Positions 1 through 64,000 of a stretch of DNA of 64,000 nt are shown one piece after another. Each line of letters begins with the position of its first letter. Position 1 is the first letter of the stretch. The DNA is taken from positions 124,001 through 188,000 of the forward strand of contig NZ_CAMYLS010000033.1 in the NCBI RefSeq assembly GCF_947259345.1, written 5' to 3'. This stretch comes from an uncultured Maricaulis sp. Its GTDB lineage: Bacteria > Pseudomonadota > Alphaproteobacteria > Caulobacterales > Maricaulaceae. The translations under genes and the position numbers were made by a program. The notes below the pieces were generated by a model. It was given only the letters and a program-made list of their open reading frames with translations. It searched no databases and was not told the origin of the DNA.

Positions 1-618
1 CACATGGTGATTGTCGGTGGCGGCAATACCAGCCTGCCCGCTCGCAGCGCGGAGCGGGTCGAGCAGTGGATCCGCGAGGATGGCGGCGTCCTCGTCACCA
101 TGCGCCAGGCCTCGGTCATGGCGCAGGCGACCTTCTTCGACATGGAGTCCGAAGACGAGGCCGACGAGGCTGCCGACAGTGAGACGCCGGATCGCCGCAA
201 TTATGCGGACATCGGGGTTGATGATGCCGAGCATGTGATTGGCGGGGCGATCTTCCAGACCGATCTGGACCCCTCCCACCCGATCGGGTTCGGCTATGGC
301 GACCGCCTGCTTCCGGTTCACCGCAACACGACGCTTACCTTGCAGCGGCCGGAGGACAATCCTTTCGCCGTGGTGGCGCAGTATACCGATGAGCCGCTGA
401 TGTCGGGCTATGCCTCGCAAATGCGCCAGGACGAGATCAGCGGCACGCCGGCCCTGATCGCCCAGCGCCTGGGTCGCGGCAGCGTCGTAATGTTCGCGGA
501 CAATCCGATGTTCCGCGCCACTTTCCGGGGCACCGAGCGGGCCTTCATGAATGCGATCTTCTTTGGCTCGCTGATCGATCGCCCCTATGGCGATTACGAT
601 GACGAGAACCATCACTAA
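1..618 (+). CDS. C-terminal part of a probable M14-type zinc carboxypeptidase (5' end outside window)
   Basis: The reading frame is open from the first base (a His codon precedes the first Met), so only the last ~205 residues of a longer protein are present. The segment has no M14 zinc ligands. It looks like the Rossmann/glutamine-amidotransferase-like domain that closes many exported M14 peptidases: a GG-rich strand near the start, a helix with IREDGGVLV, and a closing block with GRGSVVMFADNP followed by a Phe/Arg-rich helix. An acidic stretch lies around residues 48-62. Two exported amidohydrolase-family genes follow on the same strand 124 bp downstream, suggesting a periplasmic catabolic group. 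The family call rests on resemblance of the tail only. A different exported hydrolase with the same C-terminal domain is possible. Confidence 0.6.
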   Translation, partial: HMVIVGGGNTSLPARSAERVEQWIREDGGVLVTMRQASVMAQATFFDMESEDEADEAADSETPDRRNYADIGVDDAEHVIGGAIFQTDLDPSHPIGFGYGDRLLPVHRNTTLTLQRPEDNPFAVVAQYTDEPLMSGYASQMRQDEISGTPALIAQRLGRGSVVMFADNPMFRATFRGTERAFMNAIFFGSLIDRPYGDYDDENHH

Positions 619-742
619 TGGCGTTAAGCCGGCGCGAGCATCGCAGCTGTCAGTTCCGCGTTTGACGCCGCGAGCGCGACAGCGTTCAATTGCACAATCT
701 CGTTCGGACCTCTCGTGCCGAACGCCAAGTGGGGAATAGACA

Positions 743-2170
743 ATGACACGCAAGGCATGGATGCCAGCTCTGGCGGCGACCGCCGTTTTGAGTCTGGCGG
801 CGTGCAGTTCCGGCACCGACTCCGATGGTTCCGGTTCTGCCTCGTCGGACACGGATGTTGTCCGGCACAGTCTCGATCCGTTTCCGTCCACCTATGCGGC
901 CCGGGAGAGCGGTACCACGCTCATTCGCGGCGGAACGGTGCTCGACGGAATTGGCGGCGAGATTGAAAATGGCGATGTGCTGATCGAGAATGGCCGTATC
1001 AGCGCGGTCGGCACCGGTCTGGAAGCGCCCGAAGGCGCCACCGTGATCGATGCCACCGGGCGCTATGTGACGCCAGGCGTGGTCGATATTCACTCCCACC
1101 TCGGTGCCTATCCGTCTCCCAGCGTCAGCGCGCACAGCGATGGCAATGAAGCCACCCAGCCGGTCACGGCCGAAGTCTGGGTAGAGCACAGCGTCTGGCC
1201 GCAGGACCCCGGCTTCGAAGCCGCCCTCGCCGGCGGTGTGACCACGCTTCACATTCTGCCCGGCTCCGCCAATCTCTTTGGCGGACGCGGTGTCACCTTG
1301 CGCAATGTTTCAGCCCGCACGGTCCAGGAAATGAAATTCCCGGACGCGCCCTACACGCTGAAAATGGCCTGTGGTGAAAACCCGTCACGCGTTTATGGCA
1401 ATCGGGGCCAATCCCCGGCCACCGACATGGGCAATATGGCCGGATATCGCGCTGCCTGGATCCGGGCCTCCGACTACCGCGACAGCTGGCATGAGTATTG
1501 GGAAGCCGCCGAAAATGGCGAGGATGCCACGGCGCCGACCCGCGATCTTGAGCTGGAAACCCTGATGGGTGTCCTGGACGGCGAAATCCTGATCCAGATG
1601 CATTGCTACCGGGCTGACCAAATGGCGCAGGTCATGGATCTGTCCGAGGAATTTGGTTACCAGGTCACGACCTTCCATCATGCGGTCGAAGCCTACAAAA
1701 TCCCTGACCTTCTCGCCGAGAACGGCGCTTGCGCCGCGGTCTGGGCCGATTGGGGCGGATTCAAGATGGAAGCCTATGACGCCATCCGCGAGAACCTCGC
1801 CCTGACCCATGCAAACGGGGCCTGCGCGATGATCCATTCGGACAGCGATATGGGTATCCAGCGCCTCAATCAGGAAGTCGCCAAGGCGCTCGGTGATGGT
1901 CGCCGTGCCGGCCTCGAAATTTCCGACGGCGAAGCCTGGGCCTGGCTGTCCTCGAACCCGGCGCAGGCGCTGGGTATCGCGGATCAGACCGGCAGCCTGC
2001 AAGCCGGCCTTCGCGCCGACGTCGTGCTGTGGTCTGGCAATCCCTATTCCACCTATACACGGGCCGATCAGGTCTGGATCGACGGCGCGCTGAGTTTTGA
2101 CCGGCGTGATGAAGACCAGCAACCGGTCCGAGACTTCATGCTCGGTCAGCCGGGTGAGGGAGAACAATGA
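743..2170 (+). CDS. Exported amidohydrolase (imidazolonepropionase-like), lipoprotein
   Basis: This 475-residue protein starts with a lipoprotein signal peptide (positively charged MTRK, hydrophobic core, LAAC lipobox at about residue 21), so it is probably anchored in an envelope membrane. The amidohydrolase fold follows: the small beta domain (GGTVLDGIGGEIENGDVLIE), then the metal motif H-S-H in VVDIHSHLG around residue 117. Later come MHCYR, TTFHHAVEAYK and HSDSD, which supply the remaining His and Asp metal ligands. The C-terminal GxxADVVLW block is typical of imidazolonepropionase- and isoaspartyl-dipeptidase-like enzymes. The substrate cannot be read from sequence; a peptide- or lactam-type amide is likely. 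The stop codon overlaps the start of the next gene (ATGA), so the two are translationally coupled. Confidence 0.9.
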   Translation: MTRKAWMPALAATAVLSLAACSSGTDSDGSGSASSDTDVVRHSLDPFPSTYAARESGTTLIRGGTVLDGIGGEIENGDVLIENGRISAVGTGLEAPEGATVIDATGRYVTPGVVDIHSHLGAYPSPSVSAHSDGNEATQPVTAEVWVEHSVWPQDPGFEAALAGGVTTLHILPGSANLFGGRGVTLRNVSARTVQEMKFPDAPYTLKMACGENPSRVYGNRGQSPATDMGNMAGYRAAWIRASDYRDSWHEYWEAAENGEDATAPTRDLELETLMGVLDGEILIQMHCYRADQMAQVMDLSEEFGYQVTTFHHAVEAYKIPDLLAENGACAAVWADWGGFKMEAYDAIRENLALTHANGACAMIHSDSDMGIQRLNQEVAKALGDGRRAGLEISDGEAWAWLSSNPAQALGIADQTGSLQAGLRADVVLWSGNPYSTYTRADQVWIDGALSFDRRDEDQQPVRDFMLGQPGEGEQ

Positions 2171-3441
2171 TGAAAGCGATCCTTCCTGCGCTCGCCCTGG
2201 CTCTCGCCAGCACGGCGCCCAGCCTCGCCCAGACTTATGCGGTCACGAACGGCCGTGTGGTCACCAATACCGATCAGGGCGTTATCGCCGATGGTACCGT
2301 CCTGGTTCGTGACGGCAGCATTGTTGCGGTCGGCACCGATGTGACCATCCCCGACGGCACCGAAGTGATCGACGCCGATGGCGGCTGGATCACGCCGGGC
2401 CTGTTCGCGCCCTTTACACAGATCGGCCTGATCGAGGTCGCCCTCGAAGGCTCCACGACAGATGCGGGCGCGAATGACTCGCCCTACTCCGTCGCACTGG
2501 ATGTTACCGACGGCTACAATCCCGCTGGCACGCATATCGCGTCGACGCGGATGGGCGGCGTCACCCGAGCCGCCATCTATCCCTCGACCGGCCACAATAT
2601 CTTCGCCGGCCAAGGCGGTCTGGTGAATACAAGCGGCAGTGCCAACTCCGTGTTCGAGAGCGGCAGCTTTGTCTATGCTGACCTGAGCCAGTCGGGCGCC
2701 TCCACGGCAGGCGGCTCCCGTCCGGCCGCCTGGGCCTATCTGGATGCTGCCTTCAACGATGCGCGCGGCTATCCGGGACGTTTCTCGGCGGATCATGAAG
2801 GCGATGCACTGAACCGTTTCGACGCCCAGGCGCTCCTGCCTGTGGTGCGGGGACGGGTTCCCTTGGTGCTGAATATCGATCGAGCTGCCGATCTGCGCCG
2901 GGCGATCCGCTTTCAGGCGGAAAATGCGCCAGTCCAGATCATGATCGAGGGTGGCGCCGAGGCCTGGCTTGTCGCTGACGAGCTGGCCGCGGCTGGCATT
3001 CCGGTCCTGCTGGACCCGCTGCGCAATCTCCCGGCCTCCTTCGACGAGATTGCGGCCACGCTGGATGGCGCCCAGCGCCTGCATGCAGCCGGTGTCACCG
3101 TGGCCTATACCACGCTGACTTCAGACGGGTATTACAATGCCCGCCTGATCACCCAGCATGCCGGCAATGCGGTGGCCAATGGCGTTGCCTGGGACCAGGC
3201 CTTCCGGTCAATCACCCTCACCCCGGCGGAAATCTACGGGATGGGCGATCGCTATGGCGCCCTGGCAACCGGCTATGCCGGTGATGTCGTGGTCTGGGAT
3301 GGCGATCCGCTTGAGGTGATGAGTTCGCCGACAGCGGTCCTCATTGATGGCGAGATAACAGAGATGGATTCGCGGCAAACGCGCCTTCTCAACCGTTACA
3401 TCAATATCACGGACGAGACGCCATTCGCCTATCGGCGTTAG
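2167..3441 (+). CDS. Exported amidohydrolase-family protein lacking the metal-binding motif
   Basis: This 424-residue protein has a Sec signal peptide (hydrophobic core, cleavage near PSLAQ-TY at ~22). It is homologous in layout to the preceding gene: VTNGRVVTNTDQGVIADGTV in the N-terminal beta domain and YAGDVVVWDGDPLEV at the C-terminal end. Where an active enzyme has HSH after the ITPG turn, it reads ITPGLFAPFTQIG. The later His ligands are also absent (for example VQIMIEGGAEAWL, where the family has a histidine), and no HSDSD equivalent is seen. It therefore looks catalytically dead, perhaps a non-catalytic partner or substrate-binding subunit of the upstream enzyme, with which it overlaps by 4 nt. 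The absence of the ligands is seen directly; the partner role is inference. Confidence 0.87.
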   Translation: MMKAILPALALALASTAPSLAQTYAVTNGRVVTNTDQGVIADGTVLVRDGSIVAVGTDVTIPDGTEVIDADGGWITPGLFAPFTQIGLIEVALEGSTTDAGANDSPYSVALDVTDGYNPAGTHIASTRMGGVTRAAIYPSTGHNIFAGQGGLVNTSGSANSVFESGSFVYADLSQSGASTAGGSRPAAWAYLDAAFNDARGYPGRFSADHEGDALNRFDAQALLPVVRGRVPLVLNIDRAADLRRAIRFQAENAPVQIMIEGGAEAWLVADELAAAGIPVLLDPLRNLPASFDEIAATLDGAQRLHAAGVTVAYTTLTSDGYYNARLITQHAGNAVANGVAWDQAFRSITLTPAEIYGMGDRYGALATGYAGDVVVWDGDPLEVMSSPTAVLIDGEITEMDSRQTRLLNRYINITDETPFAYRR

Positions 3442-3459
3442 GGGATCAGCCTTGTTGCG

Positions 3460-3487
3460 TTGACTCGCAGCGGCGCCCCCGTATTTT
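3460..3487 (+). promoter_or_regulatory. Sigma70-type promoter of the DEAD-box helicase gene
   Basis: TTGACT at 3460-3465 and TATTTT at 3482-3487 are separated by 16 bp. The expected start of transcription is near 3494, immediately before a strong hairpin (3500-3524) and about 60 nt upstream of the helicase start codon. The match was found by eye; no start-site data are available. Confidence 0.55.
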
Positions 3488-3499
3488 GCGCTCACCAAG

Positions 3500-3524
3500 C
3501 GGCCGCGCCACTACGGCGCGGCCG
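3500..3524 (+). promoter_or_regulatory. 10-bp perfect hairpin in the helicase mRNA leader
   Basis: The arms CGGCCGCGCC and GGCGCGGCCG flank a 5-nt loop (ACTAC). The run TTTTAA follows 6 nt later, so the element could also act as a terminator for the amidohydrolase genes. It lies just downstream of the predicted -10 and upstream of the ribosome-binding site AAAAGGAC (3545-3551), so it would sit at the 5' end of the helicase mRNA. Confidence 0.5.
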
Positions 3525-3554
3525 TACCGTTTTAAGGTCAAACAAAAGGACGCC

Positions 3555-5099
3555 ATGACGTTCGCAGATCTGGGTTTGAGCCCAAAACTACTCGAAGCCA
3601 TCCAAAAGGCTGGCTATAGCGAACCGACCCCGATCCAGGCCGGCGCCATTCCCCCCGCGCTTGCCGGGAGAGACGTGCTTGGCATTGCCCAAACCGGGAC
3701 CGGGAAGACTGCGTCCTTCACCCTGCCCCTTATCGAGCGCTTGTCACGTGGCCGCGCCAAGGCCCGCATGCCACGCTCGCTCATCATCGCGCCGACCCGC
3801 GAACTCGCCGCCCAGTGCGCCGAGAATTTCGAGACCTATTCGGAAGGCCAAAAGCTCTCCATGGCGCTGCTGATCGGCGGCGTCGCCTTTGGCCCGCAAG
3901 AGGAAATTCTCAACAAGGGCGCGGATGTACTGATCGCCACACCCGGCCGTTTGCTTGATCACTTTGGTCGCGGAAAGCTGCTGATGACCGGCGTTCAGAT
4001 GCTTGTCGTCGACGAAGCCGACCGCATGCTGGACATGGGCTTCATTCCGGATCTGGAAAAGATCTTCTCGCTGGTTCCGCCGCCGCCGCGTCGTCAGACC
4101 CTCTTTTTCTCGGCCACCATGCCGAAGGAAATCCAGAGCCTGGTGGACCGCTTCCTACGCGATCCGGAACGTGTGGAAGTCTCCCGTCCGGCAACCGCGT
4201 CCATCAATATCAGCCAGTTCATGATCAAGCTGGACGACAATTCGGCCAAGGCCAAGCGCGCAGCCTTGCGCGTGGCCATGTCCCGTGATGGTGTGAAGAA
4301 TGGCATCATTTTCTCGAATCGCAAGCGCGACGTCGACATCGTCGCCCGCTCGCTGCAGCGCCACGGGTTTTCCGCCGCTCCGATCCACGGTGACCTGGAC
4401 CAGTCGGCCCGAACCGCAACCCTGGCCAGCTTCAAGTCCGGTGAATTGCGTTTCCTGGTCGCCAGCGATGTCGCCGCACGCGGCCTCGATATTCCCGATG
4501 TCAGCCATGTCTTCAATTACGACATGCCGCACCATGCTGATGATTATGTCCACCGCATCGGCCGTACCGGCCGTGCAGGAAAATCCGGCGAGTCGATCAC
4601 GATCTTCGTGCCCGGTGACGAAAAATCGCTGGCGGCCGTCCTCAAGCTGATACAGACCGAGATTCCCGAACTCGTTCTCGACGGAATGGGTGAGGCGATG
4701 GCCGATGCCGGCGCCTCTGGTGGCCGGTCGCGCCGGTCTGCGTCGAAGACGGATGGCAGCGCATCGGCATCCAGAAACGACTCATCGAGCTCTCGCTCGC
4801 GCTCGCGCAAGCCACGTCGCTCCGAAGAAACCGCAGATGAATCCTCGGGCAGCACCGCATCAGCGGCACAAAAGGCTGTCGACGCGGTTGAGGAGAAACA
4901 GAAAGAGCCGGCTCGACAGGCTCGACCCAAAGCGCCTGCCGCCGCGAAACCGGAACCGAAAACGCGGGATTCCCATTCTGAATCGTCGCGCCGTGGCGGC
5001 CGGAATCCCGGTTCCAAGCGGGATCGCGGCCAGGATAATGACCGGTCCGTGGTCGGTTTTGGCGACCATGTGCCCAGCTTCATGAACGCCGACCGTTGA
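3555..5099 (+). CDS. DEAD-box ATP-dependent RNA helicase (RhlE-like)
   Basis: This 514-residue helicase unwinds RNA secondary structure, probably in ribosome assembly or mRNA turnover. I chose ATG 3555 because AAAAGGAC lies just upstream and the family begins with the Q-motif region (FADLGLSPKLLEAI, PTPIQ). Motifs in order: AQTGTGKT (I), PTRELAAQ (Ia), TPGRLLD (Ib), DEAD (II, VVDEADRMLDMGF), SAT (III), then in the second RecA lobe IIFSNRKRD (IV), ASDVAARGLDIPDV (V) and HRIGRTGRAG (VI). After about residue 380 comes a low-complexity Ser/Arg/Lys/Ala tail of ~130 residues, likely RNA-binding and disordered. Its promoter and leader hairpin lie just upstream. Confidence 0.95.
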   Translation: MTFADLGLSPKLLEAIQKAGYSEPTPIQAGAIPPALAGRDVLGIAQTGTGKTASFTLPLIERLSRGRAKARMPRSLIIAPTRELAAQCAENFETYSEGQKLSMALLIGGVAFGPQEEILNKGADVLIATPGRLLDHFGRGKLLMTGVQMLVVDEADRMLDMGFIPDLEKIFSLVPPPPRRQTLFFSATMPKEIQSLVDRFLRDPERVEVSRPATASINISQFMIKLDDNSAKAKRAALRVAMSRDGVKNGIIFSNRKRDVDIVARSLQRHGFSAAPIHGDLDQSARTATLASFKSGELRFLVASDVAARGLDIPDVSHVFNYDMPHHADDYVHRIGRTGRAGKSGESITIFVPGDEKSLAAVLKLIQTEIPELVLDGMGEAMADAGASGGRSRRSASKTDGSASASRNDSSSSRSRSRKPRRSEETADESSGSTASAAQKAVDAVEEKQKEPARQARPKAPAAAKPEPKTRDSHSESSRRGGRNPGSKRDRGQDNDRSVVGFGDHVPSFMNADR

Positions 5100-5149
5100 G
5101 CCAGGCCAGACCGCACGGCAAGGGATGGCTGCACGAAGTGTAACAACAA

Positions 5150-5164
5150 CTCATACGGTATGAG
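5150..5164. repeat. Short inverted repeat upstream of the diguanylate cyclase gene
   Basis: CTCATA and TATGAG flank CGG (15 bp, 6-bp arms), about 27 bp before the cyclase start codon. It is followed by GCGATTTTTACC. It could be an operator or a small hairpin. The arms are short, so chance cannot be excluded. Confidence 0.3.
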
Positions 5165-5190
5165 CGATTTTTACCACTTCTTTCCCTTTG

Positions 5191-6306
5191 ATGCCTACAG
5201 TGTCCCTAATCCGAACAGCGAAGGCATTCGCTTCGGCAGGGAAGGGTTTTCTGGTGAACGGTCGACTGCTTGGAAATGAAGGACGTGAGTTCGCGCTCAA
5301 GGCGCTGGACCTCATGGATCAGTTCGGCATCGCGCCGACCCCCGAAAACTATGCGGTCTGGGTTTGTTTCGCGAGCGACACCAATCCGGAACTCTGCGAG
5401 ACCCTGAAAGGTCACATTGAGTCCGGCGACACCTTCTCCGAAACCATCAATAACGAGCTTTTTGAACAGTATTTCCAGTGGAAAGCTATCCAGGACGCGA
5501 TCCTGGAAAGCGGCGGCGCCATGTGTCGCGAGCTGGGCGCCGTTCAGCAAACTCTAGAAGCCGCCGAGCGCGACACCGCCGCCTATGGCAAGGCACTTGA
5601 GGGCGCCAGCCATGAGTTGATCGCCAGCCCCGATGCCCACGGTATGAAAAAACTGGTGGAGAGCCTCGTCTCGGCGACGGCCCGCATGCAGCGCCGAAGC
5701 CAGGCGCTGGAAGACCGCCTTCAAGCGACATCGAATGAAGTCACGCAGCTTCGTTCAAATCTCGAAAAGGTTCGCGAAGAGGCCATGACCGATGCCCTCA
5801 CCGGCATCGCAAATCGCAAGCGTTTCGACGAGAGCCTCCGCCGCGCGCGCCGTGATTCGGAAACCAAGAAACAACCGCTCAGCCTGGTCCTGTGCGATAT
5901 CGATTTCTTCAAGCGATTCAACGACACATGGGGCCACCAGACCGGTGACCAGATCATCCGATTTGTCGCCGGTTGCCTCACCCGTCATGCTGGCGAGGGC
6001 CATCTGGTTGCCCGCTATGGCGGAGAAGAATTCGGGATTGTTATGCCGAACACGCCTCCGAATATCGCCGAACAAGTGGCCGAGAAAATCCGGAAGACCG
6101 TCGAATCCAAGAAGTTGCTACGCAAATCCACGAATGAGGACCTCGGCAACATCACCGTGTCTCTTGGCATTGCGACCTATCAGGAAGGCGAGTCGATCGA
6201 GGATCTGATCGAACGTTCGGATTCAAATCTCTACCGCTCAAAAACCGAAGGCCGCAATCGGACCACGGTCGACGATGGGCGCACGATTGCGCGAAGCGCC
6301 GCGTAA
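5191..6306 (+). CDS. Diguanylate cyclase (GGDEF), cytoplasmic, without the canonical inhibitory site
   Basis: This protein of about 371 residues should make c-di-GMP from two GTP. The N-terminal ~170 residues are a helical domain with no obvious membrane span, followed by a coiled coil (about 160-195, ALEDRLQATSNEVTQLR). The GGDEF domain follows: DALTGIANRK, DIDFFKRFNDTWGH (metal/GTP site) and the active-site loop GGEEF. The four residues at the I-site position, five residues before GGEEF, are GEGH rather than RxxD, so product feedback inhibition is probably absent. The first ATG (5191) is preceded by an in-frame TTG and a poor ribosome-binding site; GTG 5252 (in LVNGRLLGNEG) is an alternative start. 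Its neighbours do not reveal its pathway. Confidence 0.92.
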   Translation: MPTVSLIRTAKAFASAGKGFLVNGRLLGNEGREFALKALDLMDQFGIAPTPENYAVWVCFASDTNPELCETLKGHIESGDTFSETINNELFEQYFQWKAIQDAILESGGAMCRELGAVQQTLEAAERDTAAYGKALEGASHELIASPDAHGMKKLVESLVSATARMQRRSQALEDRLQATSNEVTQLRSNLEKVREEAMTDALTGIANRKRFDESLRRARRDSETKKQPLSLVLCDIDFFKRFNDTWGHQTGDQIIRFVAGCLTRHAGEGHLVARYGGEEFGIVMPNTPPNIAEQVAEKIRKTVESKKLLRKSTNEDLGNITVSLGIATYQEGESIEDLIERSDSNLYRSKTEGRNRTTVDDGRTIARSAA

Positions 6307-6336
6307 ACCCGCCTCAATTCGTTGCGAAACCGGATC

Positions 6337-6358
6337 AGGCCGCCTGGCAGGGCGGCCT
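6337..6358. terminator. Candidate bidirectional terminator between cyclase and GST genes
   Basis: An 8-bp perfect stem (AGGCCGCC / GGCGGCCT) with a 6-nt loop lies between the convergent cyclase (+) and GST (-) genes. There is only a weak T-run (TTGTCAT), so termination efficiency is uncertain. Confidence 0.45.
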
Positions 6359-6365
6359 TGTCATA

Positions 6366-6956
6366 TCAGGTTCCGGCAGGCGGCAATGTCGCACGGAAAC
6401 TCGGTCGAGATTCCCAGGCATCCAACAATGCCGTGAGATGCGGCCGCCCGGTTCGCCAGCCACTCTCCGGATACCGAAAATCCATGTATGCCAAGGCTAC
6501 AGCCATGGTAAGCGGCCCTTGAGCCAGCGGGCTTTCCAGATCACCGACCGCCTGCTCAATCTCATCGATCGCCCGCATGATCCCTCGCTCCCGGCGCTGG
6601 ATCCAGAATTCCGATTGGATGCCTTCATCACGCACCATTTCGACACGGCGCGCCACGGTCAGATCCAGAAGTCCACTGCCGAGCGCCTCGAGCCGACGAT
6701 CATTCCAGCCGCGCGGCCACGGCTCGCCCGCTTGCTCGCACAAATAGTCGGCAATCAGGCCGCTTTCGGTAAAAGCCTGGCCATCATCCAGGACCAGGCA
6801 GGGGACTCGACCGAGCGGATTGGCCTGTAGCAAGGCCGGGTCATCATCGAAAGGATGGGCTTCAATCTCTTCCACCTCATCAGCAAGGCCCAGCTCGCGC
6901 GCCATGACCCGACATTTGCGTGAATAGGGCGAGGTGGTCGAGATGATGAGTTTCAT
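6366..6956 (-). CDS. Glutathione S-transferase family protein
   Basis: This 196-residue protein opens with the thioredoxin-like GST fold (MKLIISTTSPYSRKCRV, catalytic Ser/Cys region near residues 8-14). The cis-Pro strand is GRVPCLVLDDG, followed by the Glu-Ser pair (FTESGLIADYL) that contacts glutathione. An all-helical C-terminal domain follows. It is the last gene of the SUF operon, 6 nt after sufA. Its position suggests a thiol or stress role alongside Fe-S assembly, but GSTs are promiscuous and the placement may only be lineage synteny. Substrate unknown. Confidence 0.88.
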   Translation of the reverse strand: MKLIISTTSPYSRKCRVMARELGLADEVEEIEAHPFDDDPALLQANPLGRVPCLVLDDGQAFTESGLIADYLCEQAGEPWPRGWNDRRLEALGSGLLDLTVARRVEMVRDEGIQSEFWIQRRERGIMRAIDEIEQAVGDLESPLAQGPLTMAVALAYMDFRYPESGWRTGRPHLTALLDAWESRPSFRATLPPAGT

Positions 6957-6962
6957 GGTCGG

Positions 6963-7322
6963 TCAGACTTCCCTGACAGGAACGATCGTCACGCTTTCCC
7001 CGCAACCACACGCGTCCGTTTGATTGGGGTTGTTGAACACGAATTTCGCATGAAGCGGCGTGATTTCATAGTCGATCTGGGTGCCGAGCAGGAAAAGCAG
7101 CGCCTTGGACTCGAGTACGATCTCGACGCCCTGGTCCTCAACGCGCTCGTCCAGCGGGCCGGGTGCATCGACATAGGCCATCTCGTATTCCATGCCCGCA
7201 CAGCCGCCATTCTTGACGCCGACGCGCAGGAAACCAGCGCCTCGCTGAGCCATCAGCCCCTTGACGCGCTCGGCCGCGGCCTCTGTCAGGCTCACCGCCT
7301 TGGGTCGTTCACGTACAGCCAT
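6963..7322 (-). CDS. sufA: A-type Fe-S carrier protein SufA/IscA
   Basis: This 119-residue A-type carrier receives clusters from the SufBCD scaffold and passes them to target enzymes. The three conserved cysteines are visible: Cys41 (KNGGCAGMEY) and the C-terminal pair Cys105/Cys107 (DACGCGES). The HesB/IscA fold spans nearly the whole length. ATG 7322 is preferred; an in-frame GTG lies directly before it. It is the penultimate gene of the operon, 9 nt after sufT. Confidence 0.95.
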   Translation of the reverse strand: MAVRERPKAVSLTEAAAERVKGLMAQRGAGFLRVGVKNGGCAGMEYEMAYVDAPGPLDERVEDQGVEIVLESKALLFLLGTQIDYEITPLHAKFVFNNPNQTDACGCGESVTIVPVREV

Positions 7323-7331
7323 CACGGCCTC

Positions 7332-7766
7332 CTAGAACATGTTCAGCGCAAGTCGCGCTTCATCAGACATGCGATCCGGCGTCCAGGGCGGCTCGAAGGT
7401 GAGGTCCACCAGTGCCCGGTCGACACCGTCGACCTTCTCGACCGCTTCCTGTACCCAGCCCGGCATTTCGCCGGCGACGGGGCAGCCAGGCGCTGTCAGC
7501 GACATCTGGACTTTCAGGGTGCGGTCGTCTTCCAGATCGACCTTGTAAATCAGCCCAAGCTCATAGATATCGACCGGGATTTCCGGGTCGTAGACGCTCT
7601 TGAGCGCCTCGACGACGGCATCGGTGATCCGCGCCAATTCGTCGGCCGGGATCGCGCCCGTGCCGTCAGCCGGCTTGCTTTCGGTGGCAACCGGGCTTTC
7701 CGTCGCAGGCACGGCGGGCGCAGAGAGGTCGATCACGTCTCGGTTGGTATTATCGGTCATGGTCAT
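7332..7766 (-). CDS. sufT: SUF system maturation factor SufT (MIP18/DUF59 family)
   Basis: This 144-residue protein combines a variable Ala/Pro/Thr-rich N-terminal extension (~40 residues) with the MIP18/PaaD-like domain: DPEIPVDIYELGLIY, then TAPGCPVAGEMP with the conserved cysteine, and FEPPWTPDRMS near the end. SufT proteins help mature Fe-S enzymes. Here it lies between sufS and sufA with 2-nt and 9-nt gaps. Two in-frame ATGs occur at the start (7766 and 7760). Confidence 0.93.
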   Translation of the reverse strand: MTMTDNTNRDVIDLSAPAVPATESPVATESKPADGTGAIPADELARITDAVVEALKSVYDPEIPVDIYELGLIYKVDLEDDRTLKVQMSLTAPGCPVAGEMPGWVQEAVEKVDGVDRALVDLTFEPPWTPDRMSDEARLALNMF

Positions 7767-7768
7767 CC

Positions 7769-9010
7769 CTAGATGAGGAAGTCGCGGGCCTTTTTCAATG
7801 CGTCGACAAACGCATCGGCCTCTTCAATCGTGTTGTAGATGGCGAAGCTCGCCCGTGCGGTCGAACTCACACCCATCTGGCGCATCAGCGGCTGGGCACA
7901 ATGGTGGCCGGCCCGAACCGCGACGCCATACTTGTCGAGAATCTGCGCGACATCATGCGGATGCGCACCATCCATGGTGAAGGAGATGATCGCGCCCTTG
8001 TCCTGGGCGGTCCCGACAATACGCAGACCGTCGATCTCGGCCAGGCCCGCTGTCGCGCGGTCCATCAAGGTGCGCTCATGCTCCAGCACGGCCATGCGGT
8101 CATGACGTTCCAGCCAGCGGATGGCCGCGCCCAGACCGATCGCGTCGGCAATGGCCGGCGTGCCGGCCTCGAATTTGTGCGGGACATCGGCGAAGGTCAC
8201 GCGGTCCTCGAACACATCGGCAATCATCTCGCCGCCGCCCATATAGGGCGGGAGCCGGTCCAGCCAATCGCCCTTGGCATAGAGCGCCCCGATACCGGAC
8301 GGGCCATAGAGTTTGTGGCCGGTGAAAACGAAGAAGTCGCAATCGAGGGCCTGGACATCGACGGGCAGGTGCACGGCCGATTGTGAGCCATCGAGAAGGA
8401 CCGGAACGTCATGTGCCCTCGCAATCTCGATGATCCGGGTCGCATCATTCACCGTGCCCAGAACATTCGACATATGGGTGATGGCGATCAGTTTGGTCTT
8501 CTCGTTAACCATGCCTGCCAGCTGTGGATAATCCAGCTCGCCGGTTTCGGTGACAGCCGCCCATCGCAGAATAAGTCCTTTAGAATCCGCAAGAAGGCGC
8601 CAAGGCACGATATTCGAGTGATGCTCCATCTGCGAGATGATGATTTCATCGCCCTCGACCAGGAGCTGGCCGAAACTGTGGGCCACGAGGTTGATCGCCT
8701 CAGTCGAACCGCGAGTGAAGACGATCTCCTCCGTGCGTTCGGCATTGAGGAAACGTCGCACATCCTCGCGCGACTTCTCGAACTCTTCCGTGGTCTCGTT
8801 GGCAAGCGTGTGGAGCCCGCGATGCACATTGGCGTAGGAGGCGCGATAGACACCGGCCACGCTCTCGATCACGAATTCCGGTTTCTGGGCCGAGGCCGCA
8901 TTGTCGAGATAGCGTAGCGGATAGCCATTGATCTCACGCTGCAGAATCGGGAATTCGGCCCGGATCGCATCTATGTTTAGCGGTGCCTGAATGGTGGAGT
9001 GAGCGGTCAA
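7769..9010 (-). CDS. sufS: Cysteine desulfurase SufS (group II)
   Basis: This 413-residue PLP enzyme takes sulfur from cysteine to supply the SufBCD scaffold. The PLP lysine lies in the FTGHKLYGPSG motif. The catalytic cysteine is Cys371 in the RAGHHCAQPLM loop, the short-loop form of group II (SufS/CsdA) enzymes. No sufE or sufU is visible in the operon, so its sulfur-accepting partner must be encoded elsewhere or be absent. Its start overlaps the sufD stop by 4 nt, and its stop is 2 nt before sufT. Confidence 0.97.
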   Translation of the reverse strand: MTAHSTIQAPLNIDAIRAEFPILQREINGYPLRYLDNAASAQKPEFVIESVAGVYRASYANVHRGLHTLANETTEEFEKSREDVRRFLNAERTEEIVFTRGSTEAINLVAHSFGQLLVEGDEIIISQMEHHSNIVPWRLLADSKGLILRWAAVTETGELDYPQLAGMVNEKTKLIAITHMSNVLGTVNDATRIIEIARAHDVPVLLDGSQSAVHLPVDVQALDCDFFVFTGHKLYGPSGIGALYAKGDWLDRLPPYMGGGEMIADVFEDRVTFADVPHKFEAGTPAIADAIGLGAAIRWLERHDRMAVLEHERTLMDRATAGLAEIDGLRIVGTAQDKGAIISFTMDGAHPHDVAQILDKYGVAVRAGHHCAQPLMRQMGVSSTARASFAIYNTIEEADAFVDALKKARDFLI

Positions 9011-10035
9011 ATCAGCGCTCCCAGGCGGGCGCGAAGGCTCGCCTTAAGCGTCTCGCGAAGGGCTTCGTCCTGCACCCGGTCCAGCGGCTCGGCGAGATAG
9101 CTCTCAATCAGCAAAGCGCGCGCCTTGGCCTCCGGCAAGCCGCGCTGGCGCATATAGAAAAGCGCTGTCTCATCCAGCGTGCCCAGCGCATTGCCGTGCG
9201 CGCACTGGACGTCGTCCGCATAGATTTCCAGCTCAGGTTTGGCATCGATCTCGGCTTTCTCGCCCAGCATCAGCGCCCTATGCGTCATGCGCGCATCTGT
9301 TTGCTGCGCCAAGCGGTCGACGATGAATTTGCCCTGGAAGACGCCGTGACCACCCGACGCAACCGCGCCCTTCACGAGCTGTTTGGTGACGCCACCCGGA
9401 CCGGTGTGGTGGACGAGATTGGTCGAGTCTGCATGGCGTCCCGCCGCCAGGATATAGGCGCCGCCCATATCGACACTCGCGCCGTGCCCCGGGTGGACCA
9501 CATGGGTTTCGTTACGCGAGAGTCGCGCGCCGGTATCCACCATGGTCTGGTTGAGTGTTGCGCCGTCGGCGAGTTCAATCTCGGCCGATCCCACGAAGAC
9601 CGCGTCGGCGTCATGATTGGTGATTACAATGCGATCGAGCCGGGCACCCGCCTCGACGCGAATGGTGAGATGCCAATTGCCCAGTGAACCGGCCTCCCCC
9701 TTCAGCGTCTCTACCAGAGTCAGGGATGCACCCGCCGGCACCACCAGCGTCTCGTCTGCGGCACTCGCCCCCGCCGAGGCGGTGATGGTCAATTCCAGAC
9801 GGTCGCCATCCTGAGGCGACGTGAGTCTGTCCAGGCCGGTCACATCGATGCGTCCAGCACCGCTTACATCATTGGCGGCGCGGCGCAGATCGGACCATTT
9901 CCAGAGCTCGTGGCGCCGTGTCGGCAAGCCCTCGCGCTGCGTTACCTCACGCAATTGCGCGCGCCAGCCGGTCGCCCCGTCCAGCGCGTCGATCAGGGCC
10001 TGCTCGGCTTGTGTATGGGTCAGTGTCGCGGTCAT
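9007..10035 (-). CDS. sufD: Fe-S cluster scaffold subunit SufD
   Basis: This 342-residue paralogue of SufB pairs with SufB and SufC in the SufBC2D scaffold. The C-terminal part carries the family's right-handed beta-helix signature and the block with CAHGNALGTLDE, then the ARQRGL-like MRQRGLPEAKARALLIESYL segment that recurs in SufB. The N-terminal region has the short helical domain with TRRHELWKWSDL. It overlaps sufS by 4 nt and is separated from sufC by 3 nt. Confidence 0.95.
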   Translation of the reverse strand: MTATLTHTQAEQALIDALDGATGWRAQLREVTQREGLPTRRHELWKWSDLRRAANDVSGAGRIDVTGLDRLTSPQDGDRLELTITASAGASAADETLVVPAGASLTLVETLKGEAGSLGNWHLTIRVEAGARLDRIVITNHDADAVFVGSAEIELADGATLNQTMVDTGARLSRNETHVVHPGHGASVDMGGAYILAAGRHADSTNLVHHTGPGGVTKQLVKGAVASGGHGVFQGKFIVDRLAQQTDARMTHRALMLGEKAEIDAKPELEIYADDVQCAHGNALGTLDETALFYMRQRGLPEAKARALLIESYLAEPLDRVQDEALRETLKASLRARLGALI

Positions 10036-10038
10036 GCC

Positions 10039-10803
10039 TCAGGCCGCCTCCCCGAGATACTTGTCATAGCCTTCGGCCTCGAGTTCGCGGGCCAGTTCCG
10101 GGCCACCGGATTTGACGATGCGGCCATCCGCCATGACGTGGACGACGTCCGGCGTGATGTGGTCGAGCAAACGCTGGTAATGGGTGATGACCAGCATGCC
10201 GCGATCGGGCGCACGCAGGGCATTGACGCCGTCCGACACGATCTTCAGCGCGTCGATATCGAGGCCGCTATCGGTCTCGTCGAGGATCAGGAATTTCGGC
10301 TGGAGCACCAGCGCCTGGAGAATTTCCAGCCGCTTTTTCTCACCACCGGAAAAGCCGACATTCACCGCCCGCTTGAGCATATCCATGGAGACATTGAGCT
10401 GTTTCGCCTTTTCGCGGATCAGCTTCATGAATTCCGGCGCTGTAACCTCCTCTTCCCCGCGCGTCACGCGCTGGGCGTTGAGGGCTTCCTTTAGGAAGGT
10501 GATGGTCGGAACGCCGGGGATTTCAACGGGATACTGGAAGGAGAGATAGAGGCCCAGGGCCGCGCGCGCTTCCGGCGCCAGTTCGGCCAGGTCCTCGCCA
10601 GCGAAGGCCATTGAGCCGCCGGTGACCTCATACCCATCGCGGCCAGTCAGGACATAGGACAGGGTTGATTTGCCCGAACCGTTCGGCCCCATGACAGCAT
10701 GAACCTCGCCCGCCGGCACCTCGAGCGAAAGACCTTTCAGGATCGGCTTGTCCTCCCCGTCCTGGGTTTCGACTTGGCACTGGAGGTCTTGGATTTTCAG
10801 CAT
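10039..10803 (-). CDS. sufC: Fe-S assembly ATPase SufC
   Basis: This 254-residue ABC-type ATPase drives conformational change in the SufBCD scaffold. The Walker A motif GPNGSGKST is at residues 39-47. The signature motif is FSGGEKKRLE and Walker B is FLILDETDSGLD. I chose ATG 10803 because AGAGAG lies just before it and the family starts MLxI; a longer in-frame open reading frame to 11022 runs into the preceding gene and is not family-like. It lies 37 nt after the preceding small exported-protein gene and 3 nt before sufD. Confidence 0.97.
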   Translation of the reverse strand: MLKIQDLQCQVETQDGEDKPILKGLSLEVPAGEVHAVMGPNGSGKSTLSYVLTGRDGYEVTGGSMAFAGEDLAELAPEARAALGLYLSFQYPVEIPGVPTITFLKEALNAQRVTRGEEEVTAPEFMKLIREKAKQLNVSMDMLKRAVNVGFSGGEKKRLEILQALVLQPKFLILDETDSGLDIDALKIVSDGVNALRAPDRGMLVITHYQRLLDHITPDVVHVMADGRIVKSGGPELARELEAEGYDKYLGEAA

Positions 10804-10840
10804 GGTCTCTCTCATTATCCTGTCGAACCGGCCGGACCGG

Positions 10841-11521
10841 TCATTGTGCGTATTCGGCTTCGCAGGCGGTGATGATGGCAACGGCATCCAGCCCGCGGGC
10901 CGCGAGCCCTGAACGATCGGTGATGGTGCAGCGCCCCTCGGCGGCGTCGATCCGCATGTCGTAAATGTGCACGATGCCATCCATATCAAGCCGCTGCGCT
11001 GTTTCGTGATAGGTCGCCGCATTCTCGCGGGTCATGGTGATCACCAGACCGTCGCGGAGATCGAAGGCATCGACACCAAAGCCGCCGAGCTCGCCGGACG
11101 GGTAGTAGATACCGTCTTCATCGGCCTGCCAGACATAGTAATAGGTGTTCACATTGCCGGTGATGTAGGGGATGAAGAGCTCGGGCCTGCCATCCTCATT
11201 GATGTCGCGCAGGGTTGGCGCAGAAACGACGCTTTCAATGGTCAGCGGGTTGGCGGTGTCAAGCAGTTTGCCGCTCATCGGGTCGTGTTGCGTAAAGGTG
11301 AGGACAGATTCCCAATCACCTGTTTCATAGGCGAAATTCAACAGAACCTCGCCAGGCATCAACGCACAATCGACGGTCCCGGCATCGCCGATTTCCAGCA
11401 TGTCACACCGGGGCATGCCGTCCTCGGTATGGGTGAAATCCTGGGCCGATGCTGACGCGCTCAGCGCCACCGCCACGATGATCGCTCCCGGCATCATCCT
11501 GTGCTTCATCCTGGTCATCAT
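10841..11521 (-). CDS. Putative exported protein of unknown function within the SUF operon
   Basis: This 226-residue protein has a Sec signal peptide (MKHRMMPGAIIVAVALSAS with ASAQ-DF cleavage near residue 27). The mature part contains a block, DINEDGRPELFIPY, resembling a single FG-GAP/VCBS calcium-type beta repeat, and several Cys residues (MPRCDMLE, TVDCALM, GRCTITD, ITACEAE) that could form disulfides. It is translationally coupled (4-nt overlap) to the cupin gene upstream and precedes sufC. An exported protein has no obvious role in cytoplasmic Fe-S assembly. I do not recognise the family. Confidence 0.75.
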   Translation of the reverse strand: MMTRMKHRMMPGAIIVAVALSASASAQDFTHTEDGMPRCDMLEIGDAGTVDCALMPGEVLLNFAYETGDWESVLTFTQHDPMSGKLLDTANPLTIESVVSAPTLRDINEDGRPELFIPYITGNVNTYYYVWQADEDGIYYPSGELGGFGVDAFDLRDGLVITMTRENAATYHETAQRLDMDGIVHIYDMRIDAAEGRCTITDRSGLAARGLDAVAIITACEAEYAQ

Positions 11522-12012
11522 CCTTCCCCCTCCCAGTAGTCCACCGGTTCGGCGGCAAAGGCGCGATGCCGGAAAGCCGGCTCATCACCATCGCCCTCGG
11601 TCCAGCGCACCGCGCCGACCTTATTGCTGTCCGGATATTCCACCACATCGACCGGCTGCATCGTCGAGACGCAGATATATTTGAGATCGCCCGTGCCGGT
11701 ATTGATCAGCTGGTGGGCGACATCGCGGCCACCGGTCGGCGCCGCCAGGACATGCCCGGCGCGCACGGCGTGACGGTCCTCGCCGAAACGGTAGGTCCCC
11801 TCACCCTCAAGAATGATGACGGCTTCCTCGATGGCATGGTGATTGTGGTAGGGGAAGGCCGTCTTGCCCGGCGGCACAATGGTCAGGCAACAGCCCAGCT
11901 GCTGCAGGCCGATCAACGGCCCGAGCCGTGCCAGATCGGCCGAGAAGGTCTCGCCATGCGCCATGGTTTCCAGCGGCGCGTCGTCGATATGGGTGATGGG
12001 GGAGCGGGTCAC
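11518..12012 (-). CDS. Cupin-domain protein within the SUF operon
   Basis: This 164-residue protein carries a single conserved beta-barrel cupin. The first metal motif is visible as PYHNHHAIEEAVIILEGEG, equivalent to G(X)5HXH(X)3-4E(X)6G. A second motif around AAPTGGRDVAHQLINTG supplies a later His. It probably binds one divalent metal. It overlaps its neighbours by 4 nt on both sides, so its translation is tightly linked to the membrane-protein gene before it and the exported-protein gene after it. A metal-binding cupin in an Fe-S operon suggests a metal or redox role, but this is only inference. Confidence 0.8.
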   Translation of the reverse strand: MTRSPITHIDDAPLETMAHGETFSADLARLGPLIGLQQLGCCLTIVPPGKTAFPYHNHHAIEEAVIILEGEGTYRFGEDRHAVRAGHVLAAPTGGRDVAHQLINTGTGDLKYICVSTMQPVDVVEYPDSNKVGAVRWTEGDGDEPAFRHRAFAAEPVDYWEGEG

Positions 12013-12623
12013 GGCGTGTCACCCTCCCGAACCTGGACGGAATGGCTTGTCTGTCCATAAAAACGCATATTGCTAGCCGTCAAACTGAAACTCGGACCCT
12101 CCGGTGGGGCCTGACCGCAATCGTCGCGTCGCCGGTATTCGACCTCGACAACTTGACGAACCGGGCTGGTGACAGCGCCAGCATCCTCACGCAGCGTGAC
12201 CGCATTTTGCATCGACGTAAAACGCAGACCACAATGGGTCACGACAACCCGGTCATTGCTCGCCCAACTGATGGCAAGACGGTCATCCTGCTCCAACGGC
12301 GACAGGCGGTCATCCTCAGCCAATCCCAAATATGCCACGGCGTACTCGGCCTCACCCGATTTCAGTGTCACCGTCGACTGCGAGAATGAGCCTGTAATTT
12401 CGCCATTTGTGATGAGGTCATGGGTGGCGGATTGCACGGACAATGAAAGCTCGCCCGACGGCGATACCGCTTCACCCAGCACTTCCACTCGGCTGTCATA
12501 GGAGAAATCGGGCTGCCAGAAGCCCGATACGAGGAACCAGTCCCAGATCACCACGCACAGGACGACCAGCCCCCAAATCGGGAGCAGTCCTTGCCAGATG
12601 ACCCGCAGAACCAGTTTCATCAC
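12009..12623 (-). CDS. Membrane-anchored protein of unknown function within the SUF operon
   Basis: This 204-residue protein has one N-terminal membrane span (about residues 8-33, rich in Leu, Val and Trp). A soluble, beta-rich remainder probably faces the periplasm. Two cysteines are seen, in VTHCGLRF and RRDDCGQ, about 45 residues apart. It overlaps the sufB stop (ATGA) and the next cupin gene by 4 nt each, so it is firmly part of the operon. I do not recognise a known domain. Confidence 0.75.
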
Positions 12624-14095
12624 CCCACACTCCCCTCAAGCGAGACCTTGAGCAGGGCCTGCGCCTCGACCGCAAACTCCATCGGAAGCTGTTGCAGGAC
12701 GTCGCGGACGAAACCATTGACGAGCAGGGCCGTGGCGGCTTCCTCGTCCAGACCACGCTGGCGGGCATAGAAAAGCTGGTCTTCGGAGAGCTTGGTCGTG
12801 GTGGCCTCGTGCTCGAGCACCGCCTTGGGCGTCTTGCACTCGATATAGGGCACGGTATGGGCGCCGCACTGATCACCGATCAGGAGGCTGTCACACTGGG
12901 TGAAATTGCGCGCGCCCTCGGCCTTCGCATGCACCGAGACCAGGCCACGATAGGTCTGGTCCGATCGGCCGGCCGAGATGCCCTTGGAGATGATGCGGCT
13001 GGTCGTGCCCTTGCCAAGATGGATCATTTTGGTGCCGGTATCGGCTTGCTGGCGGCCATTGGTCACCGCGATCGAATAGAACTCGCCGCGCGAATTCTCG
13101 CCGCGCAGGATGCAGGACGGGTATTTCCAGGTGATGGCCGAGCCGGTCTCGACCTGGGTCCAGGAGATCTTGGAATTCCTGCCCCGGCAATCGCCGCGCT
13201 TGGTGACGAAATTATAGACCCCGCCCTTGCCGTTCTCGTCGCCCGGCCACCAGTTCTGGACGGTGGAATACTTGATCTCGGCATCATCCAGCGCGACCAG
13301 TTCGACCACGGCGGCATGGAGCTGGTTTTCGTCGCGCATCGGCGCCGTACACCCTTCCAGATAGGACACATAGGCGCCCTTGTCGGCGATGATCAGCGTG
13401 CGCTCGAACTGGCCGGTGCCTTGCGCATTCATGCGGAAATAGGTCGAGAGCTCCATCGGGCAGCGCACGCCCGGCGGCACATAGACGAAGGACCCGTCCG
13501 AGAAGACGGCGGTGTTCAGCGTGGCAAAGAAATTGTCCGAGGCCGGCACGACCGATCCGAGATATTTGCGCACCAGCTCGGGATGGTCCCGAAGGGCTTC
13601 GGAGATCGAACAGAAGATAACGCCGGCCTTGGCCAACTCGGCCTTGAAGGTCGTCGCGACGGAGACACTGTCGAAGACGGCGTCGACGGCCACCCGGTTT
13701 TCCGAGCCTTTGACGCCGAGAAGCACTTCCTGCTCCTTCAACGAAATGCCCAACTTGGCGAAATCGGCGAGGATTTCCTCGGGCACATCGTCAATGCTGT
13801 CATACTTCGCACCGGCCTTGGGCTCGGCGTAATAGTGGATGTCCTGATAATCGATCCTGGGATAATGGACCTTCGCCCACTCCGGTTCCTTCATCGCCAT
13901 GAAGCGTTCCAGGGCGTCCAGGCGCCATTTCAGCATCCAGTCCGGCTCACCCTTCTTGGCCGAGATGAGACGCACAGTCTCCTCGTTCAGCCCTTTGGGA
14001 GCGAGATCCTGCTCGATGTTCGTCGTGAAGCCGTACTTGTACTTGTCGGCTTCAAGATTACGAACGTCTTCAATGGTTTCCTTGACCGCAGCCAT
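12620..14095 (-). CDS. sufB: Fe-S cluster scaffold protein SufB
   Basis: This 491-residue core scaffold subunit assembles the nascent cluster. Family landmarks are present: the N-terminal KYKYGF region, [29 protein letters not shown] and the C-terminal block with [17 protein letters not shown]. The later [15 protein letters not shown] segment, containing conserved Cys and Glu, is followed by ARQRGLDEE. Full family length. It lies 17 nt after the cysteine desulfurase gene and overlaps the following membrane-protein gene by 4 nt. SufC and SufD are encoded 1.8 kb further along the same operon. Confidence 0.98.
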
Positions 14096-14112
14096 GATAT
14101 CCTACCGCCTGT

Positions 14113-15264
14113 TCAGGCACTTGCTTTGAGTGTCGGGGAAATGCGCGCCAGAGCCGCCGACCAGGCGTCGACTAAGGCGTCTGCATCATCCGGTTTCGAA
14201 TTCCAACCCAGGCTTACACGCACGAAGCCCTGCGAGGCCGCTTCTGGCAGTCCGAGCGCGGTGCCGATCTTGGAGCCCTTGGATGTGCCTGAGGAACAGG
14301 CCGAGCCGGCGCTAATCGCCACGCCGGCGAGATCGAGCGCCATGACCTGGGTCGCACCGGGCCAACCGGGCTGGCTCAATCCCAGCGTATTGGGCAATCG
14401 CGGCGCGTCGGCACCAATCTCGATCAGATCCGGAGACGCCGCCTTCAAGGCCGCTGCCATGCGATCGCGGGCTTCGGCCAGTCGGGCAAACTCGGCCAGA
14501 CCGGCAACCGCCTCATCCAACGCCGTCGCGAGGCCGACAATGCCCGCCACATTGAGCGTGCCGGCCCGGCGTCCCTTTTCCTGACCACCACCATGATGAT
14601 GACGGGCCATCGGGGCGTCGCAGGATGCCAGCAAGGCGCCGACGCCTTGCGGGCCTCCGAATTTATGGGCCGAGATGGCCATGTAGTCACAACCAAGACC
14701 CGCGAAATCGACCGCGATCTTGCCGACGGCCTGGATGGCATCGACCACACTCAGGCCACCAGCTTCGCGGATCAGCGCCGTCGCCTCGGCGACCGGCTGG
14801 ATCGTGCCGATTTCATTGCTGGCCAGCATCATGGCAAGCAGCGGCTTGCCGTCGGCCAGTGTCCAGCGCGACAGGCGCGCTTCCAGCCAGGCGGTCTCGA
14901 CGACGCCCTGACCATTCACCGGCCAGACTTCGACCGGCAGGCCGGTCATGGCGGCCGTGGCGGCGACGGCTTCATGCTCGATCGCGGTGACAATGATCGT
15001 CCCGATCCCGCCTGCGCGGAGGGCCGCATGAATGGCCAGGTTCAGGGCCTCGGTACCGCCGGAGGTAAAGACGATATCCTCGGGTCTGGCACACAGCGCC
15101 TTGCCGATCAGGCGCCGGGCCGTTTCGACACGCGCCAGTGCCGCCTGCCCATCCGCGTGCACGGAGGACGGATTGCCGACACGGGTCATCATCTCGGTCA
15201 TCGCTGACACGACGCTCGGACGCACCGTGGTGGTGGCGTTATGGTCCAGATAGATGCGGGTCAT
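14113..15264 (-). CDS. Cysteine desulfurase, NifS/IscS type (group I)
   Basis: This 383-residue PLP enzyme has the N-terminal signature IYLDHNATTTV, the PLP-Lys motif SAHKFGGPQGVGAL and the extended active-site loop with ACSSGTSKGSK, which marks group I (IscS/NifS). The operon therefore encodes two different desulfurases. ATG 15264 lies 2 nt after the iscR stop; a longer frame extends upstream into iscR on the same strand but has no family similarity. Its loop suggests direct sulfur delivery without SufE, possibly to SufB or to other acceptors such as tRNA thiolation. Confidence 0.94.
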   Translation of the reverse strand: MTRIYLDHNATTTVRPSVVSAMTEMMTRVGNPSSVHADGQAALARVETARRLIGKALCARPEDIVFTSGGTEALNLAIHAALRAGGIGTIIVTAIEHEAVAATAAMTGLPVEVWPVNGQGVVETAWLEARLSRWTLADGKPLLAMMLASNEIGTIQPVAEATALIREAGGLSVVDAIQAVGKIAVDFAGLGCDYMAISAHKFGGPQGVGALLASCDAPMARHHHGGGQEKGRRAGTLNVAGIVGLATALDEAVAGLAEFARLAEARDRMAAALKAASPDLIEIGADAPRLPNTLGLSQPGWPGATQVMALDLAGVAISAGSACSSGTSKGSKIGTALGLPEAASQGFVRVSLGWNSKPDDADALVDAWSAALARISPTLKASA

Positions 15265-15266
15265 GA

Positions 15267-15767
15267 TTACTCGGCGGCGTGAATGTCGCCGGCACCAAGC
15301 CGTTCCCGCGGTGCTCCAGCCGGGCGCTCGATGCGCCCCACCGCACCGGAGGCGGCACCAAAGAGCCGACGCTCCAGGACATCTTCCAGCGTGATCGAGG
15401 ACAGGAAGAGATAAATGTGCCGACCCAACTCGTCCCACAGGTCATGGGTGATGCAGCGACGACCATCACTGAGACAGCCCTTGGCTTCAGAACAGCGCGT
15501 CGCGCGCAGCGGCTCGTCAACGGCCAGGATGATGTCCGAGATACGGATCTGGGTCGGCAGGCGGCTCAGCTTGTAGCCGCCGCCCGGCCCGCGCACCGAC
15601 GACACGATGTCGGCACGGCGCAGCTTTGCGAAGAGCTGTTCCAGGTAGGAAAGCGAGATGGATTGGCGCGACGCGATGTCGCTCAACGTGACCGGACCGG
15701 TTTCGGCGGCATCTGCCAGGTCGGCCATGGCCATCACGGCATAACGCCCTTTTGTGCTCAGCTTCAT
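15267..15767 (-). CDS. iscR: Rrf2-family Fe-S responsive regulator IscR
   Basis: This 166-residue Rrf2-type repressor senses cluster status. The winged helix occupies residues 1-70 (KLSTKGRYAVMAM, SLSYLEQLFAKLR, VRGPGGGYKLSR). The cluster ligands are kept as Cys92, Cys98, Cys105 and His108, with one extra residue between the second and third Cys compared with E. coli IscR. A very strong ribosome-binding site (AAGGAGG, 7 nt before ATG) precedes it. It is first in the SUF operon. A near-consensus type-1 IscR box lies ~100 bp upstream, so autoregulation is likely. Confidence 0.96.
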   Translation of the reverse strand: MKLSTKGRYAVMAMADLADAAETGPVTLSDIASRQSISLSYLEQLFAKLRRADIVSSVRGPGGGYKLSRLPTQIRISDIILAVDEPLRATRCSEAKGCLSDGRRCITHDLWDELGRHIYLFLSSITLEDVLERRLFGAASGAVGRIERPAGAPRERLGAGDIHAAE

Positions 15768-15865
15768 GCGTTTACCTCCTTAAACACTCGCATCCGGCAG
15801 GCCGATCATGCTAAGACCCGCCTTTCCGGAGGGGGGCCGACCTCGATGCGAGGAATGCTGGTCCA

Positions 15866-15890
15866 ATATCCGAGTGAATTAGTCAAGAAT
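15866..15890. promoter_or_regulatory. Predicted type-1 IscR binding site
   Basis: Read on the plus strand, this 25-bp palindrome begins ATATCCGAGT, has centre GAAT and ends TAGTCAAGAAT. By my count it matches 22 of 25 positions of the E. coli type-1 IscR consensus (ATA, pyrimidine pair, GACT, A/T-rich centre, AGTC, purine pair, TAT). On the minus strand it contains TTGACT, a plausible -35. It lies about 100 bp upstream of iscR and about 87 bp upstream of the divergent hydrolase gene. Confidence 0.75.
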
Positions 15891-15976
15891 ATGGGCGCGC
15901 TCTTGTGCACTTGCAACGGGCGATTTGCCGCATATTCACGGGACACCGATGTTAAGACCCAAAAAGGCGAGACTGA

Positions 15977-16660
15977 ATGCCTGATGTGATCATTCCCGGC
16001 CCGGCCGGCCGGCTTGAAGGGCGCTACAGCCCGAGCGAAGACGCTACCGCACCGATTGCCCTTATCCTGCATGCCCATCCGCTGGGTGGCGGGAATATGG
16101 AAAATCCCTCGGTGGACATGATGTATGACGTGTTCCGCAAGCGGGGATTCGCAACGCTGAGATTCAATTTCCGCGGTGTTGGCCGGTCCCAGGGCAGCTA
16201 TGATCAGGGCCTGGGTGAGCTCTCCGACGCGGCGACCGTTCTGGACTGGGTCCAAGGCTATAACCAAGGCGCGCGCTTTTGTTGGGTCGCCGGACACTCC
16301 TTCGGCGCCTGGGTCGGTATGCAATTGCTGATGCGCCGTCCGGAGATTGCCGGCTTCATTTCTGTCGCTCCGCCGACCAATATGTATGACTTCACTTTCC
16401 TAGCCCCCTGCCCGGCCTCAGGCATCATCGTCCATGGCTCAGCGGACAAGATCGTACCGCCCGATGATGTCGAGCGGGTAATGTCGAAAGTCCGCGTTCA
16501 AAAAGGAATCGAGATCTCAACGGAGATCGTGCCCAACGCCAATCACCTCTTCTCCGACCATCTCGACATTCTGGAAAAGCATATCGAGACCTATCTCGAT
16601 GAGCGCCTTCCACTGGTCGAGAAAGAACGCTCCGAGCGGACGATTACCGGCAAGCGCTGA
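15977..16660 (+). CDS. Alpha/beta hydrolase
   Basis: This 227-residue protein has the lid-poor alpha/beta hydrolase architecture of small dienelactone-hydrolase-like enzymes. It has an oxyanion strand with HAHPLGGGN, a nucleophile elbow GHSFGA (Ser108), an Asp in HGSADKIVPP and a catalytic His in PNANHLF. No signal peptide is present, so it acts in the cytosol. It is divergent from iscR across a 209-bp region holding the IscR box. TTGCAA and TATTCA 16 bp apart (15911-15938) may form its promoter. The substrate is not predictable. Confidence 0.9.
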   Translation: MPDVIIPGPAGRLEGRYSPSEDATAPIALILHAHPLGGGNMENPSVDMMYDVFRKRGFATLRFNFRGVGRSQGSYDQGLGELSDAATVLDWVQGYNQGARFCWVAGHSFGAWVGMQLLMRRPEIAGFISVAPPTNMYDFTFLAPCPASGIIVHGSADKIVPPDDVERVMSKVRVQKGIEISTEIVPNANHLFSDHLDILEKHIETYLDERLPLVEKERSERTITGKR

Positions 16661-16684
16661 GCCGCACCGCGCTGGCAGACAGAT

Positions 16685-16716
16685 AAAAACCCCGGCCTCC
16701 TGGTCGGGGTTTTTTC
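16685..16716. terminator. Bidirectional intrinsic terminator (hydrolase / anmK)
   Basis: The stem ACCCCG / CGGGGT is bordered by an A-run on the left and a T-run (TTTTTT) on the right, so it can work for the hydrolase on the plus strand and for anmK on the minus strand. The loop is about 10 nt. Confidence 0.85.
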
Positions 16717-16727
16717 TGCCGAAAATC

Positions 16728-17834
16728 TCAGTTGGGATGAACAATCCGGCCACCGCAGACCGGTTCCGCAACCCCTGTTGTCGAAGGTAACGAGGTCGGC
16801 AGCCCCGCAGCGACCCGCGCGGCAAGCCAGGCAAAGGCTTCGGCTTCCAGCAAGTCGCCGCGCCAGCCCGCAGCCTCGACCGGTTCTGCCGCAATGCCCG
16901 CGGCCTCACCTATTGCCGCCATCAGGACCGGATTATGTCGCCCGCCGCCGCCGACAAGCAGTCGCACCGGACGGCCCAGCGCCGTAATGGCGTCTGCCAC
17001 TGTTCGGGCGGTGAACGCAGTCAGGGTCGCGGCGCCGTCCTCCACAGACAGATCGAAAACCGGGTCCAGCGTGAAGTCCCAGCGGTCGAGAGATTTCGGG
17101 GGGGACAGCTTGAAGAAGGGGTGAGCCAACAGGACCTCCAGCGCGCCGGGGTCAACCTCCCCGCGCGCCGCCAGCTGGCCACCCCGATCATAGGGCTGGC
17201 CGACCCTGTGCTGGCACCAGGCATCAATCAATCCATTGGCCGGTCCGGTGTCAAAGGCCACCGGGTCGGCATCCGGTGCCAGCCAGGTCACATTCGCCAC
17301 GCCGCCCAGGTTGAGAATAGCCAGCGGACAATCAAGCCCGGACTGGTGCGCCAACGCGTCATGATACAGCGTCGCCAATGGCGCGCCCTGCCCGCCCATG
17401 TCCACATCCGCTGACCGGAAATCAAATGCAACCGCAATCCCGGTGGCCCGGGCGAGCGCCGCGCCATCGCCGATCTGAAGTGTCTGCCCGTTACGCCCTT
17501 TTTGCGGGGCCCGATGCAGAACCGTCTGACCGTGAAAGCCGATCAGATCGATGTCCGACGCGGCCAGACCGGCGGCATCCAGAACGCGCTGGACAGCGAG
17601 GCTGTGGCGCAGGGTCAGGACCCGCTCCGCCGCTTCAAAGTCCGGCAGGGCACCGTCAAATCCCCAGGCCAAGGCACGATCAACAGCATCCTGCAGTATG
17701 GCTCGGTCACTGTCGGAATACGGCTGGGTTTCGCCCGGACCGAAACGGTGGATGCCTTCGCCATCGGTTTCGATCAGGGCAGCATCAATACCGTCCAGCG
17801 ATGTCCCGCTCATCAGACCGATGATCCGTTTCAT
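16728..17834 (-). CDS. anmK: Anhydro-N-acetylmuramic acid kinase
   Basis: This 368-residue kinase converts anhydroMurNAc, released by lytic transglycosylases, to MurNAc-6-phosphate for cell-wall recycling. The N-terminal ATP site reads [17 protein letters not shown]. The substrate/catalytic region is [12 protein letters not shown], followed by [16 protein letters not shown] and a second nucleotide motif [10 protein letters not shown]. The length matches the family. It is divergent from tyrS with 63 bp between the start codons, an arrangement common in alphaproteobacteria. Confidence 0.96.
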
Positions 17835-17897
17835 GCAAGCCCCCTCTTTTCCCCGCTCGCCACTCGACCTAGAAGCGTCTTATCAGGAGAGAGCTTC

Positions 17898-19145
17898 ATG
17901 AGTGATTACAAGTCCGATCTCGTGCGCACGCTTGTCGAGCGCGGCTACTACAATGACGCGACCAATCTGGAGGGTCTCGACAAGGCCGCCCTGGACGGCG
18001 TCGTGACAGCCTATATCGGATTTGATGCGACAGCTTCCAGCCTGCATGTCGGATCACTGGTCCAGATCATGATGCTGCGCCGTATCCAGCAGGCGGGCCA
18101 CAAGCCGATCATCCTGATGGGCGGCGGTACGACCAAGATTGGTGACCCCTCCGGCAAGGACAAGACGCGCTCCATGCTGGACGACGCGGCGATCGCGGCC
18201 AATATCGAGGGCATCCTCAAACCTTTCCGTCCGCTGATGCAGATCGGTGACGGTCCAACCGACGCCCTGGTCGTCAACAATGACGAATGGCTGTCGGAAT
18301 TTGGTTACCTGGAATTCCTGCGCAAATTCGGGCCGCACTTCACCATCAATCGCATGATGACTTTCGACTCGGTCAAGCTGCGGCTCGAGCGCGAGCAGCC
18401 GCTCACCTTCCTCGAGTTCAACTACATGCTGCTACAGGCCGTCGATTTCCTCGAATTGAACCGGCGTTATGATTGCACGCTTCAGCTTGGCGGCGGCGAT
18501 CAATGGGGCAATATCGTCAATGGCGTAGAGCTTTGCCGCCGCGTCGACCAGAAAGAGGTCTTCGGCTTCACCACGCCGCTGATCACCACGGCATCCGGCG
18601 CCAAGATGGGCAAGACCGCCGATGGGGCTGTCTGGCTCAATGATGACCTGAAGAGCCCCTACGAGTACTGGCAATTCTGGCGCAATACCGAAGACGCCGA
18701 TGTCGGGCGCTTCCTGCGCCTTTTCACCGATGTCGGGCTGGACGAGATCGCGCGTCTGGAAGCGCTTGAGGGCGCGGAGATCAATGATGCGAAGGTGCGC
18801 CTGGCCAATGAGGCCACCACATTGCTGCATGGTGCCGAGGCGGCGCGTGCCGCCGAGCAGACGGCGCAACAGACCTTTGCTCAAGGTGGTACCGGCGCCG
18901 CCCTGCCGACCATCAGCTTTGAGGGTTTGGAGAGCGGCGAGGTCACCCTGGTGAGCCTCTTCGTGGCAGCCGAGCTTGCCGGATCGAATGGCGAGATGCG
19001 GCGGCATATCAAAGCCGGCGCTGCCAAGGTCAATGACAAGCCGCTCGCCGATCCCTTCGCCAAGGCCGGCACGCAAGACCTGGTCGAGGGTGCCATCAAG
19101 CTGTCGATCGGCAAGAAACGGCACGCCCTCGCCAAGCCGACCTAA
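17898..19145 (+). CDS. tyrS: Tyrosyl-tRNA synthetase
   Basis: This 415-residue class I synthetase charges tRNA-Tyr. The HIGH-equivalent motif is LHVGSL (His50), and the KMSKS-equivalent is AKMGKTADG near residue 235, with Gly replacing the first Ser. The tyrosine pocket GGGDQWGNI is visible. A C-terminal S4-like RNA-binding domain (about 345-410) ends the protein. ATG 17898 follows AGGAGA by 7 nt; the much longer upstream frame is antisense to anmK and was discarded. Its stop overlaps the convergent AsmA-like gene by 4 nt. Confidence 0.97.
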
Positions 19146-22100
19146 TTGCCGTCGTCAGGCTCCGGATCTTCCGCAGGCTCGAGCGAGGTCTGTGGCGCAT
19201 CAGGAGTCGATTCTGCCGGCCCCGGCGCGGGGAGCGCAGGCGCATTCTCACGCTCACGCGCCGCGCGTTCGGCGGCCGTGCCTTCAAACATCCGGCGCAA
19301 CACGCCAGGTGCCAGGGCAGAGAGCGGATTGGCAAAGACGGTCAGGCTGTCGAACGGGCCCTCGACCGAATAGGTGATTCCGATCACCCCTTCCCCCGGG
19401 CGAGAAACCAGCACCTCTCCGATCAAGGGAACGCCGGCGAACAATGAATTGATGACATAGGACGGCGCGAGATTGCCGTCGATGGCAGCCCGACTTCCGG
19501 CAAAATCAATTGTTCCCGAAGCGGTCACACCCAGGGCATTGCCCCGCGCCCGGGCATCGCCAATCGTCAACAGGCCGGCTTCCCAGGCGATATCCGCATC
19601 AACCGCATCGAAGCTGATGCCTTCCCCATTCAAAAGCGCCCCCAGCCCCTGAAAGGAGCCCGCGGCCAGGATGCGCGCGAGGACCGGGACCTGAACAAGC
19701 GTCAGGTCACGAATTTCAACCCGAGCGGTCAGCGGGCCCTCTGTCCCTAATGGCGGCGCGCTGCCGAGCACCGAAACCAGCCCGCCATGGGCGTAACCCT
19801 CGATACCGATCAGAGCCGACAGGCGTTCCAGTGACTGGGCCTCGATGCGAAAATCCCGGGGACCGCCCGGCTCGGACGCACCGAAGGAAGCCTGAAAGGG
19901 TCCATCCACGGCATTGCCCGAGACAGAGACAGCCCGAATGCCTGCTTCTTCGCTGCGCCAGATCAGATTGAATTGATCGAGCACGCTCGACTCCGACAGG
20001 ATGAGACGCCCGACATCGACCTGAAGCGACAGCGGCAGGGTGATCCCGCCTTCCCCACCCATCGAGGTGAGATGCGGCACGATCGAGCTGATATCCGCAT
20101 ACTGGCCCGTAAGCCGCATGCGCAGCGGCTCCCCGACAACATCAGCTGGCGTTATTCGACCCGCGACCTCCATCAGATTGTCGACATAGATTCGATCTGC
20201 CTCGATTTGGCGCAGCGCCCCGTTCGCGCCAATCCGTGCCGAGGCTTCAAGCGCTGCGCCGTCAGCCTCGAGTCGAATCGAGTCCAGATCGAAGCCACCG
20301 TCTTCCGTTTGGGTCAGGCTCAGCGTCGCGCGCCCGGGCGCCCCGGCTTGCTTCGACCAGACGCCGCCCGGCGCTTCGATCAGCGCATCGACGAGGTCTG
20401 CCTCGATATCAACCGATCGGAATTCAAGGCCATCGGAGACGGCTTCAGCAGCGATCCGGATGGCGCCGTCCAGATAGCGACGCGCCGGCATGTTGAACTG
20501 ATCCAGCGTGCGCGCATTGATCGTGGTTTCCAGCCCGATCCGGGTCGATGGTTCACCATCGGGCAGGCCGAACCGCTCGCGCCAAACCACCTGAACAGGG
20601 GCATCAAAGAGGCGCGCCGTGCCGCTTGCCTCCAGACCTTCCTGGCTCGCCGAAATCACCACATCGCCCTCGCTGAGGGCGTAATCAGTACCGGGAATGT
20701 CCAGCGACGCATTGTTGAAGCGCCCCTCGATGAAGAAGGGGATGTCCTCTGGATCAACCTCGGTAAGCATGGCGCGGCGGATTTCGAAACGCATCTCGCC
20801 CTCGCCCCCGACCAATGTCGGATCGAGCCCGTAGTCGGAGACCAGATAGAGTGGATCCTCATCAATCAAGGCGAGAATGTCGGCGGCCTCACCGCGCGCA
20901 ACTCCGCCATAGCGCGCCATGGCGCCCTTGGGATTGAGGCGCGGCATATCGACGAAACCTTCGCTCAGCACGATGTCCCCGATCACACCACTGTCCAGGG
21001 TCACTTCGAAGGCATTGCCGTGCAGGACAGCCGAGCCCCGGCCCTGCGTGATCGGGGTCATGGTCGAGATGTAGCGCACATGGGCATCTTCAAAGTCGAA
21101 GCTCAGACGCATGCGGTCATTGTCCAGCCGACCGGCCTCGATCGCTGCGGCGGGAAGGTCAAGATCAAAGCGGGCATTGTAGAAACGCCCCCCGAGAATG
21201 CCTTCACTGACCCATTCGCGAGCGCCATCGGCGAGTTCAACCGGCCAGTAGGCAAGCACGGTTTGCGGCTGAATATCTCCGGCGATCGGGCCGGCCAGCT
21301 GCAGATTGGGCAACCAGCGCCCGTCCAGGCCCTGTTCGAGCTGCAGCCCGCCGCTCAGTTCGGCCTGGATCGTGTCGATCACGACATCAAGCCTGTCGAG
21401 CGTCAGGGCGAATTCATCGAGACGCACTTCACCGGACGCGGCCAGCAATTCCCACTCCGGGGCCCGCTCGAAAACTGGCCCCATATCGATGAACCCCTGA
21501 CCGATTGCCAATTCGAACCGGGCGCGGGTCGGCAGGGCACCATCATATCCGCCGATCTCTGTCAGACGCCCCTCGACGGAGGCTGCGAAAAGATCAGACC
21601 GAACGCGGCCGCTATGCAGCGTCATCACAGCATCAACCGGGTCGAAGCTCGCATATAGATTGGCCCCGGCGAACGCATGCGTCTGGCCATCAACAAGGAT
21701 CTGGCCAGCACCAATATCCAGCTGCATGGACGCAGTCCGTATTCCGCTGTCGCGCGTCGCATCGACGACCAGATTGAGATTGATTGGCGCATCCAGCGCG
21801 CGCAGGGCTGAGACCGGTCCGGAGTCAGGCAGGATTCCCGCCGGAGACAGGCCTTCAAACCGCGCCTCCAAAAGGAGACTCTCGAGATTATTGCCGGCCC
21901 GAAGGCGCAAGGAAACCGGCGCGAATCCGGACGGCGTCGCCAGCCTCCCGTCGATCTCTGCCAGAATGCGCGCATCATCGCGTTCAAAAATGACACCCGC
22001 AGAATCAACAAACCAGGCGAGGCCGATCACGTCATCGACCACACGAACCGCAGCGTTGGATACATTGACGCGCCGTAAGCGTCCGAGCTGCGCGGGCGCA

Positions 22101-22615
22101 TCAGGACCCGACAGGATCTCAAAAAGTGAGGCGCTGTCATCACCGCCACGCTCTGGCAGGCGGGCGCTCGCCGCGACACGTTCGACCCCACCAAGCCCCG
22201 CGCCTACCGCGCCGTCAGCCCGGCGCACGATGGACACGGATCCCCCATCAATGGTGAGCTCGACCGGTTCGATTCGACCGAAGATGAGCGCGTCTGCAGC
22301 CAGTCCGGCCTCGATTCGCGGCGCCCGGGTGACGACTTCGCCGGAGGCTTCGGCCACCGTCACATCCGTCGCCACCATGACGATTGCCCGGGTGGAAGGC
22401 TCGAAACGGGCTTGCAGCGTCCCCAGGGCGACGACCTCACCTTCGAAGGCCGAGGCCAGCATGGCCTGGGCATCCTCGCGCAGAAAGTCGAGCTCGACCG
22501 GCCCGGACGATAGCCGCCAGAGGACGAACCCGATCGCGAAAATGATCAGCGCCAGCAGCGCCGCGACAGCCTCGAGCAGATAGATCAATGTCCATTTGAC
22601 GGATTTGCGCAGCAT
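19142..22615 (-). CDS. Large AsmA-like (DUF3971/AsmA_2) inner-membrane-anchored protein
   Basis: This 1157-residue protein has a single N-terminal membrane span (about 10-33) and a very long beta-strand-rich periplasmic part typical of the YhdP/TamB/AsmA group. That group forms periplasm-spanning beta-taco grooves thought to move lipids between membranes. The C-terminal ~200 residues are the AsmA_2 region ([18 protein letters not shown], then [23 protein letters not shown]). A Pro/Ala/Glu-rich tail ends it. It is convergent with tyrS (4-nt overlap) and divergent from bcp (103 bp). The lipid-transport role is known for the family, not shown here. Confidence 0.88.
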
Positions 22616-22718
22616 TCAGACCGGCCTTCCCGCAGTCCGCGCACTGGACGTGGCGGCCTGGAAACGCACATTACACGGCGAGACCGGCCTTGCAGGCGAA
22701 ACCAGACAGGGAAATGAC

Positions 22719-23189
22719 ATGAGTGAACTCAAAACCGGCGACCTTGCTCCGACTTTCACACTGCCCGCCGATGGCGGCGAGACTATCGATCTTGCCGAGC
22801 TGCGCGGCCAGATCGTTGTGCTTTACATGTACCCCAAGGACAACACACCGGGTTGCACCACCGAGGCTCTCGATTTCACCGCTGCGGCCGACGCGTTCAC
22901 CGCTGCCGGGGCCGTCGTTATCGGCCTGTCCAAGGATAGCGTCAAAAAGCATGACAATTTCAAGGCCAAACATGGGTTGCAGGTGCGTCTCGCCTCCGAT
23001 GAGGATGGCGAGGTCGTGGAGGCTTACGGCTCCTGGGTGCAAAAGAAGCTCTATGGCCGCGAATACATGGGCATTGACCGCTCGACCTTCCTGATCGACC
23101 GCGAGGGCCGCCTCGCCCGCATCTGGCACAAGGTGAAAGTGAAGGGCCATGTCGATGAAGTCCTCGAGGCTGTGCGCGCCCTTGGCTGA
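22719..23189 (+). CDS. bcp: Thioredoxin-dependent peroxiredoxin, Bcp/PrxQ type
   Basis: This 156-residue peroxidase reduces hydroperoxides. The peroxidatic Cys46 lies in the TPGCTTEALDF motif. The helix position five residues later, where E. coli Bcp has its resolving Cys, holds no Cys here (LDF follows), so this copy likely works by a 1-Cys route or with an external thiol. ATG 22719 has an AGGGAA ribosome-binding site. The DUF455 gene starts inside its 3' end. Confidence 0.95.
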   Translation: MSELKTGDLAPTFTLPADGGETIDLAELRGQIVVLYMYPKDNTPGCTTEALDFTAAADAFTAAGAVVIGLSKDSVKKHDNFKAKHGLQVRLASDEDGEVVEAYGSWVQKKLYGREYMGIDRSTFLIDREGRLARIWHKVKVKGHVDEVLEAVRALG

Positions 23190-23997
23190 CACTCACGACA
23201 TCACGGCCCTGGCCCGCAGCGTTCTGGCACGCGGCGACCCCGCAGCTAAAACCGGGCGGGCGCACGAGGTCGCACAGCTCTGGCGCGCCGGTCGGTGCAT
23301 TGTCCCCGATAGCGCGCCTCGGCCGGACGATCAGCCTGCCCGACCGGCTCACCCGGTTCTGATTGCGCCGGGTGATGTCCCGCGGCGACGCCTGAATACG
23401 GTGCCCGGCCGGATCGCCCTCTTGCATGCCGTTGCCCATATCGAGTTCAACGCCATCGACCTGGCCTTCGACATGGTCGCCCGCTTCGCCTGCGATGAAG
23501 CACTCGCTCCGGAGGCCCGGCATGCCTTCGTCGATGACTGGATAGGAGTCGGCGACGACGAGGCCCGCCATTTCCGCCTGATCACCGACCGGCTGGCGGA
23601 TATGGATGCGCAATACGGCGACCTGCCAGCCCATAACGGGCTCTGGGACGCCGCCATGGCAACACGCGACTCGCTGCCGGCCCGGCTCGCCGTCGCGCCC
23701 CTCGTGCTCGAAGCGCGCGGGCTGGATGTGACACCCGGCATGATTGACCGGTTGGTCTCTGCCGGGGACACGGTCAGTGCCGACTGTTTACGCGTCATCT
23801 ATGCGGAAGAAGTGGGACATGTAGCGGCTGGTGCCCGCTGGTTTCGACATGTCGCCGCGCGGGCCCAACGCGATCCTGTTGACTGGTTCAAAACCCTTGT
23901 ACGCCAGCATTTCAGTGGCGGCTTGAAACCGCCTTTCAACGCCGAGGCGCGCCTGAAGGCGGACTTGCCACCTGAATTTTACCAAGACCTAACCTGA
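23149..23997 (+). CDS. DUF455 ferritin-like protein
   Basis: This protein (up to 282 residues) has the four-helix ferritin-like fold of DUF455. Possible di-iron ligands are visible in HAVAHIEFNAID, GDDEARHFRLI and YAEEVGHVAAG, the paired ExxH pattern of the fold. Function is unproven; relatives resemble MiaE-type di-iron proteins. The start is uncertain: ATG 23149 overlaps bcp by 41 nt, ATG 23155 by 35 nt, and a TTG at 23182 would overlap by only 8 nt. The tight overlap with bcp suggests coupling and an oxidative or metal context. Confidence 0.85.
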   Translation: MSMKSSRLCAPLADTHDITALARSVLARGDPAAKTGRAHEVAQLWRAGRCIVPDSAPRPDDQPARPAHPVLIAPGDVPRRRLNTVPGRIALLHAVAHIEFNAIDLAFDMVARFACDEALAPEARHAFVDDWIGVGDDEARHFRLITDRLADMDAQYGDLPAHNGLWDAAMATRDSLPARLAVAPLVLEARGLDVTPGMIDRLVSAGDTVSADCLRVIYAEEVGHVAAGARWFRHVAARAQRDPVDWFKTLVRQHFSGGLKPPFNAEARLKADLPPEFYQDLT

Positions 23998-24098
23998 TCC
24001 GGCGCATCTCTTGCATCGGACTTGTTGATATTGGGCCCGGTTTTGTGTCACATGCTCGCCTTGGGGCCCGGGGTAATCGGAACAGAGCGGCGTACTGC

Positions 24099-25340
24099 AT
24101 GTTCACTAGAGTGAAAGAAGCTGTTTGGGGAACGGCTCAACGTTGGTTTCCGGACCGACAAATCTACCATCGCTCAGATGGGCAGGTGCGTTACTTTGCC
24201 ATCTCCACAACCGTTCAGATTTCCGCGCTCCTGGGCGCGACGTTTCTGGCTGGCTGGCTGTGCTTCTCCACTGTATCTGTGGCCTTCCACGGTCAGGCCA
24301 TGGCCGCCAAGGAAAGTGAGATCGAGCGCGAACGACTTGAATCACACCGCCTTGTCGCCGAGGCCCGCGCCACCGAAGCGACTGCGATTTCGTTGATGGA
24401 ATCGCGAATGGAAGAATTCGACCGCACCGCTTACGAATTCCAGATGCGCCACGAGACCCTGCGCCAACTCGTCGAATTTGCCGAGCAACTCACCGGTCAG
24501 GAAATGGAGCCCTCTCCTGCGCTCGCCGATGGTCGCGTGCTGATGGCCGCAACGCCCGCCGATCCGACCCCACGTGAGGCTCGCGACCCGCTGGTTTCCG
24601 TCGCTGCCACGGCATCCGGCGAACCGGAAGACCAGATCACCTACTTGATGGGTGAACAGGATAGCGTCCTGGCCCACGCGGAAGATGCAACGGAGGCGCG
24701 CCTGCAAAACTTGCGCGCAGTCTTGCGTCTGACCGGTCTGAATCTGGAAGATGTGATCGCTGACAACCGTGACACCAACGAAACCGGCGGCCCGTTTATT
24801 CCGATCAGCGAGTCTGGCGCCTTTGCCTCCTCTTCGGTCAATATCGACCAGGCTTTCTCCAGCCGGATTGCCCGCATTGCCTCGCGCCTGCTGGAAGTCG
24901 AGGAACTTGAGGATTTCGTCGAGGCCGGCCCGCTCGGCGAGCCTGTCGGTGACACATACCGCCAGACCAGCGATTTTGGCCTGCGCATCGATCCGTTCAA
25001 CGGTCGGCCCACACCGCACCGCGGAATGGACTTTGGCGCCTATCGTCGCGCGCCGATCGAGGCGACCGGACCGGGCCGGGTCATTTACGCCGGCTGGCGG
25101 GGCGGCTATGGTCGCACGGTGGAGATCGACCATGGCTACGGCTTTGTGACCCGGTATGGCCATCTTCATGAAATCGACGTGCGACGTGGCGATACAGTCG
25201 AGCGCGGTCAGCGTATCGGGGGGATGGGGTCCACGGGGCGCAGTACCGCTACGCATCTGCACTATGAAATCTGGTATAATGGATCGGCGATCGATCCTGA
25301 GCGTTTATTGAGAGCTGGCCAATATGTTCAACAAGGGTAA
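24099..25340 (+). CDS. M23-family peptidoglycan endopeptidase (LmdC-like), bactofilin-associated
   Basis: This 413-residue protein has a basic cytoplasmic N-terminus, one membrane span (about residues 38-60) and a periplasmic coiled-coil region (AKESEIERERLESHRLV onward). It ends with a LytM/M23 domain: metal ligands in HRGMDFGA (~His307) and the HLHYEIW motif near the end, with HGYGFVTRYGHL between. This matches the Caulobacter LmdC layout, where the cytosolic N-terminus recruits bactofilin. ATG 24099 is chosen over an upstream frame start because it gives the family-like N-terminus. The last 17 nt overlap the bactofilin gene. Confidence 0.93.
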   Translation: MFTRVKEAVWGTAQRWFPDRQIYHRSDGQVRYFAISTTVQISALLGATFLAGWLCFSTVSVAFHGQAMAAKESEIERERLESHRLVAEARATEATAISLMESRMEEFDRTAYEFQMRHETLRQLVEFAEQLTGQEMEPSPALADGRVLMAATPADPTPREARDPLVSVAATASGEPEDQITYLMGEQDSVLAHAEDATEARLQNLRAVLRLTGLNLEDVIADNRDTNETGGPFIPISESGAFASSSVNIDQAFSSRIARIASRLLEVEELEDFVEAGPLGEPVGDTYRQTSDFGLRIDPFNGRPTPHRGMDFGAYRRAPIEATGPGRVIYAGWRGGYGRTVEIDHGYGFVTRYGHLHEIDVRRGDTVERGQRIGGMGSTGRSTATHLHYEIWYNGSAIDPERLLRAGQYVQQG

Positions 25341-25881
25341 CAAAGACTCTTCGTCTCCCGAGACCGCTGCGTTTAGCGCACCACCGAAAAGGACCGCCAT
25401 GAAATCGAAAGCCCCCTCCATTCTTTCCGGTGATCTCGTTCTGACCGGCACGATCGTTTCGGACGGTGAAATCCAGCTGGATGGCACTGTTGATGGCGAT
25501 GTGCGTGCGGGCTCGCTGATTATCGGCGAAGACGCCACCGTGTCCGGCGAAGTCCAGGCAGAGACCGTGGTGATCCGTGGGCGCGTGACAGGCAGCGTCC
25601 GTGCCCGTCAGGTGCAGCTGGCGTCCACTGCCCGCATCGAGGGCGATATCGTCCATGCCGCCCTGTCGGTAGAAAGCGGCGCTTTCTTCGACGGTCATTG
25701 CCGTCACTCGTCGGATCCGCTCAAGGATGGTGGGTCATCCGGCAAGACGACCTCGTCGAAGGATAGCAGTGCCAAGTCCGAGCCTTCCTCCAAGGCCGAC
25801 AGCAAGCCCCCGGCCCCGGCCAAGGAGCAGGACCCGCTCGGTTCGCTCGAGCCGCCGGTCGCGAGCAAGTCCGGCTTCTAG
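25324..25881 (+). CDS. bacA: Bactofilin
   Basis: This 185-residue cytoskeletal protein contains the right-handed beta-helix built from six-residue rungs (about 35-135), with repeated G-x-I/V patterns such as LDGTVDGDVRAGSL and VTGSVRARQVQL. It has an N-terminal membrane-targeting-type segment (MFNKGNKD) and a Ser/Lys/Pro-rich disordered C-terminal tail. Bactofilins polymerise without nucleotide and position wall enzymes at stalks, cell-shape constrictions or budding sites. The gene overlaps the M23 peptidase by 17 nt in another frame, implying coupled synthesis. It is followed by a strong terminator. Confidence 0.95.
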   Translation: MFNKGNKDSSSPETAAFSAPPKRTAMKSKAPSILSGDLVLTGTIVSDGEIQLDGTVDGDVRAGSLIIGEDATVSGEVQAETVVIRGRVTGSVRARQVQLASTARIEGDIVHAALSVESGAFFDGHCRHSSDPLKDGGSSGKTTSSKDSSAKSEPSSKADSKPPAPAKEQDPLGSLEPPVASKSGF

Positions 25882-25904
25882 CCGACGGCGATATCAGTCA
25901 TGAG

Positions 25905-25935
25905 AACCGGCGCTCCAATGAGCGCCGGTTTTTTT
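25905..25935 (+). terminator. Intrinsic terminator after the bactofilin gene
   Basis: A 10-bp perfect stem (AACCGGCGCT / AGCGCCGGTT) with a 6-nt loop is followed by a T-run. It lies 24 bp after the bactofilin stop. Confidence 0.92.
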
Positions 25936-26035
25936 GTGCTCACTGCGGATGTCCCAGGCGGCTGATTTCCAACGACATTCCTAACGCTTGCGAGCGGACA
26001 ACGCCCTGGAGTTCTCACCTCAGCACCTCTTGATC

Positions 26036-26062
26036 AGACAAGTTTGTATTTCAAACTTGTCT
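26036..26062. promoter_or_regulatory. 27-bp perfect inverted repeat, likely operator of the acyltransferase module
   Basis: The arms AGACAAGTTTG and CAAACTTGTCT (11 bp, perfect) flank TATTT. The site lies 38 bp before the acyltransferase start codon and is far more AT-rich than its surroundings. A weak promoter (TTGTAT 26044-26049 and TACATG 26067-26072, 17-bp spacing) overlaps it. There is no T-run, so it is not a terminator. It has the geometry of a dimeric repressor operator. Confidence 0.7.
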
Positions 26063-26099
26063 GTGCTACATGATCGGCGACACCTAATTGGAGCCCTTC

Positions 26100-27317
26100 A
26101 TGACCATCGCCCCTTCCCCCCGAATTCACGCGCTCGATGCGGTGCGCGCCCTGGCCTTGTTTCTCGGCGTGGTGCTCCACGCCTCAATGTCCTTCATTCC
26201 CGGAATACCGATCTGGATCGCCCAGGACAGCCAGGCTGCGGCCGGTTTCAGCCTCGGTTTCTTCGTTCCGCACATCTTCCGGATGGTGCTGTTCTTCATG
26301 ATCGCCGGCTATTTTGCCCGTATGGCCCTCGGCCGACGCGGCATTCTGGGTCTCGCCCTCGACCGCGCCAAGCGCATCGCCCTGCCCCTGATCACCTTGT
26401 GGATGCCGCTCTTCGCGCTGATCGTGACAGTTGCGATCTGGGCCACAATGCGGGCCCATGGCGGCGAAATGCCGGACCAGGAGACGCCGCCCCTGACAGC
26501 CCAGAATTTCCCGCTGACCCATTTGTGGTTTCTCTACCTGCTGGTGATTTTCTACGCAATTGCCTTGCCTCTGACGGCGCTTGTGCGCCTGGTCGACCGT
26601 TCGGACCTGAGCGGCAAGATCATCGACACCATCACCGGGCTTCTGGCTCGCACCCCGCTCGGCACCCTCCTTCTGGCGGCCCCGCTGGCCGCCTGGTTTG
26701 TAACCACGCCAATGTGGATGAGCTGGTTCGGAATTCCGACGCCGGATACCGGCCTCATCCCCAATACCGGCGCGCTGATCGCATACGGAACCGCTTTCGC
26801 GGCCGGTTGGGCCGCCCATCGTCGCAGCGATCTTGTTCTGGCGGCCTGGAAAAGCGCCTGGCATATGAATCTCGCAATCGCGATTGCGCTCACGACATGG
26901 CTTGTGATGGAGCTCGGTGTGACGCCGAACTTCACACTCGTGGAGGCCGGTTTGGACCGCCTGCCGGTTGCCGCCGCCTACACACTGGCGATCTGGACCT
27001 GGACGTTCGGCCTGACTGGTGCCGCGCTCGTGGTCTTCTCGCGCGAGAACAAGGTCTGGCGTTATCTGGCGGACTCCTCCTACTGGGTCTACCTGATGCA
27101 CTTGCCGCTGGTGATGGCGTTGCAAGTCGCCCTGTCCGACGTCGCACTTACTGGCCTGGTCAAGTTGCCACTAATCCTTGCGATCACCTTCGCAATCCTG
27201 CTCGGCACCTACCATCTGATTGTCCGGCACAGCTGGATCGGGGGTTGGCTGAACGGCCGGCGAGCCGACAAGGCTCGCATCGAGCCTGCTGGCATACCCA
27301 CTGATGCCTCGACCTGA
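26100..27317 (+). CDS. Acyltransferase-3 family membrane protein (OpgC/MdoC-like)
   Basis: This 405-residue protein has about ten membrane spans. It starts with the acyltransferase-3 signature RIHALDAVRALALFLGVVLHASM, holding the conserved Arg/Asp and catalytic His. The family moves acyl groups across the membrane onto glycans; OpgC succinylates periplasmic glucans. ATG 26100 follows TTGGAG closely (the in-frame TTG at 26088 is part of that region). It is first in a three-gene unit with a membrane protein and a winged-helix regulator, behind a perfect 11-bp inverted repeat. Substrate unknown. Confidence 0.88.
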   Translation: MTIAPSPRIHALDAVRALALFLGVVLHASMSFIPGIPIWIAQDSQAAAGFSLGFFVPHIFRMVLFFMIAGYFARMALGRRGILGLALDRAKRIALPLITLWMPLFALIVTVAIWATMRAHGGEMPDQETPPLTAQNFPLTHLWFLYLLVIFYAIALPLTALVRLVDRSDLSGKIIDTITGLLARTPLGTLLLAAPLAAWFVTTPMWMSWFGIPTPDTGLIPNTGALIAYGTAFAAGWAAHRRSDLVLAAWKSAWHMNLAIAIALTTWLVMELGVTPNFTLVEAGLDRLPVAAAYTLAIWTWTFGLTGAALVVFSRENKVWRYLADSSYWVYLMHLPLVMALQVALSDVALTGLVKLPLILAITFAILLGTYHLIVRHSWIGGWLNGRRADKARIEPAGIPTDAST

Positions 27318-27379
27318 ATCAAGGCATAGTTCCGGCGCGCTCGTTGACCCGACGCGCCGGAAACCGTTCGAGGATCCCC

Positions 27380-28000
27380 ATGACTGATGAACTCGCCACA
27401 GCTCGCGCCGACCTCGCTTTCCTGCGCAATCTGGCCGAAGGTGACCCGCGCCCCTCGGCCGGCGCCAGCCTGCTCCTGATGACAGCCGGGCTCCTCTACG
27501 GATTTGAAACACTTATCCACTGGATCGGTGTAAGCGGCCTTGTCGCTCTGCCGGACTGGGTTCATTTCGCCGCTGCGATAGTCGGGACGGGTGGCTTCCT
27601 CCTCGCCCTTGCCTTCATTCTCTGGATGGATCGGAACCAGCCGACCGGCACGGCTGCGCGCAAGGCCTATGAAACCGCATTCATGGCGGCCGGACTGGCC
27701 AATCTATCCATGGCCTTCGTGTTCGGTTTCAATGCCTTCAGGACCCAGGACTTTACGCTCTGGCTCTATTATGTCCCTGTCGTGTTTGCCCTTCAGGGCG
27801 CCGCCTGGTTTGTGGCGAGCCGTGTTCAAAAGCGTCTGTGGTACGGGGTTGTGGCCATCGGCTGGTACCTGGCCGCTGCCGCGCTCGGGCTGACAATGAA
27901 CGACCCTGCCATGTTCAACCTGATCGCGTCACTGGCCCTGCTGGGCCTGATGGCCGTGCCGGGCTTCGTGCTGTGGCGGTTGTCCCGCGCGGCAGACTGA
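27380..28000 (+). CDS. Polytopic membrane protein of unknown function
   Basis: This 206-residue protein has an N-terminal amphipathic segment (TARADLAFLRNLAEGD) and five to six membrane spans. Its Leu/Phe/Trp/Tyr-rich spans show no catalytic motifs I recognise. It lies 62 bp after the acyltransferase gene and 10 bp before the regulator, so the three are probably co-transcribed. Small membrane proteins of this kind frequently neighbour winged-helix regulators of the HTH_27 type, which suggests the regulator responds to a membrane event. That is inference. Confidence 0.8.
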   Translation: MTDELATARADLAFLRNLAEGDPRPSAGASLLLMTAGLLYGFETLIHWIGVSGLVALPDWVHFAAAIVGTGGFLLALAFILWMDRNQPTGTAARKAYETAFMAAGLANLSMAFVFGFNAFRTQDFTLWLYYVPVVFALQGAAWFVASRVQKRLWYGVVAIGWYLAAAALGLTMNDPAMFNLIASLALLGLMAVPGFVLWRLSRAAD

Positions 28001-28010
28001 TCCGTCCGCC

Positions 28011-28334
28011 ATGAGCACGCCTCCCATCGGCCAGATCGACGAGATCATCCACGGACGCCTCAGGCTTGGTGTGATGACCTATCTCGCCCAGGCCGAAGTC
28101 GCCGACTTCAACGAACTCAAAGCTGCCCTGGAGGCCACCCAGGGCAATCTTTCCGTTCACCTGCGCAAACTTGAAGAGGCCGGATACGTCACCATCGAGA
28201 AGAGCTTTCTCGATCGCAAACCATTGACCCGGGTCAGGCTTTCCAAGGCTGGCCGGGCCGCCTTCAGCCGCTATGTCGATGCCATGGCCAATCTGCTCGG
28301 CCAATTGGGCGCACCAGACGGGAGCGGAGACTAG
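28011..28334 (+). CDS. Winged-helix transcriptional regulator (HTH_27 / MarR-like)
   Basis: This 107-residue single-domain DNA-binding protein has the HTH in [24 protein letters not shown] and the wing in [13 protein letters not shown]. The pattern [16 protein letters not shown] is typical of short HTH_27 regulators. It has no sensor domain. It is last in the unit behind the 26036-26062 palindrome and is the obvious candidate to bind it. The stop overlaps the convergent prfB gene by 4 nt. Confidence 0.88.
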
Positions 28335-29459
28335 GCCTCCTCCTCCTCGCCGCCAACGCGGGCGGCCAGTGCAGCGGCCATGAAGTCATCGAGATCGCCG
28401 TCAAGAACGCCGCCGGTGTTCGACGTTTCGACATTGGTGCGGAGGTCCTTGACCATCTGGTAGGGCTGCAGGACGTAGGAGCGGATCTGGTGCCCCCAGC
28501 CGATCTCGGTCTTGCTGTCAGCTTCCGCCTGCGCGGCGGCTTCGCGGCGCTGCAGCTCGATCTCGTAAACGCGGGCCCGCAGCATGTCCCAGGCCTGGGA
28601 ACGGTTCTTGTGCTGGGAGCGGTCATTCTGGCACTGGACGACGACCGCCTTTTCCTCCCCCGGCATGTCATAGGTCAGGCGGACGGCACTGTCGGTCTTG
28701 TTGATGTGCTGACCGCCAGCACCAGAGGCGCGATAGGTGTCGGTCCGGACCTTCGATTCATCAATATCCACCTCGATCGCATCATCGATCTGCGGATAAA
28801 CCCCGACGGACGAGAAGCTGGTATGACGGCGGGCGCTGGAATCAAACGGTGAGATCCGCACCAGGCGATGAACCCCGGTCTCGGTCTTCAGCCAGCCATA
28901 GGCATTCTCGCCCTTGACCAGAAGCGTGGTCGATTTGAGGCCCGCCTCTTCGCCGGCCTGCTCTTCCATGATCTCGACCTTGTGGCCGTGTGCATTGGCC
29001 CAGCGCGAATACATGCGCGCGAGCATGGCGGCCCAGTCCTGGCTTTCGGTGCCACCGGCGCCGGAATGGATTTCCACAAAGGCGTCATTGCCGTCGGCTT
29101 CCCCGGAGAGCAGCGTCTCCAGCTGGGCCCGGCGCATGCGTTCGGCGAGACGGTTGAGACCGGCGATGGCCTCCTCGACCATCTCCTCATCATCTTCCAT
29201 CTCGGCCATCTCGATGATCTCGAGACTATCAGCGAGCTCCTGTTCGGATTCGACGACCGTATTGATGGCGCTTTCCAGCCGGTTGCGCTCGCGCATCAGA
29301 GCTTGCGCCTGTTGCGGCTGGTTCCAGAAGTCGGGGTCTTCCGACTTCGCATTCAGTTCATCGAGGCGTTTCTGGGCAGTATCCCAGTCAAAGACGCCTC
29401 CTCAGCAGGCCAACTGCCTGCTGGATTTCGTCGGACAGGGTCTGGATGTCAGCGCGCAT
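28331..29459 (-). CDS. prfB: Peptide chain release factor 2, with programmed +1 frameshift
   Basis: The gene is read in two frames. ATG 29459 opens a 23-codon frame that ends at TGA 29390-29388. A +1 shift at CTT-TGA-C enters the main frame (GAC from 29389), giving a 375-residue protein. The main frame has RF2 features: [13 protein letters not shown] (SPF anticodon-like motif) and the catalytic [12 protein letters not shown] (GGQ). Upstream of the slip site, AGGAGG sits at the same spacing as in E. coli. Translation of the first frame gives [12 protein letters not shown], a normal RF2 N-terminus. Without the shift only an internal ATG (29296) would be called, losing ~54 residues. It lies downstream of mrcA and converges with the regulator gene. 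Confidence 0.95.
29387..29402 (-). promoter_or_regulatory. RF2 autoregulatory +1 frameshift site
   Basis: On the minus strand: AGGAGG, CGT, CTT, TGA, C. The Shine-Dalgarno-like hexamer lies three bases before the slippery CTT, and the in-frame UGA is the codon RF2 itself recognises. Low RF2 slows termination and favours the shift into the productive frame. The mechanism is known for the family. Confidence 0.93.
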
Positions 29460-29564
29460 GGGCATTCAATCCTGCGATTCTTGAAAAAGCATGTCGTGGG
29501 AACGGGATAATCAGAGCGGCCTGCCGAGACAAGCCGTGGCGTGCAGACCGACGCGCCGTTGCGA

Positions 29565-32069
29565 TCAGTAGAGGCCGCCCAGCTCGTCTTCTTCTTCTTC
29601 ATCCTCCCCGTCTTCCTCTTCGGCGAGCAGGAAGGCCAACGGATCATCGCTGACGGAGGACCGCGCGAAACTGAGCCCGCTTTCTTCCTCGTCCGTCTGG
29701 CGTGACGGCTCGGTGCCGGGGCGGAAAGCCTCCAGAATAACCCCGGACTGACCCAACACACCCGGCTCGCCCGTCCCGTGGCTGACCGGGACAAGTCGGA
29801 CACCTGGCGGCACACGGAAGGGTGCGACCGGATATCCTTCCAGCGCCACTTCAAGGAAGTCGCGGGCGATCGGAGCAGCGACGCGGCCCCCAGCCTCCCC
29901 GCTGCCGAGCTGGTACGGCGTGTCAAAGCCGACGTAGACACCGACAACCAGATCGGGGCCGAACCCCATGAACCAGGCATCGCGGAAATCATTGGTCGTT
30001 CCAGTCTTGCCTCCGAGCGTCCAGGGCAGAGGCCGCAGGGCCGTACCGGTCCCGCGCTGAACCGCGCCTTCCAGCATGTGAACGACCTGATAGGCGGTCA
30101 CTGGATCAATCACCTCTTCGCGCGTTTCCGGGAAGAGCGGTTCGAGCACGTCGCCCGGCTCCCACGCATCGACATCACAGGTTTCGCAAGGCAGGACTTC
30201 ATGCGCGAAGATTGTCGCGCCGGTGCGATCCTGGACCCGGTCGATAATGGTGGGCTCGACGCGTCGACCGCCATTGACCATGGTCGCATAGGCCGAGACC
30301 AGCCGATAAAGCGTGGTCTCGCCAGCGCCCAATGACATTGCCAGAACCGGCTCCAGATCGTCGTAGATACCAAAGCGTACGCCGTAATCGACGATCGGCG
30401 CCATGCCCATTTCCTGGGCCAGACGGACCGTCATGACATTCCGCGACAATTCCAGGCCCAGCCGGAGGGTCGACATGCCGTAATAGCGCTCCGAATAATT
30501 GGACGGCATGTAGAAGCGCTCATCCGGTCCACCGGACGCGATGAAAGGCGCATCCAGGATCAGGCTGGCCGGGGTATAGCCATTGTCCAGCGCGGAGGCG
30601 TAGACGAAGGGCTTGAAAGCCGAGCCCGGCTGACGACGGGCCTGGGTCGCACGATTGAACTGGCTGTGCTGGAAGGAATAGCCACCCACCATCGCCAAGA
30701 CACGCCCGGTGTGCGGATCCATGGCCATGATACCGCCATTGATCGCCGGCACCTGGCGCAGGCCGTACTGGCCGTCCTCATATCCGTCCTGATCAGCCAG
30801 ATTCTCGACAAGAATAACATCGCCGGCCGTGAGCACCTCGGACGGGCGTGATACGACCGGACCGATTTCGCCATCAGGAAAGTTCTCGCGCGCCCATTCG
30901 AGCGCCGACATGGGAATCGAGCCCTCCTCGCCATTGAGGAGACCGATCCGCGCGGATTGGGCGCTGGTTTCAAGCACCACAGCCTGCAGCCAGCCTTCAT
31001 CCAGATCGCGCGGAATCTCGGCTTCGGCCAGGCGTTCGGCCCAATCTTCACCCAATTCGATTGTCGACAAGGCACCACGATAACCGTGGCGGCGGTCATA
31101 GGTTTCCAATCCACTGCGCAATGCATCGCGCGCCGCCAGCTGCATACGGGTATCCAGCGTGGTGCGGATCGAAAGGCCGCCATCGTAGAGCTCGTCCTCG
31201 CCATAGAGCGAGAAGACTTCCCGGCGAACATTCTCGACGAAATACTCGGCCGCGGTGTAGGTCGCGCCGGACAGACGGTCGACCGTTTCCAGCGGCCTCG
31301 CCATGGCTTCCTGGGCCACGGCCTCGCTCACATAACCATTTTCCGCCATGCGCGAGAGCACCCAGTTGCGACGTTCGATCGCCGCTTCGTGGTGCCGGTC
31401 CGGATGATAGTTCGCCGGACCTTTCGGCAGCGCCGCGAGATAGGCAATTTCGTGCAGGTCCAGCTCGTCCAGCGATTTGCCGAAATAGTTCAGCGCCGCC
31501 GCAGCGACACCATAAGCCCGGTTTCCGAGATAGATTTCATTGAGATAGAGCTCGAGGATCTGATCCTTGGTAAAGGCGCGCTCCATACGGCGCGACAAGA
31601 CCATCTCCTGGACCTTGCGTTCGAGGCGTTGCTCGCTGGAGAGCAGGAAATTCTTGGCGACCTGCTGGGTGATGGTCGACGCGCCCTCAAGGCGGCGCCC
31701 GTTCAGGACATTGCCGATATTGGACAGGCCGGCGCGGATGATACCCCGGAAATCGAGCCCGCCGTGTTCGTAGAAATTCTTGTCCTCGGCCGAAATGAAG
31801 GCGTGAACCACATTCTGCGGAATGTTTGCGATCGGCACGAAGACCCGGTGCTCGCGGGCATATTCGGCGATCAACAAGCCATCACCGGCATGAACGCGGC
31901 TCATGATCGGCGGCTCGTATTCGGCCAGCTGCTGATAGTCCGGCAAGTCGTCTGTGACGCGGACGACGTAGATGGCAACAACAATGAAGCCTATGACGGC
32001 CAGCACCGCAGCGGCGATCCCGCCCCAAAGGGCTGTCCGCAAGACATTACGCAAGGTGAAGATCTTCAT
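29565..32069 (-). CDS. mrcA: Bifunctional penicillin-binding protein 1A
   Basis: This 834-residue class A PBP has a short cytoplasmic N-terminus, a membrane span (about 12-35) and a GT51 glycosyltransferase domain with Glu95 in EDKNFYEHGG. A transpeptidase domain follows, with Ser483 in the SAFK motif, a later SRN and the KTG motif in LGGKTGTTND. It polymerises and crosslinks peptidoglycan in the periplasm. The C-terminus is unusually acidic (LLAEEEDGEDEEEEDELGG). It lies between amiC and prfB on the same strand, about 100 bp from each, forming a wall-growth group with amiC. Confidence 0.97.
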   Translation of the reverse strand: MKIFTLRNVLRTALWGGIAAAVLAVIGFIVVAIYVVRVTDDLPDYQQLAEYEPPIMSRVHAGDGLLIAEYAREHRVFVPIANIPQNVVHAFISAEDKNFYEHGGLDFRGIIRAGLSNIGNVLNGRRLEGASTITQQVAKNFLLSSEQRLERKVQEMVLSRRMERAFTKDQILELYLNEIYLGNRAYGVAAAALNYFGKSLDELDLHEIAYLAALPKGPANYHPDRHHEAAIERRNWVLSRMAENGYVSEAVAQEAMARPLETVDRLSGATYTAAEYFVENVRREVFSLYGEDELYDGGLSIRTTLDTRMQLAARDALRSGLETYDRRHGYRGALSTIELGEDWAERLAEAEIPRDLDEGWLQAVVLETSAQSARIGLLNGEEGSIPMSALEWARENFPDGEIGPVVSRPSEVLTAGDVILVENLADQDGYEDGQYGLRQVPAINGGIMAMDPHTGRVLAMVGGYSFQHSQFNRATQARRQPGSAFKPFVYASALDNGYTPASLILDAPFIASGGPDERFYMPSNYSERYYGMSTLRLGLELSRNVMTVRLAQEMGMAPIVDYGVRFGIYDDLEPVLAMSLGAGETTLYRLVSAYATMVNGGRRVEPTIIDRVQDRTGATIFAHEVLPCETCDVDAWEPGDVLEPLFPETREEVIDPVTAYQVVHMLEGAVQRGTGTALRPLPWTLGGKTGTTNDFRDAWFMGFGPDLVVGVYVGFDTPYQLGSGEAGGRVAAPIARDFLEVALEGYPVAPFRVPPGVRLVPVSHGTGEPGVLGQSGVILEAFRPGTEPSRQTDEEESGLSFARSSVSDDPLAFLLAEEEDGEDEEEEDELGGLY

Positions 32070-32166
32070 TGTGCCCTCTGGCCACTCTACCCGCAGGTCA
32101 GACTGTTTGGTTGAGCATGACTCCGAGGCACCATTATGGCCGTGCTCGGTCCGGGATTAAAGGGAG

Positions 32167-33378
32167 TCAGCGAGCCGGAAGTGCAATCGTCTCACGATCG
32201 GCGAACATCTCGTCACCTCGATTGGCAAAATAGTCGTCGATCCCACGCACGATCGAGGTCATCTGGCGACGGCGATAACTGGCCGATGTCAGATTGTCAT
32301 GATCGGCCCGATTGGTCAGAAAACCCATTTCCACCAGAACCGCCGGCACCCGGGAATCAAGCAGAACAAAGAGATTGGCCTGACGGTGCGGGTTCGCCAG
32401 CAGCGGGCCGGCACTGCCGAGATGCTCAAGCAGGACTTCGGCAAAGGCGGATGATTGATTGCGCTTCTCACGCAGCTCCAGCTCCACCAGGATATTGTTC
32501 ACATCGGCTTGCGAGGTGTGGTTGGCGCCTTCCCGCGCACGTTGACGCGCCCGATTTTCGGCCCGGTCATTGAGCGTATAAACGGCTGCGCCCCGAACGC
32601 CGGAGTTCTGGGACGAGTCCGAATGCAGCGAGATGAAGAGATCGGCCCGGGATTCGGCCATCACCCCGACCCGTTGCTCCCAGGACGGATAGATGTCCCG
32701 GTCGCGTGTCAGCAGGACCTCGTAGCGGCCGGTCGCCTCAAGCTGGCGACGCAGCTCACGCGCGGCTTCCAGGGCGATATCGGCTTCGTGCGTGCCATGC
32801 AAACCGATGGAGCCGGGATCACTGCCGCCATGGCCCGCATCGACAACGATCACGCGGCGTTCACGCTGGGGCGGCACATACACGGCCTCAACGCGCTCCG
32901 CGATCAGCGAATCAAGCGAGTCGGCCCGCGTGTGTTCGAAACCGGATGTCGACTGGATATGGCCCGCACTGGCGCGCTCGACATCGATTACCAGACGGTG
33001 ATTGCCACCGGGTGTGGCCGGGTCCAGAGCGAACTGGTTTGTGATGACCGCCGGATGCTCGAGCTCAAACACGACACGAGAGCTGGAGGCAGAATTATCG
33101 AAGAAACGAAAGGCATCCACGAGGCCGTGCCCGACGCCTTCACCCGATGCGAGGCTCGCGACTGACCAGCGCGAGGAGGGCAGATCCACAACCAGCCGAT
33201 CAGCCAGCCCTTCCAAGGTGAACGCCCGGAAATCCGCCGGCTCGGAGGTCTCGATGACAACCCGCGTCGTCGCAAGGTCGACGCCAAAGCGCACATCGCG
33301 CACTTCCTGGTCGGTCAGACCCGGTCCGCAAAGCGTCAGCGCGCCCGTCAACGCCAAGAAAAACTGTTGAACCCGCAT
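32167..33378 (-). CDS. amiC: N-acetylmuramoyl-L-alanine amidase (AMIN + Amidase_3)
   Basis: This 403-residue periplasmic amidase has a signal peptide (MRVQQFFLALTGALTLCG). An AMIN-type domain follows (about 25-135), which targets the protein to septal peptidoglycan. The zinc amidase domain reads VIVVDAGHGGSDPGSIG, then HEADIALEAARELRRQL, with SLHSDSS and VEMGFLTN further on, giving the expected His/Glu/His ligands. It splits septal wall during division. ATG 33378 begins the signal peptide; the longer frame has no family similarity. A 475-bp gap separates it from the divergent rne. Confidence 0.95.
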   Translation of the reverse strand: MRVQQFFLALTGALTLCGPGLTDQEVRDVRFGVDLATTRVVIETSEPADFRAFTLEGLADRLVVDLPSSRWSVASLASGEGVGHGLVDAFRFFDNSASSSRVVFELEHPAVITNQFALDPATPGGNHRLVIDVERASAGHIQSTSGFEHTRADSLDSLIAERVEAVYVPPQRERRVIVVDAGHGGSDPGSIGLHGTHEADIALEAARELRRQLEATGRYEVLLTRDRDIYPSWEQRVGVMAESRADLFISLHSDSSQNSGVRGAAVYTLNDRAENRARQRAREGANHTSQADVNNILVELELREKRNQSSAFAEVLLEHLGSAGPLLANPHRQANLFVLLDSRVPAVLVEMGFLTNRADHDNLTSASYRRRQMTSIVRGIDDYFANRGDEMFADRETIALPAR

Positions 33379-33853
33379 CACTACACCATCGCACACACCG
33401 TGATTCTGTCCACGGCTTTTGCGTAACGCTAGCGCATGGAACTTGACGTTTCGTTGATGCCGGGCCGGAATTTTCCCGAGCAATTCACCCACGGCGCGAA
33501 AGCCTTTTCATCTGCATTCGAATGTTGCATGTTGCCAACGCCTTGGCGACGCACCACCGGATGGCCGGTCGAGTGCGGCAGCCAGGCGCGAAGCGGCCGG
33601 TTCCAGTAATCGGCCACAACGCTAATCGTCGCCCCGGTCCGACCGAAGATTATTCCGGGGCCCCGACCGCCGCGTCCTCCCAGTCATGGAGCGGGACGCT
33701 TATGGTAACTGCCGATGCGCGGGGAGCGCCTGATGCCTAGAGCACTGAAAACAGGCCGCACCCCGTCCATCTCGCCCCCGCCGCCTCTTCCGTCCCTGTC
33801 TCGCCGACTGGCGAGCAGTCGATATTCGAGCGCGCGCGCAGGAGACGACTTTA
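33379..33853. other. 475-bp intergenic region between amiC and rne
   Basis: No convincing gene is present; the small open frames here lack coding character. It must hold the amiC promoter (minus strand) and the rne promoter and long leader (plus strand). Near the rne end I see a 6-bp hairpin CTCGCC-GACT-GGCGAG (33800-33815) and a good ribosome-binding site (AGGAGA ~10 nt before the ATG). RNase E mRNAs are often autoregulated through their leader, which would fit, but I see no conserved motif that proves it. Confidence 0.5.
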
Positions 33854-36496
33854 ATGTCCAAGAAAATGTTGATCGATGCGGGTCACCCAGAAGAGACCCG
33901 CGTCGTCGTGCTCGACGGTTCAAAAGTTGAGGATTTTGATTTTGAAGCGGCCGCCCGCCGCCCCATTCGCGGAAATATCTACCTTGCCAAGGTAACGCGG
34001 GTTGAGCCCTCCTTGCAGGCCGCCTTTGTGGAATATGGCGGCAATCGCCATGGATTCCTGGCCTTCAACGAGATTCATCCCGACTATTACCAGATCCCCT
34101 ATGAGGATCGCGTCGCCCTTGCCGAGGAAGAAGCGTCTGCGGCGGATGAGGACGAGGACGAGCCGGATGACGCCAAGGCCGAACCCGCCCCCTCATCCGA
34201 TGAAGCCAGCGCTGATGGCGAGTCCGACGGCGAATCCGAAGCTCCCGAGACCATCGGCGATGACAGCGAAGACGACGATATCAGCGACCAGCAGGCCGCC
34301 CGTCGTCGCCGTCAGATGCTGCGCAAATACAAGATCCAGGAAGTCATCAAGCGCCGCCAGATCCTTCTGGTCCAGGTCGCCAAGGAAGAGCGCGGCAATA
34401 AAGGCGCCGCCCTGACGACCTATCTCTCGCTGGCCGGGCGCTATTGTGTGCTGATGCCGAACACGCCGCGAGGCGGTGGCATTTCCCGCAAAATTTCCAA
34501 TGCCTCCGATCGCAAGCGGCTCAAGTCGGTGGTGTCCGAGCTGGAACTGCCTAAAGGCGTCGGCCTGATCATCCGGACCGCCGGAGCCTCGCGGACCAAG
34601 ACCGAGATCAAGCGCGATGCCGATTATCTGCTGCGCCTGTGGACGAATATCCGCGAGCTGACCCTGAATTCCGTGGCGCCGTCGCTGATTTATGAGGAAG
34701 GCAATCTGGTCAAGCGCGTGATCCGCGATCTCTACGACAAGGAGATCGACAGCGTGCAGGTGGAGGGCGAAGAGGCCTACAAGGAGGCGAAAGCCTTCAT
34801 GAAGATGCTGATGCCCAGCCACGCCAAGAAGGTCCAGCACTACAAGGAAACCGTGCCGCTCTTCTTGCGTCACCAGTGCGAAGCCCAGCTTGAGGCCATC
34901 TATTCCGACGTCGCCCCACTCAAGTCCGGCGGCTATATCGTCATCAATCCGACCGAGGCCCTGGTCTCGATCGACGTCAATTCCGGTCGGTCGACGCGTG
35001 AGCGCAATATCGAGGCGACCGCGCTCAAGACCAATCTGGAAGCCGCAGCGGAAGCGGCACGCCAGATGCGCCTGCGCGATCTGGCCGGCCTGATCGTCAT
35101 CGACTTCATCGACATGGACGAGAACAAGAATAATCGTGCCGTCGAGAAGAAGATGAAGGACATGCTGAAGCGTGACCGCGCCCGCCTTCAGGTGGGTCGC
35201 ATCTCGCAATTCGGCTTGATGGAAATTTCGCGCCAGCGGCGCCGGTCCAGTCTGCTTGAAGGTTCGACCACGACCTGTCCGACCTGTAAGGGCACCGGCC
35301 ATCTTCGCTCCACCGAATCGAGCGCCCTCGTCGCCCTGCGCGGGCTGGAAAAGGAAGGTACGCGTGGCCGAGCCAAGCGGATCCGCATATCGGTTCCGAC
35401 CGCCGTTGCGATCTACCTCCTCAACGAAAAGCGCGATCACCTTCTGATGATCGAACAGCGCTTCTCCATGCGCATTTCCGTGGAAGCCGATGACTCAATC
35501 CTGGCACCGGAATTCTCGATCGAAGCGCTCGAGAATCGCGAACCGGGCGAGGAATTGACGATGACGCCGCTATCGGTCGAATCGATCGAGGAGATCGAGA
35601 TCCCGGAAACGCCGGAAGAGGACACCGCTGAAAGCGATGACGACAATCGTGACGGGGGCGGGCGCCGTCGTCGCCGCCGCCGTCGTCGCAAGCCATCTTC
35701 CGACGACACCGCCGCCGCCATGGAAGTGGTCAATGTCGAGGGCTCGGACGATGAGGCCGCCGACGCGTCGGGCGATGGCAATAGCAATCGTGACGTCCAA
35801 GCCGAGGATGGTGAGGATCAGCCGCGCCGCCGTCGCCGTCGGGGTCGCCGGGGCGGACGAGGTCGTCGCCGCACCGAAGGGGATATCTCAAACGAGGAAA
35901 GTGCCGCCGCGGACGACAATACCGACGCTGACAAAGCTGCGCCGTCCGACGCTGTGAGCGACGCTCCGGCTGAGACACCCGCCGACGCGGGTCCGGCGGA
36001 AGAAAAGCCCAGGCGCAAGCGCGCACCGCGCCGCAGGAAGGCTGAAACCGAGGCTCCGGCCGAGGCTGCAGCGGAAGCGGCTAGCGAGGCCAAGCCCGAT
36101 ACTCCGGTCGAACCGCCGGCCGCAACCGACGAGGCGCCCAAGAAGCGCACACGGCGTCCGCGGAAGAAGGCCGTAGAACCGGCCGATGACACCCCGGCCG
36201 AAGCAGGTCAGACAGCGACGGCTCAGGAGGCGGCCAAACCGGTCGAGGACGAGGCCCCCAAGCCGAAGCCCCGCACACGTCGCAAGAAAGCCGACGAGCC
36301 GGCCTCTGAAACTGCCAAGCCGCCCGCAAAGGCGGCCGCGAAACCGGCAGCGGCCGCAAAGCCCAGGAAAGCCGCAACGGAATCCGATGACGCCAAACGT
36401 GAAACCGAAAGCGCCGATGCGGACAAGGGCGAGGCCGATGACGGCAAGCCGAAACGCCGCGGATGGTGGAACCGGACAGGTTTGTTCGGAAACTGA
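33854..36496 (+). CDS. rne: Ribonuclease E
   Basis: This 880-residue endonuclease initiates mRNA decay and processes rRNA and tRNA. The N-terminal half is catalytic: an S1 domain (about 35-160) interrupted by an acidic insertion (EEEASAADEDEDEPDDAK and onward to ~140), then the 5'-sensor and DNase I-like domains with SIDVNSGRST and VIDFIDMDENKN. The zinc-link cysteines Cys475 and Cys478 (CPTCKGTG) allow dimer-of-dimer formation. The C-terminal ~300 residues are low complexity, alternating acidic, Arg-rich (RRRRRRGRRGGRG) and Ala/Pro/Lys/Glu blocks. They would bind RNA and degradosome partners, and the protein ends RGWWNRTGLFGN. A probable terminator follows. Confidence 0.97.
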   Translation: MSKKMLIDAGHPEETRVVVLDGSKVEDFDFEAAARRPIRGNIYLAKVTRVEPSLQAAFVEYGGNRHGFLAFNEIHPDYYQIPYEDRVALAEEEASAADEDEDEPDDAKAEPAPSSDEASADGESDGESEAPETIGDDSEDDDISDQQAARRRRQMLRKYKIQEVIKRRQILLVQVAKEERGNKGAALTTYLSLAGRYCVLMPNTPRGGGISRKISNASDRKRLKSVVSELELPKGVGLIIRTAGASRTKTEIKRDADYLLRLWTNIRELTLNSVAPSLIYEEGNLVKRVIRDLYDKEIDSVQVEGEEAYKEAKAFMKMLMPSHAKKVQHYKETVPLFLRHQCEAQLEAIYSDVAPLKSGGYIVINPTEALVSIDVNSGRSTRERNIEATALKTNLEAAAEAARQMRLRDLAGLIVIDFIDMDENKNNRAVEKKMKDMLKRDRARLQVGRISQFGLMEISRQRRRSSLLEGSTTTCPTCKGTGHLRSTESSALVALRGLEKEGTRGRAKRIRISVPTAVAIYLLNEKRDHLLMIEQRFSMRISVEADDSILAPEFSIEALENREPGEELTMTPLSVESIEEIEIPETPEEDTAESDDDNRDGGGRRRRRRRRRKPSSDDTAAAMEVVNVEGSDDEAADASGDGNSNRDVQAEDGEDQPRRRRRRGRRGGRGRRRTEGDISNEESAAADDNTDADKAAPSDAVSDAPAETPADAGPAEEKPRRKRAPRRRKAETEAPAEAAAEAASEAKPDTPVEPPAATDEAPKKRTRRPRKKAVEPADDTPAEAGQTATAQEAAKPVEDEAPKPKPRTRRKKADEPASETAKPPAKAAAKPAAAAKPRKAATESDDAKRETESADADKGEADDGKPKRRGWWNRTGLFGN

Positions 36497-36505
36497 CCAG
36501 GATCA

Positions 36506-36532
36506 GGGTTGTCCGGCACGGCCGGGCAACCC
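36506..36532 (+). terminator. Probable terminator after rne
   Basis: A 12-bp stem GGGTTGTCCGGC / GCCGGGCAACCC with one G-U pair and a 3-nt loop starts 9 bp after the rne stop. The following sequence (ATCTTGGCTCTT) is only moderately T-rich. Confidence 0.55.
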
Positions 36533-36605
36533 ATCTTGGCTCTTGCGGCGTCATGGGGTGACGCTGCTAACATAGGCCGAGCGGGGGCCGATCAGTGGAG
36601 GCAGG

Positions 36606-37970
36606 ATGTCTGTCCTGAAATCCGTCGCTACAGCCTGCGTACTTGCTGTGGCCACACATGCGTCCAGCCTGGGTCAGTCACTGATCCGGGACACGGAGAT
36701 CGAGCACATGCTGCGCGATTATGCCGACCCCGTTCTCGATGCCGCCGGCCTGCAACCCGCAGATGTCGATCTTTATATCGTCGCGGACCCGACGCTGAAC
36801 GCCTTTGTCACCGGCGGCCAGAACATTTTCCTGCACACCGGAATCATTCTGGAATCCGAGACACCGAACCAGCTGATTGGCGTCATAGCGCACGAGGCCG
36901 GACATATTTCCGGCGCCCATCTGGCACGCGTCGGAGATGGCATCACGGCCGCACAGGCGCCGATGTTCGTCAGCCTCGGGCTCGGCGTGCTCGCGGCGCT
37001 CGCCGGTGAAGGCGGTGCGGCGGGTGCGCTGCTGGCCTCCTCACAACAGTTCGGCGCGCTCTCCTTCATGACGTATAGCCGCGCCCAGGAAGCCTCGGCC
37101 GACCAGGCCGGACTGCAATTCCTCGAAGCCAGCGGACAATCGGCCGAAGGCCTGGTGCAATTCTTCGAACGCTTTCGCTACCAGGAAGTGATGTCAAATG
37201 CGCGGCGCTACCCATATTTCCGCTCCCATCCCCTGTCTTCGGAACGCATCGCCAATCTGCGCGGCGGCGCTACCGAGTCACCCTATTACGAGACCGAAGA
37301 CAGCGCCGAGGAAATGGCTCGTCTGGCCCGTATCCAGGCCAAGATTTATGGCTTCCTCGCGGAGCCGGAATTTGTCTTCTACCGCTATCCCGAGAGCGAC
37401 CAATCGCTGCCGGCGCGGTATGCGCGAGCTGTCGCCTATTATCATGACGCCCGCCTCGATCGTGCGCTCGAAGAGATTTTAAGCCTGCTCGAGGAAGAAC
37501 CCGAAAACCCCTATTTCCATGAGCTACACGGGCAGATGCTGTTCGAGAGCGGTCATGCTGCCGACGCGATTGCGCCGCACCGGGAAGCCGTTGAACTGGA
37601 ACCCACCGCGCCCCTGCTTCGGGTCAATCTCGCCATCGCGATGATCGCGACCGAGGATGTCGCCTATCAGGAGGAAGCCGCGCAGCACTTGCGGGTCGCG
37701 CTTGATATCGAGCCGGACAATGGCTTTGCCTGGTACCAGCTCTCGATCATCCATGAGCGCAATGGCGATACCGCCCTCGCCCAACTGGCGATTGCGGAAC
37801 AATCCTATGCCGCGGGCAATCGCCCCCGCGCTCACCAGTTTGCTACGCGCGCCCGCGCCGAACTGGAGGTTGGCACACCAGCCTGGGTCCGGGCCACTGA
37901 GATCGAGGCCGTTTCTCTGCCGACCGCATCGGAACTGCGTCAGATTCGCCGCCAGCAACGTCGCAACTGA
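36606..37970 (+). CDS. Exported M48 zinc metalloprotease with TPR repeats (BepA/YfgC-like)
   Basis: This 454-residue protein has a signal peptide (cleavage near SLGQS, ~25), then an M48 peptidase domain with zinc motif HEAGH at 96-100 and the third ligand in the EASADQAG region (about 160-170). The C-terminal half is a series of TPR helices (for example ARAVAYYHDARLDRALEEIL). Periplasmic M48-TPR proteases such as BepA check outer-membrane protein assembly, a likely role here. It starts 110 bp after rne. The FemAB-like gene follows 11 bp downstream, suggesting an operon. Confidence 0.93.
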   Translation: MSVLKSVATACVLAVATHASSLGQSLIRDTEIEHMLRDYADPVLDAAGLQPADVDLYIVADPTLNAFVTGGQNIFLHTGIILESETPNQLIGVIAHEAGHISGAHLARVGDGITAAQAPMFVSLGLGVLAALAGEGGAAGALLASSQQFGALSFMTYSRAQEASADQAGLQFLEASGQSAEGLVQFFERFRYQEVMSNARRYPYFRSHPLSSERIANLRGGATESPYYETEDSAEEMARLARIQAKIYGFLAEPEFVFYRYPESDQSLPARYARAVAYYHDARLDRALEEILSLLEEEPENPYFHELHGQMLFESGHAADAIAPHREAVELEPTAPLLRVNLAIAMIATEDVAYQEEAAQHLRVALDIEPDNGFAWYQLSIIHERNGDTALAQLAIAEQSYAAGNRPRAHQFATRARAELEVGTPAWVRATEIEAVSLPTASELRQIRRQQRRN

Positions 37971-37981
37971 GCGGAGACGGG

Positions 37982-39169
37982 ATGGCGCCTCCACCGGCTG
38001 ATGACGGCGAGACCGGGCCGCCGCCGATCTCCGTTCAGGCGGTTGAAGGCTTCGATCAAGTGTCCCGCGAGGACTGGGACGCACTGGCCAACCCGGCCGA
38101 TGCCGAGTTCGACCCCTTCCTGAGCTGGGACTTTCTGGAGGCGCTTGAGGCGAGCGGCTGTGTCGGTGAGGACGCAGGCTGGCTGCCGCGCCATCTGATC
38201 GCCACCGGGCCGAGCAACAAGCTGGTTGGCGCCCTCCCGCTCTACGCCAAAACTCATTCCATGGGCGAATATGTCTTCGATCATGCCTGGGCCAACGCCT
38301 ATGAGCGCGCCGGCGGGCAATATTACCCCAAGCTACTGACCGCGGTTCCCTTTACGCCGGTCACCGGGCGCCGAATTTTCGCCGAAAGCCCCTCTTTGCG
38401 CCATGCGCTGGCACAAACGGCCTGCGAGCTGACCGAGCGATGGGGGTGTTCCGGCTGGCATGTCAATTTCCCGGACGCCGACACCGCGGCTGCGTTGAAC
38501 GCGGCCGGGCTGCTTGACCGGGTCGACCGACAATTCATCTGGTCCAATCGGGGCTATGGGAATTATGACGCCTTCCTCGCCGATCTCAGCTCGCGCAAGC
38601 GCAAGGCCTTGCGCAAGGAGCGCGCGACCGCGCAGGACGGGATCGAGATCGAGCACCTGTCCGGCGACGCTCTGCGCCCCGAACATTGGGACGTGTTCTA
38701 TGCCTGCTACCAGGAAACCGGCTCGCGCAAATGGGGCTATCCTTATCTCAATCGCGTCTTTTTCGATCTCATCCACCAACGCATGCCCGACCGCATCCTG
38801 CTGGTCATGGCGAAGAAGGAGGGCCGCTATATAGCCGCGGCGCTCAATTTCATCGGCTCGCACGCGCTCTATGGACGCTATTGGGGCAAGCTCGACGATC
38901 ACCCCTATCTGCATTTCGAGCTCTGCTATCACCAAGCCATTGACGCCGCGATTGCACGCGGCCTGGATCGTGTCGAGGCGGGCGCCCAAGGCGACCACAA
39001 ACTGGCCCGCGGCTACCGACCGCAAGAGGTCCGTTCGGCCCACTTCATCGCCGATCCGGGCTTTCGCGACGCGGTCGACCAATATCTTGATCAGGAGCGC
39101 GCCGCGGTACGCACAGAAATCCGCCTGCAGGACGCCGAGAGCCCGTTTCGACGGGATCAGGCATCGTGA
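37982..39169 (+). CDS. FemAB/GNAT-like acyltransferase (DUF482, PF04339 family)
   Basis: This 395-residue cytoplasmic protein has the FemAB-like (peptidogalycan biosynthesis/recognition) fold made of paired GNAT domains. Landmarks include SWDFLEALEASGCV near residue 45, WHVNFPD, FLADLSSRKRKALRKER in the middle and the conserved C-terminal HLFELCYHQAID-like block (LHFELCYHQAIDAAI) with QGDHKLARGYRP. FemAB relatives transfer amino acids or acyl groups to wall or lipid precursors; the exact reaction is unknown for DUF482. It sits 11 bp after the M48 gene, and its stop overlaps (GTGA) the start of the disrupted zinc-ribbon gene. Confidence 0.88.
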   Translation: MAPPPADDGETGPPPISVQAVEGFDQVSREDWDALANPADAEFDPFLSWDFLEALEASGCVGEDAGWLPRHLIATGPSNKLVGALPLYAKTHSMGEYVFDHAWANAYERAGGQYYPKLLTAVPFTPVTGRRIFAESPSLRHALAQTACELTERWGCSGWHVNFPDADTAAALNAAGLLDRVDRQFIWSNRGYGNYDAFLADLSSRKRKALRKERATAQDGIEIEHLSGDALRPEHWDVFYACYQETGSRKWGYPYLNRVFFDLIHQRMPDRILLVMAKKEGRYIAAALNFIGSHALYGRYWGKLDDHPYLHFELCYHQAIDAAIARGLDRVEAGAQGDHKLARGYRPQEVRSAHFIADPGFRDAVDQYLDQERAAVRTEIRLQDAESPFRRDQAS

Positions 39170-39653
39170 GCAAGCGTGACACCTTTCCCCTTGGCGAGCC
39201 GAAGCCTCCGTTCTCGCCTGTACACTCCGCGCAGGCGGGTTTCCGGCGGAGGTCGCCGACTGGCATTTCATCTCCGTCAAGCCCGCGCTCAAGTTCGGCT
39301 ATAACCGGCCGCGGGTTCTCGTTCCGCCGTCGTGCCAGTTGGAGGCCAGAGCCTGGTTGGAAAGCCTTGAGCCGGCGGACACCAGACCGATCTTCCCCTG
39401 CTCCGACTGCGGCGGAGAAACGCGTCGAGTTCGACGCATCGTGTTCACAGCGCTCGTGATCCTGCTGGGTACCTTCCACCCATTTTTCTCCACACGTCGG
39501 CGCTGCTGCACCTGTCGCAAGACGTTCCGAACGGAGCCTCCGGCGCCTTCTGGCGAAGCTGAGCTGGGCTATTCGCCGGTCGCGCCAATCCAGCTTCGCA
39601 GCCGGGTCGCCAGCCTTCAAACCGCCGGGCAAAAGGTCAACGACAGCGCATGA
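39166..39653 (+). pseudogene. Small zinc-ribbon membrane protein gene, apparently broken by a 1-nt deletion
   Basis: GTG 39166 overlaps the FemAB stop and opens a frame with good GC3 (MSKRDTFPLGEPKPPFSPVHS). Coding character moves to the -1 frame around 39230-39245 (near GCGGGTTTCCGG). The second frame continues with ADWHFISVKPALKFGYNRPR, a CSDCGG zinc-knuckle, a hydrophobic segment (IVFTALVILLGTF) and a second CCTCRKTF cysteine group, then stops at 39653. Adding one base gives a single 162-residue protein. No start codon exists in the second frame before TTG 39339. It may be a true pseudogene, a sequencing error or a programmed shift. Family not recognised; the minus-strand frame here looks like a shadow. 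Confidence 0.55.
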
Positions 39654-39731
39654 CAAACCAGCCATCGCTGGACGGAACCGGGCGCGGCACGCTAGGCAGA
39701 TCACTCAGCTCACACAAAGCGGAGTTCAAGC

Positions 39732-40169
39732 ATGAGCCTCGACGGCACCTATGATCCGGACAATATCTTCGCCAGGATTCTCAAGGGGGAATTGCCCTGC
39801 GTGAAAGTGTATGAGGATGAGCATGTCCTGTCCTTCATGGACATTTTTCCGCAAGCGCCCGGACATGTGCTGGTCGTGCCGCGCGAGCCGGCGCGCAATG
39901 CCCTGGAAATGACAGATGGTGCGCTTCAGGCCGCCATTGTTCGGGTGAAACGGATCGCGCAGGCCGTGAAAACCGCTCTCGCCCCGGATGGCATTGTCCT
40001 CACGCAATTCAATGGCGCGCCAGCGGGTCAGACCGTCTTCCACGTCCACTTCCACATCATTCCGCGGACCGAGGGTGAAGCCCTGGGTGCGCATGGTGGC
40101 GGTCAGGCAGACATGGATGACCTCGCGGATCAGGCCGCGCGAATTGCCGCTGCGATCGAGATGCCTTGA
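39732..40169 (+). CDS. HIT-family nucleotide-binding hydrolase
   Basis: This 145-residue protein has the HIT domain across its length: FARILKGELPCVKVYED at the N-terminus, GHVLVVPREPARN in the middle and the histidine triad HVHFHIIPR with catalytic His. HINT-type members hydrolyse AMP-linked amino acids or nucleotides. ATG 39732 has a near ribosome-binding site (GGAG, 10 nt upstream). It may belong to the same transcript as the M48 and FemAB genes, separated by the broken zinc-ribbon gene. Confidence 0.94.
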   Translation: MSLDGTYDPDNIFARILKGELPCVKVYEDEHVLSFMDIFPQAPGHVLVVPREPARNALEMTDGALQAAIVRVKRIAQAVKTALAPDGIVLTQFNGAPAGQTVFHVHFHIIPRTEGEALGAHGGGQADMDDLADQAARIAAAIEMP

Positions 40170-40188
40170 TCAGCTCTGCCGACCGGTA

Positions 40189-40602
40189 TCAGCGCAATCG
40201 CCCTTCGAAGGTCAAATAAACCAGCAGGGCAATGATGGCGCCTTGCAGGGTGAAAGAGAAGAGTGCCCAGGCGTCGGCATCGACCATGTTGGAAAACAGG
40301 TTATTGCCACCCATGATGATCCAGTCAGCCCGGTCCAGCACAAACGACAGAATAAAGGCCGGCAGCGCCCAGCGGCGCCCGCCCAAGGTCAGGGCCAGCG
40401 CTACGCCATTCATGAGCACGTGCGAGAAGAAGAAAACTTCCTGCATCAACGTCAAACTCTGAACGAATGCCGCAGCGAGCAAGGGGTCGGGCCAAAGCCC
40501 CATCCGGGCGGTTATGTCATTGGCCGCCCAGAACAACCCGTACGCGACCTGCACCGATAACAGGCCGATCAGAATATAAAAGGGGGCGTCGCGACGGGGC
40601 AT
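40189..40602 (-). CDS. Small multi-span membrane protein of unknown function
   Basis: This 137-residue protein has about four membrane spans (starting FYILIGLLSVQVAYGLFW and ending LQGAIIALLVYLTF). No recognised domain. I chose ATG 40602 rather than an upstream frame start because the hydrophobic protein begins there; AGGAAG lies close before it. It lies downstream of recQ on the same strand and converges with the HIT gene (19 bp). Confidence 0.7.
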   Translation of the reverse strand: MPRRDAPFYILIGLLSVQVAYGLFWAANDITARMGLWPDPLLAAAFVQSLTLMQEVFFFSHVLMNGVALALTLGGRRWALPAFILSFVLDRADWIIMGGNNLFSNMVDADAWALFSFTLQGAIIALLVYLTFEGRLR

Positions 40603-40669
40603 GATTCTTCCTGAAAGAGCCCGGACATAACTCCATGATTTGCCGTGATTGTCATCCGGCACACAGGTT

Positions 40670-42484
40670 TCAAGAGAGCTGGAGCTGAGATTTGAGCAGG
40701 TCGAGAAAGACCGATCCAAACGTTTCGAGCTTCTTGGGGCCAACGCCATTGACCGCAGCCATCTGCTCCAGGCTCTGCGGCCTGAGGTGCGCCATGTCGA
40801 TCAGCGTCGCATCGGAAAAGACCACATAGGCCGGAACATTGCGCTCCGCCGCCAACTCCCGGCGCAGAGCCTTCAAAGCACTGAGCAGATCCGCATCCAC
40901 CCCATCCGCCTCGGCGGCGATGCTCGCCTTGCTGCGCTTGGGCGTCGCGCTCGCGCGCGCCTTGATCTCACGGATCTCGACGGACTGCTCACCCTTCAGG
41001 ACCACGCGGGCATCCGGGGTCAGCTTGAGAGCCCCGAACCCCTGAATGTCGATTTCCAGCAGGCCTGACGCCACACATTGGCGCACCAGCCCCTGCCAGA
41101 ACGGCTTCGGTCGATCCGCGCCAACGCCCCAGGTGGGAAGGGTCTCATGCCCGCGCGCCCGAATCTTGTCGGTATCGGCGCCGCGCAGAACATCGATGAC
41201 ATGGGCTGCCCCGAACATCTCGCCGGTTCGGGCGATGGCGGAGAAGAGCATTTGCGCTTCGCGCGTGCCGTCGATCAGGGTCGGCGGATCAAGGCAGAGA
41301 TCGCAATTGCCGCACGGCTCGCCGCCGCTTTCACCAAAATAGGCCAATAGGGAAAGGCGGCGGCAGCGCGTCGCCTCGCAATAGGACAGCAGACTGTCCA
41401 GTCGTTTGTGTTCGCGGCGTTTGTGATCGCCATCCTCGCCGTCCTGGTCGATGAATTGCCGGCGCATGCGGGCGTCACCGAGACCATAGAGCATCATCGC
41501 CTCGGCCGGTTTCCCGTCACGTCCGGCACGACCGATTTCCTGATAATAGGCTTCCATGGAGCCGGGCATGTGGAGGTGGAAGACATAGCGAATATCCGGC
41601 TTGTCGATGCCCATGCCAAAAGCGATCGTGGCGACCATCACGACCGCTTCCTCCGCCATGAAGCGTTCTTGGTTTTCCCGCCGTGTCTCGGGCGCCAGTC
41701 CGGCATGATAGGGCAGCGCCTTGAAGCCTCTCTCACGCAACAGGCCCGCGACTTCCTCGGTGGATTTGCGTGACAGGCAATAGACAATTCCGGACACGCC
41801 GCGGCGCGTCTCCAGGAACTCCATCAATTGCGGCTTCCACTTCTCCTTCGCCGCGACGGACAGCGTGAGATTGGGCCGGTCAAAACCGTGAACCACAATT
41901 TCGGCGTCCTCGCCGAAGAGCCTGGCCGCGATATCATCGCGGGTCGCGGCATCTGCTGTCGCGGTAAAGGCGGCCAGACGCGCCCGCGGAAAGCGCGTCT
42001 TGAGAAATGCGAGCTCTTCGTATTCCGGCCGGAAACTGGCCCCCCATTTGGAGATACAATGCGCTTCATCGACGACGAACATGGCTGGCTCGACGCCCTC
42101 CAGCGCCGCCAGCATGCGTCCCGTCATCAAACGCTCCGGCGACAGATACAAAAGCCGGAGCTCGCCAGATTGGACGCGCCGCCAATCCTCGACATTGGCG
42201 TCACGATCCCGGCCGGAATGAATGGCCGCAGCCGCGACACCATTGGCTCTCAACGCGGCGACCTGGTCATCCATGAGCGCTGTCAGCGGCGACACCACGA
42301 TTGTCAGCCCATCCAGCAAAAGCGCCGGAACCTGATAACAGATCGACTTGCCGGCCCCGGTCGGCATAACACACAGGGTCGGCCGTCCAGCGAGAATATA
42401 ATCGACGATATCAGCCTGCCCCGGGCGAAAGCCGGGAAAGCCGAAGGTCGTGCTCAAAATCTCTGCGGGGCTGAGCTTCTGCAT
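40670..42484 (-). CDS. recQ: ATP-dependent DNA helicase RecQ
   Basis: This 604-residue 3'-5' helicase acts in recombination and replication repair. Motifs: the 0/I region (MPTGAGKS), DEAH box (VVDEAHCISKWG), SAT-equivalent (FTATADAATRDD), ARGMD-equivalent (TIAFGMGIDKPDIR) and QEIGRAGRDG. The RecQ-Ct zinc site has Cys residues in ATRCRRLSLL and EPCGNCDLCLDP. An HRDC domain closes the protein (LSALKALRRELAAE, NGVGPKKLE). Full length. It is divergent from the XRE gene (183 bp). Confidence 0.97.
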   Translation of the reverse strand: MQKLSPAEILSTTFGFPGFRPGQADIVDYILAGRPTLCVMPTGAGKSICYQVPALLLDGLTIVVSPLTALMDDQVAALRANGVAAAAIHSGRDRDANVEDWRRVQSGELRLLYLSPERLMTGRMLAALEGVEPAMFVVDEAHCISKWGASFRPEYEELAFLKTRFPRARLAAFTATADAATRDDIAARLFGEDAEIVVHGFDRPNLTLSVAAKEKWKPQLMEFLETRRGVSGIVYCLSRKSTEEVAGLLRERGFKALPYHAGLAPETRRENQERFMAEEAVVMVATIAFGMGIDKPDIRYVFHLHMPGSMEAYYQEIGRAGRDGKPAEAMMLYGLGDARMRRQFIDQDGEDGDHKRREHKRLDSLLSYCEATRCRRLSLLAYFGESGGEPCGNCDLCLDPPTLIDGTREAQMLFSAIARTGEMFGAAHVIDVLRGADTDKIRARGHETLPTWGVGADRPKPFWQGLVRQCVASGLLEIDIQGFGALKLTPDARVVLKGEQSVEIREIKARASATPKRSKASIAAEADGVDADLLSALKALRRELAAERNVPAYVVFSDATLIDMAHLRPQSLEQMAAVNGVGPKKLETFGSVFLDLLKSQLQLS

Positions 42485-42667
42485 GAAGGCGATCCGGGTT
42501 CACAAACCCCTGTTCTGAGCGACTTCGCGGTGAGTATCAATGCGCCGCACACAACGCCCCCGGCAAATCCCTTTCAGTGTCGCCCTCGTGTCGTGGTGTC
42601 GCAGCCTCGCAGTCGCTATTCTTCGAACCCGACAGCTTTGACCCGCAGCAATTCCGAGAACAGGCGC

Positions 42668-43072
42668 ATGAGTTTGAAATCCCTACGGAAGGCCAAAGGT
42701 TGGTCACAGGCCGAGCTGGCCCGGATCAGTGATCTCAGCGAGCGTACTATTCAGCGCATCGAGAGTGGACGCCCGGCCAGCCTCGAGGCCCTGAAGGCCC
42801 TCGCCACGAGCTTCGATCTATCGATCGAAGATTTGCAAGCCCGCCTCAAGACCCCGGCAGCGCCCCCTCCAATGCGGCCAATCCGCAAGGGCGGGTCGCC
42901 GCTTGTCTGGCACGGACTGACAGCACTGGGCCTGATTATGACGGTCTTCGCGCTAGGGCAGCGTTTCGATGCTGACCCGCGACTGGCTGGCGGAACAGCC
43001 ATGCTGGGTCTTGCCAGCTGGCTGCTTCATCTCGCCGTCAGTCTCCATCGCGCCGACCGGGGCTCGCAATAG
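42668..43072 (+). CDS. XRE-family HTH protein with two membrane spans
   Basis: This 134-residue protein starts with an XRE helix-turn-helix (SLRKAKGWSQAELARISDLS and SERTIQRIESGR, about residues 4-45), then a short linker rich in Pro. Two membrane spans follow (about 80-95 and 103-120, the 2TM-domain pattern). A DNA-binding domain tethered directly to the membrane suggests a membrane-coupled regulator. A much longer upstream frame is antisense to recQ; ATG 42668 is the sensible start. It is divergent from recQ. Confidence 0.82.
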   Translation: MSLKSLRKAKGWSQAELARISDLSERTIQRIESGRPASLEALKALATSFDLSIEDLQARLKTPAAPPPMRPIRKGGSPLVWHGLTALGLIMTVFALGQRFDADPRLAGGTAMLGLASWLLHLAVSLHRADRGSQ

Positions 43073-43159
43073 ACAATCCCTGGGCGCCGCATCGCCCTGC
43101 TTCGGTAATCGTCAAAGGGTCCGGCCAGCGCGCAGTTTGGTGCGCGGAGGGCGACTTGA

Positions 43160-43828
43160 TCAGACCGGTTCCGTCGCCCGGTCGGCGAAGGGACGCGCGC
43201 CCTTGACCGCCAAATCATCACGCAAGGCGGCCATATCATCATCGATCACCGCCCGCCAACCGGGGCGCGCCAGCAGGCTTTCGCCCACCCGCAGCAAAGC
43301 CGGTCGGGACGCCAGATCGAGGCCGGCCAGGGGCGCCATCACCAGGAACCAGGCGAGATAGGCATCGGCCGCCGTGACCCATGCCCCGACCAGCCCGTCG
43401 CGGTCCGACATATGCTGCTCGAGTAGGTCGAGCCGCGACCCCGCCCGATCGCGGACAAAAGCCTTGTGGTAACCATCAACATCGCCGCGCAACAAAGGCC
43501 AAAGCAGACCCTTGTGAAGCTCCGTCGCACAGAATGCGGTCCAGCGCAGCAAGGTGAAGAAATCCGGGTCCGATATGACCGGCAGGCCCGGGCCATGAGC
43601 TTGCAGCCAGAGCAGGATCGCCGTGTTCTCGGTCAGCACTTGGCCGTCGAAGCACTCCAGGGTCGCCACAAGTCCGAGCGGGTTTATGGCGAACAGGCTG
43701 CCGCCACCTGCGAGCGACTTGGTGAAAACATCGGCGCGGGCAATCTCCAATGGGATACCGAACTCCGCCGCGGCCAGGCGACAGGCGGTCGAGCAGGCCA
43801 TCGGATAGTGATAGAGGCGATGGGTCAT
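43160..43828 (-). CDS. Glutathione S-transferase family protein
   Basis: This 222-residue GST-like protein has an N-terminal thioredoxin fold starting THRLYHYPMACSTACRLA (catalytic Ser/Cys near 11-13) and the glutathione-contact pair ENTAILLWL. An all-helical C-terminal domain follows. The beta-class pattern resembles enzymes acting on xenobiotic or oxidised thiols. It lies 4 nt after the HD-domain gene, so the two are probably co-transcribed. Substrate unknown; it is not closely similar to the GST at 6366. Confidence 0.88.
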   Translation of the reverse strand: MTHRLYHYPMACSTACRLAAAEFGIPLEIARADVFTKSLAGGGSLFAINPLGLVATLECFDGQVLTENTAILLWLQAHGPGLPVISDPDFFTLLRWTAFCATELHKGLLWPLLRGDVDGYHKAFVRDRAGSRLDLLEQHMSDRDGLVGAWVTAADAYLAWFLVMAPLAGLDLASRPALLRVGESLLARPGWRAVIDDDMAALRDDLAVKGARPFADRATEPV

Positions 43829-43832
43829 CGGG

Positions 43833-44585
43833 CTATTCCGAGAACATGGGGGCTCGAGCGATCAACCCGTCGAAGCCAAAGGTGTTGATCAGGAAATGAA
43901 TGCGACAGCCAGGCCGGGCATCGGCTTCAGCTTGCAAAACCGGCGCGATCTCGCGCTTCATGTGAAGCCGCGGATGCTTGTGGCAAACCGCTTCGATCTG
44001 ATCCGCGTGCAAGACATCGAGCCCGAGTCCCGCAACATCGCCGCCAGATCCGGCCCGCATCAATTCAGCCTCCCGACCGTGGCGTGACTCGATCTCGACG
44101 TTGAGATGCAGCGTGATGGCCTGGGCCATCAGCCGGGCACGCGCACCGGGCCAGTCATGTTTGGCAGCGAGCTCCTCCGCCATGCGGGCACCCGGCAGAG
44201 TGAAGCAGCGCATCGACTGCCCTCGCAGACCGAAACGCTCCGTCAGTCCGAGATCATGAAGCATCATGCCGGTGAACAGGACTTCCTCGTCCAGAGGGCC
44301 GCTGCCGTCGTCGAGCAGCCGAGCCCAGAACCAGGACCGCATGCAATGATTGAACAAAAACGGCTCACTGACCGCCTCGCACAAGGCCATGGCCTCCCGC
44401 GCGATGGCGCTGTCGGGCGGCAGGATGTCATCGACCTCCATATGACGAAAGCGGATATTGTTCCGCAGGCGTTTTCGCTTGGCCGCCCGCGCCCGGACAC
44501 CCTGGCCAATCAGTCTGAGCCGGTCGCCCAGTCCAAGCTTGCCATGCGTGGCTTCCATCCAATCAAGTGTGCCTGTCTTGGCCAT
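43833..44585 (-). CDS. HD-domain protein (metal-dependent phosphohydrolase fold)
   Basis: This 250-residue protein carries the HD motif (MMLHDLGL) preceded by FNHCMRSWFWARLL, which provides the first metal-site His, and followed by ITLHLNVEIESRHG with later His residues. The fold fits the HD family of phosphohydrolases or nucleic acid processing enzymes. Relatives near cyanamide-hydratase-type proteins share the FNHxxRSWxWA block. ATG 44585 is preferred over an upstream frame start (44669) because that extension lies over the divergent AraC-type gene's promoter region. Reaction unknown. Confidence 0.83.
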   Translation of the reverse strand: MAKTGTLDWMEATHGKLGLGDRLRLIGQGVRARAAKRKRLRNNIRFRHMEVDDILPPDSAIAREAMALCEAVSEPFLFNHCMRSWFWARLLDDGSGPLDEEVLFTGMMLHDLGLTERFGLRGQSMRCFTLPGARMAEELAAKHDWPGARARLMAQAITLHLNVEIESRHGREAELMRAGSGGDVAGLGLDVLHADQIEAVCHKHPRLHMKREIAPVLQAEADARPGCRIHFLINTFGFDGLIARAPMFSE

Positions 44586-44668
44586 GTTGCGGCGCTCCTG
44601 TCGCTTCCGAACCAGGATCCCGCAATGCGCGCTTGGCTGAAACGACAATAACCGACTATATTTTGCCA

Positions 44669-45634
44669 ATGTCAGAGCCGCAGACCATCCATTTCGCGAC
44701 TTTTGCCGGCGCCGAGCTGCTGGATGTGGCTGGCCCTGCTGCGGTTTTCACCGCCGCCAACCAGGTCGCCGGAGCCTGCCTCTACAGGGTGGATGTCGTG
44801 GCGCTCTCAGCTGGGCCCGTCAGCCATGATGGTGGTCTGGCCCTCGCGGCCCGACCATTGGACGCCCTGAACGCGGGCCGCGAAGACACGCTGCTGGTCG
44901 TGGGCGGGTATGAGAATGCGCTCCGCTCGGCCCTGAAGAATGCGGAGCTGCTGCGTGCCCTTCGCCAGGCGGCGTCGAACTGCGGACGGATCGGCTCGGT
45001 CTGCAGCGGCACATTTCTCCTCGCCGCCGCAAGCGTCATCACCAATCAACGCGTCGCGACACACTGGCGCGGCTGCGCCGAGCTGGCCGAGCGATTCCCT
45101 GCCCTCACCGTCGACCCGGATGCGCTCTATGTGCGCGACGGACGGTTCTGGACGTCCGCGGGTGTCGCAACCGGGATCGACCTGGCGCTCGCCATGATCC
45201 AGGCTGATCACGGGCGTGCGCTGAAAACCCGGGTCGCCCGCGAACTCGTCGTCTATGCCCACCGGCCGGGCCACCAGTCGCAATTTTCCGACGTGCTCGA
45301 CGCCCAGTCACGCGCCGATGACCGCTATAGCAATCTGATCGACTGGTTGTTGCAGCGCCTCGACCAGCCCGTGAAGATCGCCGATATGGCCGAGTATTGC
45401 GGACAGTCCGAGCGAACCTTTCATCGTCGCTTCAGCGAGACGACGGGGATTCCGCCTTCGCGCTATGTCGAGATATTACGCATGAATTATGGCCGCGACC
45501 TGCTGGAGGCCGGCACCCCGGTCAAACAGGCCGCAGGTCGTTGCGGGTTCCGCTCGGAGGCGGCTTTTCGGACGGCCTTCCGTCAGCATTTTGGTGTTTC
45601 GCCGGGTCAGCATGCCCGGATGCAAGCAACCTAG
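44669..45634 (+). CDS. GlxA/FtrA-type AraC-family regulator with DJ-1/PfpI-like sensor
   Basis: This 321-residue regulator has a DJ-1/PfpI-like N-terminal domain (TIHFATFAGAELLDVAGPAAVF at the start, with Cys in GSVCSGTFLLAAA at the elbow) and a C-terminal AraC domain with two HTHs (AEYCGQSERTFHRRFSETTG and AAGRCGFRSEAAFRTAFRQHF). The architecture is typical of GlxA-like activators. ATG 44669 starts the domain cleanly. It is divergent from the HD gene (83 bp) and its stop overlaps the convergent DUF2306 gene. Inducer not predictable. Confidence 0.9.
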   Translation: MSEPQTIHFATFAGAELLDVAGPAAVFTAANQVAGACLYRVDVVALSAGPVSHDGGLALAARPLDALNAGREDTLLVVGGYENALRSALKNAELLRALRQAASNCGRIGSVCSGTFLLAAASVITNQRVATHWRGCAELAERFPALTVDPDALYVRDGRFWTSAGVATGIDLALAMIQADHGRALKTRVARELVVYAHRPGHQSQFSDVLDAQSRADDRYSNLIDWLLQRLDQPVKIADMAEYCGQSERTFHRRFSETTGIPPSRYVEILRMNYGRDLLEAGTPVKQAAGRCGFRSEAAFRTAFRQHFGVSPGQHARMQAT

Positions 45635-46458
45635 TACTGCAGATTTGGTGACCACATCATCATCCAGGCACCGAACAAACCCAGTGCCGTGATGCCGCAG
45701 CAGACGACGATCAATCCGGCCACGCCCAGCTTGAATGAGACGGAACGGCTGTCGCGGGCCTTCTGGTAGATTTCCAGGACGACAAGCGGCACGAGGAAGG
45801 CCAGATACGGGACGAGAATGTCGGTCGGGCCATCCATGGTCCGGTGCATCCCGGCCCCACCGGTGGCGATGGCCCAGGCCATGTAGGCCACACGGATAAA
45901 CCAGACGCCGCTGACCACGACGAAGAGGCGCATGGCCCAGCGGCGATGCAAATCAATACGCCGCGCCATGGCATGGCGCAGCGTGAAAGTCGCGGCGATC
46001 AGGATCAGGAGACCGTCAATCGTCGTGCCAAGCGCGGCCCAGTCGTTTGCGCGGGTTCCGCGCACCCAGATCAGAAGAATACCGCCGACCGCCAGGAAGA
46101 CGGCGACCGAGATATAGGCGCGGCCGATCCAGCGATGGAAGGCCGGAAACTTGCGCCTGATCACGGGCAGAAGCTGGATCACGCCCGCCGCACTGACGAA
46201 GGCCGCGAGAAGGACGTGCGAGATGAAACCAAGATTGCCGAGCGCGTCATTCTGAACATAGCCCTCCAACAGGCCGGTCTCATTCCAGCGCTCGAAATTG
46301 CCGCCCAGTGTTCGCGGGACGTAGGCGCCGAGGATGTAGGAGACGAACATCCACTGGCCAATCGCGGCAATGATGAACCAGAGGACCCCGCTCCCCTGAA
46401 GGAGTTTTTGCGGAGAGATGCCCCGTCGCCGAGCTGGCGCGGCAAATGTGTCAGACAT
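45631..46458 (-). CDS. DUF2306 multi-span membrane protein
   Basis: This 275-residue protein has about seven membrane spans. DUF2306 features include GHIGF-like placement (LGNLGFISHVLLAA), a conserved PAFHRWIGRAYI with His, and RRIDLHRRWAMR with a second conserved His, suggesting a heme- or metal-dependent membrane function. It is divergent from the AraC-type gene to its right (203 bp) and convergent with the one to its left, so either may control it. Function unknown. Confidence 0.87.
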   Translation of the reverse strand: MSDTFAAPARRRGISPQKLLQGSGVLWFIIAAIGQWMFVSYILGAYVPRTLGGNFERWNETGLLEGYVQNDALGNLGFISHVLLAAFVSAAGVIQLLPVIRRKFPAFHRWIGRAYISVAVFLAVGGILLIWVRGTRANDWAALGTTIDGLLILIAATFTLRHAMARRIDLHRRWAMRLFVVVSGVWFIRVAYMAWAIATGGAGMHRTMDGPTDILVPYLAFLVPLVVLEIYQKARDSRSVSFKLGVAGLIVVCCGITALGLFGAWMMMWSPNLQY

Positions 46459-46661
46459 GGTCGAACCCTTTTCACAGTCCAGAAAGCTGGCGCAACGGGC
46501 GCCGCTTCGACCTCTCCACCACGCAGGGTTGGGCGCGTCTTGCCGATTTGAAAATCGGCGACAATCCAGTTGAATAAAAATCTCAGCCAGGTTGATCCTG
46601 GCCCAAAATGTGCGACACCCTTCTTACGCGCGGGGGCGCGAAAGGACAGGAGGCGCATCGG

Positions 46662-47765
46662 ATGCTCGACATTGCGAACGCCATCAAGCTCATCGTCGGT
46701 GCGGGCGGGATCGCCTCGATCCTTTACATTCTCTCACTGCGCCAACGCAGCGGGCTACAGATCGCCTGGGCGGTCTTCTGCGCCGGGCTGGCTGCCGTGA
46801 TGATCCGCGACGTCTATGGCGATGCGACCGGCGCCCTCACCCCGGCACTGGCGATTGCCGGCTGCGCCAGCTGCAGCTGTTTCTGGCTGGTCTCACGCGG
46901 CCTGTTTCGACCGGATGTCGGCTTTGGCTGGCCGCATGCCCTGCTGGTCGGCGGCATTTTCAGCCCCGCCATTCTCAATCAGTCGCTGATCGCCCTGTCA
47001 GCAGAGCGCGTGATCGGACAGTCGGCGCTGGACGGAACACTGGCAGCATCGAGCAGCTTCCAGCTCATGCTCTCCTCGACCGTTCTCGTTCTCGCGTTCT
47101 GGGAAGGCCTGCGGGGCTGGAAACAGGCTGAGTCGCCGACCAACCGCCGGCTGCGGATCGGCTTTCTGGCGGCCTATGGCCTGTGTGTCAGCATCTGCGT
47201 GGCACTGCTGGATCATGGCGATACCACGCGCTTCAGCGAGTCCAGTATCGCGCTCCTGCAGGCAATCTGCGGCGCTTCGATCTTCTTCGTGGCCGGTTTC
47301 GGCGTGATCTGGCGGACACGTCACCCCATCCTGGCACCGACCCACCACAGCGCAGCAGAACCTGTCCCGGCGACCGATGACGAACGCGCACTTGGGACGT
47401 GGGTCCGCAAACAGGTCGAGCGGGACGCGCTCTATCTCGACCCGGACCTCAAGGTCGCGAGCCTCGCCCGACGCCTGCGCGAACCGGATTACCGGATCAG
47501 CCGGGCGATTACCGCCGGACTGGGCGAGCGCAATTTCAACCGCTTCGTCAATCGCTACCGGATTGATCACGCCAAAGCGCGCCTGCACGATCCGTCTTGC
47601 CGCGACATGAGCATCCTGAATATCGCGCTCGACAGCGGCTTCGCCTCGATTGGCCCCTTCAACCGGGCCTTCAAGGAAAGCGAAGGAATGACACCGCGCC
47701 AATACCGCCTCGAGACCGGAAGTGCTGGCGAAGTTTCCGCTCTGCACAACGTCGCGGCAGAATAA
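46662..47765 (+). CDS. Membrane-bound AraC-family regulator
   Basis: This 367-residue protein has about seven N-terminal membrane spans (residues ~5-215), then a cytoplasmic AraC-type DNA-binding domain (LKVASLARRLREPDYRISRAI and ILNIALDSGFASIGPFNRAFKE). The second HTH is clear. Membrane-spanning AraC proteins often respond to periplasmic or membrane signals. ATG 46662 follows AGGACAGGAGG and is preferred over ATG 46608. It is divergent from the DUF2306 gene across a 203-bp region that should hold both promoters. Confidence 0.9.
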   Translation: MLDIANAIKLIVGAGGIASILYILSLRQRSGLQIAWAVFCAGLAAVMIRDVYGDATGALTPALAIAGCASCSCFWLVSRGLFRPDVGFGWPHALLVGGIFSPAILNQSLIALSAERVIGQSALDGTLAASSSFQLMLSSTVLVLAFWEGLRGWKQAESPTNRRLRIGFLAAYGLCVSICVALLDHGDTTRFSESSIALLQAICGASIFFVAGFGVIWRTRHPILAPTHHSAAEPVPATDDERALGTWVRKQVERDALYLDPDLKVASLARRLREPDYRISRAITAGLGERNFNRFVNRYRIDHAKARLHDPSCRDMSILNIALDSGFASIGPFNRAFKESEGMTPRQYRLETGSAGEVSALHNVAAE

Positions 47766-47808
47766 CCAACTCGCGCACGCCGGTCAGCGGCGGCCTCCAC
47801 TCCACGAA

Positions 47809-47834
47809 AAACGGCGCCCCGCGGGGCGCCGTTT
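47809..47834. terminator. Bidirectional terminator between the AraC-type gene and clpA
   Basis: A 12-bp stem (AAACGGCGCCCC / GGGGCGCCGTTT) with a small GC loop lies between the convergent genes. It is bordered by A-rich and T-rich ends, so it can act on both strands. Confidence 0.85.
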
Positions 47835-47861
47835 CTCGTTTGGATCGAAGGTGTATGAGGA

Positions 47862-50174
47862 TCAGACCTCTTCCTTCTTGTCCTTTTTCTTCGCATTGCG
47901 CGGCAGAAGCCGATCGCCGGGCGTGATGTGGAAGTCGAGGCGATCACTGTCCGCTTCGTCCACATCGACCTTGACCAGGCCACCCTTCTTGAGCTCACCA
48001 AACAGGATCTGGTCAGCCAGCGGCTTCTTGATGTGCTCCTGGATAACGCGGGCCAGCGGACGGGCGCCGAAGCGGCTGTCATAGCCACGCTCGGCCAACC
48101 ACGCGGTCGCATCGGGCGTCAGTTCGAAGGTCACGCCGCGATCGATGAGCTGGGCTTCCAGCTGCAGCACGAATTTCTCGACCACCCGGCCGATGGAATC
48201 CGGCGACAGCGGCGCGAAGGGAATGACCGCATCCAGACGGTTGCGGAATTCCGGGGTGAAGAGGCGTTCGACCGCCTTGTCCGCCTCGTCCGTTTTCTTG
48301 CCGCGACCAAAGCCGATCGATTCCTTTTGCGCGTCGGAGGCGCCCGCATTGGTCGTCATCACCAGGATGACATTGCGGAAATCGACCTTCTTGCCATTGG
48401 TGTCGGTCAGCGTGCCATTGTCCATCACCTGCAGGAGGATGTTGAACAGGTCCGGATGCGCCTTCTCGATCTCGTCGAGCAGCAGCACAGAGTGCGGATG
48501 CTGGTCGACGCCATCGGTCAGCAACCCACCCTGGTCGAACCCGACATAGCCCGGAGGCGCGCCGATCAGACGGGAGACCGCGTGACGCTCCATGTATTCC
48601 GACATGTCGAAACGCTGCAGCTCGATGCCCATCGTATCGGCCAGCTGCTTGGTCACCTCGGTCTTGCCGACGCCGGTGGGGCCGGAGAAGAGATAGCAGC
48701 CGATCGGCTTGTTCGGCTCGCGCAGGCCGGCTCGCGACAGTTTGATGGCCGTAGCCAGCTGGTCGATCGCGTCGTCCTGCCCGAAGACGGTGTGCTTCAG
48801 ATCGGTCTCGAGATTCTTGAGTGATTGCTCATCATCCTTGGAAACAGTCTTCGGCGGGATGCGGGCCATGGTGGCGACAACACCCTCGACTTCTTTCACG
48901 CCAATCGTCTTCTTGCGCTTGGACACCGGCTGGAGACGCATTTGCGCCCCGGCCTCGTCGATCACATCGATCGCCTTGTCGGGCAGTTTGCGGTCGCCCA
49001 TGTAGCGCGATGACAGCTCGACCGCCGACTTCAGTGCATCATTGGTGAAGCGCACATCGTGGAAGTCCTCGAAATAGGTCTTGAGGCCTTGCAGGATCTT
49101 GATGGCGTCCGGCACGGACGGCTCGGCGACATCGATCTTCTGAAAGCGACGAACCAGGGCCCGGTCCTTCTCGAAATGCTGACGGTATTCCTTGTAGGTT
49201 GTCGATCCCATACAGCGAAGACTGCCCGATTGCAGGGCCGGCTTCAGCAGGTTGGACGCGTCCATCGCGCCACCCGACGTCGCGCCGGCACCGATCACGG
49301 TGTGGATCTCGTCGATGAAGAGGACGGCATTGTCCTTGTCCTCAAGCTCCTTGACGACCTGTTTCACGCGCTCCTCAAAATCACCGCGATAGCGGGTTCC
49401 GGCGAGCAATGAGCCCATGTCGAGCGAGTAGATGGTCGCCCCGGCCAACACGTCGGGAACCTGGTCCTCAATGATCTTGCGGGCAATGCCTTCGGCGATG
49501 GCCGTCTTGCCAACGCCCGGATCGCCAACCAGCAGCGGATTGTTCTTGCGGCGACGGCACAATACCTGGACGCAGCGTTCAACTTCCGCATCGCGGCCGA
49601 TCAGCGGGTCGACCTCACCCTTCCGCGCCTTCTCGTTGAGGTTGACGGTATAGGCTGTCAGAGCATCGCCATCCTTTTGCGGCTCTTCAGCCTGCTCGGT
49701 GCCCCGCACGGCGCGTTCTTCGGTCGCGCCCGGCTTGCGGCCAATCCCGTGCGAGATGAAATTCACCGCGTCGTAGCGGGTCATGTCGCGCTCGGCGAGA
49801 AAATAGGCTGCGTGGCTTTCACGCTCGGCGAACAGAGCCACCAAAACATTGGCTCCCGTGACTTCCTCACGCCCCGCATTCTGAACGTGGATCACGGCAC
49901 GCTGGATGACGCGCTGGAAACCAGCCGTTGGCTTGGCGTCCTCCTCGTCATCAACGACGAGCTCGGTCAATTCATTGTCGACATATTCGGTAAGGGTCGC
50001 TCGCAATTCGTCGAGGTCGACGTCGCAGGCTTTCATCACCGCCGCGCCGTCCTGATCATCCACAAGAGCAAGAAGGAGATGCTCCAGGGTGGCAAATTCA
50101 TGCCCACGCTCATTGGCGTAGCCCAGAGCGCGGTGCAGGCTGTCTTCGAGATCTGAAGAGAATGAGGGCACCAC
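47862..50174 (-). CDS. clpA: ATP-dependent Clp protease ATP-binding subunit ClpA
   Basis: This 770-residue AAA+ unfoldase feeds substrates to ClpP. It has an N-terminal Clp_N domain (DLEDSLHRALGYANERGHE), a first AAA domain with Walker A GDPGVGKTAIAEG (~residue 220) and a second AAA domain with GPTGVGKTEVTKQL (~495) and the IGAPPGYVGFDQGG pore-region block. The C-terminus is Lys-rich (KKKDKKEE). The start reads GTG-GTG (50174/50171), the ribosome-binding site AAGGAA lies within the clpS stop region, and clpS ends at 50176. This gives tight coupling of the adaptor and the unfoldase. Confidence 0.97.
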   Translation of the reverse strand: MVPSFSSDLEDSLHRALGYANERGHEFATLEHLLLALVDDQDGAAVMKACDVDLDELRATLTEYVDNELTELVVDDEEDAKPTAGFQRVIQRAVIHVQNAGREEVTGANVLVALFAERESHAAYFLAERDMTRYDAVNFISHGIGRKPGATEERAVRGTEQAEEPQKDGDALTAYTVNLNEKARKGEVDPLIGRDAEVERCVQVLCRRRKNNPLLVGDPGVGKTAIAEGIARKIIEDQVPDVLAGATIYSLDMGSLLAGTRYRGDFEERVKQVVKELEDKDNAVLFIDEIHTVIGAGATSGGAMDASNLLKPALQSGSLRCMGSTTYKEYRQHFEKDRALVRRFQKIDVAEPSVPDAIKILQGLKTYFEDFHDVRFTNDALKSAVELSSRYMGDRKLPDKAIDVIDEAGAQMRLQPVSKRKKTIGVKEVEGVVATMARIPPKTVSKDDEQSLKNLETDLKHTVFGQDDAIDQLATAIKLSRAGLREPNKPIGCYLFSGPTGVGKTEVTKQLADTMGIELQRFDMSEYMERHAVSRLIGAPPGYVGFDQGGLLTDGVDQHPHSVLLLDEIEKAHPDLFNILLQVMDNGTLTDTNGKKVDFRNVILVMTTNAGASDAQKESIGFGRGKKTDEADKAVERLFTPEFRNRLDAVIPFAPLSPDSIGRVVEKFVLQLEAQLIDRGVTFELTPDATAWLAERGYDSRFGARPLARVIQEHIKKPLADQILFGELKKGGLVKVDVDEADSDRLDFHITPGDRLLPRNAKKKDKKEEV

Positions 50175-50175
50175 T

Positions 50176-50505
50176 CTATTCCTTTTCCATTGTGCACTGC
50201 AGCGGGTGTTGGGCCCGCCGTGCGGCGTCCATGACCTGGGCTACCTTTGTTTCGGCAACCTCATACGTATACACGCCACACATCCCGACACCGTTCTGAT
50301 GTACATGCAGCATGATTCTCGCTGCATCCTCGGGAGACTTTCGGAAAATTCGGACGAGAATCTCGACCACAAATTCCATCGGCGTGTAGTCATCATTGAG
50401 TAGCAAAACACGGTAAAGCGAAGGTTTCTTTGTTGCCGGACGGGTCTTTGTCGCGAGGCCAGTTTCCTCTTCTACGCCCGTATCATCATGTTTTCGTTCG
50501 GTCAT
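50176..50505 (-). CDS. clpS: ClpA adaptor ClpS
   Basis: This 109-residue adaptor delivers N-degron substrates to ClpA. The signature [14 protein letters not shown] is seen at ~36-50, where the Asp and Met residues build the N-end-rule pocket, followed by [27 protein letters not shown]. The N-terminal ~25 residues are flexible and charged. It lies immediately before clpA with a gap of 1 nt at most. Confidence 0.96.
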
Positions 50506-50706
50506 ATTTTAAACGTGCTCGAATATTACTTCGCTACTCATCGGGACAGATAGGAATCCGCACCGGACTTGGAAAGGGACGGGCCACAGCACCGACCGAA
50601 CACAAGAATAACACGCCCGGAAAATTCTTGCTTCCCGTTTCACCGCGATGGGCCTAAAAAGGCGCACCCTGTCTTCGGATGGGGCCGCCGAAACGGCTCC
50701 GTATCA

Positions 50707-50729
50707 ATCACGGGCCCGGTCGGGGAGGA
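50707..50729. repeat. Direct repeat, copy 1
   Basis: It shares ATCA-C-GGGCCC then GTCGGGGAGGA with copy 2 at 50837-50860, differing by one base substitution and one inserted C. In copy 2 the left part forms half of the phasin terminator stem. Confidence 0.6.
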
Positions 50730-50814
50730 CACCAGCGTTTCGCATGCAGCCGGAAAACCGGCGCCGGAATGCAAACGGCCACAAGGCCACCCCGCCTCAA
50801 CGAGGCGAAGCCGA

Positions 50815-50848
50815 CAAAAAAAGGGCCCGGTGACAGATCACCGGGCCC
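50815..50848 (-). terminator. Intrinsic terminator of the phasin gene
   Basis: An 11-bp perfect stem (GGGCCCGGTGA / TCACCGGGCCC) with a 4-nt loop is followed on the minus strand by seven T's. It lies 44 nt after the phasin stop. Confidence 0.9.
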
Positions 50849-50860
50849 AGTCGGGGAGGA
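50837..50860. repeat. Direct repeat, copy 2
   Basis: It contains GGGCCCAGTCGGGGAGGA and matches copy 1 at 50707-50729 apart from one substitution and one extra C. It overlaps the right arm of the phasin terminator and lies between the terminator and the phasin stop. Confidence 0.6.
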
Positions 50861-50891
50861 AAATTCTGAATTCCTGTCAGATCACACGGGC

Positions 50892-51584
50892 TCAGCGCTG
50901 AGCTTGTGCGAGCTCCATGGCGGCCGCGACGCGATCGTTGAGCGGTTTCACCGAATTCTTGACCAGGTCGGAGAAGAGTTCCGAATTCTTGTTGACCTCA
51001 GCGAGATAGTTTTCCATCGCCGATTTGGTGAACTCGGACTGGATCTCGAAGATCTCCTGAACCGATTTCGCGGTCGCGAACTTCTTGGTCGCGGCGACGC
51101 TGTCTTCCATGGCCGACTTGGCGTAGGTGACGGCGTTGGCGTTGGCGGTCTCGAAACCCTTGCCGGCCAGGGTCGCGGAGGCGATCATGGCTTCGACGGT
51201 TTCTTTCTGGAAATTGCTGGCCTCGGTAACCGATTTCAGCGTCTTCTCGAAACCTTCCTTGAGCGCTTCATTGCTCGCGGCGGTCATGCTCTCAATGGTA
51301 TCATTCATGGCAAAGCTCTTTGCGGTGCGGGCAGCAGGTTTGGCTTTCGGGGCCGGCTTCGCTGCCTTGGGGGCGGGTTTGGACGGTGCGGCTTTCGCTT
51401 TGGCCGTCGACTTCTTGGGCGTGGCCTTCTTGGCCTTCGTCGTAGCTTTCGACTTGGCCGGGCCGGACTTGGCAGGCGCCTTCACCGGCGCCGATGTCGG
51501 CGACACAATTCGCGGTGCGCTCGGGGCGGTCGCTTTGGCAGCGGCCGCTTTCGGTTCGGTGGAGGTTTTGTCGACGTCGCTCAT
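50892..51584 (-). CDS. Phasin-family protein with a Lys/Ala/Pro-rich N-terminal tail
   Basis: This 230-residue granule-coating protein has a helical phasin domain (about 95-225: NDTIESMTAASNEALKEG, then KETVEAMIASATLAGKGFE and EFTKSAMENYLAEVNK). The N-terminal ~90 residues repeat AK, PK and AAK units (KATTKAKKATPKKSTAKAK), resembling histone H1-like or PhaF-type tails that bind DNA. It probably coats polyhydroxyalkanoate granules and may link them to the nucleoid. ATG 51584 has a perfect palindrome and a promoter upstream. No PHA synthase is in the window. Confidence 0.85.
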   Translation of the reverse strand: MSDVDKTSTEPKAAAAKATAPSAPRIVSPTSAPVKAPAKSGPAKSKATTKAKKATPKKSTAKAKAAPSKPAPKAAKPAPKAKPAARTAKSFAMNDTIESMTAASNEALKEGFEKTLKSVTEASNFQKETVEAMIASATLAGKGFETANANAVTYAKSAMEDSVAATKKFATAKSVQEIFEIQSEFTKSAMENYLAEVNKNSELFSDLVKNSVKPLNDRVAAAMELAQAQR

Positions 51585-51640
51585 AACAGGGCACTGTCCG
51601 GTTGCTAAACTTGCTGCAAATGCTCTTCGCAGTCGCAATA

Positions 51641-51668
51641 TAGATACCACAGATACCCTCGGGGTCAA
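51641..51668 (-). promoter_or_regulatory. Predicted phasin promoter
   Basis: On the minus strand TTGACC (51668-51663) and TATCTA (51646-51641) are separated by 16 bp. The transcript would start around 51634, about 50 nt upstream of the phasin start codon. Confidence 0.6.
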
Positions 51669-51676
51669 GGGAATTA

Positions 51677-51691
51677 TTGTGCACTGCACAA
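51677..51691. promoter_or_regulatory. 15-bp perfect palindrome upstream of the phasin promoter, candidate PhaR site
   Basis: TTGTGCA and TGCACAA flank a single C, giving a perfect palindrome ending 8 bp upstream of the -35 hexamer. PhaR repressors of alphaproteobacteria bind TGC-rich palindromes near phasin genes; a further TGC-rich stretch (TTGCTGCAAATGC) lies near 51611-51623. The PhaR assignment is inference. Confidence 0.6.
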
Positions 51692-51732
51692 AATATAAAT
51701 GACGACGCCGCCGAGGCCTTAACCTGCTGGCA

Positions 51733-53052
51733 ATGAGCGACCGGCAGGCTACCTTCATGATCAAGACAGCCTGCATCCTTCTCCTCTCCCTCGGTTTCGC
51801 GCTCAGCGGGGTCAGCGCGCCTGCCCAGGCGAACAATTCGCGCTATGCCGCCTTTGTGGTGGAGGAGAATACCGGCGTGGTCCTTCATTCGCGTCGATCA
51901 GAAGCCGAGCGCTATCCGGCTTCACTGACCAAGATGATGACCCTTTACATGCTGTTTGAAGCCATCGAGACCGGCGAAATCGGCCTCCACGACCAGATTC
52001 GGGTTTCAGCCAATGCAGCCAATGCCAGCCCGTCGCGTCTCGGGCTGAGAGCCGGCCAGACCATCTCGGCCGAGAATGCAATCCGCGCCCTCGTTGTGAA
52101 AAGCGCCAATGATGTCGCGGTTGCGGTTGGCGAGCGACTCGGTGGTGGTGAGGCCCGCTTCGGTGAGCTGATGACAACGCGCGCCAGCGAGCTCGGCCTG
52201 ACCGACACGACCTTCCGCAACGCTTCCGGCCTGCCCAATTCACGCCAGACCACAACGGCCCGCGACATGGCACGCCTGGCCGTCGCCCTGCATCGCGACT
52301 ATCCGGACTATTTCGACTATTTCAACGAAGAGAGCTTCACCTGGAATGGTCGGACTTATCGCAATCACAATACCCTCGTCGGGCGCGTGCGGGGTGTGGA
52401 CGGCCTCAAGACCGGATATATCCGCGCTTCGGGTTTCAATGTCGTCGTTTCGGCCGAGCGTGGCGATCACCGCCTGATCACCGTCATCATGGGCGGCCCC
52501 ACAGCCGCAGCCCGCGACGCCCATGCCGAGGAACTCATTGAGGCGGCCTTTGCGACGCTCGAGCAGCGCCAGGACACGCGCCTGTTTGCCGCCCTCTCCT
52601 CGCCACGCATCAACCCGGTCCGGCAGCAGGACCTGATAGCCCGCGATGTCGCCGCCCTGCATCTCGACGAGCCAACGGAAATGGGCTCCGCCAATCAACC
52701 GCCCGCGGTGCAGGTCGTTCTGGCCGACGAAGACGAAATGCACACCGAACCCCTGCCGTCGGCGACGGCTCCGCCGGCAAGGCAGTCAGAACCAAGCCTC
52801 ATTCGCGGTGCCTGGTCTGTGCAGGTCGGCGCTTACAACAGCTCGAGCGCGGCCCATGACCGGCTTGCCGAAGTGGCGATCTTTTCCGGCGTTCTGGACA
52901 CGGCCCAGCCGGCTGCGCGCGCTGTCGATATTAGCGGTGACCGCCTCTGGCGCGCGCGTTTCGAGGCGCTGACCGAGGATGAGGCACGACTCGCCTGCCG
53001 TGACCTGTCTGCCCGGGACCATCCCTGCTTCGCGGTGGCTCCGGGACGCTGA
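51733..53052 (+). CDS. D-alanyl-D-alanine carboxypeptidase (PBP5/6-like) with C-terminal SPOR domain
   Basis: This 439-residue protein (or 431 from ATG 51757) has a signal peptide cleaved after PAQA, ~32. The peptidase S11 domain carries SLTK (Ser64-Lys67), the SAN motif (KSAND) and the KTG motif (LKTGYIRAS). It trims pentapeptide side chains in periplasmic peptidoglycan. The C-terminal ~75 residues form a SPOR-like domain (GAWSVQVGAYNSSSAAHDRL), which binds denuded septal glycan and would target it to the division site. The linker is Pro/Ala-rich. It is divergent from the phasin gene. Confidence 0.93.
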   Translation: MSDRQATFMIKTACILLLSLGFALSGVSAPAQANNSRYAAFVVEENTGVVLHSRRSEAERYPASLTKMMTLYMLFEAIETGEIGLHDQIRVSANAANASPSRLGLRAGQTISAENAIRALVVKSANDVAVAVGERLGGGEARFGELMTTRASELGLTDTTFRNASGLPNSRQTTTARDMARLAVALHRDYPDYFDYFNEESFTWNGRTYRNHNTLVGRVRGVDGLKTGYIRASGFNVVVSAERGDHRLITVIMGGPTAAARDAHAEELIEAAFATLEQRQDTRLFAALSSPRINPVRQQDLIARDVAALHLDEPTEMGSANQPPAVQVVLADEDEMHTEPLPSATAPPARQSEPSLIRGAWSVQVGAYNSSSAAHDRLAEVAIFSGVLDTAQPAARAVDISGDRLWRARFEALTEDEARLACRDLSARDHPCFAVAPGR

Positions 53053-53222
53053 TCGGCCCGGCGAAGCGCTCGCCATCTGCCCGAAATTCCTGCATGAAGC
53101 AGAGAGAGTGTGTGTCAGACTGGAATCCTCCGGTCGGTTGACACAACCTTTCGGCTCGAACACTTTCGCGCGCCTTGGCCGCTGCCCGGCGGTCCCTGCT
53201 ACATGTCTGGAACCAAGCACCG

Positions 53223-55841
53223 ATGAATGTTGTCGTCGTAGAATCCCCGGCCAAAGCCAAAACCATCAACAAGTATCTCGGGTCGGACTACACGGTTCTG
53301 GCGAGTTTCGGACATGTCCGGGATCTCCCTGCCAAGGACGGTTCGGTGAAGCCGGACGAGGATTTCGAGATGGCCTGGGAGGTCGACACGGCCTCGGCCA
53401 AACGGGTCAAGGCGATCGCCGATGCGGTTCGCGAATCCGACCGCCTCATCCTTGCCACTGACCCGGATCGCGAAGGTGAAGCGATTTCCTGGCACTTGCT
53501 GGAGGCGCTGCAAAAGCGCCGCGTCCTCAAGAATGTGACCGTCCAGCGTGTGGCCTTCAACGCCATTACCAAGCCGGCCATCCTGGAAGCGATGGCGCAT
53601 CCGCGTGCGGTCGACATGGAATTGGTCAATGCCTATCTGGCCCGCCGCGCGCTGGACTATCTCGTCGGCTTTACGCTGTCGCCGGTCCTGTGGCGCAAGC
53701 TCCCGGGCTCGCGCTCGGCCGGTCGCGTCCAGTCCGTCGCCCTGCGCCTGATCTGCGACCGCGAACTGGATATCGAGAAATTCCGCGCCGAGGAGTATTG
53801 GTCGGTCGACGCCGAAATCACCGCCAATTCCGATCCCTTCCGCGCCAAGCTGGTCACGCTCGACGGCAAGAAGCTTCAGAAGCTGTCGATCAAGGACCGC
53901 GCCAGCGCCAATGCCGCCGTCGAGGCTATCAACGCGGCCGACCTGTCGATAACCGGTGTCGAAGCCAAGCCGGCCAAGCGCAATCCGCCGCCGCCCTTCA
54001 CGACCTCGACGCTACAGCAAGAAGCGGCGCGCAAGCTGGGCTTCTCCGCCACCCGCACCATGCAGACGGCGCAAAAACTCTATGAAGGCGTGACGCTGGG
54101 CGGCGAGACCACGGGTCTGATTACCTATATGCGGACCGACGGCGTCTCGATGGCGCCGGAAGCCATCAGCCAGGCCCGGGATGTGATCGGCAAGGAGCAT
54201 GGCTCGCTCTATGTTCCCGGCGCGCCGCGCATGTATTCCACCAAGGCCAAGAATGCCCAAGAGGCGCACGAGGCGATCCGCCCGACCAGCTTCTCGCGTC
54301 TGCCGGAGAAGCTGTCGCTGGATCCGGACATGGCCCGTCTCTATCAGCTGATCTGGCGCCGCGCCGTGGCCAGCCAGATGGAAAGCGCCCGTTTCGAGCG
54401 CACCACGGTCGATATTGCCACGCCCGACAGCAAGACCGCGCTGCGTGCCGTCGGTACGGTCCAGCTCTTCGACGGCTTCCTCGCCCTCTATCAGGAAGGC
54501 CGGGACGATGAAGAGGATGAGGGTGAGAACCGCCTGCCCAAGCTGAGCCAGGGCGCGAGCGCCAAGGTCGGCAAGACCTGGGCCGACCAGCACTTCACCC
54601 AGCCGCCGCCGCGTTTCACGGAAGCCTCGCTGGTCAAGCGGATGGAAGAGCTTGGTATTGGCCGTCCTTCGACCTATGCCTCGACGCTGCAAGTCCTGCG
54701 CGACCGCGACTATGTGCAGATGGACAAGAACCGTTTCCATCCGCTCGACAAGGGCCGTGTCGTCATAGCCTTCCTCGAGAATTTCTTCGCCCGCTATGTG
54801 GAGTATGATTTCACCGCGGCGCTGGAGACCCAGCTCGACAAGGTCTCGGCCGGCGAACTCGACTGGAAGCAGCTCCTGCGCGATTTCTGGACCGATTTCC
54901 GCGCGGCTGTGGACGAGATCGGCGAGCTGCGCATCACCAATGTGCTGGACGCGCTCAACGAGGCCCTGGCCCCGCATATTTTCCCGGACAAGGAAGACGG
55001 CAGTGATCCGCGCCTCTGCCCGTCCTGCGGTGAAGGCACGCTCAGCCTGCGCTTGGGCAAGTTTGGCGCCTTCCTGGGCTGTTCCAACCATCCCGATTGT
55101 TCCTTCACCCGCCAGATGAGCCCGCCAGGCGACGACGATGTCCAGGGCGACCGGGTGATCTGCGTCCATCCGGAAACCGGCAAGGATGTCGAACTCAAGA
55201 ATGGTCGTTTCGGCTGGTATCTGCAGATGCAGCTTGATGGCGAGGACAAGCCCAAGCGCTCCTCCATTCCCAAGGGATGGGACGCCGCCACCCTGACCGA
55301 AGAGCAGGCGATCAAGCTGATCGATCTGCCGCGCACGGTCGGCGAACATCCCGATGACGGCCAACCAATCACGGCCAATATCGGTCGCTATGGCCCCTAT
55401 GTTCATCACGACAAAACCTACGCCAATATCGGCTCGGTCGAGGATGTCTTCGAGATCGGCGTCAATCGCGCCATCTCGGTGATCGCCGACAAGCGCGCCA
55501 ATGGCGGTCGCCGCGGCGGTTCGGCCTCGGCGCTGAAGGATCTGGGCGAGCATGACGGCAAGCCGGTCAAGATCATGTCCGGCCGCTATGGTCCCTATGT
55601 GAAGTACGAGAAGATCAACGCCACCCTGCCCAAGGATACCGACCCCGAGAGCGTGACCCTGGAACAGGCCATGGAATGGGTCGAGGCCAAGGCCGCCAAG
55701 GGCGGCAAGAAGAAGGCCCCGGCCAAGAAGAAAGCCCCCGCCAAGAAGAAGACCGCGGCGAAGAAGACCACTACGAAGAAAGCCCCGGCGAAAAAGCCCG
55801 CGGCCAAGAAGACGGCCGCCAGTAAAGCCAAGGCGGAGTAG
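53223..55841 (+). CDS. topA: DNA topoisomerase I
   Basis: This 872-residue type IA topoisomerase relaxes negative supercoils. The Toprim motif is VVVESPAKAKTINKYLG, with DPDREGEAISWHL further on. The nicking residue is Tyr302 in GLITYMRTDG. Zinc-ribbon remnants (CPSCGEGTLSLR, LGCSNHPDC) follow the core. The last ~60 residues are almost pure Lys/Ala/Pro/Thr repeats (KKAPAKKKAPAKKK), probably DNA-binding. ATG 53223 is the family start. The rnr gene follows 5 nt downstream. Confidence 0.98.
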   Translation: MNVVVVESPAKAKTINKYLGSDYTVLASFGHVRDLPAKDGSVKPDEDFEMAWEVDTASAKRVKAIADAVRESDRLILATDPDREGEAISWHLLEALQKRRVLKNVTVQRVAFNAITKPAILEAMAHPRAVDMELVNAYLARRALDYLVGFTLSPVLWRKLPGSRSAGRVQSVALRLICDRELDIEKFRAEEYWSVDAEITANSDPFRAKLVTLDGKKLQKLSIKDRASANAAVEAINAADLSITGVEAKPAKRNPPPPFTTSTLQQEAARKLGFSATRTMQTAQKLYEGVTLGGETTGLITYMRTDGVSMAPEAISQARDVIGKEHGSLYVPGAPRMYSTKAKNAQEAHEAIRPTSFSRLPEKLSLDPDMARLYQLIWRRAVASQMESARFERTTVDIATPDSKTALRAVGTVQLFDGFLALYQEGRDDEEDEGENRLPKLSQGASAKVGKTWADQHFTQPPPRFTEASLVKRMEELGIGRPSTYASTLQVLRDRDYVQMDKNRFHPLDKGRVVIAFLENFFARYVEYDFTAALETQLDKVSAGELDWKQLLRDFWTDFRAAVDEIGELRITNVLDALNEALAPHIFPDKEDGSDPRLCPSCGEGTLSLRLGKFGAFLGCSNHPDCSFTRQMSPPGDDDVQGDRVICVHPETGKDVELKNGRFGWYLQMQLDGEDKPKRSSIPKGWDAATLTEEQAIKLIDLPRTVGEHPDDGQPITANIGRYGPYVHHDKTYANIGSVEDVFEIGVNRAISVIADKRANGGRRGGSASALKDLGEHDGKPVKIMSGRYGPYVKYEKINATLPKDTDPESVTLEQAMEWVEAKAAKGGKKKAPAKKKAPAKKKTAAKKTTTKKAPAKKPAAKKTAASKAKAE

Positions 55842-55846
55842 CGCGC

Positions 55847-58114
55847 ATGGCCGGCAAGACAGAGTTTGACGCCGGCCTCACCCGCGAGGCGGTTGTCGAA
55901 GCCGTCAAGCTGGGCGGCGGCGAGTTCACCAAGCGCGAACTGGCGCGGGCGCTCGCCCTGAAAGGCACGGACGCCAAGCGCGCGCTCAAGGATGCCCTTG
56001 CAGCGCTGGTCGAAGACGGCACGATCACGCGCTCCAACAGCAAGACCTATCGCCTGCCGGGCGCCCTGCCCGCTGTGAGCGTGGTCGAGATCAGCGGCCG
56101 CGACAATGACGGTGAATTGCTGGCCGAACCGGCCCGCCGTGATGGTGGTCCCATCCCGACCATTCGCCTGGCGCCCGGCGAAGGCGCGGGCGGCAAGGGC
56201 ACGCCGGCGATAGGCGTTGGCGACAAGGCGCTGGTCCGACTGGCCCTGCAAGATGATGGCAGTTACGAAGCCCGACTGATCAAGAAGCTCGGCCAGAGCG
56301 CCCACAAGCTGCTCTGTGTCCTGCGCAAGCCGCAGTCCGGGCCCTTCCGTTTGCAACCGGTCGACCGGCGTTCACGGCATGAGCTGGTTCCCGCCAAGGG
56401 CGAGGCCGAGAAGGCGAAGGATGGCGAGCTCGTCCTGTGCCAGATCGCCCGCGAACGCCGTCATGGTCTCAAGACTGCGGAGATCGTCGAAGTGATCGGG
56501 GATGTCTCGGCCCCCGGTGCCGGCAGCCTCATCGCGCTGTACTCACACGGCGTCCCCCAGGGCTTCTCGGAAGCCGAATTGCGCGAGGCCGAGACGGCGC
56601 CCGTGGCCAAGCAGGGCCAGCGCGAGGATTTGCGCCCCCTGCCCCTGATCACGATCGACCCGGATGACGCCAAGGATCATGATGATGCGATATGGGCCCA
56701 GGCCGATGACGATCCCAAGAATCCTGGCGGCTGGCAGGTCATTGTCGCGATTGCCGATGTCGCGGCCTATGTGAAATCCGATGGCGCGCTGGATCGCGGC
56801 GCCTTCAAGCGCGGCAATTCGGTCTATCTACCCGACCGGGTCGTGCCGATGCTGCCGGAACGCCTGTCCAATGATCTCTGCTCGCTGCGCGAGAAGGAAG
56901 ACCGGCCCTGCCTCGCTGTGCGCATGGTTTTCGACAAGGACGGCAATAAGCGCTCTCATCGCTTCCTGCGCGGCTGGATGCGCTCGGCCGCAAAACTCTC
57001 CTACACCCAGGCCCAGACCGCGATCGATGGCGGCGATGGCGGCCCCGCCAATGCGCTTCTGGACGCGGTCCTGAAACCGCTCTGGGGTGCCTATTTCGCC
57101 TGCCGCGAGGCCCGCAATCTCCGCGAGCCGCTGGAGATCGATGCACCGGAACGCCGGGTCCGTGTCGGCGAGGATGGCAAGGTGATCGGCGTGGAAACCC
57201 GCCAGCGCTTCGATGCCCACAAGCTGGTCGAAGAATTCATGATCCAGGCCAATGTCTGCGCCGCAGAGAGCCTCGAACAGAAAAATGCGCCGCTCATTTA
57301 TCGCGTCCACGAACCACCCTCCCGCGAAAAGATCGACGCCCTGGCCGATTTCCTGCCAACGGTCGGTATGAAATGGGCGCGCGGCAATTCGGTCGAGACC
57401 GGGCGTTTCAATCAATTGCTCAAACAGGCCGTGACGTCCGAGCATTATGCGACGATCAATGAAGTGGTCCTGCGAAGCCAGTCCCAAGCAGTCTATGACA
57501 CCGATAATCGCGGTCATTTCGGGCTTAATCTGCGTCGCTACGGACATTTCACCTCGCCGATCCGCCGTTATGCCGACCTCACCGTCCACCGGGCCCTGAT
57601 CCGGGCACTCAATCTTGGCGATGACGGACAGACCGATGCCGAGCGCAGTCGTCTGACCGTGATCGCCGAGGACATCACCCATGCCGAGCGCCGCGCCATG
57701 GCCGCCGAGCGCGATGCGGTGGACCGCTTCATCGCCGCCTATCTGGCCGACAAGATCGGTGCCGAATTCCCCGGCCGGATTACCGGCGTGACCCGTTTTG
57801 GCTGTTTCGTCCGCCTCGACGAAACCGGCGCGGACGGGCTGGTCCCGATCTCCCGGCTCGGCGAGGAACGCTTCGAGCATGATGAGAGCGCCCATGCCCT
57901 GATCGGCTTGCAGACCGGCTCACGCTATCGGCTGGGAATGCCGGTCTTGGTCCGTATCGACGAGGCCCAACCGGTCACGGGCGGCTTGCTGCTCGACCTG
58001 CTGACCGAGCCGGAAAAGGGCGAAAAGCCCAAGGGTCGCCATCGCGGCCGGAGCGGCGGACCGCCCAATGGTCGCCGCTCGGGCAAGCCCTGGAAAAAGG
58101 GCCGCCGCCGGTGA
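55847..58114 (+). CDS. rnr: Ribonuclease R
   Basis: This 755-residue 3'-5' exoribonuclease degrades structured RNA. An N-terminal winged-helix-like region (LTREAVVEAVKLGGGEFTK) and cold-shock-like domains precede the RNB catalytic core: ITIDPDDAKDHDDAIWA, with the metal-binding Asp cluster, then YTSPIRRYADL-equivalent FTSPIRRYADLTVHR. An S1 domain follows (FPGRITGVTRFGCFVRLDE), and the tail is basic (KGRHRGRSGG). It lies between topA and the NUDIX gene, overlapping the latter by 4 nt. Confidence 0.97.
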   Translation: MAGKTEFDAGLTREAVVEAVKLGGGEFTKRELARALALKGTDAKRALKDALAALVEDGTITRSNSKTYRLPGALPAVSVVEISGRDNDGELLAEPARRDGGPIPTIRLAPGEGAGGKGTPAIGVGDKALVRLALQDDGSYEARLIKKLGQSAHKLLCVLRKPQSGPFRLQPVDRRSRHELVPAKGEAEKAKDGELVLCQIARERRHGLKTAEIVEVIGDVSAPGAGSLIALYSHGVPQGFSEAELREAETAPVAKQGQREDLRPLPLITIDPDDAKDHDDAIWAQADDDPKNPGGWQVIVAIADVAAYVKSDGALDRGAFKRGNSVYLPDRVVPMLPERLSNDLCSLREKEDRPCLAVRMVFDKDGNKRSHRFLRGWMRSAAKLSYTQAQTAIDGGDGGPANALLDAVLKPLWGAYFACREARNLREPLEIDAPERRVRVGEDGKVIGVETRQRFDAHKLVEEFMIQANVCAAESLEQKNAPLIYRVHEPPSREKIDALADFLPTVGMKWARGNSVETGRFNQLLKQAVTSEHYATINEVVLRSQSQAVYDTDNRGHFGLNLRRYGHFTSPIRRYADLTVHRALIRALNLGDDGQTDAERSRLTVIAEDITHAERRAMAAERDAVDRFIAAYLADKIGAEFPGRITGVTRFGCFVRLDETGADGLVPISRLGEERFEHDESAHALIGLQTGSRYRLGMPVLVRIDEAQPVTGGLLLDLLTEPEKGEKPKGRHRGRSGGPPNGRRSGKPWKKGRRR

Positions 58115-58791
58115 GTGACGAGCTTCATCGCAAGGACGTCAAACCGATACGGCCTCGTCTCGCCGCGTCACTCATACTTACCCGCCGCGAGGGTAACCGG
58201 GTCGATGTGCTGATGGGGCGGCGCTCGTCCAAGCATGTCTTCATGCCCAACAAATATGTGTTTCCCGGCGGCCGGGTGGACCGGGCTGACAGCACGGCGC
58301 CGCTGGCCCGTGATCTCGATGGCCGCGTTCTCGACCTGATGGCACGTGCGCTAGATCCGCGTCGCGCCCGGGCAGCGGCCGCAGCGGCGATCCGCGAAAC
58401 CGCCGAGGAAACCGGCCTGCTGATCGCCCGTGAAGCCCCGGTGCGCAGCCGTCACGCCAATTGGTCGCCCTTCCGGCAGGCCGGAGCGGCGCTCGACCTG
58501 GCCTCGCTCAAGCTCATCACGCGGGCCATCACCCCACCGGGTCGCACACGCCGCTTCGACACCTGGTTCTTCACCACCGATGCCTCGGCACTGCTCGATG
58601 ACCGCGCGCCCCAGCCGAGCAGCGAGCTGGAGGATGTGCAATGGGTGCCGCTGGCCGAATCCCGCGATCTCGACCTTCCCATCGTCACCCATTTCGTATT
58701 GGATGAATTGAAGCGCGTCCTGCCCCCGGCACCGGAACATCCGCGCTGCATGCGCGCCGTACGCGGCAAGATGATTGTGGAGCCGATGTAG
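58111..58791 (+). CDS. NUDIX hydrolase
   Basis: This 226-residue protein has the Nudix core with RETAEETGLLI (the REUxEExGU part of the Nudix box, ~residue 95), preceded by FPGGRVDRAD. The Nudix box differs from canonical spacing because of an insertion (DLDGRVLDLMARALD) between the Gly and the REU part, as in acyl-CoA-type or NUDT19-like members. It hydrolyses a nucleoside diphosphate-linked substrate. GTG 58111 overlaps the rnr stop. Confidence 0.92.
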   Translation: MSDELHRKDVKPIRPRLAASLILTRREGNRVDVLMGRRSSKHVFMPNKYVFPGGRVDRADSTAPLARDLDGRVLDLMARALDPRRARAAAAAAIRETAEETGLLIAREAPVRSRHANWSPFRQAGAALDLASLKLITRAITPPGRTRRFDTWFFTTDASALLDDRAPQPSSELEDVQWVPLAESRDLDLPIVTHFVLDELKRVLPPAPEHPRCMRAVRGKMIVEPM

Positions 58792-58833
58792 GCGAGGAAG
58801 ACGACTGCGGCCATCCTCGCTATAGCTCAGCCC

Positions 58834-60012
58834 ATGACCAATCCGCTCACCGATCCACGCCTTGCCAATAACCGCTCCCTGATCGCGGCGATCTGTTGTG
58901 CGGCGGTGTGCGGGATCGTGTTCGGGCTTTCCATGCCGCTGGTTTCGCTACGGCTGGAGGGCATGACCTCCTCGGGTCTGATCGTCGGTCTAAATGGCGC
59001 AGCCGCAGCCGTCTCCACACTGGTCATGGCGCCCATCGTGCCGCGCCTGCTCTCGGTCCTGCCGGGGCGCGTGCTGATCGTGATCAGCCTGGTCCTTGCC
59101 GGCGCGCTGCATGCCCTCTTTCCGGTGTTCGAGAATGTACCGGCCTGGTTTGTTCTTCGCTTTGTCATGGGCTGCTTCATGACGGTGATCTTCGTGGTCT
59201 CGGAAACCTGGATCAACCAGATTGCCACGCCGCTGCGCCGGGCAACCATCCTCGGCATATACGGCACGGTCTTGTCCGGCGGTTTCGGGATTGGCGCCTT
59301 CCTCTTCGGCCAGCTGGGCACGGAGGGCGATGGTGGCTTTTACGCCGGCGGGCTGATCTTCCTGATTGGCGCCCTGCCCATCATCCTGCTGCAAGGGCCT
59401 GCCGCCCAGGCACCGGGCAAGGACGAAGCCTCACCGCGAGCCATATGGGGTGCGGCGACGGCCGCTCCCGCCGCAATTGGTGCCGCGCTGGCTTTCGGGG
59501 CGCTGGAAACCGTCCTCTTTTCCCTGGCCCCTGTTTATGGCGACCGGCTAGCTCTGAATGACCACGGCATCTCGATGGTTGCCATGGCGGCTGCTGCCGG
59601 TGCCCTGGCCTTCCAAATCCCGCTTGGCTGGATTGCCGACCGGACGGATCGGCGTGAAGCCCTGAAATGGATCGCGACCACGGCCGCAGTCACACCGCTC
59701 GCGATCTGGGCTGTGGGCGACTATCTGCCCGGCATGATGCTGCTCTTCTTCATTCAGGCCGGCGTCGCCTCGGGGCTTTACACCGTCGGCCTGGCCCTGG
59801 TCGGCGAACGCTTCTCCGGCGGTGCCATCGCGGCGGCCAATGCCGCCTTCATCTTCGCCTATGGCACCGGCTCGCTGATCGGACCGCCCGCCGGTGGCGT
59901 GGCCATGGACGGGCTGGGACCGTTCGGGCTGATGATCGTCATGGCCGCGATCGCCGCACTCTATGCAGCACTGGTCTGGAGACGTGCATCACAAACAGCC
60001 GGGAAGAGTTGA
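58834..60012 (+). CDS. Major facilitator superfamily transporter
   Basis: This 392-residue protein has 12 predicted membrane spans in two six-helix bundles. The between-span loop has the MFS-type basic motif (IADRTDRREALKW, after span 8) and an internal repeat seen in APIVPRLLSVLPGRVLIV. The transport substrate cannot be read from sequence. YcaD/MFS_1-like drug or metabolite exporters are the nearest match by eye. It lies 42 bp after the NUDIX gene. Confidence 0.92.
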   Translation: MTNPLTDPRLANNRSLIAAICCAAVCGIVFGLSMPLVSLRLEGMTSSGLIVGLNGAAAAVSTLVMAPIVPRLLSVLPGRVLIVISLVLAGALHALFPVFENVPAWFVLRFVMGCFMTVIFVVSETWINQIATPLRRATILGIYGTVLSGGFGIGAFLFGQLGTEGDGGFYAGGLIFLIGALPIILLQGPAAQAPGKDEASPRAIWGAATAAPAAIGAALAFGALETVLFSLAPVYGDRLALNDHGISMVAMAAAAGALAFQIPLGWIADRTDRREALKWIATTAAVTPLAIWAVGDYLPGMMLLFFIQAGVASGLYTVGLALVGERFSGGAIAAANAAFIFAYGTGSLIGPPAGGVAMDGLGPFGLMIVMAAIAALYAALVWRRASQTAGKS

Positions 60013-60102
60013 CAGCGCCGCTACCGTGCGTATGTTCGCGCGCTCTCGCGTCGGCATGGGGCCGAATGCGCGCACACTCAAAGCACCAGGACATTTAGAG
60101 CC

Positions 60103-60270
60103 ATGGCGAAGCCGACAACCATCAAGATCCGCCTGAACTCCACGGCTGGTACGGGTTACTTCTACGTGACGAAGAAGAATGCGCGCACCATGACCGAGAA
60201 GCTCGTGCTGAAAAAGTACGACCCGGTCGCTCGCAAGCACGTCGATTTCAAGGAAGCGAAAATCAAGTAA
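60103..60270 (+). CDS. rpmG: 50S ribosomal protein L33
   Basis: This protein of 55 residues matches L33: [20 protein letters not shown] at the start and [18 protein letters not shown] at the end. It lacks the paired zinc cysteines, the C-minus form of L33. It lies 90 bp after the MFS gene and converges with pleD. In Caulobacter rpmG also neighbours pleD-divK, so the linkage supports the lineage assignment. Confidence 0.97.
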
Positions 60271-60285
60271 GACGGGTTTCCCGTC
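60271..60285 (+). terminator. Weak terminator-like hairpin after rpmG
   Basis: The stem GACGGG / CCCGTC has a 3-nt loop and starts immediately after the rpmG stop. A T-run (TTTT) is found only 8 bp later, so efficiency is doubtful. Confidence 0.4.
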
Positions 60286-60319
60286 CGAACGATTTTCCCC
60301 GCTCGACCAACGAGTTTTG

Positions 60320-61684
60320 TCAGGCCGCGGCGTTGTCCGCGGCCTGAACTTGATTCCGGCCACCATCCTTCGCCACGTACAGCGCTTGATCGGCTCGCCG
60401 CAGGAGGCTGTCGAGCGCTTCCCCGCGCTGAGCCTGGGCCACGCCGATACTGACTGTGACTGGCACTTTGGTGCCATCCTTCAGGGCAAAGCCGCTCCCC
60501 GCGACGCTGGAGCGCAGGCGCTCGGCAGCAATCTCGGCTTCCGCCATGCCGGCACCCGGCATCACAACGACAAATTCTTCGCCACCATAGCGCGCCGCCA
60601 GATCGAGCGCGCGCAGCCCTGTGAGCAGGCGGCTGGAAAAGTCGCGCAGGACCTGGTCGCCGGCCTCATGGCCATGGCTGTCATTGATCGCCTTGAAGTG
60701 ATCGATATCGGCCAGCAGCAGCGAGACCGGCGCGCCACCATTGCTGGCGCTGTCCATCGCCTGGCGCAGGCGTGAGGAGATGTAGCGACGATTATGCAGG
60801 CCGGTCAGCGGATCCGTGACTGCCAACTCCATGCCCTCGTCGAGATGCGAGCGCAGTCGGTCGGCATAGCGCTTACGGCGCAATTGCGTCCGCGCGCGCG
60901 CGGCCAGTTCGCCGGCGTCCACCGGGCGGTGAATGATATCGTTCACGCCCAGATCAAGCGCCCGCACGGCATGCTGCACATCGTCCGGCCGCACGATCGC
61001 GAGAATTGGCAATTGCCGGGTTGCGGCATCCGAGCGGACCCGGGCACACAGGCGCAGGCCATCATAATCATTGGCGGTCAGATCCACGATCAACAAGTCC
61101 GCAGCGTCACGGGCGGCAGCGATGGCAGCACCCGGTTCATGGACTTCCCGGACCTGGGCCTGCCCCGGCATGGCCGCGGCATAGCGCGTTGTGGCGCGCG
61201 GATCGGTACTGACTATGACGACGCGTGAGGCGCTGTCCACATCATCATGGATATCGCCGGCCAAGCCGGACATGGCCGAGCTCGACTCGCGATAACGCAA
61301 CTCGTCCAGCACGGCCTTGAGACGCAGCAGGCTGCGCACACGGGCGAACATCGTGACATCGTCGATCGGCTTGGTCAGGAAATCATCGGCTCCGGCTTCG
61401 AGGCCACGAATCCGGTCTTCGCGCTGATCGAGCGCGGTCACCATGACGACGGGGATATGACGCGTGGTCGGGTCGTCCTTGAGACGTGAACAGGTTTCAT
61501 ACCCGTCCATCACCGGCATCATCACATCGAGGAGGATAAGGTCAGGCTGTTCAGCCTTGGCGACCTTGATCGCCTCTTCACCATTGCTGGCGGTGCAGAC
61601 ATCAAAATACTCGGCCTGAAGACGCGCCTCCAGCAGCCGCACATTGGCGGCCTGATCATCAACGACGAGAATACGCGCACTCAT
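60320..61684 (-). CDS. pleD: Response regulator/diguanylate cyclase PleD
   Basis: This 454-residue protein has the REC-REC-GGDEF layout of PleD. The first receiver keeps the phosphoacceptor Asp53 (DLILLDVMMP). The second receiver (about 155-270) has lost several conserved residues, as in Caulobacter, where it serves as dimer adaptor. The GGDEF domain has the active site GGEEF and an RxxD inhibitory site (RALD) five residues before it, so feedback inhibition is expected. It is activated by DivJ-type phosphorylation and controls pole differentiation. It lies 12 nt after divK on the same strand. Confidence 0.96.
   Translation of the reverse strand: MSARILVVDDQAANVRLLEARLQAEYFDVCTASNGEEAIKVAKAEQPDLILLDVMMPVMDGYETCSRLKDDPTTRHIPVVMVTALDQREDRIRGLEAGADDFLTKPIDDVTMFARVRSLLRLKAVLDELRYRESSSAMSGLAGDIHDDVDSASRVVIVSTDPRATTRYAAAMPGQAQVREVHEPGAAIAAARDAADLLIVDLTANDYDGLRLCARVRSDAATRQLPILAIVRPDDVQHAVRALDLGVNDIIHRPVDAGELAARARTQLRRKRYADRLRSHLDEGMELAVTDPLTGLHNRRYISSRLRQAMDSASNGGAPVSLLLADIDHFKAINDSHGHEAGDQVLRDFSSRLLTGLRALDLAARYGGEEFVVVMPGAGMAEAEIAAERLRSSVAGSGFALKDGTKVPVTVSIGVAQAQRGEALDSLLRRADQALYVAKDGGRNQVQAADNAAA
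60321..60346. repeat. 10-bp inverted repeat over the pleD stop codon
   Basis: CAGGCCGCGG and CCGCGGCCTG flank CGTTGT. On the minus strand the hairpin covers the last pleD codons and its stop, and is followed by ACAAAACT. It may help terminate or protect the pleD mRNA, or terminate rpmG read-through. Confidence 0.55.
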
Positions 61685-61696
61685 CGACGACCACCC

Positions 61697-62062
61697 CTAG
61701 TCGAGAAACTGACGAACCGTCTCGATGAAGGTCGCGACCGTGATCGGTTTGGACAGATAGGCCTCGCATCCGCCTTCGCGAATGCGTTCCTCATCGCCCT
61801 TCATGGCAAAGGCGGTCACTGCAACCACTGGAATGGCCGACAGGCTGTCATCATCCTTGAGCCATTTCGTGACTTCGAGGCCCGAGACCTCGGGAAGCTG
61901 AATATCCATGAGGATAAGGTCAGGCGTGTGTTCACGCGCCATTTCGAGCGCCTTGAAGCCATCCTTGGTCTGCAGGGTCTCGTAGCCATGAGCTTCCAGC
62001 AGATCGTTGAAGAGCTTCATATTGAGCTCGTTGTCTTCGACAATCAGGACCTTTTTGGGCAT
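61697..62062 (-). CDS. divK: Single-domain response regulator DivK
   Basis: This 121-residue receiver-only regulator is close to Caulobacter DivK: start [18 protein letters not shown], Asp53 in [10 protein letters not shown], then [26 protein letters not shown] and CEAYLSKPI. It shuttles phosphate in the polar DivJ/PleC system that controls CtrA. ATG 62062 is chosen; an in-frame upstream ATG at 62137 would add an unfamiliar extension. It starts the divK-pleD unit. Confidence 0.97.
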
Positions 62063-62253
62063 GACCTGCAGCATGTCGGTGACGCGCTTCCCGTTGTTTG
62101 CACGTGTTTTATCGTGCTTGTTGAACCCCGCATGCACTAAACCCGATTTTCCTTAACCAACCATGAGTCAAAGGCCACTTTTCGGGCGTTTCGGAACAAG
62201 ATAAGAACAAAGCGAGCCAAAAAACTATATCGCAAGCGGCGAGGAAGGACGAA

Positions 62254-63165
62254 ATGAATCGGATCGGCATCGACCTCGGTGGCACCAAGATCGAGGCCCG
62301 GCTCTTCAACGCTGGGGGCCGCGAACTGGCCCGCGAGCGCGTGGCAACCCCGCGCGCCTACGACCCCACCCTTAACACCTTGCGCACCTTGGTGACAGGC
62401 CTGGAGGCCATCTATGGCGACGCACGTGTCGGTGTCGCTCACCCGGGCTCTATCAGTCCGGCCAACGGACTGATGCGTAACGCCAATTCAGTCTGGCTGA
62501 ATGGCAAACCCTTCGCCACCGACCTGTCCGACATACTCGGCCGGGAGGTTCGCCTCGCCAATGACGCCAATTGCTTTACCCTCTCCGAAGCCGTGGACGG
62601 CGCTGGTCGAGACGGGAAAGTCGTCTTCGGCGTGATCCTGGGCACCGGCGTGGGCGGCGGGCTTGTGATCAATCGACGTTTGCTGGAAGGCTCACAGGGC
62701 ATTGCCGGTGAGTGGGGGCATAACCCCCTGCCCTGGCAAGGTCCTGACGAGCTTGACCCACCGACCTGCTGGTGCGGCAAGACTGGGTGTCTTGAAACAT
62801 GGCTGTCCGGCCCCGGCCTCGCGAGTGATCATGCACGACGTCATGGCGGCGGCGAGACTGCGGAAGCGTTGTTTGCGGCAGCTGATAGCGGCGATGTCGC
62901 AGCGTCAGAGACAATCGCCCGCCACATCGGCCGCCTCGCTCGAGGTCTGGCGAGTGTCGCCAATATTCTGGATCCGGATATTATTGTGCTGGGCGGCGGC
63001 GTCTCGAATGCGCCGGGGCTTCCCGAACGCGTCGCTGCAGCTTTGCCGGAATGGCTCTTCTCCGATGTCTGTCGCACGCGAATTGTCCGCCACCAGCATG
63101 GCGATTCCTCCGGTGTGCGCGGAGCGGCCTGGCTGTGGAATGAAACGCCCGGAGACGCGATGTGA
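62254..63165 (+). CDS. ROK-family sugar kinase (fructokinase/Mak-like)
   Basis: This 303-residue kinase has the ROK ATP motif [15 protein letters not shown] at the start, [12 protein letters not shown] at the catalytic region and [11 protein letters not shown]. The zinc motif [10 protein letters not shown] with the preceding His (GEWGHNPLP) marks the Mak/NagK type. It phosphorylates a hexose, most likely fructose, mannose or N-acetylglucosamine. It is divergent from divK (191 bp) and its stop overlaps the dinB start. Confidence 0.93.
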
Positions 63166-64000
63166 GCGAGCCGGGCTATTGCCGATCCTGTCTGCTTGCG
63201 CTGCCCGAAGCAGCCACGGCCTGCCCGTCCTGTGGCAGCCACCGACTATTGCGCCATGCCGAGCTGAACAGGCTGTCCATTGCGCATATCGACTGCGATG
63301 CCTTCTTCGCGGCGGTGGAAAAGCGCGACAATCCGGCGCTCGAGGACAAACCGGTCATCATTGGCGGCCAGCAACGCGGCGTGGTGTCGACCTGCTGCTA
63401 TGTCGCGCGCCTCTATGGCGTGCACTCGGCCATGCCCATGTTCCAGGCCCTGAAGGCCTGCCCGGATGCGGTCGTGATCCACCCGGAGCATGGGAAATAC
63501 ACGCGCGAGGGCTATCGCATCCGGAACATGATGAAGGACATCACGCCGCTGGTGGAACCGCTCTCCATTGACGAGGCCTTCCTTGACCTGACCGGCACGA
63601 CGCGGCTGCACGGCGCGCCGCCCGCCTTGACCCTGCTGCGCCTGCAACGACGAATAGAGGCGGAGGTCGGCATTACCGTCTCGGTTGGCCTCTCCTTCAA
63701 CAAATTTCTGGCCAAGACCGCTTCCGATCTCGACAAGCCGAACGGCTTCGCCGTGATCGGCGAGGCCGAGGCACTGGACTTCCTCGCCCCGCGCCCGGTG
63801 CGCTCGATCTATGGTGTTGGCCCGGCCTTTGCCGCCAGGCTGGAGCGTGACGGGATCCGCACCCTGTCGGACATCCGCCGCCAGGGCGACAAGCGCATGG
63901 CCGACCGTTATGGCGATATGGGCTACCACCTTGCCCGCCTGTCGCGCGGCGAGGATCGGCGCCAGGTCTCCCCCGAACGCGAGCGCAAGAGCGTCTCTTC
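63162..64000 (+). CDS. dinB: DNA polymerase IV, partial (3' end outside window)
   Basis: The first 279 codons of a Y-family translesion polymerase are present; the frame is open at the window edge. GTG 63162 overlaps the ROK stop. It begins with a zinc ribbon-like segment ([21 protein letters not shown], Cys at ~7, 10, 21 and 24), then the palm domain [14 protein letters not shown] (metal Asp) and [13 protein letters not shown] (catalytic Asp-Glu). [19 protein letters not shown] and [13 protein letters not shown] (helix-hairpin-helix) follow. The N-terminal zinc ribbon is found in many alphaproteobacterial DinBs. Confidence 0.96.

Follow-up and report, generated by a model that had tools for sequence, protein, structure and literature searches.

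Repression by IscR of its own gene is already known in other bacteria (E. coli, Pseudomonas and Caulobacter). The 25-bp motif of E. coli lies before the IscR gene, about −108 to −133 from the ATG, as at least two adjacent sites, and the isc and suf operons of that organism are separate. In Pseudomonas, type-1 repression by holo-IscR has been shown, and site B of P. aeruginosa iscR (ATAGTTGACCTAATTACTCGGATAA), which is one of two tandem sites, is bound by holo-IscR only and is located between the −35 and the −10 (PMC3899308, PMC6599224). Caulobacter crescentus has a fused isc-suf operon with iscR first. Repression of this orthologous operon by IscR in iron-replete cells was measured in 2024, and ChIP placed an IscR peak over the −35, where only low similarity to the type II motif of that study was reported (PMC11475020). 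[An IscR site ahead of the Caulobacter operon had already been predicted before then, as cited in PMC3751524.] In Rhodobacter the IscR box is at −36 to −19, over iscR promoter P2, and in R. sphaeroides a hydrolase promoter, P5, has been mapped downstream of P2 and upstream of iscR. P5 produces an RNA antisense to the leader of iscR and has a stimulating effect on P2 (PMC6956336).

The window considered here is the whole 64-kb stretch of Maricaulis DNA that was analysed, its close relatives with a species name all belonging to that alphaproteobacterial genus. Its minus strand carries a fused operon with iscR at its head, as in Caulobacter. The gene for IscR, a Rrf2-family regulator of 166 aa (15267–15767), is followed by one for an iscS/nifS-like cysteine desulfurase (14113–15264; TIGR03402, E=4.2e-89), and the remainder of the presumed operon extends over 6963–14095. 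It comprises sufB (12620–14095), three inserted genes, sufC (10039 to about 10800), sufD (9007–10035) and sufS (7769–9010), the suf genes all being recognised by Pfam, and then two SUF-type genes read from the sequence, one for a SUF-associated DUF59-like protein (7332–7766) and one for a SufA-like protein (6963–7325). Co-transcription of the isc-suf genes is presumed from the gene order and from Caulobacter. The three inserted genes occupy 10841–12623 between sufB and sufC; the one at 11518–12012 encodes a cupin protein (Pfam), and those at 12009–12623 and 10841–11521 have no Pfam match. Divergent from iscR, on the plus strand and across a gap of 209 bp (about 210 bp in the genus), is the gene for a 227-aa alpha/beta hydrolase (15977–16660; Pfam Hydrolase_4/Abhydrolase_6).

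The gap contains, at 15866–15890, the sequence ATATCCGAGTGAATTAGTCAAGAAT (ATTCTTGACTAATTCACTCGGATAT on the iscR strand), for which a preliminary description had claimed a 22-position match to the type-1 consensus. On recomputation 22 of the 25 positions are indeed identical to the E. coli consensus ATASYYGACTRWWWYAGTCRRSTAT (used in the form printed in PMC3899308), and this is the best match in the window, the runner-up reaching 18 of 25. Judged from base composition, chance would produce 0.0009 matches of at least 22 positions over the two strands of 64 kb; for the gap of some 210 bp the figure is about 3e-6 to 8e-6. The same scan applied to the region upstream of E. coli iscR, as a positive control, returned two sites (24/25 and 22/25). 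With a position weight matrix built from 34 sites, all from outside Maricaulis, the operator scores 34.8 bits and the next-best place in the window 13.6. In sequence and orientation it is very similar to P. aeruginosa site B; unlike E. coli and P. aeruginosa, Maricaulis has one site. Another model, R1, was trained on iscR sites and so matches them by construction, which makes the absence of others the informative part: its single match in this Maricaulis genome is the iscR site. As to a wider type-1 regulon in Maricaulis, R1 gave only the iscR site convincingly, the few weak extras coming from six other genomes.

The neighbouring regulator keeps all four cluster ligands noted at the outset (C92, C98, C105 and H108). 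Its Pfam Rrf2 domain scores 1.7e-38, and TIGR02010 is its best NCBIfam model (E=7.6e-57; 190.9 bits, which is 17 below the equivalog cut-off of 207.55, a shortfall that would not be surprising in an alphaproteobacterial protein). Rrf2 regulators have a common fold and similar AT-rich dyads, and the site could in principle be used by a different one of them (RirA-, NsrR- or CymR-like). That is very improbable, however: a protein search of this genome gave a single Rrf2 match and no second homologue, and for that protein the IscR model is the best by far, the RirA model reaching 35.6 bits where its cut-off is 193. S40, Y41, E43, Q44 and R59 are kept as well and are invariant across a seven-sequence alignment; they are the DNA-contact residues according to PMC11475020.

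Conservation of the operator is deep. In all 17 Maricaulis genomes from which iscR was recovered there is a match of 20 to 23 of 25 positions, located −121 to −125 relative to the iscR ATG, with the half-sites largely constant and the operator centre, spacer and flanks variable. A site of at least 18 bits stands between the hydrolase gene and the isc-suf operon in 68 of the 80 named loci from this class, and in every one of these 68 the best site is on the operon strand; at that threshold no operator was found in the other 12. Of these sites, 33 are roughly 0.5 to 1.1 kb away from iscR, ahead of an intervening gene, and fall outside the training set, for which the 350 bp next to iscR was used. 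At one such locus (L062) the intervening gene, at 1464–2423 between operator and iscR, reads as one for a cysE-like serine acetyltransferase, so the operator there stays at the head of a longer operon. Similar wide spacing is seen in about 32 further loci. In the widely spaced loci the IscR operon may thus begin with cysteine supply.

The TTGACT pointed out in the preliminary description is present on the iscR strand within the operator (15886–15881); its standing as a promoter element in Maricaulis is another matter. It might be thought that a sigma-70 −35 hexamer alone, with no IscR site, accounts for the conservation, and many Alphaproteobacteria do have a TATATC-like −10 after TTGAC[CT]. 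This is improbable, as the second half of the operator (CTCGG.TAT) and its AT-rich ends are also conserved, no acceptable −10 is found 16–18 bp after TTGACT in Maricaulis, and one Maricaulis genome (L015) has lost TTGAC (CCCCACC) while its operator still matches at 22 of 25. There is, besides, a better-conserved candidate promoter for iscR just upstream of TTGACT, composed of a TTG[CAT]AA-like and a CATAT[TA]-like hexamer with a 17-bp spacer. The proposed −35 is TTGCAA (15911–15916, minus strand), whose TTG keeps a fixed offset in 16 of the 17 Maricaulis genomes and is one base off in the other. The proposed −10 is CATATT (15888–15893, minus strand), overlapped by the operator; CAT is invariant in all 17, each having either CATAT[TA] or CATTTA. 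TTGACT is therefore probably not the −35 in Maricaulis. A generic scan of the region for strict-consensus promoters gave nothing above threshold and flagged neither proposed promoter.

With the start estimated to be near 15881, the position of the predicted promoter just upstream of TTGACT means that the operator would cover its −10 and start. Outside Maricaulis, a TATATC- or CTAnnTC-like −10 often stands at a suitable distance after TTGAC[CT], so that there the operator would cover the −35, TTGAC[CT] itself, and the spacer, in agreement with the Caulobacter ChIP peak and the −36 to −19 box of Rhodobacter. The sites of Caulobacteraceae, with TTGAC as −35 and a CTAnnTC-like −10, are of this kind, whereas the Maricaulis promoter has apparently shifted upstream; P. 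aeruginosa differs also, its site being in the spacer and not over the −10 and start as proposed here.

Taken together, the match, its conservation, and the ligands and DNA-contact residues of IscR make autorepression by holo-IscR the best reading of the site. That 15866–15890 is a genuine, deeply conserved predicted type-1 operator for this purpose is well supported, and the expectation of conserved classical autorepression with which the work began is further backed by the experiments in relatives. It is highly likely that the site serves IscR in repressing its own isc-suf operon, with the hydrolase gene probably having a promoter of its own. For Maricaulis itself we infer IscR binding, repression, the transcript starts and the iron response from the relatives. 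When [2Fe-2S] clusters are plentiful, holo-IscR would occupy the 25-bp site and exclude RNA polymerase by covering the iscR promoter at its −10 and start. In cells short of iron or clusters, IscR would lose its cluster and leave the type-1 site, and the isc-suf operon would then be made. The hydrolase gene would meanwhile be expressed from within the iscR leader, by RNA that reads through the operator.

The suggestion that the divergent hydrolase shares the control by IscR is doubtful. It would have holo-IscR at the one site repress, or activate, the hydrolase gene also, and the arrangement of the genes is in its favour, since in 108 of 110 loci the hydrolase gene and the operon are divergent, with about 210 bp between them in the genus. 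(Of 289 genomes from the class, 265 have the hydrolase.) However, the hydrolase strand has its best-conserved promoter-like element not at the operator but about 50–80 bp before it, in the iscR leader (15787–15817, plus strand; CTCGCAT ... TGCTAAGAC), and about half of the hydrolase genes sampled across the class have no operator within 700 bp upstream. In Rhodobacter, changes in the expression of the hydrolase gene RSP_0444 are small, both on iron limitation and in the regulator mutants studied (PMC6956336). The hydrolase gene therefore probably does not share the IscR operator and is not a classical co-regulated target; joint control through the one site is unlikely.

On the iscR strand the blocks of the leader element, CTTAGCAT and GATGCGAG, are essentially invariant in Maricaulis, and CTTAGCATGATC-N9-GATGCGAG (15787–15815, minus strand, iscR leader) has a unique full match in the genome. 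A related element, reading CT[CT]GC then TGnTAnnA on the hydrolase strand, occurs in 45 of 57 iscR leaders, 21 of the 45 being from Maricaulis, versus 1.3% of shuffles. The fifth position of its −10 is A in 85%, though A was not demanded by the search pattern. A search with a strict pattern for this promoter had few matches in a class-wide sample made up mostly of distant genomes, so the element may be less widely conserved outside the orders from which the leaders came. By place and orientation it would fit the layout of Rhodobacter P5, and it is predicted to be the promoter of the hydrolase gene. Its transcript is estimated to start near 15824 and then to run through the operator. A start in the leader, with RNA passing through the operator, argues against a simple shared operator; a roadblock is possible, as IscR would be bound at +43 relative to that start.

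Other identities for the leader block were considered. As an RNA element it finds no Rfam match in the window, and no helix kept across relatives was seen by eye. A short ORF (ATG ATC ... TAA) is broken in relatives, with ATA in L008 and an in-frame TGA in L017. For a second promoter on the iscR strand no conserved −35 was seen there. A different hydrolase promoter, TTGCAA-16-TATTCA on the plus strand at about 15911–15938, is poorly conserved in the genus.

The Maricaulis locus would resemble that of Rhodobacter in having an IscR box on the iscR promoter and a hydrolase promoter in the iscR leader. It differs in that the IscR of Rhodobacter has just one ligand cysteine and there is an Irr box in the Rhodobacter promoter; none was noticed in the Maricaulis iscR–hydrolase gap. 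[The iscR leaders of L174 and L177 have, right after the operator, TTAGAACGGTTCTAA-like sequences that resemble the Irr box of Rhodobacter P2.] A broader proposal is that many Alphaproteobacteria keep the hydrolase promoter within the iscR leader, so that the two transcripts overlap at the operator, coupling the genes by transcription, through P5-like modulation of iscR initiation together with an IscR roadblock. It is offered tentatively, and the odds are somewhat against it.

The IscR feedback loop with an E. coli-type operator would by these results extend to Maricaulis, and they provide a clean aligned operator set for the Alphaproteobacteria, where the type-1 motif has so far been less clear. 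What is modestly new is the apparent promoter shift in Maricaulis and the conserved overlapping promoter predicted for the hydrolase gene, both read from the sequence. The latter suggests that the Rhodobacter-type arrangement of iscR and hydrolase promoters is widespread and, if so, the role of this uncharacterised and very widely conserved hydrolase would become testable.
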